Positions 1-64,000 of a DNA stretch of 64,000 bases are shown piece after piece; the stretch's first letter is position 1; every line of letters begins with the position of its first letter. The position numbers were made by a program, and so were the translations under genes. The stretch is taken from contig MDYQ01000502.1 of NCBI GenBank assembly GCA_003024175.1, positions 44,380 through 108,379 of the forward strand, given 5' to 3'. Below the pieces are notes generated by a model. It saw only the letters and a program-made list of their open reading frames with translations. It had not been told where the DNA came from and did no database searches. This DNA comes from Planoprotostelium fungivorum. Taxonomy: Eukaryota > Evosea > Variosea > Cavosteliida > Cavosteliaceae.

Positions 1-120
1 TGCGCGCCGGTGGTCTGCTCGATGATTGTTTCCTCACTGGAGGTGGAGAGTCATCATCGTCAGAGCCGATGGGACTGATTGACTTGAAAGGCATGTCGAT
101 GTGAAGCGCGGAAGCGTGGT
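1..120 (-). other. Open frame at window edge, possibly an exon of a neighbouring gene
   Basis: On the minus strand this stretch is open in one frame and reads as a Ser/Pro/Asp-rich segment (with SPIGSDDDDSPPPVR). It lies beyond the stop codon I assign to the acyltransferase gene at 163. It could be the first exons of another minus-strand gene that continues outside the window, or a C-terminal exon of the acyltransferase if the 163 stop is spliced out. The sequence does not decide between these. Confidence 0.25.
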
Positions 121-162
121 CCGGTTGTAAGGAGAGGAGAATTTACAACGCAACAAATGTCT

Positions 163-2500
163 TTATTGCTCGTAATCCTTTCTGGCCGTGTCGAATTGAG
201 AGTATCTCATCGTCATCTCTTTCATCCTCTGTCTCAGATCTTCTCTCTTCTTCTGCAAGTCTTTCGGTACCACCTATTCAAGTCACCTTTCCTCTATGAA
301 TTCTCATGTTCTCACCTTGTACAAAGACCTCAAGAAGCTCGTCGTGCTGTTCAGAGGTCTCTTGGCCACGGCAGTCATTCCTGATTGTCTTAATTCACAG
401 AGGTGGATGTGTACGTGTCGTCTGGTGACATAGAAGCACAATCACCTGTGAGGACCATGAAAAGCACCGCGAAGAAAGTGAAGAGGAATCCATAATGATA
501 CCACAGTAGAGAACCGATGATAGAGTAAGTCAACAGAGCGGATGCCATGGCTGCCACCATCTTGTATGTCAACTCCTGTTCTCGTTAAGTTTCTGTGTGA
601 CGATGATGATCCGAATCACCTCCACGATCTCGCCACGAGCGATGATGCTTCCCAATAATTTCGTTGCGATGGGAATTGGACTATGTCTCGTCACGATTCG
701 ATTGTGATTACATTACATCATGACGTAATGTAATCGCAGATGATGGATCAGATGATGGATCAGATCAGATGATGGATCAGATGATGGATCAGATCAGATG
801 ATGGATCAGATGATCGATGAACAGAAGGATGTGATGTGATGTCGAATGAGCCGACTCACAAGTTCAGGATGACACCGATGAGTGCGAGAGGCCACACGAC
901 GAAATCGTTAAAGAGGTGATCCACGAAGGGTTTCTTGTACTGATTCAGCTTCTGCACCTCCTTGTCTGTCAGTCCGAGAGCATCCAGAGTGTACTGATAG
1001 TCTTCCAGCTCCGTTCTCATCTGACTGATCTTTGCGATCTCGTCGAGATTCGTCTCTTCTTTTAGATTGGACAGGACACTCTGATATCCAACCAAGAACC
1101 TGAGCTGATGAGTCTTTTAGACAGTGAAATGGTCACCTGCGAGTCAATTCTACGTCGTATTTGATGTCTTGTTCATAAGAAGGCTTCATGATGTTCTTCG
1201 CCGTAGTCATCACTCTGTCATCGTAAGAGGACAGAAGATAAAAAGAGGAAGAGGAAATAGAGAGAGAAAAGAGAATATTGAAAGAGATAGAAAGAGAGAA
1301 GAGAAGGTAAAAAGTGAAACTAGAAAGAGGAAGAGAAGATAAAAAGAGGAAGAGGAAATAGAAAGAGAAGAGAAGATAGATGGATGGACGAGAAGATAGA
1401 GAGAATTTCACTTTAGAGTGGACCAATCGGGGGCGGTGATGGTGATTGACTCAAGTGACGCCTGGATGAACGAAGTCAATTCGGTCACAGCCGTCCACTC
1501 TTCTTTCTCGTATCTCTCTTTCCACTTGTCATCGATGACGATGGGCCTACCGAAGGAGAGTAGAACCTTCCTATGTCAGTCTCCGATGACACGTGATGCA
1601 TCCATCGGTCCGTGATGTGATGTGTAATGTGTCATCACACCCGTGACAACATCGTGTGATGCTGATGAGAGACTCACCTGACTGCGGTATCGATTGCGAT
1701 TCGTGTAGTTGAGGCCGACTGTGAGAGTGTAAGGAATGGAAGATGTGGAAGAAGAGATGATAGAGAGGATGTGACAGAGAGGATGCATGGATGTGTGGTC
1801 AACACCTGGAACGATGCGTAGATCCTGCTTGTCTTGATTGGATCCAGATCTGTGCTCCTTGCCGAAACCCAACGCGATTCTCGCCGTGCCCGTCTTGATT
1901 TTTCTAATGTGAGACACCATCTCAGTTGTCCCTACGTCTGTCATTCTTCTCTTCTAAACGGCTTCATGCGGATGTGATTTCACCTTCTGGAAATATGGCT
2001 ATAGCGTCTCCTGCATCGAGTGCCTTCCACACCTTCTTCTATCAACACGCGACGATGGATCGCTCTTCACCTCGCTGAACATGGAAGTATTGTTGAGGTG
2101 AACCGCTTCTGAACCGCCTCCCTCTTTATTTCCAGAGTCGGCAGCTCTGCATTTATTGTCAATAATGAGATGTGTCAGTATTTGGTACCTTTTCACAGGG
2201 ACTGCTTTTATCGCTTTGAGGATCGTCTTCATCACAGGCAGATGGAATAATTGATCTTTAGAGATGATTCTCACGTGACGTGAACAGTGAACCAGCACCA
2301 GCGCAGGATCGACGAGTGCATTCGGATGGACACTGGCAAAGATCACCTACATCAGTCTTCAGTTGTCTGGATCGTTCTGTCCATCTCACTGGTCCTTCCT
2401 TTGGAACATTCTCAAGGCCATCCACTTCGACCTGACTGAAGAAAGAGGACATCAACAGACTCGCCAATCCTCGAATCGCATTATACGGTAAGTCATCCAT
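163..2500 (-). CDS. Glycerol-3-phosphate / DHAP O-acyltransferase (SCT1/GPT2-like), multi-exon
   Basis: It likely transfers an acyl chain to glycerol-3-phosphate or dihydroxyacetone phosphate in the ER membrane, the first step of glycerolipid synthesis. The protein starts MDDLPYNAIRGLASLLMSSF near 2500. After a 43-bp intron comes the PlsC acyltransferase block FASVHPNALVDPALVLVHCS, which carries the HPNxLxD form of the HX4D motif seen in SCT1/GPT2-like enzymes. Then follow FKTG-like KIKTGTARIALGFG, RIVP with LNYTNRNRYRSQV, LSFGRPIVIDDKW and TITAPDWSTLK, all in the order of the yeast enzymes. The C-terminus has two hydrophobic segments (FVVWPLALIGVILNL and LLTYSIIGSLLWYHYGFLF) and a charged tail ending RKDYEQ at 163. 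Introns around 600-850 and 1231-1400 are long and repetitive. The join across 560-855 is unresolved. Fungal-type GPAT is the best call; substrate preference cannot be read. Confidence 0.85.
706..735. repeat. Perfect 11-bp inverted repeat with 8-bp spacer
   Basis: GATTACATTAC at 706-716 and GTAATGTAATC at 725-735 are exact reverse complements around an 8-base spacer. They sit inside a long intron of the acyltransferase gene, directly before a tandem repeat. The transcript could form a hairpin here, or the site could be a leftover of a small inverted-repeat insertion. No function is evident. Confidence 0.7.
736..818. repeat. Minisatellite of GATGATGGATCA-type units in an intron
   Basis: About six imperfect direct copies of a 12-base unit (gatgatggatca), some separated by an extra gatca, lie within the intron between the last two membrane-segment exons of the acyltransferase gene. 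This looks like slippage-driven expansion. There are no unique spacers between units, so it is not a CRISPR array. Confidence 0.7.
1231..1400 (-). repeat. Expanded pyrimidine-rich intron of the acyltransferase gene
   Basis: On the coding (minus) strand this intron is almost pure C/T, built from repeated CTCTTTC and TTATCTTC-like words, and is about 170 bp where most introns here are about 45 bp. The flanking exons join in frame (TAPDWSTLK to VMTTAKNIMKPSY), which defines it as an intron. Similar expansions occur in three other minus-strand genes of the window. Confidence 0.6.
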
Positions 2501-2596
2501 CTCAGTGGTTTGATGGTTGAAAACTGGTTTAGAAGCTCAACTTGAGCTGTCGTCTTCAAGTTGAAGTTTATTTTCAAACTCCTTTTTGTAAGATCT

Positions 2597-4855
2597 TCAA
2601 AACAGGGCGAGTAACACCAACACCACAGAGACGATGGATCCTCTTGTTATACTAGCAGCGCTGACCGGTGAAGTTGGTGCAGTACCCGTGTTGAGTGGGG
2701 CAGTTGTAGATCCACTTCCCTTCGTAGCAGAAGTGCTAGACGTAGTGGGATTCAAGGCAAAATTGTTATCATAGCCCACGTTGATTCCGGCGGCTGGATC
2801 GTGTCATCGTGAGGTAGATCTCCATGACTCACCTGTACCGAGGTTGGTCGTCATCAGACCTTGACCTTGAACGACCACGATATACCGATACACAGAAGAC
2901 GTGTTGGTGAGAAATGCATTGACCTTCAGAGGGTATAGACCTTTGAGGGAGGGATTGGAAAAGTCTGCATCTAGATTGAACTGAAACAGCGTAGACACTG
3001 AACCCGTTAGATTCAAGGAGAAGACGCCAGATACGGCAGACAGAGGAGGGTACTGCAGAATCGAGAGACCATTGATGAGGTAATTCCTCCCGTACACTCC
3101 TTGTCCGTCGATCTTGACTGTACCTCGGTCATTCGAGTGATGACATAGACGGCTCACCGAGAGTGAATTTGATGTTCATGGGAGTCCGTTCTAACATAGA
3201 CACGTGCACGATATCGGCAGAGCAGGTGAGAGTGAAGAGGCTGGTGTTCGTGTCTTCGTAATAGAATGTCGCTCGGCCCGTGGTCAGATATACATCGTTG
3301 GTAGAGTTGCTGGGTAGACCATCTCCTCTGATGCAATAGCCTTGAGGAGGCTGAATAACGAAAGCGCTGTCACGAGCGGGGACATCGAAGGAAGAGTTGG
3401 TCGTGACGGTATAACACACTGTGATGTCCATCAGCTTTCTTCTCTTGATAACTCACGATCAAATCTAGTTTCAGGGATGCGGCTGAACCGGTATAGAGTA
3501 GTAGCTGTGGTACTGTAACCAGTCATTGCTATGGCAACCATGACGATCGTTCACCATCTATCGGGCAAATCAAAGAATACCCCTGTCGGGGCATAAGTTG
3601 GTATGATTCCGGCTGGAACATTCATCTGATAATATCCCTCAGGTGCTTCTGAAATAGAAAGCTGGTCTTTACTGATATCGACCACTTGATCTGGCAGCGA
3701 GTCAGACGTCATCACTTCTCACGGTGAGGAACTCACAGGGTCCGTCCATCTGTACAGACAGGAAGGTGGTGTTGCTACCGCCGCAGTTGAAGACTTGATC
3801 GAACGACGAATTTGTGCGAATACTGAAGCTATCTCCATTGACGAGTCCACCGGTCGAATTGGTTTTGAATTTGACGAGGGCGAAACGATCTGTAGTGTTT
3901 CCAAAGGTCCTGCATGTGGCGGTGAAATTGCCTGATGCAGATACGGTAAGAGTTGGGGGAGTCTGATCGGAGATCAAAGTGATGGACATTTGGCCTCTTC
4001 CTACGACCCTGTGACATCCCTCCGCGTTGATGAACTGTGTATCGATCGGAATCGATGTCTCAGCGGTAGTCTCACCATCGTTTGATTGAGACCATCTCTC
4101 AGCAAGACGGCTGTCTGATTTGGTGAAGCGCAGGCGCGAGGAAATGAACGAAAGGTGAAGTTCTGAACGGTTGTCGTTGTGTCATCGACAAACAGGGAGA
4201 AGGAGATGGGAGAGCTTGAGAGATAAACAGGATAAGCTGACGAACGAGTCAATTCTAAACCAGCAGCAGGACGATCTCACGCAGGACATCGAACGTCAAG
4301 TTGTAGTTTGCACCAACCTCCCAAATTGCGCTGAAATCAATCCCGGTATTGCCACTCTGAGTCACATAATAATTCGGTAGGGGGAATCTGGCACTGAAGA
4401 TGGTAGGGTCCACCGAGGTGTAATTCTGACCCGGTGAAACGAGGGCGAATTCTGCACCGTATTTCAGCAGCATCCCGATCGAAGGTACAATCACCTGACT
4501 TTGTGACTGTCGTGCTGATGGGAGCGTCAAAGTTGACCGTCTGGTTCACCGAGCTGTAGATGACAATTTGGAAAGTCCCACAGTAGCCGGAGAGTATGAC
4601 CTGTTCCATTCCATCACAGAGAGTCACAGCTTGGATAGTTCTGGGCAGATCTGCTTTGAAACGGAAGAGGGCTACAATGTCAGTAGAATTTGCGGTGTAA
4701 ACCTGAGAGAAGTAGCCTGTAGGTGGGACCGCAGAAATTGAACTGGTGTACACCTAAAGATGTGAGCCTAGGAGGCGATGAAATGTAACAGTAGCACGCA
4801 CCTGAGCCTGAGAGAGAGCGATGCAGACGATGAGAAGAGATAGAGTGCCCTTCAT
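2597..4855 (-). CDS. Secreted, GPI-anchored-type surface protein with repeated beta-rich modules
   Basis: This family is not recognised. The first exon (4855 down to about 4802) encodes a clear signal peptide (MKGTLSLLIVCIALSQAQ). The mature chain is rich in Ser/Thr and N-glycosylation sequons (NQT, NTT, NYT, NFT, NGT). Loosely repeated modules carry phrases such as VTLCDGMEQVIL and AVLLRDGLNQT, suggesting tandem immunoglobulin-like or similar beta folds of about 130 residues. The C-terminus has a Ser/Thr/Gly-rich stalk (TTSSTSATKGSGSTTAPL) followed by a small-residue site and the hydrophobic tail GSIVSVVLVLLALF at the stop, which is typical of GPI anchoring. At least six short introns interrupt it; one, about 4500-4555, has to be removed to keep frame. 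It probably acts at the cell surface in adhesion or as coat protein. The exact exon pattern at 3150-3700 is uncertain. Confidence 0.7.
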
Positions 4856-5059
4856 CTTGCTTGCCGCGATGAATATGATGACGCTCAAACTAACCCTTTC
4901 ACGTGCTCATAGAACGTGTGAGATTTAAGCTATCATAATGGAGTGGTGTGACGCGAGAACCACCAAGATGACAAATTAATTTAGGAAATACACCGCGATC
5001 TAACGGGCGTTCACACCTCGCATGATCCACATGCGCATTCTCACACGCCGACGAACACA

Positions 5060-7615
5060 TCACATCTCATCGCCTGGGTCTTGAGGGTCTTGTCCCTTGG
5101 GAGAACCAGGCGGAATGTAAGAATAGGAGTTGATGGTAATCTGTGCCAACCCGATGTTATTTGGTGTGATGTTCTTCTCGTCTTCACCTCCTTTCTTCAC
5201 ATCCTCACTATGAATGAAAGAAGCATTCTGCATACATGGAGCAACATCTTTGTGTTCCTCTATCTGCTACACGTTCATCTTGGGTGATCCAGTGGCATCT
5301 TCTGATTCAAAGTGCTTGATGGCCTTAAGTCGAGTTCACCTATCAGCCTGGGACCCAGTATAGCGGTATATGTCGTCCCGTTGCCCTGTCTGTATCTCTT
5401 AGAGAATTGCCTCTCAGTTCCAAAGCAGACTTCACTAGATATCGAACTGATTCGAGAGTACATCACAGATAAGCGAGCAAAATTCCAGTTCACACAACGA
5501 TTTATCTCAAAGCATTTCCAGAGAAAGAGGTGGATACTCTGGACGGGAGCTGAGAGACACCGTATTCATTCTCCACTCTTCTTCGATGGTCTAACATCTC
5601 GTCAACTCTTCTTCCTCTTCTATCCACTCACCTCTACAGAGAAGAGAACAGAAGAGGCACCCTCTCCCAGTAACAACAGTTTGGGTACGGCCTCGTCGAA
5701 CGCGTAGACCCAGATCTTCACTTTCAATCCATATTCACTCTTACTCTGTATCTCTACGTCGAACAAGTGATTCCTATCCACGTTAGTCTCGTCAAACTCG
5801 ATGGAGGGACTCACGCGTGAGGCGTTAAGATCATACCGACGTCGTCACAGTGAGTTTCTCCAGGATGTAACGTTAAGTAATTACCTCTGCTGGCTATGCA
5901 CGTTCAATTCTCTCTATTGTATGTTTAACGTTTCACCTCTTTCTTTGTAACTCAGTTTGTTCTTGATGATTTCGGCCACCTCGTTGATGTATTTGCAAGT
6001 CTTATTATTCGTCTGACCCCTTCAGTATATATTGTATGCATTATATATACTACGATCATCTAGTAACGGGAATCACCTGATAAGGTAGAGTGATCAAGCC
6101 TGGTCGAACGAGATTAGACTGATTGACTAACTCTCCGATGGTTCTCTCTCCTTTGTGAATGCAATACATCCATTCCACTCTTCCATCCAATCTAATTCAT
6201 GTCACAACGAGTTGTAGAAGGTCGATCTTCACCTGGTGATGACACCTCTCGAGATCATGATCATGACTTGGATGAGTGATGGCAGCATCACTTGTGAGTC
6301 GAAGACGATGTATCCCAGCACATCTCCCACGTATGGACACGTGTTCTTCATCTTCTGACATCCTTCCATCCACTCTGTCTCTCCCCACATTTGAATCGCC
6401 TCACACATTCTCAGTGAAAAGAGGAGAGAAAATACACACTTGCGTCACGGACAATAATTTCGCGTGGCCGACGACTTGCACTGGTTTCGGCTGTACGTTT
6501 CCCTTCACATTCAAATCTGACACGTGCTCTCTATAGAAGATCCTCCCTCGTCTACATCAGCATGTGGCGAGAAGAATCACAAATTGTGGACGATGTATGA
6601 AGACGTGAGATAGAATGATTCACACCTCGATCTAATGTCATTCCATACCTGGATAGCTCTCGCGATATTCTCTCCGTCCACCCTCCCTTCAGATCCTTCA
6701 CCAACACGTCCCCCGTTCCCCTTCGATCGACGACACCGACTGCAAACCTCCACTGAGGTCGTACGAGATGTCCTGCGCAGGTGAGCCTCTACATCTCTTC
6801 GTCTTCTCACTCTCTGTCAGCCACTGCCGCTTCAATGTACCATCTCTCGTCTTGTTCTTACACTTGACGAATTTTCTCCAGAACTATCAGTGGATCAATC
6901 GAAGAACAGTGGGGAGGAAAAACTCACTTGATTTTTCTGTGACATTTCGTTGAGGCGTCGACTGACCATGGACAATCTACACAGATCGACCTGATCGAAG
7001 TATTGAAAGATCTCGTTTTGGATCTGTCCTCGTTAGATCCAACGTGAGTGTACGTTCACCTCGGTGGGAAAGACACTCAGATCACCCAATGACTCATCGT
7101 GCCAGCCGTAATATTCTAAATTCTCACCGATGTATTCTTCTCTCGTCAGTCGCTTAGGATCGTGATGATGGTTCACCGATCAATTTCCAGACGACAACTT
7201 CTCCCTTCCATTCTCTACACTGTGTCGGATGAGTAAATGAGGAAGATGATGTGACGTCCACCTTGAACAGCAGCTCGTCTTGTAGACTTTCTAAGAGAGA
7301 ATCTCCAAAGACACCCTCGAGACACTCGAGTTGGATGTCTTTCAGCGGTTCATCTGGATAATCATCGGGGTAGCTGTGTCGCTGTCAGAAGAGATGCAGG
7401 AAGAGAATTACCTGATGGTCATTTTGAGTAATAACTTGACGTTCTCATTATTGGATTTCACAGTGATACTGAACCTACCCCCCTCAGCCTCTTCAGTGTA
7501 CTCGTCTGGCTGCGCGACATCAATACAGACATGGAATAGGTGAACTCACGAACATAGACTGAATGACGTCTAATTCATCGAGGACGTGACTGTTGTTTGA
7601 ATAATAAGTCTGCAT
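5060..7615 (-). CDS. RWD-domain and F-box protein, putative SCF substrate adaptor
   Basis: The start MQTYYSNNSHVLDELDVIQS opens an RWD domain: FSITVKSNNENVKLLLKMTI, then the family hallmark YPDDYPDEPL, then VVVWKLI. After a short linker (YYGWHDESLGDLSVFPTE) comes an F-box, IQNEIFQYFDQVDLCRLSMV followed by SRRLNEMSQKNQ. F-boxes bind Skp1 and place a protein in an SCF ubiquitin ligase. RWD folds resemble E2 enzymes and mediate protein contacts. The remaining 350 or so residues (with FAVGVVDRRGTGDVLVKDLK, WMYCIHKGERTIGELVNQ and KVKIWVYAFDEAVPKLLLLG) match no family I can name. The tail NSYSYIPPGSPKGQDPQDPG ends at 5060. There are about ten short introns; boundaries in 5100-5620 are the least certain. 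It is divergent from the membrane-protein gene at 7874. Confidence 0.65.
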
Positions 7616-7873
7616 CACGTGTTCATAGTCAATTGATGGTTTGCTGGCACGGGTGTTGTCACGTGATGAATCATCTACAACAGGTCATCATTAAAATACT
7701 GCGAATTCTTTCACTGAACATCGACCGCCAAGTGAGAATTGATAGTCCATTTCATGCACTCCCTCATATCTGTCACATGTGTGTGAAGCCTCCGCGTTCC
7801 AAGGGAAAGGAGTCCTGAGGCGGAGTGCCTTAAGATCCATTTCCACTGTGAATTATTTTCTCTCAGGACTAAG

Positions 7874-9392
7874 ATGGTCAGTTTTAAGATTGTCTTCCTC
7901 TGTACCATCACTTCCACTCTCGTCGCAGCACAAGTCTGGTGAGAACCGTTTCAGTGACTCGAGGTTTACAACTCTCAGTGGCTTCATCACATCATGCTCC
8001 GAGTGTATTGCTAGCAATTACTGTTGCTTCGATTCGACACTAGTAAGTAGATCTGAAGATGTTTTGTTGACGAGCAGCAGAATGTATGCATCACGAAATT
8101 TAGTGGCTTCCCGTGCAACTCTCAATGTCCTTCCTCTACTGGAAGAACCACAGGTACAGACGGTGGAAGCACCACAGGAAATAATGGCGGTTTTGTAGAT
8201 ACTGAGGATAGCACAAGCGCCACCGTCAGCACCAGGTATTGAGATCATCCTTCACTTCACAATTGAACCCACGGAGACGTAACGTTGATATTGATCGATG
8301 GTGGGCTAACCAAAATCCAGAGATGGAGAACCGAAAAACTTCATCGACATCAAGCTCACCAAGATTGGACAGGGTATCTTCTTTGCCGCCGGAACCATCG
8401 CCATCCTCCTCTATGGCCTCTGCATGTTCAGAACCATCACTAAATTGAAGAAGAATGAACCATACATCCGCGATCTCCTGGACTACGAACAGAACCCACA
8501 TCCAGCCACGATGGAAGATGCCATCCACCCCGATCTGATGGACGTCTTGAAAGGGTGCATCTTTCTCCACGTCTGAATCACTCATCCCCTCCAGATCACT
8601 GACCTCCATCGAGTTGAAAGATCTGAGATGGGTCGGCGCTTCTTCCGTCAGAGGCATCCGCGGCATGAAGAGCCCAGCCTTCATCGCTTTCACTCTCTTT
8701 GGTGAACATCAACCCCAATACGTCATCCCTCTAACCGTCTCAGTCACTCTCGGCATCACATCGACCTTCGTCTCCTTCATCCTCCTTCCCGACATGAAAG
8801 CGGTTCTCCCCGTGATGTTCAACCTCTTCTTCCTCTGCATCTGTCTCGCTCTCATGATATGCTTGCGAGTCGTAGGACCCGCCAACGCTCTGAAATGTGA
8901 CGTCTATGCCATGACTTCCAATCATGCGATCGTCTGTCGCGGTAGGCGTAGGGGTTACGAGGTGAGACGTTCTTCCGATCTATCATGAGACCTCATCGCT
9001 GACTGCTGCAGCTGTTGAGAATCCCCTTCTGCTCGGGAGAGCACAGGATGTCGAATCCATTAGAGAGCAAAAAGATGTCGAACTACGGCTCGATCATCTT
9101 TGCGGAAGAACTTCACGACAACCATCAGTCTTCTCACAATGCCCCTCATCTCAATGTTCACCGTCATCTTCACAACATCCCCCGACACCACGTGCATCAT
9201 CAGAGGAAGTTCAGAGTCGAGAAGATCGGGTTCTGTTCTGTCTCGAGATTCGACGTGTGTCGCCAGACCTTCCGCCACCTGCACGCTCACGCTCGAAGTG
9301 GCATCCATAATGGCACGGAAGTTATGAGCAAGGAGACTACCGCGAGCATCTCGACGCTTTCGCTTGAAGACAGAAATATATTCTTATCATAG
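7874..9392 (+). CDS. Membrane protein with signal peptide, PSI-like cysteine-rich ectodomain and several TM helices
   Basis: The chain begins with a signal peptide (MVSFKIVFLCTITSTLVAAQ). A compact cysteine-rich module joined over two introns follows: CGFITSCSECIASNYCCFDS, then VCITKFSGFPCNSQC. Its spacing resembles plexin-semaphorin-integrin (PSI) domains. A Thr/Gly/Ser linker (TGRTTGTDGGSTTGNNGG) leads to a membrane helix (IGQGIFFAAGTIAILLYGLC). Further exons give FIAFTLFGEHQPQ, YVIPLTVSVTLGITSTFVSF and VLPVMFNLFFLCICLALMIC, so about four helices in all. The His/Ser-rich cytoplasmic tail after the 8960-9011 intron runs to the stop at 9392; its reading frame is the one that preserves phase, but it could be mispredicted. 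A role as a surface receptor or channel-like protein is inference only. Confidence 0.6.
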
Positions 9393-9666
9393 ACTCGTGC
9401 TCTGTTCCTCCCCGCTCCCCGTTCTTTCACAAACACAGCACTGCCTTCCTCACTGTCTGTGAAATGTCTAAATTGTATACCGAGTGACTTTGCCTGCATG
9501 ATGAATATGAAGCCTTTCTTCTATCACAGAGAGCTGGATGCTGTTCACTGTCGTGATTTTCGAAATTAGACATAAAAAAGTAGGCCTTTAAAGTCGATGT
9601 CATGGGCATGTCAAGGAAGAACTGAAGCTCATCAAAGAAAGAGTCGGAGATAGAGGAGAGAGCAAG
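9393..9666. other. Short intergenic spacer upstream of the PI3-kinase
   Basis: Nothing coding is convincing on either strand here. The stretch presumably holds the 3' end of the upstream membrane-protein gene and the promoter and leader of the PI3-kinase gene. I see no clear TATA box or repeat. Confidence 0.4.
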
Positions 9667-12600
9667 ATGGATAAATCACCTCCTGTTGGAGGCAGAACGG
9701 GGATGTCTTCACATAGACCTGTAGAGCGTTCTGCCTCCGCAGATACTCCACCTATCACAGACACCCATTACGAGTCTCTAGTAGGCATCAGGAGTATGAA
9801 TTTGAAACCTGCAGTTGGGACGAGACATGAATCTGATCCCACTTCGAAAGGTAAAGATCATTTTACCGGTGATGATATGCTGATTTATACAATGATATAC
9901 GGCTTCGAATGCAAAGTATCTCACAATCTCACAGGAGCAGTGAGCCATTCAATCGATACGAGGTCTCGAGGACCAGGCTCAGCCGACTCAGTGAGAGAGG
10001 TGAGACGCGGGATTATCGATAGACACCGTTCAGACTGATTCCATTCAGTCCAAAGGTTGGCAATCATCGACGCCAAACTCTTCATTCGTTTCTCAATCTC
10101 CTTCCCATCTTCTCCCCTCTCCTTCTCTCTCACAAGTGTCGCCCGCTCTGGGCTCCACCGAGGGACCTTACTCTTCCGCCGCAGCCATCCGAGTGAGTTC
10201 CATACTCTATATCACCCATCGTGATGATAGCGACAGGCTATGAAGTTGACACCCATGAACGACAACAGTGGAATGGTGCCCCTCACGAGAAGAGCCAACG
10301 GGGGAAGCAACATCGTGATGGGATCGGCACAGGCGAGCCCGAGAGCATCTCCGCGGCCGACGGCCGATCCAGCATATCCCATCATCCGATCTCCGAGTCA
10401 AGGATCGACGCAAGAGACGCATTACAACTCCCTCTTAGAGGTCAGAAACGCCACCGGCGGCGGCAGCACCATCTCATCATCGACGACTTACACGTCTCTC
10501 TCTGGCGTCCAGAATGCCATCCACGCTCAGAGTGCTCCTCCACCTCGCCCGCCGGCGAATCGATCGTATTCGAGAGAAGCCATCATTGCGAATGAGCCAC
10601 ATTACGAATCACTCATCGAAGTGCGATCGGCTACATCGAATCCATCTTCCCCTTCCATCAGCCTCGGTTCTTCATCTCCCAACTCTCCCACACCTCGATC
10701 ACCCCTGCAGAGAAGTTATTCGAAGGAGGGTTCACCTCATCATCAACCACAGAACGCTCACTCTTCGTCCCACCATTATGGTCCCATGTCAGGGTTACAG
10801 AATATTCCCATCAATCGTGACGCACAGCCACCCGTCAGGGACCTGACTCCACCTTCTTCATCATCTCACTATGGGCCGATGGGAGGCCTGCAGAACGTAC
10901 CGATCAACCGTGAAGCTCAGCCACCCATCAGAGAATCATCCTCTTCATCATCTCACTACGGGCCGATGGGAGGACTGCAGAATATTCCGATCAACCGTGA
11001 AGCTCAGCCGGCCCCTTTCTCGATGCGCAGCAGTGGTACTCGTGAAGTCCATTCACCGAGAGAAGTCGTCTCGTCGTCTCACCACTATGGGCCCATCCAG
11101 GGACTACAGAACATTCCCATCAACCGTGACGCACAGCCGCCCGTCAGAGAATCGAATCCATCGTTATCTCACTACGGGCCGATGGGAGGACTACAGAACA
11201 TTCCCATCAACCGTGACGCCCAGCCGACCCCTTACTCGATGCGCAGCAGCGGCACCCGTGAGGTCCATTCACCGAGGGAAGCCACCTCATCATCTCATCA
11301 CTACGACGCACAGCCATCCGCGAGAGAAATCTCCCCCTCCACACATCACTACGGCCACATCCCAATCAGCCCGAGAGAAGGTGCTTCACCCGTCAGCCCG
11401 AGAGACAAGACTTCACATTACGGTCCAATCGGCGGCATGCAGAACGTACCGATACAGAGGGAGAACCCTATACCAGCGAAATCTCACTATGGAGTCATGG
11501 GCAGTCACTTGTCTCAATCTCCTCCTTCAGGCAGCCCCGCGGGTGGCCACCACTATGGCGTCATTCCAAACACGATACAGCAGACCGGTTACAATCCAAA
11601 CTTCACGTCGGGTAGTCCTCCTTCACTCCTCCAATCGAAACCGAGCAACACGCAATACGGTGCGATACCTCATTCCATCCGTGAAGAGCAGAAGGGTTCG
11701 ACACACTACGGTGCGATACCTTCTTCACCTTCAGGAGGTTCGAGTCTCTTTGCAGAGTGAGTCAGTGAGAGAGGAGAGGAGACTGACGATGTCGAACAGA
11801 GGCCTCCATCGACAGCTGGCCACGGGAGGAAGTGAGTCGAGAGAGTGAGAAGAGAGGTTGATCGTTGTACAGTGAAGAATGCAAACTACGGACCGATACC
11901 AGGGAAGAAGAAGGAGAGACAGTGAGTCGAGGGCCACATTTATCTGGAATTGTATAACAATAGATATTACGTTTATCTCTCGTTAACCTCTCGTCCAGAC
12001 ATTCCTTTGATTCCCCTGCTATCGAGAGGAGGTGCGATGTCTCTCTCATTCTTGTCTGTCTTATCTCAATTAAATCGACCCACAGATATGAATCACCGTG
12101 CAATCTTATCCCCGCTGTCAATCGGTGTGTGTCTCTATCATAATGCACTCCATCGCTTCAATGCATAAACATTGATTACGAGGATTTCCATGACTGACAA
12201 CTTTTCAGAAGGGCGATCGTTAATTGGAAACTGAACGAGAGGGGAGACAAGATGGTGGAAGTTACAGACGACACCGGTTCGTCCCACAATGTCTCGCTGG
12301 TGAATCTATTTCTCGATGAGATGTGATGCCAACGATCGTCAGGCGACGATGTCACCGTCCACCATGGCCAAGGGACTGCTGACCGAGCTGAACAACCGAA
12401 CGAATTTCACAGAGTTCACTTCAGCCTCGGAACAGAAGGTGAGTCACACACATCATCGAATCGTCCACCTTCTACATCTCACACGTATCTATCTACTTGT
12501 CGTATCTACATCCATCAACGATGAACAGGAGAAGAAGGAGACAATGATCGTCAATTGGTTCCACGACAGCGACGATAACAAACACAAATTCGAGGTGAGA

Positions 12601-15600
12601 GAGAAGAAGAGGAGAGACGTTAAAGCAGAGAAGGTCACACCGGCCAAAACTCCGGAAGAGATCAAGAATTACATTTTCCAAGTGGCTCAGAAGAATCGAT
12701 GGCAAGTGTGTGACCCACTAGGTGACGAGACAGATGACATCATACCTCCGATCGAGATGTCGTACGTACGGATGATTGACGGAAGAACAGACGCGGAGGC
12801 GTCGGAGCCGGGAGATTTCGCATTACGTATCATCGGAATCAATTATTGCATCACATCAGAGAATACCTCCGTGAAGAGAAATCACGTCTACGCTTGCTGC
12901 AATAAGAATCTGGTCAGGCCCACCTTCGAGTTGGTCAGCAGAGAGAGGATCAAGTGCATGATCTCGTCTGATAACACTGAGGTATCTCCCATCTCTATTC
13001 TCCTCCGTTAACGATGAACAGTTTTTCCGTACAGCAGTGAACACAGATTTAAATACATACAACCAGATCTGCACGTTGATTGGAAGGGGCTTAGACACGT
13101 ATTACGGCTTAGACGACCCAGAAGTCATCGACAGCAGAGCGAAGATCACCCACGCCAGGTTATTTGAAATCCAACAGAGGTCCGAACTGTCCATACAAGA
13201 GAGAAATAACATGGAGACGTTGGCCAGGTGTTACATCAGCGGTGAACCGAAACCTGACGGTGAGAGATGAGAGATAGGATGGATCTGATGACATCAGTTG
13301 TGCCCGATCAGATCGAAGTCAAGTGCTGGTGGCAGGATGCATCGAAGAGTGTGGCGTTGTCCCCTCACTTCACCATACTCGATCTCAAGTGTACCATCTT
13401 GAAGAAATTTGGTAGGGCCGTGCCTGCCATGCTCGATGCAGACCCTTCCGATTACGCGCTGAAGGTGAAAATCATCGATGTCGCGTCACATCGTCGATGT
13501 CTCGTCGCTCATCCACACATCACCCTCGATCGTCACGTCTTCCTCTGAAGAGTACAGGTGTACGGAATGAACGAGTACCTCGCAGCAGATTGGATTCCTC
13601 TATTGAAATACGATTACATCAGGAGATGTTTAAATCAGAGCACAGTCATCGAATTGATGTTGACCGAATCATCTCTCATGCCGAAAACACATCTGACAGA
13701 AACCATCGAGCCCACCATCTCTGAGTTGGTCATCGCAGAGAACTACATCGAGAACTACCAGAAGCCATCGTGCGTATCCATCATCTCTCATCAAATCATG
13801 AATCATCGAATCATGAATCGATGTAAAAGTTGACGATGTGTTGATGAAAGGATAGGAGTGATCTCGATCACAGTGGAGATGCTTCGGAATTGAGAGTGGA
13901 AGTGATGGGTGTGACCGGAATCGAAGACAAACCGATGAAAGACATGGCACCCGATCACGTCAAATGGGTCTATCTCGCCATCGAGGTACATGCACATCCC
14001 TCCGCATCCATCAAAGATTTCGATCGATCGACATCGACATCATCCAACCTAAATCGATCAGATCTACCACGGTGACGTATCCATCGCTCCTCCCGCTTTC
14101 AGCACGGGCCGTCTCGTAGCCAAGGACATCAATTTTTTCGAGGTAAGACGAAAAACTTTTCGCTTATTCAACGACACAGACCCTGACGATCAATATCCCG
14201 ATCAAAGACGTTCCAAAGGGGGCCAGGTGACATTTTCTCACGCGAGAAGATTCTGAACGATGTGTCAGAGCCTCTATGACCGTTTATCTCACCACCCAAG
14301 CTCCCGTCGCGAAGAAACAGCCTCTCCTCTCACAAGAGGTCGAATTAGAGGAGATTGCGGTGAGTCATACAAGATGAGAGAAGGGTGACAATTTCAGGTG
14401 GACGAATACACGCCGGAGGCCGTGATTCCCATCACGAACGTCAGCCCGAGAGACATCCCCCTCGGTTGGGTCAATCGTTCCGTCTTCGACTACAACGGTG
14501 TCCTCCGCCACGGTCCGGCCACGCTAAGACTGTGGCCCGACTCGAAGGCCAACCCCATCGGTACCTGTGCCTTCAATCCCATCAAGAATTCCCTCACGGT
14601 TTACATCGTATCACCCAAACCGAAACAGGTGACGTACATTGATTCTTGTTTGTCGCTGAGAAAGATAGTTTTCGAGGAGGGCGAAGACGGAATATAAAAA
14701 GATGGAGGTGAGAGGGAAGAGAAGGGAGAGACTGAAAGGAAATAGGCCGATTCACACTTTGAACCGGTGCAGCCGGATGTCGTTCGGATCAAGAGTTTAG
14801 TGTCCAGAGATCCACTGCAGGAGTTCAACAAGGAAGAGAAGAGCTTAATGTGGCAGTGGAGAGGTACGTCATCCTATCTTCTAAATGATTTCCAATTCAT
14901 ATCGAAATGCATCACACCATCGTTCACAGAAAATGCATCGTTCGAATGAGAGAGAGTGAAAGAGAACAGATTGGATCAGGAAACAACATCCAGATGCCCT
15001 ACCGAAAATCTGTCAGTGTGTCGACTGGTCTTCTCCTGAACAAGTGAGGGACATCCACTACCGTCTAAAGAGGTGGCCGCCCCTCCCCGCCGGAAGAGTC
15101 CTCGAGCTGTTGGATTCACAGTACCCGGACGATAGAGTCAGAAGGTTCGCCATCTCTTGTCTGAGACGTCTGTCCGATGCAGAGCTGTCGGTCTACCTCC
15201 TCCAATTGACCGCCGCACTCAAGGTACGTACGCGTGGATTTCGTGGAAATTTGACGGAGATTTCAGTACGAATCGTATCATGATTCGGCGTTGAGTGCGT
15301 TCCTCCTGCAGAGATGCATCGCCAACAGTGGAAGATTAGGCTTTCAATTCTTCTGGCACTTGAGATCAGAGATGCACGTGGCAGAGATCTCACAGAGGTA
15401 CGCTCTACTGCTGGAAGGTTACATCAAGGGCTGCTCGCAGGACCACCGGCAAGATCTATTGCGGCAGTGTCAACTCATCTCCGCATTAGAGGTGATGATC
15501 TGAGATGATGTCATCACCGATCGCATCTGATGAGACGTAGAGCGCCGCGGCGGCTATCAAACCGTTGGCGGTACCAGAGAAGGTCCCCACACTGCAATCT

Positions 15601-16824
15601 CATCTGTGGAAGATCTACAAATTTCCCGTACCGATACTTCTGCCCATCGATCCTCGGTTCAGGGTGAGAAGAAGAGAGACAAAAGACATTGACGAGAGAA
15701 GGTGAAAGGCATAACGGTGGACAAGTGTAAATATATGGACTCCAAGAAACAACCGCTGTGGCTGGTTTTCGTAAACGCCGACGCAGGTGACAACTCTCAT
15801 TCTACGTCGTCTCTCCCCATTCTTATTCATCCATCTCTCCATGCATTCGATGAGAGAGAATAACGAGAGAACAGGGGCGAAACCAGTGAACATCATCTAC
15901 AAATTGGGAGACGATCTCAGACAAGACGTCCTCACCTTACAACTCATGAGGCTCATGGACTCGTTCTGGAAGACGGAAGGATTAGACATGTGCCTCTCTC
16001 CTTACCGTGTCACTTGCACGGGTGACATGAGTGGAATGATCGAAGTGGTTCCACACGCGGACACGACGGCCAACATTCAGACGTCAGCCCTCGCCGTATT
16101 CAAATCAGATCCGCTGGTCAACTATCTGAAGCAGCACAATCCATCGGCTGATTCCTACGAGAAATCGGTGCAAAAATTTGTCCGATCGACGGCGGGATAC
16201 TGTGTGGCCACACACGTGTTGGGTATAGGAGATCGACACAATGTGAGTCTCTCTCTTCACTCCATCGATCGTCATCACCTCCTCTGTTCCACATCATGAG
16301 AAATATATCGTTCGGCCTGACTGTCTTCAGGATAACATCATGTTGACTCGAGAGGGTAAACTGGTTCACATTGATTTCGGTCATTTCTTGGGCAACAGGA
16401 AGGTCTTCCTTGGATTCAATCGAGAGAGAGCACCCTTCATCTTCACGCCCCAATACGCCGCAGTGATGGGTGGCAACGGTTCGGAGAATTTCACCGAATT
16501 CGTGCAGCTGTGTGGCAGAGCCTACAACATCCTCAGAAGCCACGCCAACCTCTTCTTCGTTCTCTTCCAAATGGTGAGGACCATCTCATGTCTCACATGC
16601 ATCACGATATGATGTGGATGGAGGGCTGATGAGAGTAGATGTTATCAACGGGTATCCCTGAGCTACAAACGAGAGAAGACATTCTGTACCTAAGAGACGC
16701 CTTCGCGGCGGACAAGAACGAAGAACAGGCGGCACAGAAATTCGCCGAGGACATTTTTGCGTCTTTGAAGACGACGAGCACACAAATTTCTGATTTCGTT
16801 CACATTTTGGCTCATCCGAAATAA
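9667..16824 (+). CDS. Class I phosphoinositide 3-kinase catalytic chain with N-terminal Tyr-repeat extension
   Basis: It phosphorylates the 3-position of PtdIns(4,5)P2 at the plasma membrane. Residues 1 to about 640 are a low-complexity Ser/Pro/His region with repeated SHYGPMGGLQNIPINREAQP modules (separate entry). After phase-preserving short introns come an adaptor-like region (IVNWFHDSDD, TPEEIKNYIFQVAQKN) and the Ras-binding domain (VPDQIEVKCWWQDASKSVAL; MNEYLAADWIPLLKYDYIR). A C2 domain follows (PLGWVNRSVFDYNGVLRHGP), then the helical PIK domain (ICQCVDWSSPEQVRDIHYRL). The kinase domain has IIYKLGDDLRQDVLTLQLMR, catalytic GIGDRHNDNIM, HIDFGHFLGN and the class I activation loop FNRERAPFIFTPQ. 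It ends SDFVHILAHPK. Total length is about 1,850-1,950 residues, against about 1,070 for a bare class I chain. The phase carries through from the repeat exon, across introns at about 11,770-12,210, into the kinase exons, which supports one fused protein; a long intron near 11,920 is the weak point. About 28 introns. Confidence 0.85.
10410..11760 (+). repeat. Tandem H-Y-G-P-M modules in the PI3-kinase N-terminus, with a 216-bp higher-order duplication
   Basis: At least fifteen Tyr-centred modules occur here, with one more upstream (THYESLVGIRSM, near 9760) and one downstream (NYGPIPGKKK, near 11885). The core form is SHYGPMGGLQNIPINREAQP. The Tyr codons of the core copies fall at 10777, 10870, 10957, 11086 and 11173. 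The spacings of 93, 87, 129 and 87 bp show that the 10870+10957 pair is duplicated as the 11086+11173 pair with a 216-bp (72-residue) period. Outer copies are degenerate (HYNSL, TYTSL, HYESL, HYGVM, HYGVI, QYGAI, HYGAI). Near-identical DNA in the core copies indicates recent expansion kept in frame. Confidence 0.85.
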
Positions 16825-16861
16825 GAATCATCGACTATCGTGTACTGTTCTATTCATACAA

Positions 16862-17860
16862 TCATTCTTCTGAAGTTTGCTCCTCCTCCTGTTCGATCTC
16901 TAATATGTGCTGTTCCACCTGTATCATGATGAGTCATAATGGAATGGATGAGATGTCGATCTGCATACCAGAGAAGTCTTTGTTGGTCTGTTGCCGATAC
17001 TTCTCGAGAGATTGTCCTCCAGTCTGCATTGTGTCAACCTTTGGATGGATGTGAGAACAAGGAATGTCACCTCTGTTTGTGAAGATTGAAATGGGCTTCG
17101 TGCAGATTGGGAGACAATCCTTCTCCACCTGAAAAGTGTCAGCGAGGAACGGCTCTCGAACGACATCACCCTTCAGAATGTTCCTGTCTCTGAGCTCATT
17201 GTGTGAGGGCCTTCTCGTCAATTTCAAGTCTAGAGACTTTTCTATCGCATCTCGATCCGTTTGGGAATCGCCTGTTCTGGGTTATGGTCATCCGATGGGT
17301 ATTAGCTCACTGATCAAGATGTTCTTCAGTAGAAGCTCCGATTTAGATACTCGCAGCAGTAGCTTGTTTTGTAGCTCTTCTATCGTTAGTCTTTTCATCC
17401 GAAGCAATGCGGACTCACTGATCTTCCGATCCTCTGTAGAGCCTACCTCGCCAATGATAGTAGGTGACAATGGTGTTTCAGACATCTGCCTCTCTCTCTC
17501 TTCTTTCGGGTTTCTGGTTGGAACATCATGCGTAAATGTTCCATTCATCTACAATCCACTTAGAGTGTCCATTGTCCCTACATAAATGATTGATTGTTTT
17601 ATCCATCTCTATGCGTCCAGTACTATCTGCGTGACTGCAAGTACTTGGTGGATGTCCATAACCTTCAACATGTGTTAGCTCACGTGATGGAGTAGAGATG
17701 ATCTCATCTCTGATCCCTTTACTATGTTCCTGTCTCGTGACCAAGAATGATCCTCGGGACACGTGAATAGGTGGATGTCACGCTCCCTATGGACATCTGT
17801 CCTATATAACGTTGGCTGACTTTTAACGTTTTTTCGCTCCCGCCAAATTTGATTTTCCAA
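16862..17860 (-). CDS. RPEL-repeat protein, probable G-actin binder
   Basis: The chain starts MENQIWRERKNVKSQPTLYR. The middle exons contain two tandem RPEL-type motifs, LQNKLLLRVSKSELLLKNIL and LDLKLTRRPSHNELRDRNIL. The second has the canonical RPxxxEL core; in the first, RP has become RV. RPEL motifs of the MRTF and Phactr families bind monomeric actin, so an actin-sensing or scaffold role is the natural inference. They are joined across a 43-bp intron (about 17273-17316). The N-terminal exon join (17690 to 17548) and the last small exon (VEQHILEIEQEEEQTSEE ending at 16862) are my reading of weak splice signals. The gene is convergent with the PI3-kinase, stops 37 bp apart. There is no basic or SAP domain that would mark a transcription coactivator. 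Confidence 0.6.
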
Positions 17861-17904
17861 ATGCTGCGACTTGAAGACCGCAATACTCTCTTCTCTCAGT
17901 TACC

Positions 17905-18551
17905 ATGCGAGATCTATCGATGGAAGGACTCGAATCACATCCAATCGCATCCAACCTCACACACGATGTCCTCTCTGAGAAGAAGGATCACCTGTGGGAC
18001 CTCCTTTCTCTCTTCATTGTCTTCTATTCCTTCACCTGAACGTCCCGCCAAAGGAGATTTTGAATTTGGTTCTCAGGGTCTTGAGAAGGAAAAGAAGTCT
18101 CCGTGAGAAACGTCCGTGTCGACGTAAACGAGACCAGAGAGAGAAAGAGGCGGGATCTCACACATCTTCTATGGTGAATTTGAATTTAAGCTCCGTAACA
18201 TCTTGAATGTCGACAATCTCGTTTTGATTTTTGAATGAGGAGCTCACGCTTTAGTGCGAAGCAGACGCAACCAACGAGAGGGGATAACACCTTACCTCCA
18301 CTACTCAACAGACGAGAAGACAACTTCCAAAGACTCTCCACAATATGACCACCTCACCCATTGCACCCCCAAGTGTCTCGAAGAGAGAGATGAGAGGTAC
18401 ACCGCCAAGATGCAGACGTAGACTCTTTCCAAGAAGAAGCCAGGATCAACAGGACCTGGCCAACGCCCTGCAGGCAGAAAATGCAGCAATGACGGAGGAG
18501 TTCTTACAGAGATACCAAATCATCGGCCCTCTGAGAAGAACCACCGTCTAA
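17905..18551 (+). CDS. Small unresolved gene
   Basis: A start at 17905 gives MRDLSMEGLESHPIASNLTH and continues through DVLSEKKDHLWDLLSLF. Protein-like blocks follow in changing frames (KEILNLVLRVLRRKRSLREK, then ISHIFYGEFEFKLRNILNVD). The last open block carries QDQQDLANALQAENAAMTEE and ends QIIGPLRRTTV at 18551. I could not find one set of introns that joins all of these, so the exon structure is unknown. It lies 44 bp from the start of the divergent RPEL gene. No family is recognised. Confidence 0.35.
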
Positions 18552-18569
18552 GAACACAGACGAACCCAA

Positions 18570-18610
18570 CACCTACACATACTACACATACTACACATAC
18601 TGCACATACC
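18570..18610. repeat. Short 9-bp microsatellite (ctacacata)
   Basis: Three perfect copies and one decayed copy of a ctacacata unit lie just after the small gene at 17905-18551 and before RPB11. This is a simple repeat in an intergenic or 3' UTR position. Confidence 0.7.
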
Positions 18611-18790
18611 TGAATCGATTGCATCGAAATAAAAATTCTGAAACGAATCGACGTGTCTCTTCGTTTACCATGCAATTCGATTCATTTGAGGATCTGAGTG
18701 TGATCATCATTGCGCTGGCGGTTGACTTTCAAATCACGTTGTAGAGAACCGACATCAACAGCCGCACGAGATCAGATTTAAGTTCATACG

Positions 18791-19284
18791 ATGAATAGAC
18801 CCGACGATTATGAGCTATTTGTTCTCAATGAAGGACAGAAGAAGTGAGATTGACATCTCGGTGTGATTTGGTGTAACACAGAGTAATAGAGTCTCCGTTC
18901 AAAACGATACGAAGGTAAAGAATTGCTCTCTTTTCACTATGCAAAAAGAGGACCACACGTTGGGTAACATCATCAGAATGTGAGATCGAAAGAAAACGGG
19001 CTCGGAATTAAGAACTCCAGGCAATTGCACAGAGACAAAGACGTTGTTTTTGCAGGATATCGTATGCCACATCCTCTAGAGCATGCCATCGCAATCCGTG
19101 TACAGACCAATGGAAATGAGACACCAGAGAGGGCACTGGCTACCTCTTTGACCGATCTCATCAGTGAATTCTCTCTTTTGGAGGAGAGATGTAGAGTGAG
19201 TCCAATGAGATCGATGATGGACACTGTTCTGATGGGAGACAGCAAGCACTGGAACAGAAGAAGAAGCCAGAAGGATACATGTAA
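18791..19284 (+). CDS. RPB11: RNA polymerase II subunit RPB11
   Basis: This is a core subunit of nuclear RNA polymerase II that pairs with RPB3 through an alpha-CTD-like fold. Exon 1 reads [18 protein letters not shown]; a 46-bp intron joins it to [20 protein letters not shown] and DHTLGNIIR, the diagnostic L-domain helix. A 41-bp intron follows, then [31 protein letters not shown] and [17 protein letters not shown]. Removing a last 47-bp intron (from GTGAGTCC at about 19196) gives [13 protein letters not shown] and a stop at 19284. Without that splice the frame would run to 19348 with an unnatural tail. The length of about 115 residues is normal for the family. It is convergent with the CCDC113 gene, stops 39 bp apart. 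Confidence 0.93.
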
Positions 19285-19323
19285 TATGTATTTCTCTCTA
19301 ATGAAGGCATGTGATGAGAACTT

Positions 19324-20707
19324 CTACTCTGTGGTGGCTGTACACTGACTGTGGAAGTAAAAGCTTGTTGGTGGTGAATGTGTGACGTCTGTGTCTGCTG
19401 AACGCTTCGTGGCTTCTCCCTCGACTTCTTGTATGCCATCTGTGCGATCTCTACTTTCCTCTCCCAGTCCTTGATCTTCTTCTCTATCGTGTTCAACTCT
19501 GCGTTTATGCCCACGTACTCCAGCACCTACACACTCATCAGTCTCCCTCTTCTCTCGATGACTCACCGCAGGGACTCTATATTCTTCCAGTTGCTGTTTC
19601 AACTTCTCGTTTCTGTTCTCCGCTGCCTCTTGCTCGACGACCACGCGGCCCTGTGTCGGTGTCATCACGAGAATGTTTAGAGGTTCTCACCATCTCGTCT
19701 TTCAATCTCACTAAGTTTTCTTCTTTCACTCTGATCTCTTGCCCCAACTTATTTTGTTCGACCCCCAAGTTGTGCAGCTGTTTGTGTCAGCTTTAAAAGT
19801 CTTTGTGGGCTCACCTTCTTCTTGTAGTTACTCAGAACTCGTAGAGTGTGGCCAGCAGTGACCTTCAGATTCAGCAGCTCTGCGTTTCTCTCTTCGATCT
19901 TCTCTAAATACTGTTGATTCTCGATCTTCAACTGATCAAAATCGATCGGCAGGAAGACTTCTCCCATGTCTTCTTTGTGCTGCAGTTGACCCTCGATCTT
20001 TGTACATTGATTCTTCAGAGTCAGATTCTTCAGCTTCAGCTTCTCGATGAGGTTGTCTTTGGTTTTGATCTTGTCCTCGAAATAACGGATCACTCGCTCC
20101 GCTATGATCTTCTTCGTGCGAGGATTCACAGCTCCAGCTACGATGTCCCTCCTGAATTCGTACGCTTCTTTTCGCATCTCTGCGATTCTGATCTCTGTTT
20201 CCTCTCGCAGAGACTGTTTCGAATGAATATGCGACTTCTGGACGGAATATTCACCCTCAGTTGTTCTAAATACTTCTCTGAAGTATCCTTCGTGGTCTCG
20301 ATCTCATCTCGAACATCTTTCAGCTCACTCGTCGAGATCAAGAACTTTTGTTCTAGCGTCAATGATTGTTGCGGCAAATCGTCTGCTGCTGGCACTTGTC
20401 CTCCGATTCTGTGGATGAAGCTGTCGTACAATGCACACTCTTTGCGGATGGAGGCATTGAACATTTGAATGTGTTGTATCTGCCTCTGTAACTCTTCCAG
20501 TGAGAGGTCATCTAATTCTACCGTTGGTCTAAACCCTTCCTCATCGCTGTCAAGGTCGGTCATCCTTTCCGAGTTTGACCAACGAGAACTATTTATAGTC
20601 CGTTGTAAATCTTCGACAACCATCGCGAGCATCCTCTCTTCTGTCTCAATGGCTGCATTCGACAGTGTGCTGCGATTAGAAGCGAAGGGAAGGGAGGAAG
20701 AGGACAT
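19324..20707 (-). CDS. CCDC113: CCDC113-like coiled-coil protein (DUF4201), cilium/centriole associated
   Basis: CCDC113 proteins act in ciliary assembly and axonemal links. The N-terminus is MSSSSLPFASNRSTLSNAAI; long coiled-coil stretches follow (EELQRQIQHIQMFNASIRKE). The family signature is clear: KEDMGEVFLPIDFDQLKIEN, QQYLEKIEERNAELLNLKVT and AGHTLRVLSNYKKK. Then, over short introns, come EIRVKEENLVRLKDEM, ENRNEKLKQQLEEYRVPAVL and IKDWERKVEIAQMAYKKSRE, which match the C-terminal half of animal CCDC113. I end it at 19324 by a 38-bp intron (GTCACAC...CCACAG) giving QTQCTATTE; read-through would run into the RPB11 exons. Its presence suggests that the organism builds flagella. It is divergent from the coiled-coil gene at 20736. 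Confidence 0.8.
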
Positions 20708-20735
20708 CCTTACCGCACGTGAATAGGGTCATCTC

Positions 20736-23689
20736 TTGGCATTCTACAACAGGTGGCGGCGGGAAACGTCGGTTCAAATTCAGCCAAAGATGGCGATGAG
20801 CCCACAGAGGCTTCGATTCGAACGACGACATCTGAACAGTGACAAAGAATCTGATTTGGGTGCTCCATCTTCACGACGACCACTCGACTTCGGACCTGAT
20901 CCATCTGCCGTCGATCACAGCGACGAAATAGCAGCACAGAGAAAGACCATCGATTTCCTCAAAGACCAACTGAAGAGATGCAATGCACAATTGAGTGTGT
21001 ATCAGAATCGTTATTCCGCAGTGACAGCAGATGAGAGCATCATCGATGGAAAGGGAAGAGAGGCTTTGGGATTAGATTTCGATGATGAACTCCCTCCGTG
21101 GATCCTCAACATGCCTCATCTTGCACCACTACTGTTGGCTTACGATGAACAAATCAAAGAACAATCCGAACTATTGGAATCGATGAGAGAGGAATTTGCA
21201 ACCCTCTCGTCTCGTTCAAAGGTTCTCATCTCTGAAAACCAAGCACTTCGCTCACAGAGAAATTCTGATGTGAGTGATCGAATTCACATAGTGGATTGAA
21301 GATGCAAGGTGGAAGAGAAATTACGAACGGCGCAGAAGGAAGAGATCATGCCCAGCGGTACTGCGGCAGCAGGCACCGTAGCCATGTTAGATCAATTGAG
21401 AGAATTAGAAGAGAGATTACAATTAGTCAAAGAGGAGAACGATCTGCTTCTGGAACAACAATCGAGTCTTCAGCAGGAGTCCGGTGAGATATATTCCGAA
21501 GACTGTGTGAATGAACGATGAAACAGCTCACCTCAGAGAGGAAAACGCTCAATACTCAGCGTTGAGAAGAGAACACAATGAATTGCGGGATCAGATGAGG
21601 ACGAGTGTGCGACAATCAGAGATATCAGAAGCATCGAGAGCAGAGATGGCATCGAGACTACACGAAGTAGAAAGGAACACCGAATTCTTGAAGAGAGAGA
21701 GGGACGAAGCCGTTCGAAGTCTCGAGGCTTATAGGATCGAAAACTCTTCGACTAGGTGAAATCGAAGTCACATGTTCAAACTGACATCGACAGTCACACG
21801 ATGTCTCAGTTGAAGAGGGAGAGGGACGATGCACAGGATTCCTACGCTAGATTAGAGAAACGTATCGCGGAGTATACGGCACGTGAGGCCACGTACGTGT
21901 CGCAGGTAGATCAGATGAAACAAGCACACGGTATACTCACGAAAGAGGTGAAGAGATTAACGTCGATCAATCGTTGACAGTAGGTAGATTCAACACGTTA
22001 GAAGAGACAAGGAGGAATTACTGCAGAGCGCCATGGGTTTAGAGAAGAGATTAGACGAATCACAAAAGAAGGAAGCTGAATTATTCCGCCACGTTCAAGA
22101 GTCGACCGAAATGCTAGAGGAGGCCAGGTGAGAGACAGGATAGGAGACGATATAGACAGAGGAACAGATTGGAGAGGGACAGACTGCAAGTGAAACTAGA
22201 GAGCAGCACGAGAGAAGCGAAGAAGAGTGCAGAGAGAATGATACAAGTGAAGAAGGAGAGCGAGGAAGCTCTCAAAGTGGAAGTCGAGGCATTGAAGAAA
22301 CAATACAAGAAGCAGAACAGAATACTGCAGGAGACAGTGGACGCACTGACAAAGTCATCGGCAGAAGCGAAAGCACAGAGCGAGAGGGCCTTCAGAGAAA
22401 TGAAGTCGATCGAGGAGGAATTAGACAAAGTCAGGAGGGAGCCCACGGAAGAGCTCAGCCGTTTGAGTCAGCAGCTGGACGACATGAGAAGGAGGGTCCT
22501 CATTTCGGAGAACGAGAGACAAGAGGCGCTGAATCGAGCGAACGCGGCTTCTGTCACGGAGAAGAAATGGAGTGGACAGTGGCAGAAGGAGAAGGCACAG
22601 ATGGGAAATCAGATCATGGAGCTGGAGCGGAGACTGAGGAGAACAGACAAGGAGCTGGGTGAGTCAGACTTGTTCTCATTTGGAGCTGACACCGGAACAG
22701 AGGACGTGAGAGACGAGAAGATGAAGCTGATGGTGAGGGTGGAGGCACAGATGGGAGACATCAGTCACCTGCAGATCGAAAAGGAAGGCATCGAACACAA
22801 GTACCACAGAGAGATCTCCATATTAGGAAAAAACTTTGAGATGCACAGGGACGATATGGAGAGACAGCTGGCCGAAGCAAATCGACAATATGCGAGGACG
22901 TCAAGGTGAGAACCACAGAGAGGATCACGATGGCTGATGATGACAGCGATCTGAAAGACCTCCTGGCCCAACACTCTGATCAGAAGAATCGATGGAAGAC
23001 TGAAACGAAGAACGTCATGAAGAAGTACGAGAAGATGATCGGTGAATTGAGAGAGCACGCGCAGGTGAGAAGATGAGATGGAGGACGAGTCTGACGAGTG
23101 AGAAGGAATTGGCTACACAGAATGAAGACATGAGTCGGTCGTTGAGCGTGCTGACGGCAGAGAGAGCGGCAGAACACAACCGAATGGAAGAGGGAGCTGT
23201 GACGGTGACACAATACAGAATTGCCAATCAGAAGAACGAGCAGAGGATGAGAGAGATACAAGAAGAGATGGAGGCATTGCAGGAGAGAGAGAGCCATTTA
23301 ACGAACGACAATCGAGTCCTCGCTCATCGACTGGAAGAGGTGAAGATCGCATGAAGATCACGTCTTCTATCGAATGAGAGACTCTTGTTGAATGAATGCA
23401 GATGAATTCGGATCGAGATAGACTATTGAGAGAATTAGAGTCACTGAGGAGGACCATGTCGATGTCACACGATCGCATAAGACAGACAGAAATAGAGAGG
23501 AACGCTCTCAAATTAGAGTTGAAGCACAGTTTCGATTCGCAGAATTCGTTGAACCAACAAGTGGGTGTCTATGGATGACGAATGATTCACACGGAACAGT
23601 TGGAGCGCGCGCAACAAGATCGATTGAAATTAAGGACGAGACTGAAGAGCCAAATGCAAGGAGATGATATTCCAACGAGAGACTTGTAA
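20736..23689 (+). CDS. Long coiled-coil protein, possibly centrosomal or ciliary
   Basis: The start may be MAFYNRWRRETSVQIQPKMA at 20736 or the Met at 20790 or 20796; the first leaves only 28 bp to the divergent CCDC113 start. A disordered N-terminus precedes a short conserved-looking block, LPPWILNMPHLAPLLLAYDE, which recalls CEP89-type centrosomal proteins but is not enough to name it. The remaining 750 or so residues are almost unbroken heptad-type coiled coil (for example MLDQLRELEERLQLVKEEND, MERQLAEANRQYARTS, LKLELKHSFDSQNSLNQQ). They are carried on about ten exons with short introns and end KLRTRLKSQMQGDDIPTRDL at 23689. Opposite-strand frames are shadows of the repetitive codons. Function is inferred only from coiled coil and location. 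Confidence 0.65.
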
Positions 23690-23836
23690 GGTTAATACCT
23701 TTTGTACAAAGATAAAATGCCGAGAAGTTGAGATCACAGTGATACACTTTAGAATGTGCCTTGTTTGTGCGTCCCAAATTTCTCAAATAATTTGGTTAAT
23801 ACTTATTTCCGTGATCGCATCACAGATCGAGAAGAA

Positions 23837-25627
23837 ATGAGAGGCATCCAGAGATTGCTACTCTCTCAGCAAAGCATAACGAAACATGCGCTCAATCTAA
23901 GTGTTCAAAGGCCAGTGGTGTCCAGATTGATCGTCAGACCATCATCTGATCGATTTCAATTGAAACCCTATTCAACGACCGCAACACCGAGTGACAACAA
24001 CACTAAACCAGGAGACATGACTCTATTTGACGAGGTGAGATTGTTGTATTATCAAATTCTCATGTCTCTCAGCCCTTCTCTAATACATCCATCACTCTAC
24101 GCGATGCAGAGACCCATTTAACACGAGCGTCAGAATACATGCAGGTGACGATGCATGCACCATATCGTGTTGTGACCTCTCTTAGATGGGCAATTGGACG
24201 AGCGCTCTGGTGAATACTCTGATGAAACACGTCGAGTGACCTTCTACAGGCCGAAGCAGAAGCGTGTCTCTCTTGTGAGCCTGCCAATGTATTGGGCTTA
24301 TCGAGGAGGGCGTTGAGTTTAGAGAAGTTGAACCGATACGATGAGGCCCTGAGAGACTATGTCACCCTGACCAGGAAGAGTCCTCAGGAGTTGGAGTTCC
24401 AGCTGGCCGTGGCCAACTGTCACCGTGTGGTGAGTCGATGCGTAGGCGATGTTCATGACATGGATCAGTTGGGAAACCATTCCACGGCGATCGATTATTA
24501 CGATGGAATATTGAGGCGGTATCCCAATGTGAGACGAACACGAGACGATAGACATTAACTCGAACAGTGCATAGCCGCCGTGGGCGAGAGAGCGGACGTC
24601 TACTATGAAATCGGACAATTGAACGAGGCCCTCAGTGGTTACGAGAAGGTGAACAACTGAAGACGAGATCGTGCTGAATCGAAGAGGTCTTATCCATGGA
24701 TAACTCTAGTACAAATGCTCTGTTGGGTATGGCGAGGACGTGCCTGGTTCAGGGCAACATCAACAAGTGCCTGGAAACATACAAGAGGATCTTGAGGATG
24801 GGAGACCAAGCGAATCAGATCGAAGCTTATCTCGGTGTCGCCACTTGTCACCAGCAGATGGTGAGTCTGACACATCGAGAGATGAAAACTGACCGATACG
24901 AAGGGACAATACGGCGTGGCCATTGAAGCTTGGAATAAGGTGAGATCCACTCGAAGGTGTATGATACACTGACGTGGATTAGTTACTGGAAGTTTATCCG
25001 GAGAGTACGGATGCACATCAGGGGATGGCCATGTGTCAATTCGAGTTGGGAGAGTATGATCTGGCCTTGGAGAACATCGATGAGACGCTCAGACGACAGG
25101 TGAGCGGACGTGATGCAACGATGATGATGATGATGACAGCCGACCAATCCGATCATGTATGGAACGAGGGGATACATCTACTGGAAGATCAAAAAATACG
25201 AAAAAGCTGCCAAAGACCTCGAGTACTTTTACGATTACCATTACAAATGGCCACAACCAAAGGTGAGACCATCTACGAAATGTGATTGAGAGTCGCAGTT
25301 TGCCGTGCAAGAGGCTCAGTGGTTCATGACATTGGCCGACGTGTACGTGAATTTACACCACGAGAATGCGAAGACACAGATCCCTCAGCCGACCACCCCC
25401 ACCATCAAAGTGAACGCCACGGTCGAAGCCTTCGAGCGGGCGCTCTCTGATGCTATGACGAGAGTGAAAGAGGGACAGAACAACAAGTACTTGATCAAAG
25501 CTTTGGAGGTGTGTCTTTTTGTTTTCGTGTTAAAACTTACACACGGCAGAGGAGCAGAGATGCACTGCAGAGGAGTAGTTCTGTTGCCACTCGTCAGGCG
25601 ATCATCAAGATACTGTCGGTCGTGTGA
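23837..25627 (+). CDS. Tetratricopeptide-repeat protein with mitochondrial-type N-terminus
   Basis: I chose the Met at 23837 (MRGIQRLLLSQQSITKHALN) because the next 40 residues are basic, Ser-rich and acid-free, like a mitochondrial presequence ending near KPYSTTATPSD. The body is a series of TPR helices: LEKLNRYDEALRDYVTLTRK, AIDYYDGILRRYPN, YYEIGQLNEALSGYEK, LVQGNINKCLETYKRILRMG, QFELGEYDLALENIDETLRR and YIYWKIKKYEKAAKDLEYFY. Each repeat is nearly its own exon, separated by introns of about 40-60 bp. A last intron (about 25509-25551) joins to RSRDALQRSSSVATRQAIIK and a stop at 25627. TPR arrays are protein-binding scaffolds; the partner cannot be inferred. A (GAT)n run lies in an intron near 25120. 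Confidence 0.7.
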
Positions 25628-25681
25628 AAGAAGCCATGATAAAAGAGAAAAGACCCGTATTCTTTCATTTCGTACAACAAT

Positions 25682-27270
25682 TCACAACCAATTCTTCTTC
25701 TTGAAGATGACGAAAGGGACAGCCCACATGAGAAAGCATATCGCAACGATCCACAGCCACCAATGCAGATTGTCCAATTCACTCCCCGGAATCTTCAGGT
25801 TCATACTAAACTATCACGTTCAGTTCAAATGACCGTGAAGACTCACGTAAGATGTGAGAAGGGTGGGTATGGCCATGATCGAGCTGATGACTCTGACTCC
25901 ATTCAGCTCTCTCCACACACTCTTCTATTCACCCAAATTTCTCCGCCACAGAAGCGATGTTACTGCTCTGCGTGCCCACTTCGATGGACAGCTTACCCAA
26001 GAAGATACCATCCATGCTGCTTAAGACATCTTCTCTACATCACCCTCTATACTGTCACTTGGACTCACCTTTCGTCTGCCTCATGTTCTCCTCCATGTCG
26101 TGTAAGTTGTGAAGGAGGATGGGATAGATGCTGCCCTTCATGCTCTGTCGTCCGGTGGTCATCTCTACGCAGGTGATCCTCTTACTCCTGACGTGCTGCT
26201 GCAGTGTCCCCAGGATTCTCCTCGTCCTTGCAATTCTCCTCAGCATGTCGTTCTGCGATTGATAGCCCAGGCTGTCGATCTGTAGGTTCAGTTGAACTCA
26301 TCGTCTTTAGAGGATGCCTCATGTGTTCTCGTGTGGATGTCACACTCACCAGGTCCTGCATTCCTTCGATCTCGGTCTGTATGGACGATGCATCTCCTTG
26401 CAGTTGCCCGACGATGCTGGTGAAGAGTGTCTTCACGATCCACTGCGGGTCGTTCATAAACTCCCCGACTCTTCTCTCGCTCTCCATGCGACGGATGACC
26501 TTAGACATTGAACATGATTAGACGATGGATGTGACTCACTTGATCGACGGTGACGCATGGTTGGGGTTGGACGGTGAGAATGAAGTTTGGGAAGATGTAG
26601 ATACCCAGGTTGTGATTCTCTGGTGGCCACTCTTCCATGTGGAGCTCGCGAAGAGAGAGGAAGACGTAACCATCAAAGTCCATGATCTTGTCCACGCTCT
26701 CCTCTTCATGGTGTCAGTGATGCACGATGTTGATGTGAAGGTGGGTACCGGATAAGACGGTCTTTAGAGTCAGGGGATGGATGTGGAATCTCTTCTCTAA
26801 GAGTGAGAGTGTCTCTTTTGCGGGGCGACACACGTCGATCCACACGATGCCCTTTGATGTTAACCCTTCTATGTCTAATGATTCTGCGGGGACTTGATCT
26901 TCGCTTCGGGCGTCACTCATACTGAATGGACGAGGGTGATGATCCACCTGAATGGCTTTCCTTTGATCAATTTGACCACACATCTGCGTTTTTCTTCTAT
27001 GTCTTCCGCTTCTTCTGTCGTATCAGACGACCGTCGAGATGATAATCGATGTCACAGCTCACCCTGGATCTTCATTTGCTCTCTGGATCTCTTTAGAAAT
27101 TTCCTCCATACATCCTCGTCTGATGGACCTCCTTCGAACGTGTTGAACTCGTGAGATGTCGCTGCGATCGATTGAGAAGATGGTCACATGTGACACAACG
27201 CACTCTGATCCTCTTCCGCCTTCTCACTGTTATTCGTCGAATCGACGAGCAGCTCCTGCCCATCTTCCAT
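25682..27270 (-). CDS. CorA-type magnesium/divalent cation transporter with S-M-N at the signature position
   Basis: It is likely a pentameric Mg2+ channel. The start MEDGQELLVDSTNNSEKAEE is joined over short introns to TFEGGPSDEDVWRKFLKRSR. The funnel domain then follows: GIVWIDVCRPAKETLSLLEK, FHIHPLTLKTVL, IMDFDGYVFLSLRELHMEEW, NHNLGIYIFPNFILTVQPQP and WIVKTLFTSIVGQL. Long helices come next (LRRIARTRRILGTLQQHVRS; YPILLHNLHDMEENMRQT). The two C-terminal membrane helices are VISSIMAIPTLLTSY and WWLWIVAICFLMWAVPFVIF, with a lysine-rich end KKKNWL. Between them the only in-frame GT-AG splice (36 bp, about 25811-25846) gives Y-F-S-M-N-L where CorA proteins have G-M-N. The family call is firm; transport activity is doubtful because of that change. 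Confidence 0.82.
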
Positions 27271-27353
27271 CCTGGCGTCAATCACAGACAAGATGATACA
27301 CACCCGAACAAACACAACGAGCCGAGAAAAAGAGAAAGCTATAGACGTCTTTA
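27271..27353. other. Spacer between two tandem minus-strand genes
   Basis: This is an 83-bp gap between the stop of the PH-domain gene (27354) and the start of the CorA gene (27270). It must hold both the 3' end of the former and the promoter of the latter. No motif is obvious. Confidence 0.4.
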
Positions 27354-30053
27354 TCACTTGTGCTCAAAGTCCTTGTACTGGACAGTGTATGTGAGCTTCC
27401 TGCTGCTGTCGGGCTTCAGGCTGGCCGTGTGAACAAACTTGTCAGGGTCCGTCTTGCTCTTTGACCATTCGGAGCTGTTGAAGAGGTCGTAGCTCTTCCA
27501 TCGGTAGGCAGCCTCTAAGACGGTGACGGTGACGCTCTTGTTCGACTTGTTGCTGACGAGAACCTCAAAGGTCTCCGAGATGACGCCCTTCTTCTTGGTG
27601 GAATCGAATGCGGTCTGTTTCCTCTGGCTGGTGACGAGGGGAAGAGACTCTAAAGACACGGAGACGGTTCGGTCTGGGAGGGTGTGGGGGAGGAGGGTGA
27701 CGGTCACCTCTTGGACACCAAAGTTGTCGGGGCTGCGTCTCAGCACGGTGAGATCTCCTCTGCACCATGTCAGATTCTTCACAAGAGAGGAAGAGAGGTT
27801 GCATGAGAGGAAGAAGAGGTTGCATGAGATGAGACAGAGGAAGAGAGACTCACGCGGGGAGGACTTCACCCAAACCACTCTGCTTGTCGTTGACAAAAGT
27901 GAACACCTTGGAGGCCGTGAACTTTCCAGCCGTGTGGATGTTGCTCTCCGTCTGCAATTCACCGTTGAATTCTTCTGGAACAGAGAAGATCTGGTTGTGG
28001 ATTTCGATGGGAAGGGTGGCCGAGGCAATGTTGACCGATGCCGACTCGCTGTCGTGGAGGTCAATGTGTCCGACGAGAGTGACCTGAGGTGTCTGAGGTG
28101 CGTGGTGCTCGTGCTCCTCCTTCTTCAGAGAGAAGAGGTTTCTCGCGGCGGCGGCGACAGAGTTTCCACGGTTACGGGTCTCGGCGCGGGTCTCTGCAGA
28201 GCGGTGGAGGGTGACTTCTGCCTTCATGAAAGATCTTCCGGTCTGGTTGGTGAAGTGGTACTTTCCGCTGAATTCGAGGTTCTGTTCGTTGTTGTCGATG
28301 ATGGCATAGTAGTGGACCTCGTAGCTGAGGCTGTCGTTGGGCACTCTGTAGTTGACCTCTACGAGGTGCTCCTGGTTGACGTTCTCCGTCTGCAGGGTGA
28401 CGTGGAGGGCGTCGGAATTGTGGGGGTGGCGGGAAGAAGCGACGACCGCCTTGGGGTCGCTGAGAGATCTCAGGTGAACGGTGTTGGAGATCATGGTCTT
28501 TGCAACGGGGACGACCACCTTCTTGTTCTCGTCGACGTGGACTCTGAGAACTTCGGAGACAAAGTTGGCACCGGTCTGGTGGAGGTTGATGGAGACATCT
28601 CCCTCCTTCAGCTCTCTCTGGGGGAGGAGAACGGGCTCCTCTGCGGCGGCGGTGGCGAGGGCAGGTGTGGCGGGGGCGGAAGGGAGCTGCTCGACGGCCT
28701 CGCTCTTTCCTTCGGTGGCTGCGGGGGCTTCTGCGGGGACGGCGACCTCACCCTTGGATTCGGTCTTGACGAGGGGCTTCTTCTTCTCTTCCTCCTTCTT
28801 CTTCTTCTCCTCCTCCTTTCTCTTCTTGTCCTCTTCCTTCTTCTTCTTCTCTTCTTCCTTTCTCTTCTTCTCTTCCTCCTCCTTCTTCTTCTTGTCCTCC
28901 TTCTTCTTCTCTTCCTTCTTCTCTTCCTCCTTTCCATCGGCAGCAGAGGCAGACTCGGCGGGAGCAACAGCGGCGACAGCGACAACTGCGGCATCCTCTT
29001 CCTTCTTCTCTTCCTCCTTCTCAGGCTCGGCAGCCCTCTCTTCCTCCTTCTCTGGCTCAGTGGCCTTCTCTTCCTCCACCTTCTCCGTCTTCTCGGTTTC
29101 CTCAGTCTTCTCTCCCTTGTTCTCCTCGGTGGCTTCGGTCTTCTCCTCCTTGTGCTCCTCCTCCTTTCCTTCCTCCTTGGCTTCGGTGGGGGCAGATGCG
29201 GACACACCGGTGGTCTTCTCTAAGACGGCGATCCATCCTTCGTAGTCGCTCTTGTTGTCAGTGCGGAGGTTCCATGTTCGGCTGGGGGTCTGATGAGGGT
29301 GAGTCGCATGATCTGACTCTTTCGAGGTTTCACCTTGATGTCGAACCCGTGCTCCTTCTTGTAGGTCGTGCGGTTCAGACCGGTGGCCGTCTTGAGGTCG
29401 ATGGTGCCGAGGGATTCGGTGTCTTCTGCAGACTTGAAGTAGGCGATCTTGTGCTCCTCTGCGTACAGTCTGAAGTGTCTCTTCTTCCAGTTCTTGATGG
29501 GTCCTACTCTTTGTCAGGAGAGAAGAAAGAGTCGTAGAGAGGATGAAGAGATCGAGAGAGAATACTGACCGACATCGCCCTTCTTCTGGAGGTAACCCTC
29601 GTGATCGGCGGGCTTCTTGGTCTTGGTGTCATTCTTAGAGTCCTTCTTGGTCACCTTCTCCTTCTCATCGTCCGACTCGGTGACTGGCTCTGCGGTCTCG
29701 GCTCCCTCAGCTGGCTTTTCTTCCTTGGTGGCCTCCTTCTCCTTTCCTTCCTCAGCTTGCAAGGCGGCGATCTCCTCCTTGGCCTTCTTTCCTTTTCCTC
29801 TGAGAGTGAAGAGACCCTTCTTCTTCTCCTTCTTCTTCTCTTCCTCAGCGGCTCTGGGTGATAAGGGTGGTTGTTGTTGTTCCTCCTTCTTCTCTTCGGT
29901 CGTCTCGGCGGGTGCCTCTCCCTTCTCTGTTGATGGGTTCTCACTTGCGGGCTTCTCCTCTGAGGTCTCGGCGGCGGGTGCCTTCTCTTCAGTGGGTTGG
30001 GTGGTCTCCACCTTCGTTTCGCTTGCGGCTTGTTCCGTGTGGTCTGCGCTCAT
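27354..30053 (-). CDS. PH-domain protein with long Lys/Glu-rich linker and conserved beta-rich C-terminal domain
   Basis: The start MSADHTEQAASETKVETTQP leads a roughly 140-residue acidic/Ala-rich tail, then a pleckstrin-homology domain split by an intron at about 29510-29565: HEGYLQKKGDVG, NWKKRHFRLYAEEHKIAYFK, GTIDLKTATGLNR and the final helix YEGWIAVLEKTTG. PH domains bind phosphoinositides or proteins, so it could answer the PI3-kinase encoded nearby; that is inference. Next comes about 180 residues of almost pure K/E (KKEEDKKRKEEEKKKKEEEK), likely a long charged single helix. The C-terminal half is globular: VNYRVPNDSLSYEVHYYAII, FSGKYHFTNQTGRSFMKAEV, IEIHNQIFSVPEEFNGE, VTLLPHTLPDRTVSVSLESL and KLTYTVQYKDFEHK. 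It resembles DUF4139-type beta domains, with low confidence. A second intron lies at about 27750-27855. Confidence 0.75.
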
Positions 30054-30485
30054 TTCTTCCTCTTAATTCCGATTCGAAGTTCCTGGAGATCAGATTAACG
30101 ATCGAACGCCATCCGGGTGTGTATCGTGAGAGGGGAAGAATAATCGCACCTGATCTATACGACGCCCTCAGATGGAAAGCTCACGCGTGTGATCTTTCGG
30201 CTGAATAAATAAATGTGACCTTCGATCTGAACTGCCAACAAAATATTCTCACCACGGTAGGCTGCAGTATTTTCGCGGCTGCTAACGCAGTATCGGTTAA
30301 CGGTTTTCTGAAATTCCCATTTACGCTCTAGGAAAACCGTGCGATCCGAGGAAGAGAGGGAAACGGAAGCAGGATTATGTCTGAAGCATCCTCACCGCCC
30401 CTTTCTCCTCTCACACGATGGTATGGATTACGAATTTGGATAGATCCTCTGATCTGAGAGATTTGGTCACCAATGATCGTGAACA
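30054..30485. other. Intergenic region upstream of the PH-domain gene
   Basis: About 430 bp without a convincing exon. It is AT-richer than the surrounding genes and probably holds the promoter of the minus-strand PH-domain gene. A frame from 30419 (MVWITNLDRSSDLRDLV) is open for 23 codons only. Confidence 0.4.
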
Positions 30486-30704
30486 ATGATTGCATTGGAT
30501 CCAGAGATGTACAGGAAGATCACGGGGGAGATGAAGGATGATATTCGTACGCGTACGAAATATTCAATGGTAACGAAAGGACAAAGTAAATATCTTCTGC
30601 ATAGAGGAGGTGTCCTGATGACAGGATCATGGCACAGAATTCGATTCTCTATATATCGAATGGAGGAATCAACGTCCGCTCTTGTTGAACGTTTGAAGAA
30701 ATGA
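30486..30704 (+). CDS. Small open reading frame, 72 codons, uncertain
   Basis: This plus-strand frame (MIALDPEMYRKITGEMKDDI, then TRTKYSMVTKGQSKYLLHRG, ending ALVERLKK) is Lys/Arg/Met-rich and hydrophilic. It lacks a recognised domain and has no clear splice partners. The opposite strand is also open, which lowers trust in it. It may be a short gene or chance. Confidence 0.25.
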   Translation: MIALDPEMYRKITGEMKDDIRTRTKYSMVTKGQSKYLLHRGGVLMTGSWHRIRFSIYRMEESTSALVERLKK

Positions 30705-30904
30705 ATAATAAACTCACGCCTCTTCTTCGCGTAAAGACTCACAAAATGGCTGAACAAAATGATCTAACAGCACGTATCACTCAAGAGAAGGAGCAATTAG
30801 ATCAATACTATCACGTTCAATGTCTGTGCACACCAGAAAATATTGTAAATCTGAGTTTGCATCTACAACCGTGATCCTCCCATCTGAGATCACATCACAT
30901 CACG

Positions 30905-31638
30905 ATGAGCTGGGTTTCGCAGATTCAAAGGAGCTCTCCCTTTCTGAAGAGCAGGTGCACCAATCCAAACGTCGGTATTCGTTCTACTCTCCGTGGACCG
31001 GCCGCGAAAGCCCCTGCCAAGAAAGAAAAAGTGATTCACATTGTCAAATACTGGATAGGATATGACATCATCTAGGGCCCAATAGAGACACCCTCAGTCA
31101 AGAATGTTGTATACGGACAAGCTCTAGATATCGACGAATACAACTGGGAACACGAGATGATTCGTCTGAGTGCACCAATACCAGTCATGCCAAGGCTAGG
31201 CCCAGAAGAGGTGGACGATCTCTCGGTATCTTTGTAAATGATGAGCCGCAGATGGATCGAAAGAGAGAGATCTTCAAGGCATACAACAGAGGATTCGAGG
31301 CCGAAACCAAGATGATGCAACAGACCGTCGTCGATTTCGTGAGTCGTCTAGAAGAACAAGTAAAACTGAAGCATGACAGATCAAAGCGAGAGATCTTGCC
31401 ATCAAAGCACTTCCAGAGCAGATGAGACAGGCAGCCAACACTGGTTTCTCAGATGCCGAGAGATTTGTAGAGTCTTACTGGGATGCGAGATCACCCGACA
31501 ACGTACCCGGTGAGATGAACATCCATCACAAGCATGTCATACGAGACACCGATGGACATCATAACGAGAGACTGAGAGGAAACAGGACCCAACGAATATC
31601 CTCCCAAGAGAAGAGTCGAACGTGTAGAGAAGTTCTGA
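30905..31638 (+). CDS. Unrecognised protein with mitochondrial-type presequence
   Basis: The start MSWVSQIQRSSPFLKSRCTN and the following STLRGPAAKAPAKKEK form a basic, acid-free N-terminus typical of mitochondrial import. A 45-bp intron (GTGATTC to CTAG) joins it to GPIETPSVKNVVYGQALDID and EYNWEHEMIRLSAPIPVMPR, then LGPEEVDDLS. Later in-frame exons give MDRKREIFKAYNRGFEAETK, IKARDLAIKALPEQMRQAAN and FVESYWDARSPDNVP, ending PNEYPPKRRVERVEKF. The total is about 200 residues. I considered a mitochondrial ribosomal or respiratory-assembly factor but see no diagnostic motif. All four introns keep frame, so the gene model is good even though the family is unknown. The stop lies 18 bp from the stop of the convergent TBC gene. 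Confidence 0.6.
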
Positions 31639-31656
31639 GAATAGATGTGGATTGAT

Positions 31657-33495
31657 CTATAGAGCCCTCCTCTCCTCTTTCGACGCTTCGTACTGTCTGT
31701 CAAATCGATCGACGTTCGTTTGCACTCTGTCGTTGATTCTAGAGCACACTCTCAACACCTTCTCGTGTCAGACGTCTCATCTTCTCATGATGATGATGAT
31801 GATTGTCACCTCTTCTACGTCTGGTTCGTGTCCGATCTCCTTCATGGAGAATTGGAGGAAGGAGAGGATGTCATCGAATCCCATGGAGAGCATCTCCCTC
31901 TCGTACAAGGTGAAGATGGCCATGGCTACAGTGTAGACGTACTTGAATCCCATGAATAAGATCATGTCCCTATCAGAAGTGAGAAGAAACAAGTGAGAGA
32001 TAACAAGTGAGGAGAAGAAACAAGAGAGAGATAATAAGAGAGATGATAAAGAAGAGAGGAGATGAGAGAATGAGAAGAGGTAGTAAGAGAAGAATAATGA
32101 GCGATAATAAGAAAGGTGAGAGAAGAGAGTATGAGAGAGAAGAGTAGAGATGTTCACCATAGACGCATGGCAAAGGGAAGACTGTGGTTAGATAAGAAGA
32201 TGGTGACCATCCATGGAGTAGCGTAAGAGGACGTTTGGATGTCTCTAGACGTCTGAAGATGTCAGAACACACGTGGAGAGAATACGATACCAAGTGGTTG
32301 TACAGTGCGGGGAGACCGCTCTGCATGAGCTTCTCTAATATATAAAATGACTTTGGAAGGGCCTGCATCTATTCAGTCCATGAAATAGATCAAGTTATCC
32401 CATAGTATTCAATGTCATTATTATCATGATGATGTGAGAGATATCAATAGAGAAAAGAATACCGGTAGAGAGCCACCCCAAAAGTCCTCCATACCTGGTA
32501 TATTCAGTAAAATGACGATCGTTCATCGTCACCAAAGTTGTGAATGAGATGGACCATGAACCAGAATGCATCCTCCTCGGGCATCATTGTGATCAAGAAG
32601 GCAGCGACGTATCCCATTCCTATCATCACGTCGTTATTCATCGATCGATATTGTTACGTGTGGTGATCTATGATGTCTATTTCTATGTTCAAGAGGTGAT
32701 GTACCTTGTAGGTAGCCCAAACTAGGAAAGAAGGCAGCTACGGCCCGGAGGATATTGAACATCTTGGCTTGTACTTCTTTCGACTGGAATAATTCGTCTG
32801 TTTGCGATTCAGAGAGGATGATGAGAATGAGAGCATTAGGTGTGTGGATGAGCGAAATGAATCACATTGGGGGTATGTGCGTGACAGATCCTTCTGTATC
32901 TGCTCAGATATATCATCCGGTATGTCTTCGAGGAGCAGCTTCTCGTATCTCCTCTCGTCCTCTCTCAATTGGCTCTGTCCGCGCGAGGCTTTCATTCGTA
33001 GGAGCCAGATCTATTTAATTCCGTTAATCCCCAGGCCTTTCATGATCCATCACCTGTCCTCGAACTGTGCTGTGTCCACACTTTAGATTCTCCTGATCTA
33101 CGTCAGTAAAGCTCCACGCCTCTCGTTGGACTCACTAGTATCTGCTGTATTGGGTCGGTAGACTGTGCGGGAGCGCTCCTCTTCGTTGCCCTCTCCCGAC
33201 TCTTCGGTGTGCCTGGGTGTAAAACTCGTACCTGCATGAGATTGAGAGAGGATCGACCATCGTCTCTCACTTTTGGAGTGGGTACTTTTCTCAAAACGAT
33301 CGATGGAATCTTTTCCTCCATCTTCGGGGCAGATACCTCTACGGTGGGTTCTGGGGCAGAAATGACGGGTCGCGGCGGAAGGGTTGGGACTGGTTCTCGT
33401 GGTGATACTACGGAGACTGGTGAAGAGGGTAGAAAGATCGGCGCCTTCTTTATCCGCGAGATTTTCGTAAATACATCAGTGATGAAATCGGTCAT
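31657..33495 (-). CDS. TBC-domain Rab GTPase-activating protein
   Basis: It is expected to stimulate GTP hydrolysis by a Rab and so control membrane traffic. The N-terminus (MTDFITDVFTKISRIKKAPI) is followed by a Pro/Ser-rich disordered stretch. The TBC domain follows across short introns: YEKLLLEDIPDDISEQIQKD with LSRTYPQ (the IxxD arginine-finger helix region), GMGYVAAFLLITMMPEEDAF and WFMVHLIHNFGDERSFY, LPALYNHL, then SYATPWMVTIFLSNHSLPFA (YxQ-like region, with P in place of the catalytic Gln), MRLW, and MGFKYVYTVAMAIFTLYERE. It ends NVDRFDRQYEASKEERRAL. The usual YATQW glutamine finger reads Y-A-T-P-W here, so GAP activity may be altered. The intron near 31979-32155 is expanded and pyrimidine-rich. 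The N-terminal TBC exons (33000-33200) are not fully resolved. Confidence 0.78.
31979..32155 (-). repeat. Expanded pyrimidine-rich intron of the TBC gene
   Basis: On the coding strand this is a run of TCTCTTCTTATC and CTCTCATC-like words about 170 bp long, between the YATPW exon and the MILFMGFKYVYT exon. The frame is lost if it is read through. It resembles expanded introns in the acyltransferase, quinolinate phosphoribosyltransferase and flippase genes. Confidence 0.6.
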
Positions 33496-33622
33496 GTTTT
33501 CGTTCGTGGGTTTGTTCGTGTTCGTGATGCTGTTCTAAAGTCAGTTTTAATTGGAAATTCCAGAGTTGTAGAAGGGGGTATTTTTTTTGCCACAATTACG
33601 ATCAAGCACCACACACACCACC

Positions 33623-34572
33623 ATGTCTTCAGAAGAATTAACCAGTGGTAATGGACTCGCACCTTTCCTTCAACTTGCGAAAAGTTCGAAAGGGAAGGCA
33701 TGTACCGCCGTGATCAGCCAAGCACTGTCCGCACCCAATGTATACGTTTTTGGAGAACTATTGGATATGAGCAATGTACAGCAGGTGATATCCACAAGAC
33801 TCATCCAATGATTGTAATTTTCAATCAGTTGGCCGAGACGGATGACCGTAATGTCCTCGAGTTATTGAAGATTTTTGCCTATGGTAAATACTCAGACTAT
33901 AGAGGTGAAGGTCCCGACGCTTGACACGTGTTGACCAAGGTCAGACCAGAAGGGAAATTTACCTAATCTCACGGCCCAACAAGAAAAGAAGTTAAGACAC
34001 CTCACCATCGTTTCTCTTTCCGCTCATTCGAAGGTGCATTCCGTTCGACGATCTGTCCTCATGTCTCACGTAGACTCTCAATTACAAGAATCTACAATCA
34101 GAGCTGGATATCACAGAATTACGAGAATTAGAAGACCTCATCATCGATGCCATCTACCTGGGAGTGATCAAGGGTAAATTGGATCAAAAGCATCACCGTC
34201 TCGAGATCGAGTCGACTATGGGAAGAGATCTCAAACCATCTTCGTTAGATGACATCCTCACAACGCTCAACAACTGGACTCAACAGGTGAAGAATTGACG
34301 ATCGAAGATGAGTAACGAGAGCAGGCCGAAGCACTGCTGGTGGTCATCGGTGATCGGGTGGCACATGCCAACAAGATCAGTCAAGAGGAGAGACAGTACA
34401 GATCTGAAATGGACAAGAAGGTGAGAGGCTACACTTGTGAGAGGAATGACATCGATAGATCGAGAATGCGAGGGCCAACATCAGGAACAGCACAGAGGGA
34501 GGTGAATACGGAGGGTCCTTCCAAGACATCATGGAGGCAGACCATGACGACAGGGGAGGAAGAAAGGGGTGA
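33623..34572 (+). CDS. CSN7: COP9 signalosome subunit 7 (CSN7), PCI-domain protein
   Basis: This is a subunit of the COP9 signalosome, which removes Nedd8 from cullins. The N-terminus MSSEELTSGNGLAPFLQLAK followed by ACTAVISQALSAPNVYVFGE and LLDMSNVQQ is characteristic of CSN7. After a 44-bp intron come LAETDDRNVLELLKIFAYGK and YSDYRG. Further exons give LTAQQEKKLRHLTIVSLSAH, ITELRELEDLIIDAIYLGVI and KGKLDQKHHRLEIESTMGRD (winged-helix PCI part), followed by LNNWTQQ, AEALLVVIGDRVAHANKISQ and a Gly/Asp-rich tail ending DRGGRKG. The start at 33623 lies in a CACCATG context 127 bp from the divergent TBC gene. Alternative family members (eIF3m, CSN8) fit worse. Confidence 0.9.
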
Positions 34573-34782
34573 GACTATACATGAGAACCGTACGACTCAA
34601 CTCTACAGACGCAAAGGAACAAAGTCTTACAAGGCAGATTTCACGGGAGGATTCAGGAGGGGCCAGCCTTGAATTGGATAAAAGACCTTCCATTTTCGAT
34701 TTCGATTGTAGATGCATTTCGTCGTTTCCCGCTTCGCATTCGCCAACCGTTATTATTAAGACGTTCCTCTGAGAGGAGTGAT

Positions 34783-37221
34783 ATGGCTTCGATGGGAGAC
34801 AGCAGCAGAGACCTCGGAATGAACATGGAGGGGCTGACCATCACGAGCAGCCTGAAGCAGAGCACCACAGATAGAGTCTTTCAGCTGTGGCTCAACTTTG
34901 GAGCCTACGACCCGAATCATCTCGGTAATTCGAATTTGATTGAGAGGAAGCTGGTTGTGCCATATGTAACACTCATCGCAGGTCACATCGCGGCAGCAGA
35001 TTTTAGACAGGCTTTGAAGGAGAACAACGTTCCATTCGGGACACCCGAGGGAGATCATATCATGTCACTAGTCACCGTGAATTCTGATGGTCGCGTGGAC
35101 TACAGGAGGCTGAGTGTCTATGTAGATAATTTAATGGCGTAAGTCTTGAGATGTAGATCACCTGCTGATGCAATCAGACGTGAAGCTATCGGACTTGGGT
35201 TCAAATCAGGCACACAGAGGGGCACTTCAATCGAACTCTCTCAGGATCGGTACCAAGAATCTCTATATGGCATAAGTGAACAACAGGAATATGCCAAGGA
35301 CGTGAGCATTACTGTGCTGCTGTACTCTTACGTGAACATACAGCTCGTCGTTTTGAATCGAACGAAAATTCAAGAGAGGTTCCAGATGTACGAGAAGGGA
35401 GAGATCAGTATGAAGGGCTTCATGGAATTCATAAGATATGATATTGGCATCCCCATCAACCGTGCAGTCACAAAGGTGAGAATATCACAATTCGTGCCGC
35501 TGAAAATGGTCCAAGGTTCTGCGGCGTAAAGAGGAGTTTGGAAGTTGTAGTTACAGTGCGCTCATAAGTGCGCTATGCTTAACACCAGAGCAAGAGGAGT
35601 GAGTTGCATCAGAGAAAAAAGAATGACTCGATCAGGGCGTACAGTGAAAATTTGATCGGAACCCGCTTGAATCACGAGCTGGCTAAAGCTGATGCACCAG
35701 ATCTAATTTCAGTTGAACATTTTGTCAATATCTCAGACTTAGAGGTTTACAGCGTCCTCCACAAGAAGGATCCCGGAGCACGAGACAGATAGTCAATCGT
35801 CCAAAATCTTCTCAAGACAGCGACGTTGTGACATGGCATCATGACCCTAAACCGGTACGAAGATATAGAAGCAATGTCCGTGGACTGATGAATTCAGAAT
35901 AAGGATAGCAGGAGAGGCGGACCAGCTCATATATCCGTACAAACGACTCCGATTAAAAGTGATATCAAGTAAGTGATGATGTTGATCGGTAATGTCAAGT
36001 GCTGATCTTCTTCAGCGCTGCGGACGAAGATGCACACATCGCTCGGCAAGAAAAGTTGAATCAAGTGACGCGAGACTTCTTAGATGGGAGAATCACTTCA
36101 GTGGCATTCCGCAGGGCTTTGAAAGATTGTGGGCTGCAAGCCAACGGCGAAGTACATGCTTGTACTTCTATCAGAATATCTGAAGATGATAGATCGAGAG
36201 AATGATCAAGGGGCACGAACGGGATGGTCTAGTCACATTCAACGATATGTGGAGGACAATGATGGCCCAATTGAGAGGAGAAACGAATGTAGAATACCAA
36301 ATCCAACCGTTGAAGAACAATAGTGCATGGTAGGTGTCTCGGCGTAACGTGTGACTGACAGTATGAAGGAAGGGCTCCAAGATATTCACATCGGAGTCGG
36401 ATGACCAGACGGACGATGTGAGTCAATTCGATCTTTCCATCTAATCGTTTCACAGTATAATATGACGAGATCACAGAGGATGAACACCCCTAATCATTCT
36501 TCGAAGGGTGAGTCCTCTTAAAGACTGTAACTCACAGCAACAGCTGCTTCCGACATCTTCTTCAACTCTCCCGACATGCAGTATGGATCTCCAGCTTCGA
36601 GGAAGATTTATCATCCTCTTCATCAATCCAGCATAGTATTCAATGACGACGATTTACACAGGCCGGAGCAACTGAAGAAGATGCATTCTGCAGTAAACCA
36701 ATATAGCCCAGACAGTCCGTTTCAAATGGATTGGAACACACCCATATCTGAGAGGGTGAGCATCAACTCGAAGAGAAGAACGTAACGGTCGATAGGAGAG
36801 AGCCTTCTCCTCTCCATCCAGGCCACGAACAGCAGCGACGCGAGATATCATCAGCTGGAGAGATCGGCATGGATCGGTGGAAGAGCCTCACCAGGATCCC
36901 TCAACTATTCCATCACCGGTAAGGAATGGGATAGACCTTGTCACTTATCGATCACAGTTGCTGTCTAAAGACATTGTACCGTTCAAGAGCAAGAGACATT
37001 TTGAAAGGTTTGATCGAAGAGGTTTCTGTGTCTGATATACACACAGAACGGAGGGTATAAGAGAAGAGAAGTCTGTGGTTCATCCAATGGCGCCATTCGG
37101 AACGGTGGGAATTTTTGGTTTCCAGAACTATCATGACCGTGGACAGTCGAGAGACACGGATTACCAGATCAATCCGCACCACTACACAACCACTAAACAT
37201 TCATCCCCATATAGAAGATAA
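34783..37221 (+). CDS. Multi-exon modular protein with repeated EF-hand-like helical units, unknown role
   Basis: The likely start is MASMGDSSRDLGMNMEGLTI at 34783; an upstream in-frame Met lies at 34669. Several exons carry a recurring helical module: HIAAADFRQALKENNVPFGT followed by VTVNSDGRVDYRRLSVYVDN, KIQERFQMYEKGEISMKGFM, and DGRITSVAFRRALKDCGLQA. The DG-I-x3-F-x2-AL pattern resembles EF-hand pairs but lacks a full set of calcium ligands. Later exons are Ser/Pro/Tyr-rich (FFNSPDMQYGSPASRKIYHP) and the last one reads VHPMAPFGTVGIFGFQNYHD before a Tyr/His-rich end at 37221. Eight or more introns of about 38-50 bp keep frame through 35800; joins in 35800-36500 and 36930-37080 are uncertain, so the C-terminal exons could belong to a second gene. 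A flagellar EF-hand-type protein is possible but unproven. Confidence 0.5.
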
Positions 37222-37323
37222 ACCACGATGTTGATTTTCTCAGAATTGGAAAACTGTAGTTGTGTTTGTAGAGCGTCGGTAAATAATGGGGCTTGAACAT
37301 TTCCCTCTGTGAAGCACAGTCAC

Positions 37324-39137
37324 ATGAGCAACACTACAAACGTCTCTCCATCGACGGACTTTGAGGTTCTCGATGTTTCTCAGCCTTCGGAACCTTCACC
37401 GTTACAGGTGCTCGCCTCATCGTCGACCTCCAGACCTCGAGCGACGAACAAAAAAGTGACCTCTGCTTGCACAAACTGCAAGAGAGATCATGCATCTTGT
37501 GATAGTGGTAAGTAGAGGATGTCAGCCCGGTGTTAACTCCATCGAGGGAGACCCTGCAAACGTTGTGTTCAAAGAGGTGTCGCGGACTCATGTTTCAATG
37601 GAGAGAGCAGAAAACGAGGACCGAAAAGGGTGTGTTTTTATACTCGATCTCTATCGATTGGATTGAATCATTTGTGTGAATGTAGTATGACTCACCGATC
37701 CCGAAGGCGAGACCCACATCACCCGAGTCGAATTTTATATCAGTGTCTCCCACAAGTAGCGACTCTTATGAGCCAGTGGATGGAAGATACGGAGGAATGG
37801 CGGGGATAGCAACAGAGCAAGCGATCCCCCAGGAGGGAGGAGATAGTATATTCAATTGGTTCATGCTATCTAACGGTTTCGAGGCTAGTTCTCCCACCGA
37901 ATATTCTCTGGCCCATCCAGAGGTGACCTCCCCGTCATACATTTCGTCTTTCTCATCCATTCTGTTCCTTCCATCATCATGTCAACTGATCTCTCTGTAG
38001 ACAACCAACATCAAAACAGAAGGCGAATCGGTGAGTGAACCACGTTCGATGTCGTAGGAACATGCAGCTGACAGAGACAGGAGCCACCCTCACTGTACAT
38101 ACGGTCAGAGGAATCACTGTACAGACTTCACTCCGTATTGTTGGCCAAGTGAGTCGAGGCAGAGAAGACGAACTGATGATGTCCAGAGGGATCACGAATA
38201 TATGGTCCATCGAAGAGATGCGCGAGAGACAGCAGAAGATCTTCGCGTATCGAGAGTTTGTCACACAGGAGCAAAAGAAGATGATGAAAGAGCAATTCAA
38301 CGAGATGCTGAGCGTGAGTGAGAGGAAGAGAGGAGAACTGAAGGAGTAGGTTTTCATCAAGACCGCCAATACCATATCGGTACCGACAGTCGTGTGGGAT
38401 CGAACTGGAGTCATCCATTACGCGAACGACGGATACATAGAACTCACCGACTTCTCCGGTACACTTCCCAGCACGAGCGAGGACTTGTTCATGATGGAGA
38501 TGGTCAGCAGCAGCACACTCTCTTCCCTCGCCATATTGATGAGGGACATCTTTCCAAAGCCAGACACGAAAAACGCCGTCATCGAGGGAGAGGTGTGTGG
38601 ATATCATCCATGGATGATTTACACTCTCAGGCTCGTCTGTGGACTAAATGCAATGCCGTCAACAAGTTCATTCACAGCTTCGAGAGAGATAATTTTTACG
38701 TCCACGGGCAGATCTACCTCACTATCAAACGAGACGTATTAGGTATGAAATTCTTCTCTCTGTGTCGTTTACCATCTCAGGTCTGCCCTGTCTCTTCATG
38801 ACGCACTTCTTTCCTTATCCAAATAAGGTGTGTAGAATGATTCAGTTGTCAATTGGAGTGAAATCTGAATGCAAACAGTCGACATTCATCAGCCGTAAAG
38901 GGAACACGTTGGATGACCTGTTGGCAGCAGGGAAGATCACTCAAGAGGTGAGTTGAAATAAGCTACATGCATTAGATGTAGAGCTGATCGAGTCAGGTTT
39001 ATTTATCAGAGAAGCGAGTGGAAAGAGAGCAGAAGGAGAAGAAGATCGAGGCTTTGAAAGAGCGACTGAAAGACTGCACAGTCTCGGAACAAAGAACGAT
39101 GTATCAGAAGAAGCTCGATGAATTAGAACTCGATTAA
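37324..39137 (+). CDS. Zn2Cys6 binuclear-cluster transcription factor with PAS domain (ERT1/AcuK-like)
   Basis: It is a predicted sequence-specific DNA-binding regulator. After a Ser/Pro-rich leader the zinc cluster reads CTNCKRDHASCDSGK, then across an intron PCKRCVQRGVADSCFNG. The spacing is C-x2-C-x6-C-x5-C-x2-C-x6-C, followed by the basic SRKRGPKR. A disordered region (MAGIATEQAIPQEGGDSIFN and neighbours) leads to a PAS-like domain: VPTVVWDRTGVIHYANDGYI, ELTDFSGTLPSTSEDLFMME, WTKCNAVNKFIHSFERDNFY and GLPCLFMTHFFPYPNK. This zinc cluster plus PAS order is that of fungal ERT1/AcuK/AcuM regulators of gluconeogenesis. Two short introns then add a C-terminal coiled coil, GNTLDDLLAAGKITQE and VYLSEKRVEREQKEKKIEAL, ending KKLDELELD. 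The stop is 29 bp from the convergent quinolinate phosphoribosyltransferase gene. Confidence 0.8.
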
Positions 39138-39166
39138 GCAACAGATTTTAATCGAAGACTATCATC

Positions 39167-40356
39167 CTACGCTTTGTTGGGTTGGGGGACCTACTGGGAT
39201 GAGCACATGAATGATGAAGAGAAGGGAGTTGATAAAAAAGAAAACGATAAAGAGAGGAATGGTATAGAGATGAAGAGTGATAAAGAGAAGAGTGATGAAG
39301 AGGAGAATGGTAAGAATGAACTTACCTTCAAAGAGAAATCAATGTGGGGTACACCTTGAGTCAAGGAACCCATGGAGATGATATCGACGCTATCATCAAA
39401 GTATTCAGCGACGGTGTTTCCTGTGACACCTCCACTCGCTTCGATCAAGAGAGTGGGGAAGAGGGATTTCAATCGTCTGGCTGTCTTCTTCAACTCTTCA
39501 GGTGCAAAGTTGTCCAGCATGACAATATCCGCTCCTTCCACATTCAGAGCACTCTACAAATTCATTGTCACCTGCTTTGGCTGCTTCTTCTGCGTCTTCA
39601 AATGTCTGGCACTCGACGTCGATCTGATGCGAGTTTAGACGATGATTTGCGTCACAGGAACACCTTCAGAGCGAAGCCTCCACCTCTCTTCGCCTTTTGT
39701 ACTGCCTTCGTGATGCTTCCGGTGCTCCAGACGTGATTATCCTGCGTCTCTGTCATTTGACATTCCGGAATGAATGCACCTCGTACCTTGAGCATGATCA
39801 TCGAGGATAAGTCCATTCGATGCGGGTCGCAACCTCCAACCATGATGCCGTACTTCTCCACAGCTCGAAATCCAGGTGTCGTCTTTCGTGTTCCGGCTAT
39901 GCACCCCCGGTATCCTTCGTTTGTTACTACCGACATTCTCAAAGATGTTTTACCTTGTGCATCTGCTGTCTGACGAAGTGCTCTAGCTCTGGTGGCTATT
40001 CCACTGCAACGAGCGAGTATGTTGAGTGCTGTTCGTTCTCCAGCAAGTATCTTCCTCGCCTCTCCTCTAACGATTGCTACTGGAACTCTCTTCTTCTCGG
40101 CTGACGTTACATCGATGTGTGTCCCCTCTTTGATCATCCACTCTACACTACATCCAAGGTAGGTGAAGACTTCCTGAAAAAAGGTACGTCCAGCCAGAAC
40201 CCCATTCTGCTTGCAGAATAGAGTCGCGACTTCATTTTTGTCCCCTACGACAAAACCTCCATAATCGAAGGATGGAATGTCTTCCTTCAACCACAGTTCT
40301 ATGGTTGACTTGTCCCATTGAAATGTGGTCAGATGCTCCAATTGATCTTGTTCCAT
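39167..40356 (-). CDS. QPRT: Nicotinate-nucleotide pyrophosphorylase (quinolinate phosphoribosyltransferase)
   Basis: It converts quinolinate and PRPP to nicotinate mononucleotide in de novo NAD synthesis. One long exon (40356 to about 39670) covers the N-terminal sandwich domain and half the barrel: IELWLKEDIPSFDYGGFVVG, KILAGERTALNILARCSGIA, CIAGTRKTTPGFRAVEKYGI (the G-TRKT-P-R substrate-binding signature) and MVGGCDPHRMDLSSMIMLK. After introns come IDVECQTFEDAEEAAKAG, DIVMLDNFAPEELKKTARRL, LLIEASGGVTGNTVAEYF and VDIISMGSLTQGVPHIDFSL. A long repetitive intron (about 39190-39330) is followed by a tiny last exon encoding VPQPNKA. Expected catalytic Arg, Lys, Glu and Asp positions all appear present. 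It is divergent from the HemK gene with only 68 bp between starts. Confidence 0.93.
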
Positions 40357-40424
40357 GTTGTCCTGTGTTGAAAATTGTAATTTCCGTTTTCAACTTTATT
40401 TTTTGGATCGTTGATCTGCGATCG

Positions 40425-41637
40425 ATGGCTGCACGTGGTCGAATGCTAGCATCTCTCCAGACCGTATCGAATCAAGCACATCAGGAACTTCGATGGATGG
40501 AGCAACACATTAAGAAAATGAAACTTAGCCCAGACTCATTGGATAGCATGGTGCAGCAGAGATTACAAAATAAGCCAATCCAATATATTCTGGGTGAGTA
40601 CGATCCGAGATCGTGGAGAGTGATGAATTGCAGGAGATGTACCCTTTGGCCCGCTGAACATCAAGGTGCGACAACCAGGTGAAAGAACATCATACATATC
40701 CTTATATCAACCCTTTATAACAGTGCTCATACCACGAGCGGAGACAGAATTCTGGACCAATCAACTGGTGTGCGCTGCTTCTTGTAGAATGTGACACATC
40801 TACGCCAGATCGACACCATCAAGACCAAGTTCTCTCCGACTTTAAGTCGCAGACCTCTGAATATTCTAGACATCGGTGTGTGCTCAACATCCTCGTGCAT
40901 TCACACTCGCAGGATGTGGAAGTGGATGTATATCATTGATGATAGCCGCTTGCATGCCATCCTCTTCTGTCAACGTGAGCTATCCCACATCTCATCTCAA
41001 CCGAACGATATCAGATCGTTGGTGTAGACTTGAACAGGGATGCTGTTCAGTTATCCACAGAGAACTTACAAAGTGCTGACACACTGATACACAATCACGT
41101 CTCGTTCGTCTGCGATGACGTATTGGAACAAGAATTCCCATCTAGTGAGTCGAGAAGGTTATTATTTAATCTCATGATTCATCGAAGGAATGAATGAATG
41201 GATCAAGGGAAGGTATGACGTGGTGGTGTCCAATCCACCTTACATTCCTTATCGGTGTGTGATCTTTCACGTCTGGTTGTGACGTAGATAGAGAATACAT
41301 GGCATCAGAAGAGGGAGGGGAGGGCAGAGTAGAACAAAGTGTATTGAGATACGAGGATCCGTTGGCACTCATTGGAACTGGATTGGGCCCACACAGAGAA
41401 GGGGATGAGGCTATTGATGATGGACTCGATTTCTACAGACGGATCTCAAGAATAAGAAGGGATCTCGTTCACAGGGAGCACCTTGTTGCTTTGGAGGTCG
41501 GTGAACACCAAGCAGATAAGGTGGGTCGATCAGAAGGAAGATGAATAAGAACGAATGAGGTCATTTCAATCATGGGAGGGGGAGAGATATGGAAGGATCA
41601 GTACAAATCAGAGAGGGCAGTTGTCTACACAGAATGA
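40425..41637 (+). CDS. HEMK1: HemK/PrmC-type release-factor glutamine N5-methyltransferase
   Basis: It methylates the glutamine of the GGQ motif in peptide-chain release factors, using S-adenosylmethionine. The N-terminal helical domain (MAARGRMLASLQTVSNQAHQ; MVQQRLQNKPIQYILG) joins over a 39-bp intron to DVPFGPLNIKVRQP, and over the next to VLIPRAETEFWTNQL, the family's LIPRPETE motif with Ala for Pro. Then come the SAM-binding LDI-GCGSGCISLMIAA, VGVDLNRDAVQLSTENL and the catalytic VVVSNPPYIPYR. The C-terminus reads RYEDPLALIG, GLDFYRRI, LVALEVGEHQADK and EIWKDQYKSERAVVYTE, ending at 41637. About eight short introns interrupt it. A basic N-terminus would allow mitochondrial targeting, as for animal HEMK1. 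The call is firm from NPPY and its neighbours. Confidence 0.9.
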
Positions 41638-41842
41638 AAATCCAATTAACCTCGCCAACAAGGCCTTGTTGACCTTACTCTCGTCATCGTTACCTCCTTT
41701 TTGCGGTAGCTCATCTCTTCTTCCTCTCGTCTTTGTCATTGATGAACATTTTATTCATTAATATCTACGTTTAGACGCCGTAACGAGAAGAGAATAGAAC
41801 AAAACAGTACAATGAATGTATTAATGAAAACAATTGATGTCT

Positions 41843-42736
41843 TCACAACCACGACCATTTGATCTTGACTAGTCCGTCATTGGGATCGGCAATCTTACCC
41901 TGTTCGAAAGTAAATTGCATCATCGGTCATCGTTCGTGTTCTCACAAATACACCTTGGCAGATATCAAAGTGTCCGTATTCACAGGCCCAGCCACAAGAA
42001 TCACGGATGGTGACGTCGATGCTTCCTCTGGGACCAGATAATCTCACTTTCTTACCACATGCGGCTCCATTCTTGAACATGCTATCTCCCTGTTCCTCTT
42101 AATTTCTGAATTGAACAAGAGGAACAGAGGGAGAACTCACCACCGCGGCTTCCGCGTCCGAGTTCTTTATCCATCCACCGCATGCACCTTGTTGTCCACT
42201 CTCGCAGTTGTAGTAAGTGACCACACCGTTGTTCTGGGGAGAAGGGATCTCTCCAGTCTTGACGAAAGAGAGGGAGTAGTATTCATCTGTACATTTGGTT
42301 CATAGGTGTGTCATGATGGAAGAAGAGCTCACTGCCCCAAGACCACGAGCCACCGATCCAGTTGTTTCTTACGCACTGTTCGATGACCTATATCGGATCA
42401 GAGACTACCATGAAGTAACTACTCACGTTCTGTTGAGCACCCCAGCAGCTACCTCCCAGACTCTTGACTATAGCTCTGGCCTTATATTTTCCAGAGTCGA
42501 CTGTTCTCTCATTTCCCCACAATGTGCATGTACCATTACAGCCATTGTTGCATATCTGTAAGGCAATCAGTTTTTGAGAGATCATATGCGATAGTGTGAC
42601 TGACCTTAGCTCTCAGATCCCACAAGTCGGCTTGATACTGCAGCAAATTGTTGGGTAAGCCAGCATTGGAGCATTCAGCTGCCTGAATGACAGCGATGGA
42701 GACGGTCAAGAGGAAGACAGTGAGTGCGATCTTCAT
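41843..42736 (-). CDS. Secreted expansin-like / barwin-like double-psi beta-barrel protein
   Basis: The signal peptide is MKIALTVFLLTVSIAVIQAA. The mature N-terminal part is cysteine-rich over two exons: ECSNAGLPNNLLQYQADLWD, ICNNGCNGTCTLWGNERTVD, AIVKSLGGSCWGAQQN and CVRNNWIGGSWSWG. Phase-preserving introns lead to NEYYSLSFVKTGEIPSPQNN, GVVTYYNCESGQQGACGGWI and then the double-psi barrel core: NGAACGKKVRLSGPRGSIDV, TIRDSCGWACEYGHFDIC. The tail GKIADPNDGLVKIKWSWL ends at 41843. Expansins and related DPBB proteins loosen or bind polysaccharide; amoebozoan relatives act in cellulose-containing walls and stalks, so a role in cyst, spore or stalk walls is a reasonable inference. No expansin C-terminal pollen-allergen domain is visible. 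Confidence 0.75.
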
Positions 42737-43009
42737 TGTGCCGATCGGTTTCTGTTCTGTGTCAAGCCGATACCGACAGCGATCGAAAGACGTCTATATG
42801 TCTCACGGTACCTTAGCGTGATCTTAACGTGTACGGTGTTTTTTTCAGGGGTTGTAAAAGATATGCACAATCAAGAATGTGAGGAGAAATCACCCGATGC
42901 TTTAACTTTCATGGTCCAGTTTGTGATGATTAACATCGTGTATCCTATGTGCATCTTCACATTTTAGTTCCAGAACTAGAAGCATCCTTCTTTTGGTGAT
43001 AGGTAATCC
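42737..43009. other. Intergenic region upstream of the expansin-like gene
   Basis: This stretch holds no exon I can support. It contains the probable promoter of the expansin-like gene (AT-rich, with a run of T around 42840). Confidence 0.4.
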
Positions 43010-43480
43010 TCATAGACATCCACCTCCTCGATTTTCCTCTGCACAAACGTTCCATTTCTCATCTTCTTTTCGGCTCTCCTCTTGTTGTAACAAGCTCTTG
43101 TTGTGATCGACAGTATGTTGTAGTACGTTCTTCATGAATGGAGTGTCTGGCTTCTTCCTCTCACTGAACCTGAGCCCAATCGAGAGAAGTTGCTGTTGAA
43201 TTTGGCTGCATCTTGCATCAACAATTTCGCGATGTACTCATCAGATAGGAGTGCCCACATACCTCTCCAACACTAATGGAATTCAGAATGAACCTCGCAT
43301 AGTCGATCTCGGCGATCGTCGTTCATGCTATTGTCCTTGTGCGTGGCTGGGTCGGGCGACCCGTCCTCTTCCTACCCGTCCATCATCCCGGTGTCCGTCG
43401 CACCACCTGATCCTTAACAGTCCTCGCTCAGTCCGTCTTTTGTATCGTCAATTATGATCATGATGTTGCATACGTCGGTA
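43010..43480 (-). CDS. Small unrecognised hydrophilic protein, first exons uncertain
   Basis: The C-terminal exon is clear on the minus strand: QLLSIGLRFSERKKPDTPFM, then KNVLQHTVDHNKSLLQQEES and RKEDEKWNVCAEENRGGGCL, ending at 43010. A roughly 70-bp intron with a GTATGT donor joins it in frame to IAEIDYARFILNSISVGE. Upstream, a possible start exon MIIIDDTKDGLSED lies near 43465, but the joining introns in 43330-43440 are not resolved. The composition suggests a short, mostly helical protein. No family is recognised. Confidence 0.4.
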
Positions 43481-44010
43481 GTGAAGGTGAGAGGATGGTG
43501 CGTCGTTGTTCGTTGACAGACCTTGAGCCAGGAGGAGCACAAAAGAGGAGGGTCGGTGCTCAGCAAGCCAACAGGTTCGATCGACTCTGGTGCAGATTTA
43601 AGTATCTTATTGGATGTTCACCTGCGTGGAACAGATGAAGTAGTAGAGGTGAGTAGCTCGTATTTGGAAGCGAATGGGTGCAAAGTCGATAATGAACCAA
43701 TTGTGACGGTCTGAAATATTTCGTGTCATATCTCCACAACTCTCCCGCTTCACAAGGTATGCCCGTGGCTGTGTGATTGATGAGCACTACGAACTCTTCT
43801 CATACATGGAAAAGGCTTCTATTGTTGTGCATATCAGTGATAATCGATGTCCTTGCGGATGCGAAAACGTTCCGGTCTTGCCCAATTTTTACGACAAAAA
43901 ATCACACTGTTCCAGCGTTGTCTGATTGTATATGAGGACTAATCCCGCGAATTTTGGGCTAGTATCTCACAATGATGGACTTATGATCAACTGTGAAGGG
44001 AAAAAGGTGA
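43481..44010. other. Region with open frames but no supported gene
   Basis: A plus-strand frame from 43523 (MSQEEHKRGGSVLSKPTGSI) and a minus-strand frame 43560-43787 overlap each other; neither has convincing splice partners or domain content. The rest, up to the tRNA gene, is AT-rich without structure that I can name. Confidence 0.35.
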
Positions 44011-44092
44011 TGCATCCTATGGGACTTGAACCCATGCTCCCGAAGGAACCGCCGCCTTAAGACGGCGCCTTAACCAACTCGGCCAAAGATGC
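44011..44092 (-). tRNA. tRNA-Leu, anticodon AAG
   Basis: On the minus strand an 82-nt cloverleaf folds fully. The acceptor stem GCATCTT pairs with AGGATGC plus discriminator A. The D arm is GCC-GAGTTGGTTAA-GGC. The anticodon stem CCGTC/GGCGG encloses the seven-base loop TTAAGGC, giving anticodon AAG, which reads CUU/CUC leucine codons. A long variable arm (TCC-TTCG-GGA), typical of leucine tRNA, precedes the T arm ATGGG-TTCAAGT-CCCAT. There is no intron and no encoded CCA. Internal A-box (TGGCCGAGTTGG) and B-box (GGTTCAAGTCC) promoter elements are present. TAA within the loop could mislead an anticodon call, but only the AAG register gives five paired stem bases. Confidence 0.93.
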
Positions 44093-44385
44093 TTCGTGTT
44101 TGGCCAAACGGTGCTACCGATATGTAATAATACTGTGATAGAGACAAGATGCAAAATCGACCGATGAACGTAGGACTCCTATGCGTTCTATATAACATAA
44201 CGACGGTAAAGAAAAATGAAATCAGTCTTGGACTTGGAGGCATCGCAGCAAGTTTCGGCACTGCCCATGCTGGAAGTATCCCCTCAGATCTTGGTGATGG
44301 TTAGAGAAATATTGGTTTAAGGTTTCCGGACTGGAGAGGATATTTGGACAATACAGAGACTCTTTATGCATGAACAAAACTGGGA
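44093..44385. other. Spacer between the tRNA gene and the flippase 3' end
   Basis: About 290 bp holding the 3' flank of the P4-ATPase gene and the upstream flank of tRNA-Leu. No exon is supported. Confidence 0.4.
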
Positions 44386-47300
44386 TCATCGGGAGTGTGT
44401 GAGAAGGGACCTTGAATTCGATCTCCTATTACTGCTCCTGCCCGTTTTCTCAAAAGGCATCTGCTGAGATCCATAGAAGCCACCCTCGACATCAGAGTAT
44501 GCAGAGGATGACAACAGAGGTGAATCCACAAAATAACCTCCAGTGGTATCATGCATACTGATAGATATTGAATATTCACTTTTCTGTGGTGTAGTGCTCA
44601 TGATTCGGTTTGGTTTTGTCCACACTTTGATTATTTCTGGCGGTAACAGTGCTATTGCCACTGACAACTGCTGGCATTAATTTATGATAAAAGATGACTT
44701 CTCACCAGTACACTGAGATAGAACCTGGAGTCTCTACATAACTCTGGGAAGACACCATACAGAGAGAAGGAAGGAAAGACAAAGCCAAGGAACAGAATGG
44801 ACAGAGCGTACAGCAATAGAGTGCCCCACAGAATGAAGTGATTGGCTAACGTGAGCGTGCTGCACTGGTCACTCCACTGACCGAGACGCGTTGCTCCCTC
44901 TCACCTGGATTCAAAGACAATGGTGAGGGTATTGACAATGATGAGGGAAGTGTAGACTGTCATCGATAGAGGGTTCAGCCCCGAATCACCGTGACCGTCC
45001 TATGAAGATGAGTGGAATGAAAAAGCGATGACTCACCGCCTGGATGTTGTAGAAGGCTTGGGCGCAGATGGACCAACAGACGAGAGACTGGAAGAGGGCA
45101 CGAATGACCCATCTCATGAAACTGGCTGCAGAGAATTTCGACCCAGATTGAACCTACACACTCAGACGGAAGAACAACATGAGAGAATGAGACGATCATC
45201 AATAGGAGGATAAGAAGATGGGAGGATAGGAAGATGAGATGAGGAGATGAGAAAATGAGAGGATAAGAAGATGGGAGGATAAGAAGATGGGAGGATAAGA
45301 AGATGAGAGCATAAGAAGATGAGAGCATAAGAAGATGAGAGAATAAGGAGATGAGAGAATAAGGAGATGAGAGAATGAGAGGATAAGAAGATGAGAGATT
45401 AGAGGAATGAGGCACCTCTCGGTAAAGGGAGGGTCTAGATAGAATGAGATTTGCGGGGAGATCTCTGTCGAGGACGTAGAGGATGATGGGTATTCCAGTG
45501 AAGACGATGTTGTGACCTGTGAGGAAGAAACTGTTGAAGAACGTTTGGGCTGAGAATCCATTGAAGAAGCCGTATCTGCATCGTGTCATTCGGTGCATAC
45601 GAGAGAGACTGACACTAATTGGATGAAGCAGATGAACATGGACTTGTAGAAGCAGTACTGAGCCACGAAAGACGTTCTGATGTACGACCATCTTCCGTGG
45701 AGGAGAACGAGGCGTCTCAGATGGTGGAATTCTGATACAGTCAACAAAGGCTCTCGATGTCAAAGGATGAAAGGGACTGCTATGTACAGATGAAAGGGAC
45801 TGCTGTGTACAGATATAATAGATCTCACTTGAGATGGAATAATCGGCAGCTCGTGAGGCTTGCATGCCTTCTCTTCCCGTGATACCGACACCAATGTGTG
45901 CCTCGTAAATCATGCTGACATCGTTTCCTCCGTCTCCAATAGAGAGGGTCCTCTTGTCCTTCTCTTTGATCATGGCCACCACCTATCTCCTTCACTCCTC
46001 GTCTTCCCATCTCTCTCACCTTGGCCTTCTGTTGGGGTGTCATCCTGCAGCAGATCACAGTGTGTGCAATGAGTCCGATCTGACAGAACTTTGGATAATC
46101 GGATAAGAAGGCCAACGTCTTTCCCTCGATGATGACAGAGATCTCTCTTCCCTCTGCCTCCAGCTCTTGGGCCCGAAGATAAGCCTCGCCCAGCGATTGG
46201 ACTGCCTCCATCTCCGTCTCACCTCGGATGCTGATCAACTCCCCTGCGTTCTTCAGTCTCTCGTCTCTTCTTTCTTCTCACCATCGAGGGGTGACTGAGA
46301 GATGAGATTGCAAGAGGTGGCGATCTGTATGGCAGTGGAATACTTGTCTCCAGTCAACATCCACACGCGGATGTTGGCATTGCGAAGTGCTGCAATGGTC
46401 TCTGGCACTTGTTCTTGGAGCTTATCTTCGATGGCCGTCGTGCCCACCAGAGTCAGCTCCCTCTCTATGCTCTCGTACACTTCGGCTAGTTTTTGCTGAC
46501 AATCTTCAATTTCATCGATAGGATCGACTTACAGCTCGGGCGTCCATTGAAGTGTTCGCTTGGTTGAAGATGGCGATCCACTTTTCAAAGACCTCCGGTG
46601 TGATCTCCCTCTCGGCCACACACAATGTCCTCAGTCCCTCCTTGGCAAACTTCTCCAGTTCATTCTGCACGCTGTCCATGTGATCTGTGGATGTCACGAA
46701 CGAAGAAGAGAAGAGGGAGCACCTTTCGAGTAGAGACGAGGGAGGATGGCCTCGTCAGCTCCTTTGCACAAGAGTCGAATCCTTCCGTTCGATCGATCTC
46801 TCAGGATGACAGACATTCTCTTCCTCTCCGAAGTGAACTCCAACACGTACAATCGCTCGTACGTCTCTTTCCTCCCGTTGACCATGATCTCTGCTCTCGT
46901 CACTCCACACCTTCTCCATCACACCCACCGATGTTGTTCGTGTCCGAATGGATGAATTCAATTTTCATCTCGGCGGCGGCCTTGACGAGAGCTTCCTCGT
47001 CGGGTGAAGAAGCTTTGAAGTGTCCGTGATCACCCATCTCCGTCCTTTCGATGTTCACTTCCTCTTCCTTCGAATGGTCCTCACCCTCTGGCAATGATGA
47101 CACTGTGACACAGAGACAAGATGCGGAAGAGGTCGATCGAGTAGAGATCGTTGTCGGCGATCTTGGCCTTCAGTGCTTCATCCTCGGATATAGTGTGGCA
47201 CTGCTCTCCGTACACTTGATCTTTCACGGTCACCCTCTTCAGGGACATGATGTTCTCCGTCAGCGTTCCTACTCTCGTCACTCGCTGATCGTTTCTATTT

Positions 47301-49061
47301 CACAAACCTGTCTTATCAGAGAAGATGTATTCGATCTGTCCAAGATCTTCACTGATCGATGTGCTGAACACGTCAGTTCATTCCTTCTTCTCCTCTCACC
47401 TCGCCGCCACCGCATAAGTGTCACTCTCTGCGTCATACATTCCCTCGTCCCAGTCGATGAACTTGGCGTATGTGTACTTGATCACGTCCAGTGTCACCTG
47501 TCGTTTTAATTTCATCAGAATATCACCGTACCTTCAATGAGATGGGAATCATCAGCGAGCACAACAAGAGATATCTCAAAGTTGGATACACCCACTCCTC
47601 CAGTGTGTTTTTGCTCAGTTGCAGATACCGATGCTATCCATACATCAGTCGAGGGGATCGAGATGGGTGCAGGTGGATGACATCGACATCAGATGATTTG
47701 TGTGGGTGTAGATGAATCAAGGAGAGTGATAAGAGACATGAGATGTGCACCTCCGTTCCTTGATTTCCACTCCACATCGAACCGGCAATACCAAACACTG
47801 CGACGAGAGTGAATTGGAAGACGAAGATGAAGATGGTCAGACGGTTGATGAGTCGATCGACTCGAGTCCATTTGATGGGAGGTTGTGTTCTGTTCATACT
47901 GATCTTCGTCTCGTTTCCTGTCCATGTTCATCTCCCTCCCATCGTGAACCTTCACCTGTGTACACAGCCACACCCACCACGTGATCTGTATTCCGCAGAT
48001 AAGTGGCCTGCAGTAGCAGCTGCTTCTCGGAGAGCGACACGGAGTAGTACTCCTCGTACGAATTCATTTTCATCCTGCTGTCGAATCGATAGATCTCCGC
48101 GTTGGGTCTGGCACATTCGATCATTCCCTACTCCTCTTCAGTTTCATCTTCTCCTTCGTCTCACCATGAACTGTGACAGAGTCGTTCCATCGAGCATGTT
48201 GCGCGTCTCAGGAACGGCTTGTCTCGATTTGAGATCCGTCTCTCCATCGAGGTTGCTGGTCTGCGGATGTCAGGGGGTGTGCGGAGGGTGACGCACCTGG
48301 ATGTAACACGAACCGTCCTTCTCGGAAGAGGAGAGGACGACGATGTCACAGGGAATCTCTTGATCGCACTGAACGTGGATGATGTCTCCGATCATGAGGT
48401 AGCGTGATTCGATCTGATCCAATCACTTTTTCGGTTCTTCCGTAGACTCTCACCGGAACGAACTGGCCATTTCTCAGCACTTGGATGATCCTCCGGTTGA
48501 CTGATTTGTCTCTCGTGTATCTATTCGTCTGGTCAGCGAGGGAGAGGGGATGACAGAGAGGATAGAACGGCAGGGAGGAGAGGTTCGAAAAGATGGGAGA
48601 AGATCGTCGGAGGGGATCACCTCTTGTAATCATCTACGGCCTCCTTGAGGGCGGTGATACTAAAGATGACCAGGAGAGGAATCCATGTTGCTGCTGGATT
48701 GACGGGAGTGATGTCTCCCTTTAATTGTAAAAGTGCTATCAACAGGAAATACATGTTCATAAATCGCCTGCACCCATTATTTGTCATCGCTAGGTCTCCG
48801 ACTCACCCAAATTGCTCCCATAAATTCTTAGGCAAGAAGTTGAGGATTGTGTATTTCGTATTTGTGACCTGCTCTGGTGTCAACATCCAAGAATCCTATA
48901 ATGTCACCTCATTGTTAACATGTCCTTCGTTGAGGTGAGGTTGGTTGATATATACTTTTCTCGTGTAGTCAGTGGGATCCTGGACACCATAAATGGTCTT
49001 CTAACATCATATCGCTTGTAAGTACCTTCTGCCAGAATAGAAGACATCTGAGACATCCCAT
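44386..49061 (-). CDS. P4-type ATPase (phospholipid flippase)
   Basis: It moves aminophospholipids to the cytosolic leaflet of Golgi, endosome or plasma membranes. Exon 1 [12 protein letters not shown] is joined by a 44-bp intron to [20 protein letters not shown], then [20 protein letters not shown]. Further blocks are [31 protein letters not shown], the actuator [30 protein letters not shown] (M4 with the P4-specific PISL), the phosphorylation site [68 protein letters not shown] and [21 protein letters not shown]-terminal membrane helices follow ([40 protein letters not shown]). The Ser-rich tail ends [11 protein letters not shown]. About 1,250 residues, the usual size, with over 15 introns. 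The MGCLRC start could carry lipid modification. All catalytic residues are intact; a CDC50-type partner is expected elsewhere. Confidence 0.9.
45180..45410 (-). repeat. Expanded repetitive intron of the P4-ATPase gene
   Basis: On the plus strand this reads as near-perfect copies of gataagaagatgggag and gagcataagaagatga words repeated about 12 times, so the transcript is pyrimidine-rich. It separates the [18 protein letters not shown] exon from the [20 protein letters not shown] exon. It also creates a misleading Leu/Ser/Pro-rich open frame on the minus strand. Confidence 0.65.
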
Positions 49062-49187
49062 GATGCAAGAGGAAAGGAAGGAGCAAAAGTTAGAGTAGGC
49101 TCTCCCTCTGTTCTTCTCCTGTTGCGAACCGACCGAACAATAAAAATAAAAGCCGATCTCATCTCGGAGACAGAAGAAAAATTGAAG

Positions 49188-49789
49188 ATGGAGGCACAAC
49201 ACAACCAACCCCCCTCCGTAGAGCCTTCTTATTTAGCGGGTAGGAAGTTCAAGAAAGCGGTTAGACGTGTTCATCATGGCGAACAACCGCCGATTGTACA
49301 AAACAATCAGAACGCCAACATCTCTATCGAGACGATAGGTGCGCAATAGACATATATGTGATAATTATCGTTACCGAAGAGTGCAGTAAAAAAAGTGGAA
49401 GATGTGGGGTTATCAGATCAAAAGGAGAAGAAGATGGTGACACTAGAAGAACTAGAGAGAATGGAATTTCCTCTACGAGAATTGAGGCTGGAACAATTAG
49501 AGAGGCTCTCCTCTGTACTCAGTTCATACAGCAACCTCGTACAAACAGAGATGGAGAACAGAAAGAAGAAAGAAGAAGAAGAATGTTGTGTGATCTGCAT
49601 GGACAATCACAAAAATGTTGCCGCTGCCCCCTGTGGACATCTGGTGAGCACTGAAGAGATTTCCAGGTTGACAAACAACAGAGTACGTGTGCAGGATGTA
49701 GCTTTGATCAGCAGGGTGCCTTCGCCTTCAAGGAGTGCCCAATGTGTAGGGCACCCATTCAGTCTCTCATCAAAATATATTATACATAA
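49188..49789 (+). CDS. RING-finger (C3HC4) E3 ubiquitin ligase-like protein
   Basis: The first ATG in frame is at 49188 (MEAQHNQPPSVEPSYLAGRK). A short N-terminus with FKKAVRRVHHGEQPPIVQNN is followed by a coiled-coil segment (LEELERMEFPLRELRLEQLE; SYSNLVQTEMENRKKKEEEE). The C-terminal RING is split by a 38-bp intron: CCVICMDNHKNVAAAPCGHL, then STCAGCSFDQQGAFAFKECP and MCRAPIQSLIKIYYT, stop at 49789. All eight zinc ligands are present (C-x2-C, C-x-H-x3-C-x2-C, C-x2-C) and the RING lies at the very C-terminus, as in IAP, MUL1 and LRSAM1-type ligases. The substrate is unknown. It is divergent from the flippase with 126 bp between starts. Confidence 0.82.
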
Positions 49790-50143
49790 ATGTAAATGCG
49801 ACGTGGTTTTCAAACTGCTGCTGCTGTCGTTTCTACGTGAATACAGCGAGCCTGAACAAAGTTTCATGAGCAGCAGACCACCTTAAACAACGCAAGGCAG
49901 CCACAGCAAAGTCTTCACTCACGATCCACAGCTACGTACGACTCGAATTATCACCTCTCATTACAGTGTTGATTCTTCTTATCCGTGTCTTATTTATAAT
50001 CAACGTCTGTACTGCCACTCGAAGACACTCCACAGGTAATCACTTCCCGACTCTTCTTTCTATTATCGTCTCATCTTTCAAATTCTAACTCAACCAGTTC
50101 TCGTCCACATCACATCCATCTCGTCGCCATAAAAATTCTAGAT
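49790..50143. other. Intergenic stretch after the RING gene
   Basis: No exon is supported here. The sequence is mildly pyrimidine-rich and contains short stop-dense frames only. It probably includes the 3' UTR of the RING gene and the leader of the small gene at 50144. Confidence 0.4.
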
Positions 50144-50320
50144 GAGTGGCAGTCATGAAGGTATCGATCTCTCTGACCAAGATAGACTTAAGAATGTGGT
50201 GAACGAGATGACATAGACTTGATGCCATTTCCTTGCTACAGTGATCCAACTACTCTTCCTGAGTTCCTCAACAAAATTTATTATTTGGGAGGAAAAGACT
50301 CTGGACAGCACATGGCATGA
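50144..50320 (+). CDS. Possible 40-residue small protein, one intron
   Basis: ATG at 50144 reads MSGSHE, then an intron of about 55 bp (GTATCGATC to ACATAG) keeps frame into DLMPFPCYSDPTTLPEFLNK and IYYLGGKDSGQHMA before TGA at 50320. The spliced product is compact and protein-like, but it is too short to assign. A further open block (50331-50460, DAYNIVTFEFKQTAIKSNSR) may be another exon or chance. Confidence 0.35.
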
Positions 50321-50561
50321 CTGTACTGGGTAATAGCGGTCATATCACTGCTCGTGACGCCTACAATATCGTCACATTCGAATTCAAGCAGACGGCTATC
50401 AAATCCAATTCGCGCAGAGGCGTATGTATTGAGAGCCTATCTTCACCACACAATTGAAAGGCACAATGGGAAATTTGGCGCCAAAAAACACACTTTTTCA
50501 CTTGATCTACAACGTGTACACCACCTCATTTTTCCCTTCTCATTCACAACATCAAGACACC

Positions 50562-51062
50562 ATGGCCAACTTTGAGGAAGTCGGAAAGGCTTTTGTCAAC
50601 CATTACTTCAACATGTTCGACTCCAACCAGAGAGCCAACCTCCGTGGACTATACGTGAGAACCTAGATTAGATCTCTCGAAGTGATTCATTCCCCAGCAA
50701 CCCCAGTCCATGTTAACCTTTGAGGATGGAAAGTTCCAAGGTGCCGATGCCATTGTCAACAAGCTCACAGTGAGTCATTTACGAAATAAATCTACAATGG
50801 AGATTGATCATATACAGAGTCTGTCGTTCCAGCAAGTGCGTCACGAAGTTACCACCCTGGAGGCCCAACCCACAACTGGCGGAGGTGTTCTCATCCTTGT
50901 CTGCGGCCAGTTAGTTGTGAGTGGAACATCGTTCGTTGCTAGAGAGCTAATGGCTGTTAGGTAGACGGAGAGAGCAATGCCCTCAAGTTCTCACAAGTTT
51001 TCAACCTCCTTCCAGCCAATGGCAACTTCTTTGTCGCCAACGAACTGTTCCGTTTCGTATAA
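50562..51062 (+). CDS. NTF2: Nuclear transport factor 2 (NTF2)
   Basis: It imports RanGDP into the nucleus and binds FxFG nucleoporins. The start MANFEEVGKAFVNHYFNMFD with SNQRANLRGLY is diagnostic. Short introns separate SMLTFEDGKFQGADAIVNKL, SFQQVRHEVTTLEAQPTTGG with GVLILVCGQLVV, and DGESNALKFSQVFNLLPANG with NFFVANELFRFV, ending at 51062. The total of about 123 residues equals the family norm. The conserved core (DAIVxKL, VxxxDxQP-like, FxQxFxL, NDxFR-like ending) is complete, though the usual NDIFR is NELFR. A CACCATGG context supports the start. Confidence 0.95.
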
Positions 51063-51151
51063 AATCAGACGTAATGTAGTCTTATCATCGAAAGAAGAGA
51101 GATCAGAGCAATCGTGCTTGTTTCATTGTTCTCATTTGTACACCATGATCT

Positions 51152-51406
51152 CTACCAAGAACCAATACCGAAAAGACCAGCGATGAGACCAGCTCCGGCG
51201 CCGAAAGCAGCAAATCTAACGGGTAACTTCTTCGTTACTTGTGTTGTGGTGCCATTGAACTGGGCGGTGGCAACTCGGGCTAATCCGAATAGGAGTCCAT
51301 AAGAAGCACCAGTCAAAGCTGCAATGGGAGTTCTTTTTACGATGCCCAGAGGTTCTCTGGCGTAGGGGCGACCAGTGGCGGGGTGAACGTTTGAAGTATC
51401 AGCCAT
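51152..51406 (-). CDS. Small single-exon membrane protein (84 aa), probably mitochondrial
   Basis: An uninterrupted frame encodes MADTSNVHPATGRPYAREPL, then two Gly/Ala-rich hydrophobic stretches, PIAALTGASYGLLFGLARVA and FAAFGAGAGLIAGLFGIGSW, the latter at the C-terminus. GxxxG-type packing motifs and lack of a signal peptide recall small mitochondrial inner-membrane proteins (Tim17-like or ROMO1-like in style), but I cannot assign a family. It is divergent from the small-TIM gene with 80 bp between starts. Lack of introns is unusual for this window but expected for so short a gene. Confidence 0.6.
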   Translation of the reverse strand: MADTSNVHPATGRPYAREPLGIVKRTPIAALTGASYGLLFGLARVATAQFNGTTTQVTKKLPVRFAAFGAGAGLIAGLFGIGSW

Positions 51407-51486
51407 CTGCTTGTTGTTTGGGGATCAGATGATGTTATGTCGCAGATTCGCAGGAAACTGCGCGCATCACATCAACCAGATCGATC

Positions 51487-51770
51487 ATGTCAAACGACTA
51501 CTACAGAAAGTGGAAGGAAATCGTCAGCAAAGATGCAGAGGACCTATTGTCTGTTCAGTTAATGTTGAATGAGGTCACAGAGAAATGCTTCCACTCATGT
51601 GTTGGAGATTTTGGACATCACAAGATCTCAGACAAAGAAATGAAGTGTATAATTCACTGTGTCGATAAGACTGCACGAACTCGAGGTGATGATATTTCAA
51701 CCCTTCAATCTATTCATCGACATCAGAGATCTTATCAAAATATGCAACGCACAGCGCAACCACGAACTAG
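51487..51770 (+). CDS. Small TIM chaperone (Tim8/9/10/13 family)
   Basis: These are intermembrane-space chaperones that escort hydrophobic precursors to TIM22 or SAM. The frame gives MSNDYYRKWKEIVSKDAEDL, then LMLNEVTEKCFHSC, fifteen residues, CIIHCVDKTART. This is the twin C-x3-C signature with correct spacing. A 41-bp intron (GTGATGATA to CATCAG) would give a tail EILSKYATHSATTN ending at 51770; unspliced, the frame runs to 51798. The paralogue cannot be fixed; Tim9 or Tim13 is plausible. Confidence 0.8.
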
Positions 51771-51843
51771 AAATAAAGAATTCTCTTCAGAATCATGATT
51801 TGTGAAAGAAGTAGAGCATGAGTGTTGTTCATTTATTTTCAAT

Positions 51844-52298
51844 TCAATAAGGTACAGCCCCGCCAAACTATCGATATTTAGTGGACAAAACGATTCAAAA
51901 AGACATTGAATTCACCTGAACCAATAATTGTTCATAATCTGTTGGTCTCTGTCTCATTCTCATCGTGGTTGGCAGTTCATCAACCGATTTCAAGATCTTG
52001 ACCTCAGCATGAGCGGGATGGCTGATAGGCAGAGTTGGTTTTGCGTTTTCTGTTATCCCTCTTAGTCAAATTACATGAAAAACATTACCAGTTGGTGTTT
52101 CTACTCGGGTGGAGGAAAACGAAGAGACTGATTGTTGAGGGGCTAAATCAGAAGTTAGGGAGACGACAGTAGAGATAATAGGCCACCTGGTTTAGCAGAA
52201 TGTGATGTGGTGTTTGTGACATTGTTTTTGCCGTGAGTAAACCGAATCAGAGGAGTTCTCCTCTGTGTGAGTGTGCGCGCGAAGAACCCTGATCTCAT
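51844..52298 (-). CDS. Small unrecognised protein with mitochondrial presequence
   Basis: ATG at 52298 gives MRSGFFARTLTQRRTPLIRF, a strongly basic amphipathic start typical of matrix targeting. Three short introns (about 44, 38 and 47 bp) all keep phase: HGKNNVTNTTSHSAKP, APQQSVSSFSSTRVETPT, ENAKPTLPISHPAHAEVKIL with KSVDELPTTMRMRQRPTDYE QLLVQ, and a last exon FGGAVPY ending at 51844. The product is about 110 residues: disordered middle, conserved-looking C-terminus. It could be a small respiratory-complex subunit or assembly factor; no family motif is seen. It is convergent with the small-TIM gene. Confidence 0.55.
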
Positions 52299-52489
52299 CG
52301 GGAAACCTTTGTTTCCGTTTGTTCGAATCGTCTTGGATTTATTTCATTTTATTCGAACACCTCTTTCGGTTCGTTTATTTTTCAATTGTTTGCTGCATCT
52401 CCAGAGCATCGGAGATTGCATGTTACAAATACGAAGGCAGAGCCTGACCGAACAACGAAGATAGAAAGGATTGCGTGAGACTAGAAGAG

Positions 52490-53878
52490 ATGTTCGGTTC
52501 TGTCGAGAGCACCGAAGAACAACGGTACCTGCAGCAACTATTAACGGGAACAGGCATCAGAATCAGCACACCACCTAGTCCAACACCTTCACAGAGATCC
52601 AAATCTATTCGGAAAAGTGAGTTATTCCGACTGTCACTGTCCTCAATCGTCTGATCGTTCTCACTAGCTTCCAAAGTGGACGAAGATTCTCTCAAAGATT
52701 GGAGCATAAGGGAGCTCATTCGAGTCAACAAAGAGAAGGATGCCGCTCTGGCAGATCTAGCAGCACAGATACAAAAGTGAGGAGGAAAGCTGTCGTCCTC
52801 TCATCTGTTACAGAATCAAGTTGAGCGTCCAGAATCTGACACAGCACAAGAATAAGCAGCTAGAGCAGCTGCGAACGAAATTGAAAGAAACACAGGATTC
52901 TGTCGCAGCTCAAGGTGTCTCATTCATCTATCCGTCCTCTAAATCTTCGTTCAGATGAGACGATTCACGATAACGAGAAGCATTACCGTAATTCACTTCG
53001 GACCTTCCAAATGACCAAGGATACGGAGTTCAAGGTGAGAGAAGGAAACATAGGACAATCAAGTCGTAGAGTTCAGTTAGCAAAAGAAATGCATACATAG
53101 ATTAATATAGATTATTATTCAGTATGAATCATTCAGATAAGATGTGATGGATAGAGTACCATTCTCGTGAGATAGTGAAATCAAAGAGACTGAAGGGGAA
53201 CAGACATATCAAGCACTGATGGTGAAGATGCGAGAGCAACTGCGGAGAGTGAGAGAAGGAGGAACGCTGTCTGACGAGGAGGAGATCGATTTCATATTCG
53301 AGGTGAGAAGAGGGTAAAGAAGATGGCTGAAGAGAATAGGAGAACGAAGAAGAGATGGACACACCGATGTCACCGAATGGAGAGAGAGGATCAGTTGTAT
53401 TACACGATGTAGATAGCACCAACGGATCTGAAGAGGAGGACTGGACGGTGGAGGAGGAGAAGTCGAGCAAAGGAAAGAACGAGAGCGGCGAACAGAAGGA
53501 AGCCATGAACCAGGAAGACTGGCAACAAAAGTGATGGAACGACGAGGATGTGTCTGACGTGGTGCAGTTATTTTGCAAACATTGCCTTGGCCCTGAAGAT
53601 GAATTTTGCGAGGGCGAACGACAACAGAGAGTGTGGGATAGACATACAGAGTCTGTGGGATCAGTGCAAAGCGGAGAAGATCGACCGTTCAGAGTGGAAG
53701 AAGTTCATCACGAGAAAGTTGGAAGAGCATTACAAGAAGGTGAGAGGACATCCATAGAGATCACCGACGAGACCGTCATCAATCGTGATTGTGATACTGA
53801 TCGGCGAAGGTCACTGCAGAATCATTGTCTCCACCCTCAAAATCACGGAGCAGCGCCAAATCGAAAAATAAAAAGTGA
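52490..53878 (+). CDS. Coiled-coil protein, unknown role
   Basis: The start is MFGSVESTEEQRYLQQLLTG, followed by a Ser/Pro segment. In-frame exons joined by introns of about 40-55 bp give a coiled coil: DWSIRELIRVNKEKDAALAD, LTQHKNKQLEQLRTKLKETQ, ETIHDNEKHYRNSLRTFQMT, MVKMREQLRRVREGG. An acidic linker (DSTNGSEEEDWTVEEEKSSK) leads to a distinct C-terminal block, QNYFANIALALKMNFARAND, GIDIQSLWDQCKAEKIDRSE, WKKFITRKLEEHYKK. The tail SLSPPSKSRSSAKSKNKK is basic and ends at 53878. All joins keep frame, so the model is good. The family is unknown; a cytoskeletal or ciliary scaffold is possible. Its stop lies 4 bp from the convergent methyltransferase stop. Confidence 0.6.
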
Positions 53879-53882
53879 CCAC

Positions 53883-55541
53883 TCAAACCTTTTGTTTTTT
53901 GTTTGCGTTTCCCTTCTCTTTCTCTTTCCAAAGAAAAGGTGAAGTCTTTGTGAGGGTCATCAACTGACAAGCCAGACCACCGATGACAACCAATCTCATA
54001 GAATCTAACGTGATTCCCATCGTCGATGTTGCCGTCTGCTCTTTCACTACCCTCCACAATAGATTTGAATCGGAAGTGAGCAGGTACATCTGCTCACGTC
54101 AATCCCTCGCTGAGTGTCACCTCACCTGGCCTCCTGTGCACAGGGACCTAGAGAACTGTTTGAGGAGTCTGGGATAGAGCTTCTGGTTCGAGTTGTGAGA
54201 ACCGTGTCTTCTACCAAAGGGAAGATCTGCCAGGATGACATCGATGCACTCCTTTCGCATGCTTCCCTGCATTGAGTCTCTGACCCACAGCTCTCCCTTC
54301 GTACGACTCATTTCCATGTTGGCTCTCGCCTGTTGAATCGATGCGTCGTACATGTCCGTCCCGATGAACTGGCTCTTGATCTTCCTCTCCTCCACAATCT
54401 TCTCCCCTATCCTTCTCAGTTCCTTTCTCTTGGCACACTCTCTTATCACCTTCAATGGGAATGGTTCCTATCCCACAGACAGGGTCCAGGACGAACTAAT
54501 GGAATGAGCCCAGGATGGATGGATCCTCTCACCTGAGGATAACGACGATGTGTTTTGAAATACTGATCGAAAGACAAGAGAACGAGGGCAGCACTCGTGG
54601 CTGGATTCAGCGAAGTGACGGGCTTGAAGCCTGTCAAGCGTTGAGAGGAGGTTGTTCACCTCCCTCACCCTCTACCACGGGGGGTGCTCGGTACCTGGCA
54701 TCCAGCTTGAAGAGGAATATGCAGATGAGCACATCTCTCCCTAGAATGATGATGGAGATCATGAGGTCATAGTGCTCCAGATCGACCTTCCATCCATATC
54801 TCTCCTGTCTGTGCTCAGGAAAAGTCTTCGTGAGTGGATGAGGAGATCTCACTTGGACGACACCTCCCAAGATAGAAGCTGCTTGTGGTGACTTGTACGC
54901 GTGGAGTCCTTTCATCGGCGGTGTCACAGGTTTCTGAGGCTCCTTTAACTTGCTCTCATCTCTGTTCTTTGGCATCTGTGGCCATCCTCTCTCACATGTC
55001 ACCCTATTCTATATCATTCTTGGATGCCAAGTCCATGTTGCAACACCTGAACTTGATCTAGAAGATGGTCAGCTGGATCTATAGGATGAAACAGACCTGT
55101 GATTCTACATCGACATTAATGTCTTTCCACAGCTTCACGGCGGTGTCCCACCTTCGTATGTCATTTATATCTTCTATTTCGTTTCGCTCACATCATGCTC
55201 TTGTTATCTTCTGTTGCGAGTTTCTTCAGGGCTTCGAACGCTTCTTCTTTCTGGTCGATGACGAGATCTCTGCTGATGCCGACGAAAGAATGAACATCGT
55301 GCACTGTCTTCAATTCCTTCACTTTGGGAAGGTAGGTCTCTGTGTTTTTTTCAATAGCTTGATAAGATTGATCCAACTGACCAGATGGCTGATTCACAGT
55401 AAAGATCACGAAGCCTTCTATGATTCCTCCCTTCTTCTCTTGTGTTGCACAGGGGAAGGAAAGTCGATCACCAAAGAGATGCTCCAACTCTTGGACTGTG
55501 ACATCCTCCAGTCCAATAGTGCAACGAGCGCACAGTGCCAT
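53883..55541 (-). CDS. THUMPD3: THUMP-domain tRNA guanine-N2 methyltransferase (THUMPD3/Trm14-like)
   Basis: It is predicted to make m2G at tRNA position 6 or 7. The start MALCARCTIGLEDVTVQELE (55541; an upstream in-frame Met lies at 55589) precedes THUMP-region blocks: GGIIEGFVIFTVNQPSGQLD, VHDVHSFVGISRDLVIDQKE. Then come GWKVDLEHYDLMISIIILGR, FKLDARYRAPPVVEG, the Rossmann methyltransferase SLNPATSAALVLLSFDQYFK, VLDPVCGIGTIPIEVIRECA (SAM-binding motif I), FIGTDMYDASIQQARANMEM and the catalytic DVILADLPFGRR (D/N-PPF-type motif). It ends with MYLLTSDSNLLWRVVKEQ, RLVVIGGLACQLMTLTKTSP and a lysine-rich tail at 53883. About nine introns. The DPxCGxGT plus DLPFG pair supports the THUMPD2/3 branch; THUMPD3 fits best. 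Confidence 0.85.
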
Positions 55542-55652
55542 CGATCTGATGTGATGTGGTGAAGAATATCTTTGTTTTATTGCTGACATCTTCTTTCCGA
55601 AGAACGGACACTTGGAAAAGTTCCGAGTTTCTCTGCCGTCGACACATATGTA

Positions 55653-56219
55653 GTATCAATGGTCCCAGGCTACCGTTTACGATCACTCCACGTAGACCCT
55701 CTCATATAACTTTCCTCAGAGAATCTGACCGGTGCCACGGACAACAACGAAGAGCACGAGATATATTGAACGAGATGAAGAAGCTGCACGAAAGAGATTG
55801 GAAGGTGACACTGATAATCTAGTTGGACAAGGACAACGAGAACAAGAACAAGGAGGGCAATCGTCAAAGAGTGTGGGGAGAGGAAAAGAAGAGATGTAGA
55901 TTGGAGCAGCAGCTCGCCGACAAAGAGAATCACAAGAATCATATAACGTACCCGTATGTCCGCGTATTAGCTCGAGTTTTCGAAGTGAGCACTCCTGCCT
56001 CCTCCCCACCAGATCTTACGCTATACACAGATAGATGTGCGCCAGAAGAACATGGGAAGTAGACAATCATTTGAATCGAAACTCTCTGATGAAGTGCAGA
56101 ATCGCCTGGATCGAACTATTCGTAATAAAGCTGTTGATACACACAATACAAAGTCAAAAGCTGAAGATGTCTATTCTCTGCTATCGTATCGTCTTGGTCT
56201 GACCCCACTCCTCCACTGA
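55653..56219 (+). CDS. Coiled-coil protein, start uncertain
   Basis: In-frame blocks read RARDILNEMKKLHERDWK, then after an 18-bp-apparent or longer intron LDKDNENKNKEGNRQRVWGE and EKKRCRLEQQLADKENHKNH with YPYVRVLARVFE. An intron of about 45 bp leads to IDVRQKNMGSRQSFESKLSD, EVQNRLDRTIRNKAVDTHNT and EDVYSLLSYRLGLTPLLH, ending at 56219. The C-terminal two exons are convincing; the N-terminus is not resolved. No family is recognised. The last 38 bp overlap the 3' end of the convergent LRR gene as annotated. Confidence 0.45.
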
Positions 56220-57040
56220 ATTATGGCATACAAACTGCAAGGCCAAGAGACCATTCACAGATTCCAGGTCAGTGGCGGTATCCTTGATGTTGAGCCACCT
56301 GAGGCTCAAGGAGATCCTCCCCGTGGCCATGTGACTCAGTGTTCCATTGTTGATCCAAGTGTATTGCAGGTTCAGCGTCTCCAGCTTGAGGTCATAGAGG
56401 GCTTCGAATCGGTTGACGGAGGTGGCAGAGATGTCGAGATTGACGAGAGAAGTGAGTGCAGCGAGGGGATCGATAGATGTGATGGCGGAGGAGCAGAGGT
56501 TGAGCTGTCTGAGGTGAGGGAGGTGAGCCAGGGGTGAAATGTCTTCCAGTCTGCCAGTGTGTGAGAGATCGAGGTCCGAGAGGAGGAGCAGGTTTTGAAT
56601 AAATAAGATGTTGTCGACAGGGCTGTAGGAGAGGGAGAGGTAGTTGAGTTGAGCCAAGGTAGAGAGCGGTGAAGGATCTTTCAGGTGGATGCAGTTGGAG
56701 AGTCTGAGGAAGCGAAGGTTGGTGAGGCTGGATAGTGCTGTACAATCGTCCCCCTCGTTCGCATCCAGACTCAATCGCTCCAGCTTCCGGCATCGGTGAA
56801 GCCCTTCCAGTGTCTTGGTACCCGAGGGAAGATACAACTCACGGAGGGAGGTGCAGTTGCACATCACTCTCCACACCTCCTCCGAGATGAACTTTCTAAT
56901 AGGCACCTGACCGTGTCACTCTTCTTCTTTTCTTCTCCGCCTCACTTCTCGAAAATCGATGGAGGCCCAGGGCATTTCCAAGATGTCGAAGATCAATTGT
57001 GTCTTGGTTGTCTCATCTAAAGATATCCGTGGTATTGGAA
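56181..57040 (-). CDS. Leucine-rich-repeat protein
   Basis: A first block near 57030-56950 (DETTKTQLIFDILEMPWASI) is joined over a roughly 43-bp intron to VPIRKFISEEVWRVMCNCTS, then eight or more LRRs of about 22 residues: LRELYLPSGTKTLEGLHRCR, LERLSLDANEGDDCTALSSL, LRFLRLSNCIHLKDPSPLST, LNYLSLSYSPVDNILFIQNL, LSDLDLSHTGRLEDISPLAH, LRQLNLCSSAITSIDPLAAL and LVNLDISATSVNRFEALYDL. The L-x2-L-x-L-S-x-(T/C)-x-I-x-D-(I/L) pattern is SDS22/internalin-like. The start codon is not identified. The N-terminal block resembles the lead-in of BTB/F-box-less LRR proteins of amoebae; the role is unknown. The stop at 56181 overlaps the neighbouring convergent gene. Confidence 0.65.
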
Positions 57041-57855
57041 ATAGACTTCCTTCACTCAAGCTCGCTAAATATCTACTCAAAACCTCAGTTATCTGCTTAT
57101 GTGACTAAAGACATCATCATCACAATGTCCGAATACCTGGCCATGGCTGAACAATTCCACGAGCCGCCCTTCATCCAATAGTCCTTCAGTAAGCCGTTAT
57201 TTGTAATAATCTCCCTCAATTTTGTGCAAACACAACGCCCTCGAAAAGCGCCTCCTAAAGTTGATCAACTGAGGTCACATTCTTCTCGTCGGGACTCAAT
57301 TTGATGAAATGTTAATTGATGAGATGCCCACCTTTCTCGGTAGTGAATATCCGAATAATCAGATATTCTGGTAGAGTGAACAAGAGAGAAGACTCCTCTG
57401 CTGTCTCGGGTTCTACTTGTTGACCGGGCACATTGGTGATCTGTTGATGTCCTGACCACCACTTCCTCCACATGCAAGCTTTTTCTCTTTATTTGTTGAA
57501 ACGTACCGCCGGTCTCTCTGATACCTCGACCAATGATCGCGACACAAAAAGTGGTCCGAAAAGAGCCCTCTTTACAACACCATCATTGTCCGAATTCTGA
57601 TGAACGTGAAGGCTTTCTCTTTATTTGTGATAAGTGCTTTGTTATGATACCATACGAACGTCGCACGATATGAGAGTGGCTCATTGTCTGGAATTGCACC
57701 GTGATCGTCATTGTAATTCGCAAAATTTTGGCGGGAATGAATTAATTCGTTCTGCGCAGTTCGCAGGTCGACATTTCTTCTCTGAGAAGAAAGTGCCAAA
57801 CACACCCGACTCAAACGGGTAGAGCATCTCTCTCAAAGTCAAAGAACAGCAACAC
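57041..57855. other. About 0.8 kb intergenic region
   Basis: This is the largest clear spacer in the window. It is AT-rich. An 18-codon frame at 57125 (MSEYLAMAEQFHEPPFIQ) and a minus-strand frame at 57572-57814 are open, but neither shows splice continuity or domain content. It probably contains the promoters of the LRR gene and the E2 gene. Confidence 0.45.
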
Positions 57856-58494
<639 letters not shown>

Positions 58495-58737
58495 GCTCTC
58501 CACTCGAACAGCTCTGTTTGAGGCTGTTCCTTGTTCTTATTGACTTCATTCTGGCCTTTATTCCATGTAAATTGAGGAATAAATACCTTGGTTACTGCAC
58601 ACGGTATTTGTTCCATGCACCACGCCCACAAACCTTCGACGATGATCAGAAGCTCGTTGCATGTCACGTCGTGAAGAGAATACAATGAAGAGAAAGACAT
58701 TGCATCAAGGGACATGAAAGGGATGAGTGAGAGATGT
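58495..58737. other. Convergent 3' spacer
   Basis: A 243-bp gap between the stops of the E2 gene and the HAM1-like gene. Open frames here are short and have no support as exons. Confidence 0.4.
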
Positions 58738-61700
58738 TTATAGACCATTCTGCACAGACGGTGGGATGGGGTCTAAATAGGTGACCTGCACGGGGTTGGA
58801 GAAGGGGATTGGCTCTCCGGTAACGATGAGGGGAGCAGCGGTTGGGACGGTATTGATGGATGCGCTGGTGTTCATCGTGGAGACAGAAGATGAGGTGTAG
58901 GCCCTCGACTCCTGCTTGATCATCTCCTTTGCCTTCTTCTGAAGCTCCTTCTCCATTCTCCTCTGAGCTCGTGTGTCTCTCTTGAACTCGTCCGTCCTAT
59001 CTCTGTCAGTCCTCTTCTTCTCGTTCCTCTCACTTGTGACGTGCGGCCCTGTTGATTCTCCTCTGAATAAATAAGTCGTTGATGCCTTGGGATCCCCTGA
59101 TACCGATCTGAAGATCATGCGTCAGTTCGACTCTCCTGTGGGACTCACCGAGGCCAAGTTCTCAGCAAAGATCTTCTCCAGTGACTTCCTGATGCGAGAC
59201 TTGAGGAGAGCGAGGGCGACGGCGCCGACGAGCTTGTGCTTGTGAGCGTCGAGGGTGATGTCCACCTTGTCAATGCCACAGATGGCCCTGGAGAACTCCA
59301 TCTTGAAGTCCTCTCCCTCGGTCAGATCGGCGTACCACTCCAAGAAGATGGAGATTCCGTCTCCGTCAAAGTCCATGGCCATCCTTCCTTCATCTGATAC
59401 TCTGGGGAATGTCTTTCGGTGGAAGTAGAAGTCGATGTTCCTCACGTGCATCCTCACTCCAGAGATGATCACCTGCATCCATCAGTCATCCCCTTCGTGT
59501 GAGAATGTCTCACGCACCTGGAAGTGGGAGCGTGTGTACGACTTTCCTCCCTCGTTGAGGGCGAGATTCATGCCGGTTTCCATGTTGAGCTGGATGTTCT
59601 GAGGGAGGATTTCGGCCCCACTGAAGATGAGATTCCTCGCTGCAAAGTCGTATTTTGGGGTGTATCCCTCGATCTGCGGGACTTGAATGTTCTCCAGCTG
59701 CTTGGAGATGAGAGGAACGAGGAGGTAGCGAAGCTGAGCGGCCGTCTCCTGGAAGACATAGAGGGAGGGTACACCGTTGGAGAAGAACATGTCGTCTGAC
59801 AGCTGACCGAATGCGTCAGCCAGTGCGATGCGATCGGGATCGTGCTTGATGGCCTTCATGATCCTCTTCGTCTCTTTGCTGGTGTTCTGCAACACCCTCT
59901 GGTACCTCTCAGACTTGACGATTGCCCTGGCTCTCTCGATGAGACGCCTCGACTCCTGCACACTCGCTTCGCTCTCGATCAGAGCGGGGTTACTCCAGAG
60001 GGTCTTGGCGTAACGGCGAAGATCTTTGATCCAGATCCTTCCCTCTTGGTCGTTTCTGAGAATGTCCACCAGAGCTTCCAAGTTGTTCTGTAACTCATCC
60101 AACTTGTACCCAGAAGTGAATCTCTCGATCAATTCCTTCAAATCCGCCCAAGCCTTTTGGGTCTGTCTCTGTCAGCGTCGTTCATCCCTCTCTTCACCTC
60201 TTCGTGTTTGTGGATCTGCTTCAACTCGGTGCCGGGTTGAGTGGACAGCATGTCCGATGTGCGGTCCAACATCTGCTTCAGGATGATGTATAGACTGTGA
60301 GCAGAAGCTCTGAAGTTTGCGTTCTGTCCGAATCGAGCGAGGACCATTCTGAGTCTCTTGGCGATCCTCTCCTTCTGCTCCTCCAACTCCTGCGCGGACA
60401 TCTTCTCTCTGTCACCTCCCTCCATTCCTCTCCTCTCACCTCTTCGGAGGCCACATTCACATGTTCCACAGGTTGAGCGACCTGGACTAGAGTGGGCTGG
60501 TTGATGACCACAGGCTGGCCGGTGGTGGGTTCGATGACCACGACAGGCTGGTATGCAACTTGACTCTGGGAGACACTGTTGTCCCCCTTAGCAATGTCTC
60601 TGACCTGCTGTGAGAGCTGGTTGAGCGATGCACCCTGCTGAAAAGAGTTGACGACGCCACTGAGGTCTCTCCTGTGAATGGATGAGTGGAGGAAGGAGAA
60701 AGGAGACTGACTTGAGGCTCTTTTGCTTCTTCTTGAGACCCTTTCCCAAGATGTCGTTGAGGGTCTTGATGGATTCCACGATGAGAGATCTGAAATCAGA
60801 GCTGGAGAGCAATTCGTTGGCAACGAGACGAGCGAGAGCGATGGAGGACTGAGTGAAACCGAGATCGTTGGAGGGTACAGGATTCAAATGGTTGACCAGC
60901 TCTCCCGCGTGCCTCATGGTCTTCTTCGATTGTTCAAAGAGGTGTTGCAGCTTCTCGTCGTAGTTCTTGGCCAAGATGAACTGTCTGGTCTTCAGTAGGA
61001 CGTCCTGGAAGGAGAGGGAGATCTGTTGTCCCTTGGGCGACATCCTCGTTCCCGAGATATTCCTCTCTGTCTCTAAGGCGAGAAGAAGATTGTCGATGGT
61101 CTGGATCATCTGGAAGTTGTAGGGCATGTCTCCGTGGGCCATGGTGCTGATGGCCTCTACCAGAGGGTTCACGTGGTTACCGTGATGTTGTGTAATGATG
61201 ATCTCGTTCCTCCTCAAATCAGCCGCTGAATCGCGTGACAGTGACTCACGTGGTTTGATTTCTGGTCTCATTTGGGTTTCTCCACCAACCAGAGGTCAGA
61301 GCAGGTACGACAACACCCTGTTTAGTGGCCGTACTATTCTCAAACTGGGCTGTTCTGAGAGGTGCAGTGTTGTAGCTGTTGGTTCCTCTTGGTGTGGTGG
61401 CCTCGGGCGCGATCTGTCCTGGCTGCTCGATGATTGGCTGCTGAAGTCCTTGCGCTCCTGTAGCGAGAGAGGGAACATTGTTGACGGAGGCTGAGGCGAT
61501 GAGAGGTTGTTTGGAGGTGGTGGTAGTGGTGGTGACTGTTCCAGTGTTTGTGGTTGTCGTGGTGAAGGTGGTTGTGGCAGTGTTGGGCAGGTATGTTGGT
61601 AATGTGTTGGCCCTCGATCTGGTTCCTGTGGGTCCATTGGGGTCGTAGGAGGCTAAACTGGCCTGGACGACACCCTGCTGCTCGACGGCAGTGGGAAAGA

Positions 61701-61902
61701 TGAGATTCGCCGTGTTGTTGGTATTGAGATCTTGGCCCTCTGGAAGCCCACGTGGAATGGTACCTTCATCTTTAAAAGTAATTACTGTTCGCGTAGACCG
61801 AGGAGCACTCCCGTCGGTGTGGGCAGCTATCCAATCTGCCCCAGTAATCTGGGTTCCTTTGAAAGGAGTATGCGTTTTCGTTGATTTCACTGACGTCGTC
61901 AT
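58738..61902 (-). CDS. HAM1-type protein (HAM1_N/HAM1_C, TULIP-like lipid-binding fold)
   Basis: A Thr/Asn/Gln-rich leader (MTTSVKSTKTHTPFKGTQIT; NTATTTFTTTTTNTGTVTTT) precedes several helical regions: MPYNFQMIQTIDNLLLALET, FTQSSIALARLVANELLSSS, FRASAHSLYIILKQMLDRTS. The long exon at 60141-59482 reads LKELIERFTSGYKLDELQNN, VPSLYVFQETAAQLRYLLVP, IEGYTPKYDFAARNLIFSGA and EILPQNIQLNME. Next comes ISGVRMHVRNIDFYFHRKTF with DEGRMAMDFDGDGISIFLEW and SRIRKSLEKIFAENL. This order, ending in a beta-rich sheet that recalls BPI/TULIP lipid-binding folds, is that of fungal HAM1 proteins (DUF5923 plus DUF4449). The tail is basic coiled coil (RAQRRMEKELQKKAKEMIKQ), then Pro/Thr-rich to 58738. Introns are short. 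Lipid transfer is inferred from fold only. Confidence 0.72.
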
Positions 61903-62390
61903 CCTGCAACCTCTTAATCTCTGATGTGAGGCAGTGAAGCGTGAAGCATGAAGGAGCGAGTTATTGCCAGCTCACCTGTTCTTGGTGTCGAATGTTAAAT
62001 AGCGGTCGTGCTCAGAGGAAGGAAAAATAATGAAACGCCGGGTCAGCCATTTTTCGTCCGAATTGCCACGACGTCGTGCGTTTGTTTATTTCCATATAAA
62101 AAGAGGGTATTATAGCGCATTTATCTACAACTAAACACACACTTGTGAGCTTGCATGCTTTATGCAGACTGGGTGGAAATCACTGCACATTATATGATAG
62201 TAGCCTTAGTGACATGGCTAACAGGGGTTTGTGGGTGGGCCTTGTGTTTCTCTTTGTGTCTGCTAAGAACATGCTTTGTGCACTCTTCAGGATGGAATAT
62301 GTTCCATTTTTCATTGTAATTGCCACCCATAATAAACACTTGGGAGTATGATGCTTGTTTGAAAGATAATATACAGTCTACAAATTAATT
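61903..62390. other. Intergenic region
   Basis: About 490 bp without a convincing exon on either strand. A plus frame at 62145-62351 is Cys/Phe-rich and looks like chance. The stretch is AT-rich, especially 62080-62400, and likely holds the HAM1-like gene promoter. Confidence 0.4.
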
Positions 62391-62842
62391 TTACTCTGTT
62401 TTTATCTTATCAAGACTTATTTGTGAATTATCGACCATAGGTAGAAGGCTCCTCCTGTAAAAAAAGTAACTCACCCAAGAATCACGGCCGTGTTCTTGGT
62501 CCTCTCGAGCCAGGTTGATGTTGCCCATGTTCGCCCGTCCATTCTTGTGTCTTCCTCCTCTTGGTCTCCTAGCTGCAGTTAATTGAAAGTGTGTATTAGA
62601 CACATACGGCAACTTACCTTTACCATTTGCGGCGTCAATAAAGTCCTTCTCAGAGAATGTGAGCCAGAGGTCTAACTCTATTTCTGTGGCTGTAGTTATC
62701 CATGTAACAGTGGCGGCCTTTGCGGCTCCGCCGACTTGTTTGTTGTTAGACGTCGAACGTCAGCGGCGAGGACGTCTCTCTTGGCGTCGATAGTTGTAAG
62801 TTGACTCAAATAAGAGTCATTTCGAGGGCGAGGAGTGGTCAT
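62391..62842 (-). CDS. Possible small gene with basic Arg/Gly-rich segment
   Basis: ATG at 62842 gives MTTPRPRNDSYLSQLTTIDA KRDVLAADV. A second block in another frame reads QVGGAAKAATVTWITTATEI, then ELDLWLTFSEKDFIDAANGK. A GTAAGT to TGCAG intron leads to RRPRGGRHKNGRANMGNINL and AREDQEH. The continuing frame ends at 62391. The intron between the first two blocks is not identified. The RG-rich part suggests nucleic-acid binding, but the model is weak. Confidence 0.35.
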
Positions 62843-63271
62843 TTCAACTGCAAAGGGTCCATCAATCTTTGGTGTATATATAACAAGAAAGAGAAATCCA
62901 AATATAAAAATAACGAATAGAACTTACCAGTGTCTTTAGAGCGTGATGTGGTGTCGTGTCCGTTTGTTTTCTTCGCGCGTTCAGAAGAAAACTTGCACCT
63001 GCGAATGCGAATCTGAACAAGGAACGAAATTGAACACAATCACATCCGATGGACAATACGACACCTACCGTTCAACCCACTCTCAGCCAGCTCATCCCAA
63101 TGGCTGCGTCAGAATAAAAAAATCCTTTATTAGTCATCTCGATAATGCAAGGAGTGATACCGTCCAGACAATCAAGATACTTCAGACCTTCTGAGCTCCA
63201 GCACAAAACGAAGGTGCTCGTCTCGTATCTGCAGAACAGATCCTCACAGTTGCGCCGTGGCGTCAGAGGAA
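62843..63271. other. AT-rich intergenic region
   Basis: About 430 bp with no supported exon. Frames on both strands are short and stop-bounded. It presumably contains the promoter of the P-loop gene that starts at 63272, or an upstream exon of it ending at a CAG near 63249. Confidence 0.4.
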
Positions 63272-64000
63272 ATGCTTGGCCAGACTGACGCTCTCGTTAA
63301 CCGTCTTCTCGAAAACGGCCTCTTCGAGTTCAACCTCCCTCCTGCTCTATGGATGGACCCTAATTCACAACAATATCAAGATATATACAACGACCTTGCC
63401 ACTCAATACCGAGCCGCCGACGGGAAACTTGAGCAGAACGGTCGTTCTGTGGAGGGTAGACTCAAGAAAAGAAAAGGATAACAAGTACGCCAAATACTGG
63501 AGGATCTATGAATATCAACCATTGCTGGAATCAGAATGGCTCTGGACTGGTGAACATGTGATCTTGGACAGAGAAAAGTCCGTTGAACATCTGTACGAGC
63601 TGATCCAGTTGTACAAAGGATGGGAGAGAACACGAGCACCCATATTCATGGTACAAGCGGTGTGTTGATGTCTGAGTCATATTGTATGTAATGAGACTCA
63701 GGCGCCTGGAGTGGGAAAGACATCTTTCATCAACTATGTTGCCTCACACTCGCTGTTTAAAGAATACAGACATATCGGTCACATTCAACTCAGAGACGGG
63801 CATTGTTTTGACGAGTAAGATGAAAGATCGAAAGGACTTGGAATTTGAGCTATTACTGAGGATCTTTGTCAAGTGAGTGATGATATGAGGAGGAGGTTGA
63901 ATGTATGAAGGTTTTTCTTTGGGGGTGTTGTGCCCAACATTTGACATCACTGATGAATTGGAAAACTCGGAGAAATCTCAGAGAAAACTCAGCAACCAAG
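63272..64000 (+). CDS. Start of a P-loop NTPase-domain protein (partial, runs off the window)
   Basis: The first Met in frame is at 63272 (MLGQTDALVNRLLENGLFEF), followed by NLPPALWMDPNSQQYQDIYN and DLATQYRAADGKLEQNG. After an intron near 63455 the next block reads NKYAKYWRIYEYQPLLESEW, DREKSVEHLYELIQLYKGWE and RTRAPIFMVQA. A roughly 40-bp intron (GTGTGTTG to CTCAG) joins to APGVGKTSFINYVASHSLFK, a clear Walker A (GxxGxGKT/S-like, here APGVGKTS), and EYRHIGHIQLRDGHCFDE. The arrangement of a short N-terminal region then a Walker-type NTPase recalls STAND ATPases or the Crinkler-type proteins found in some amoebae. The diagnostic downstream parts lie outside the window, so this is a guess. Confidence 0.6.

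Follow-up and report, generated by a model that had tools for sequence, protein, structure and literature searches.

The window, by which we mean the whole 64,000-nucleotide stretch of DNA analysed, carries a tandem array of 17 tyrosine-based motifs just upstream of a predicted class I PI3-kinase. With a probability of roughly one half, we read the array as a lineage-specific phosphotyrosine docking scaffold, more likely encoded by a gene of its own than forming part of the kinase. The gene would then encode an intrinsically disordered scaffold. Its repeated [ST]-H-Y-G-x-[MIL] modules would be phosphorylated on tyrosine by tyrosine kinases of the organism itself, and SH2 proteins could dock on several phosphorylated copies at once and thereby assemble a multivalent signalling complex. 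Such a scaffold would be analogous to the substrate domain of p130Cas or the tails of IRS proteins, but it would use a lineage-specific Y-G-x-hydrophobic(-Pro) motif and do without p85.

The Array and Its Protein

The array gene, whose GT-AG introns of 41-84 nt were picked by eye, probably encodes a disordered protein that repeats a tyrosine-based motif 17 times (Table 1). Seventeen of its 23 tyrosines stand in Yxx[MILV] (five with M, eight with I, four with L and none with V), whereas 5000 composition-preserving shuffles averaged 3.5 and never exceeded 10; the original prediction had put the number of Tyr-centred repeats at 15-17. Exon 4, with a coding log-odds of +49 in the array frame and negative values in the two other frames, holds the copies YNSL, YTSL and YESL, six core units of the form HYGP[MI]xG[LM]QN[IV]PI[NQ]R and the outer copies YGHI, YGVM, YGVI, YGAI and YGAI; the variants YESL, YGVI and YGAI, listed earlier as outliers, are thus all present. 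The description of most core copies as HYGPM holds for the core itself, with HYGPM in four of the six units and HYGPI in two, but does not extend to the array as a whole, where YxxM is the minority form (5/17) and its number lies within the range of the shuffles (mean 0.55, maximum 6 among 5000). What is kept in the core is a unit of about 18 residues, reaching well beyond YxxM alone; the C-terminal copies have lost this long unit and retain [HQN]YGx[IM]. The residue before the motif tyrosine is His (13 copies), Thr, Gln or Asn in 16 of the 17, and Pro at +4 together with a hydrophobic residue at +3 occurs in five.

The protein is rich in Ser, Pro and Gly (Ser 118 and Pro 84 of 665 residues), and its charge-hydropathy value of 0.408 against a boundary of 0.421 places it, by a narrow margin and from composition only, on the disordered side. 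As in substrate domains built for tandem tyrosine docking, many similar tyrosine motifs (17) thus lie in a region that its composition predicts to be disordered. No Pfam family scored over its cut-off in the 665 aa, and hence no SH3, PH or PTB domain and no cargo or membrane domain. Among approximately 5.8 billion proteins, homologues were found neither for the whole protein (E up to 1, with the 7993 top-ranking candidates scored), a search that Ser-rich words may swamp, nor for the array core at residues 305-560 (5460 candidates scored, E up to 10). A match on contig C439 (E 0.06) was dropped, its frame being charged, rich in Lys and Glu and without the motif.

Table 1. Positions of the array gene, the neighbouring PI3-kinase and the NYG[TA]-hydrophobic-P clusters (window positions, except for clusters, which are given on their own contigs)
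Feature	Position	Strand	Remarks
Array gene, whole	9667-11925	+	6 exons, 665 aa; splice sites by eye
Array gene exon 1	9667..9850	+	ATG 9667; first copy THYESLVGIRSM
Array gene exon 2	9935..9999	+	splice sites by eye
Array gene exon 3	10049..10192	+	splice sites by eye
Array gene exon 4	10237..11756	+	six core units and outer copies
Array gene exon 5	11800..11831	+	splice sites by eye
Array gene exon 6	11873..11925	+	last copy NYGPIPGKKKERQ; stop TGA 11923-11925
Tandem duplication within array	10858..11280	+	216-nt
Stretch between array and kinase	11926..12208	+	without coding signal; either intergenic or intronic
Possible first PI3-kinase exon	12209..12299	+	ATG 12252 in CAAGATGG, context shared with ATG of array gene
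PI3-kinase exon	12343..12438	+	after 43-nt intron 12300-12342
Class I PI3-kinase, remaining 18 exons	12529..16824	+	N-terminal region, RBD, C2, helical (PIK) and kinase domains; stop TAA 16822-16824
Cluster C17	5996-6487		five NYG[TA]-hydrophobic-P copies
Cluster C173	127936-128459		six NYG[TA]-hydrophobic-P copies
Cluster C286	6296-8382		twelve NYG[TA]-hydrophobic-P copies
Cluster C463	171134-172130		ten NYG[TA]-hydrophobic-P copies

Selection on the Repeats

The duplication within exon 4 provides a comparison free of any motif filter: across the 69 codons of the 216-nt pair, pS is 0.48 and pN 0.095 (pN/pS 0.20, Fisher p 2e-8), which shows purifying selection, the peptide being kept while the DNA drifts. 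The six core units give pS 0.71 and pN 0.15, though these were picked by pattern and the choice is biased toward conserved residues, and for two shorter pairs of neighbouring repeats, compared together with their linkers, pN/pS is 0.58 and 0.74; the units are retained as peptide, the linkers less so. Within the core units, GLQN[IV]PINR is conserved as strongly as HYGP[MI], and the selected feature may therefore not be an SH2 ligand.

The Neighbouring PI3-Kinase

The predicted gene downstream of the array is a class I PI3-kinase, as originally proposed. Its model comprises 19 exons from 12349 to the TAA at 16824, with a further exon likely, starting at 12252 or 12209. The RBD, C2, helical and kinase domains follow one another in class I order, with Pfam matches all over cut-off (PF00794, 47.5 bits; PF00792, 51.1; PF00613, 183.3; PF00454, 207.7), the nearest solved structure is p110 beta (506.5 bits), and the named relatives among the matches listed include dictyostelids and Pelomyxa, in keeping with an amoebozoan origin. 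The p85-binding domain PF02192 gave no Pfam match in the kinase at E up to 1. By eye only, a likeness is seen between the exon at 12529-12981 and the N-terminal region in homologues such as P0003. The nearest relative, P0001 (60 % identity), aligns from inside the N-terminal region and is therefore uninformative on the junction between array and kinase. An internal duplication of the kinase N terminus, suspected from IVNW occurring twice, was rejected, BLASTP giving no alignment.

Related Motif Arrays in the Genome

Similar arrays occur elsewhere in the genome. Among 99 predicted proteins of at least 150 aa, the motif-richest after the window's own is that of locus L038, a single open frame with seven copies of YG[STA][IL]P that adjoins SH2 matches. 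A pattern derived from this example, NYG[TA]-hydrophobic-P, has 37 matches in the genome, compared with three for the reversed pattern; four are single, and 33 fall into four clusters. Each of the arrays of C17, C173 and C286 follows, downstream on the same strand, a pair of SH2 matches at a distance of 432, 530 and 812 nt, respectively. For three of four clusters to lie beside such a pair by chance has a probability of approximately 1e-7 if the 79 SH2 matches of the genome are taken as independent and randomly placed; C173 had been found via its SH2 match, and excluding it leaves two of three at approximately 3e-5 (by hand). Matches and arrays are linked by proximity and strand only, any splicing there being putative. 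Pro at +4, characteristic of the arrays beside SH2 pairs, occurs in only five of the 17 window motifs, which counts against our reading. The fourth cluster, C463, has none of the 79 SH2 matches nearby; its last eight copies are exactly 57 nt apart. The arrangement suggests that the lineage may possess a home-grown phosphotyrosine docking code.

Two of these clusters also have a match to the Cbl EF-hand-like domain Cbl_N2 over the cut-off of 22 (C173, 25.1 bits; C286, 34 bits). On the minus strands of L038 (1845-2177) and L032 (1635-1907), the Cbl EF-hand-like domain (PF02761 over cut-off) is followed by two SH2 matches, and we regard both loci as possible Cbl-like tandem-SH2 genes. A genome search with the tail of C173 returned only C173 itself.

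Within 325 kb made up largely of SH2 and kinase loci, at least three YG.[LIMV]P motifs occur in three ORFs (window, L038 and L062), whereas five substituted motifs reach that number in no ORF of the same 325 kb. The L062 frame (3-2270, minus strand, on contig C140) is open for 756 aa and has about nine copies of the SHY[GA]x[MIF]P type among NNVDxRTLSPPPxRP repeats; the array adjoins a Sel1-repeat exon. HYGx[IM]P has seven matches in the genome against one for the reversed pattern, two of the seven in the window array, one within the C140 array and one each, in open frame, at C49:54819 and C439:55928; those on C116 and C390 are not covered by any frame of at least 90 aa on the strand of the motif. 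A wider pattern of this type gives 17 matches against 6 reversed and is clustered only in C140 (2) and the window (3); C49:128155 is a single motif copy.

The Phosphotyrosine Toolkit

The assembly searched (36.86 Mb, 471 contigs) contains families of phosphotyrosine writers, readers and erasers, in keeping with the SH2 proteins and tyrosine kinases that the original prediction ascribed to amoebozoans. The counts are of matches, not genes: 79 for SH2 (E up to 0.001; 0 of 14 prokaryote controls), 77 for the exact tyrosine-kinase signature HRDLA[AST]RN (reversed pattern, 0 and 0) and 43 for PTP, a family that also matches in three of the 14 prokaryote controls. Identical matches are found on different contigs, the two best PTP matches for example, and alleles or copies may therefore count twice. 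For p85, no iSH2 match in the genome exceeded the cut-off, the best of three reaching 19.8 bits against 31.5; at the loose level of this search eight of the 14 prokaryote controls also match, and the search could overlook a coiled coil that is diverged or split by introns.

The original prediction had drawn on YxxM as, in animals, the docking site of the PI3-kinase regulatory subunit, p85. We reject such a switch as the main reading of the array: the YxxM form is confined to five of the 17 motifs, the genome yields no iSH2 over cut-off and the kinase no PF02192.

Alternative Explanations

The original prediction joined the array in frame to the kinase as one protein, and the main competitor to our reading keeps that junction: the array would be the N-terminal extension of the PI3-kinase, made from one transcript through an intron at 11922-12208 or through a pair of introns flanking a small exon, and SH2 proteins or an SH2-bearing adaptor would recruit the enzyme directly, replacing the arrangement in which p85 brings it to a receptor. 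The in-frame junction finds no confirmation, the array frame ending at its TGA and the three scored pieces of the following 283 nt having negative coding scores in all frames. Fused models are nevertheless possible in phase. A donor-like GTGAGTCG at 11922 overlaps the array stop TGA 11923-11925, just as the exon 4 donor at 11757 overlaps a stop; a direct splice from 11922 to 12209 is in phase; and the bases upstream of ATG 12252, 12209-12251, have a small positive coding score (+2.5). The splice would, however, need a 287-nt intron, longer than all 23 introns picked by eye (37-106 nt), and of 31 introns deduced from split domains chosen by hand only one reaches at least 200 nt, and that one may hide an exon. 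The two-intron version fares no better, as its acceptor at 11999 scores -7.6, below the acceptors of all 23 introns, and its small exon has a negative coding score. A self-trained gene finder whose splice sites were set by the introns of the PI3-kinase recovered most kinase exons but fragmented the array exon. It did join array and kinase, favouring fused models over two genes by 3.4 to 9.4 nats, but one fused path, judged from exon lengths, leaves exon 6 outside the NYGPI frame and the other requires a 3-nt exon, so that these margins mean little. At 326 nt, the gap comes close to the median spacing of 356 for 24 predicted genes, although that prediction had itself merged array and kinase, and the start context CAAGATGG is common to the array gene and the kinase. 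Long N termini are not unusual in the family, at least 400 aa preceding the first aligned residue in 61 of the best 120 of 1000 homologues; if the count starts instead at the first residue of the kinase itself, an extension of at least 400 aa is found in 19 of the same 120 (median 158). When the extension was sought in related PI3-kinases, as had been suggested, none of these 120 had at least three YG.[MILV] ahead of the residue where its alignment begins, and a fusion would therefore be peculiar to the lineage, as far as the list reaches. Taken together, we consider it more likely that the array is a separate gene just upstream of the PI3-kinase than the N-terminal part of it, and hold the fusion to be a tentative but serious second choice.

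Other explanations would leave the gene where it is and deny the motifs their role as SH2 ligands. All 17 fit the Yxx-hydrophobic form of sorting motifs, and the long conserved core suggests a partner larger than an SH2 pocket; the copies might then be sites for adaptor binding of the clathrin-adaptor type, or some other linear motif independent of phosphorylation, the link with SH2 being coincidental. We find this unlikely in view of the lack of any Pfam match over cut-off in the array protein and the Y-G-x-hydrophobic-P arrays that adjoin SH2 pairs in three of four clusters. More improbable still is that the array is a low-complexity Ser/Pro-rich repeat expanding by slippage, with tyrosines of no function. 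The Ser and Pro content, the 216-nt tandem duplication and the failure to find homologues would all fit such an origin, but the synonymous sites are heavily diverged around a peptide unit that is kept, and even the outer copies retain the Tyr core. A docking scaffold thus remains our preferred reading of the array.

Comparison with Known Systems

The substrate domain of p130Cas carries many YxxP copies that are read by the SH2 domain of Crk. In p130Cas (BCAR1), this domain is described as disordered, Pro-rich and tyrosine-phosphorylated (PMC3983058). The array resembles it in placing many tyrosine motifs in a Pro-rich region predicted to be disordered, and differs in that the motif is Y-G-x-hydrophobic, not YxxP, and no SH3 or other Pfam domain over cut-off accompanies it; no homology was found between the two. 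Adaptors of the IRS/GAB type present multiple YxxM sites to p85, and the array likewise has multiple Yxx-hydrophobic sites, some of them YxxM, with a link to PI3-kinase by gene position; unlike these adaptors, it has YxxM in a minority of copies and no PH or PTB domain, and its genome has no iSH2 over cut-off. The kinase itself shares the order of RBD, C2, helical and kinase domains with p110 class I PI3-kinases, amoebozoan ones included, but has no Pfam p85-binding domain, and the upstream tyrosine array is absent from the best 120 of its 1000 homologues.

Ligands of the c-Cbl TKB domain are given as (NX/R)pY(S/T)XXP (PMC2943896). The Pro at +4 of this form recurs in the NYGxPhiP arrays, two of them next to Cbl_N2 and SH2 matches, but these arrays have Gly at +1 in place of Ser/Thr and Asn at -1, not -2. 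In the window array, Asn at -2 or Arg at -1 occurs in none of the 17 motifs and Pro at +4 in five; with this requirement unmatched, the likeness to Cbl ligands is a lead only.

Among amoebozoans, Acanthamoeba likewise has tyrosine kinases, PTPs and SH2 proteins, its genome being credited with 22 PTKs, 12 PTPs and 48 SH2 proteins (PMC4053784), and that of Physarum with 4 tyrosine kinases and 18 SH2 proteins (PMC4758236). The 77 kinase-signature matches here, duplicates included, exceed the 22 kinases reported for Acanthamoeba, and the portions of PMC4053784 drawn on here describe no motif arrays. In these portions of both papers, amoebozoan phosphotyrosine signalling is treated mostly by tallying kinases, phosphatases and SH2 domains. 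Among the literature matches listed, at the level of titles and the beginnings of abstracts and with few subscription journals covered, we found no tyrosine-motif arrays on a PI3-kinase or in amoebae. Conserved tyrosine motifs beside SH2 matches would offer a concrete test of the ligands of amoeba SH2 domains, and if the array were joined to the PI3-kinase, it would provide another route from tyrosine kinases to PIP3, one that needs no p85 subunit.

A broader and more speculative picture, which we think rather unlikely as a whole, would have the lineage use an alphabet of its own, Y-G-x-hydrophobic(-P), written in long disordered arrays. Cbl-like tandem-SH2 proteins would each bear ligands of their own in the tail and could therefore be linked head to tail, forming polymers or condensates driven by phosphorylation, and the class I PI3-kinase would be plugged into this network via a fused or paired array gene and not via p85.

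Genomic Surroundings

The gene upstream of the array (window 8125-9392) has hydrophobic, probably membrane-spanning stretches and a SNYGSI motif near its C terminus; a Pfam search with two of its frames was without a match. Further along the window, on the minus strand, are a quinolinate phosphoribosyltransferase (39652-40389), the C-terminal domain of a phospholipid-translocating ATPase (44975-45982), leucine-rich repeats (56181-56915) and, at 59482-60171 and 60588-61295, a HAM1_N domain.
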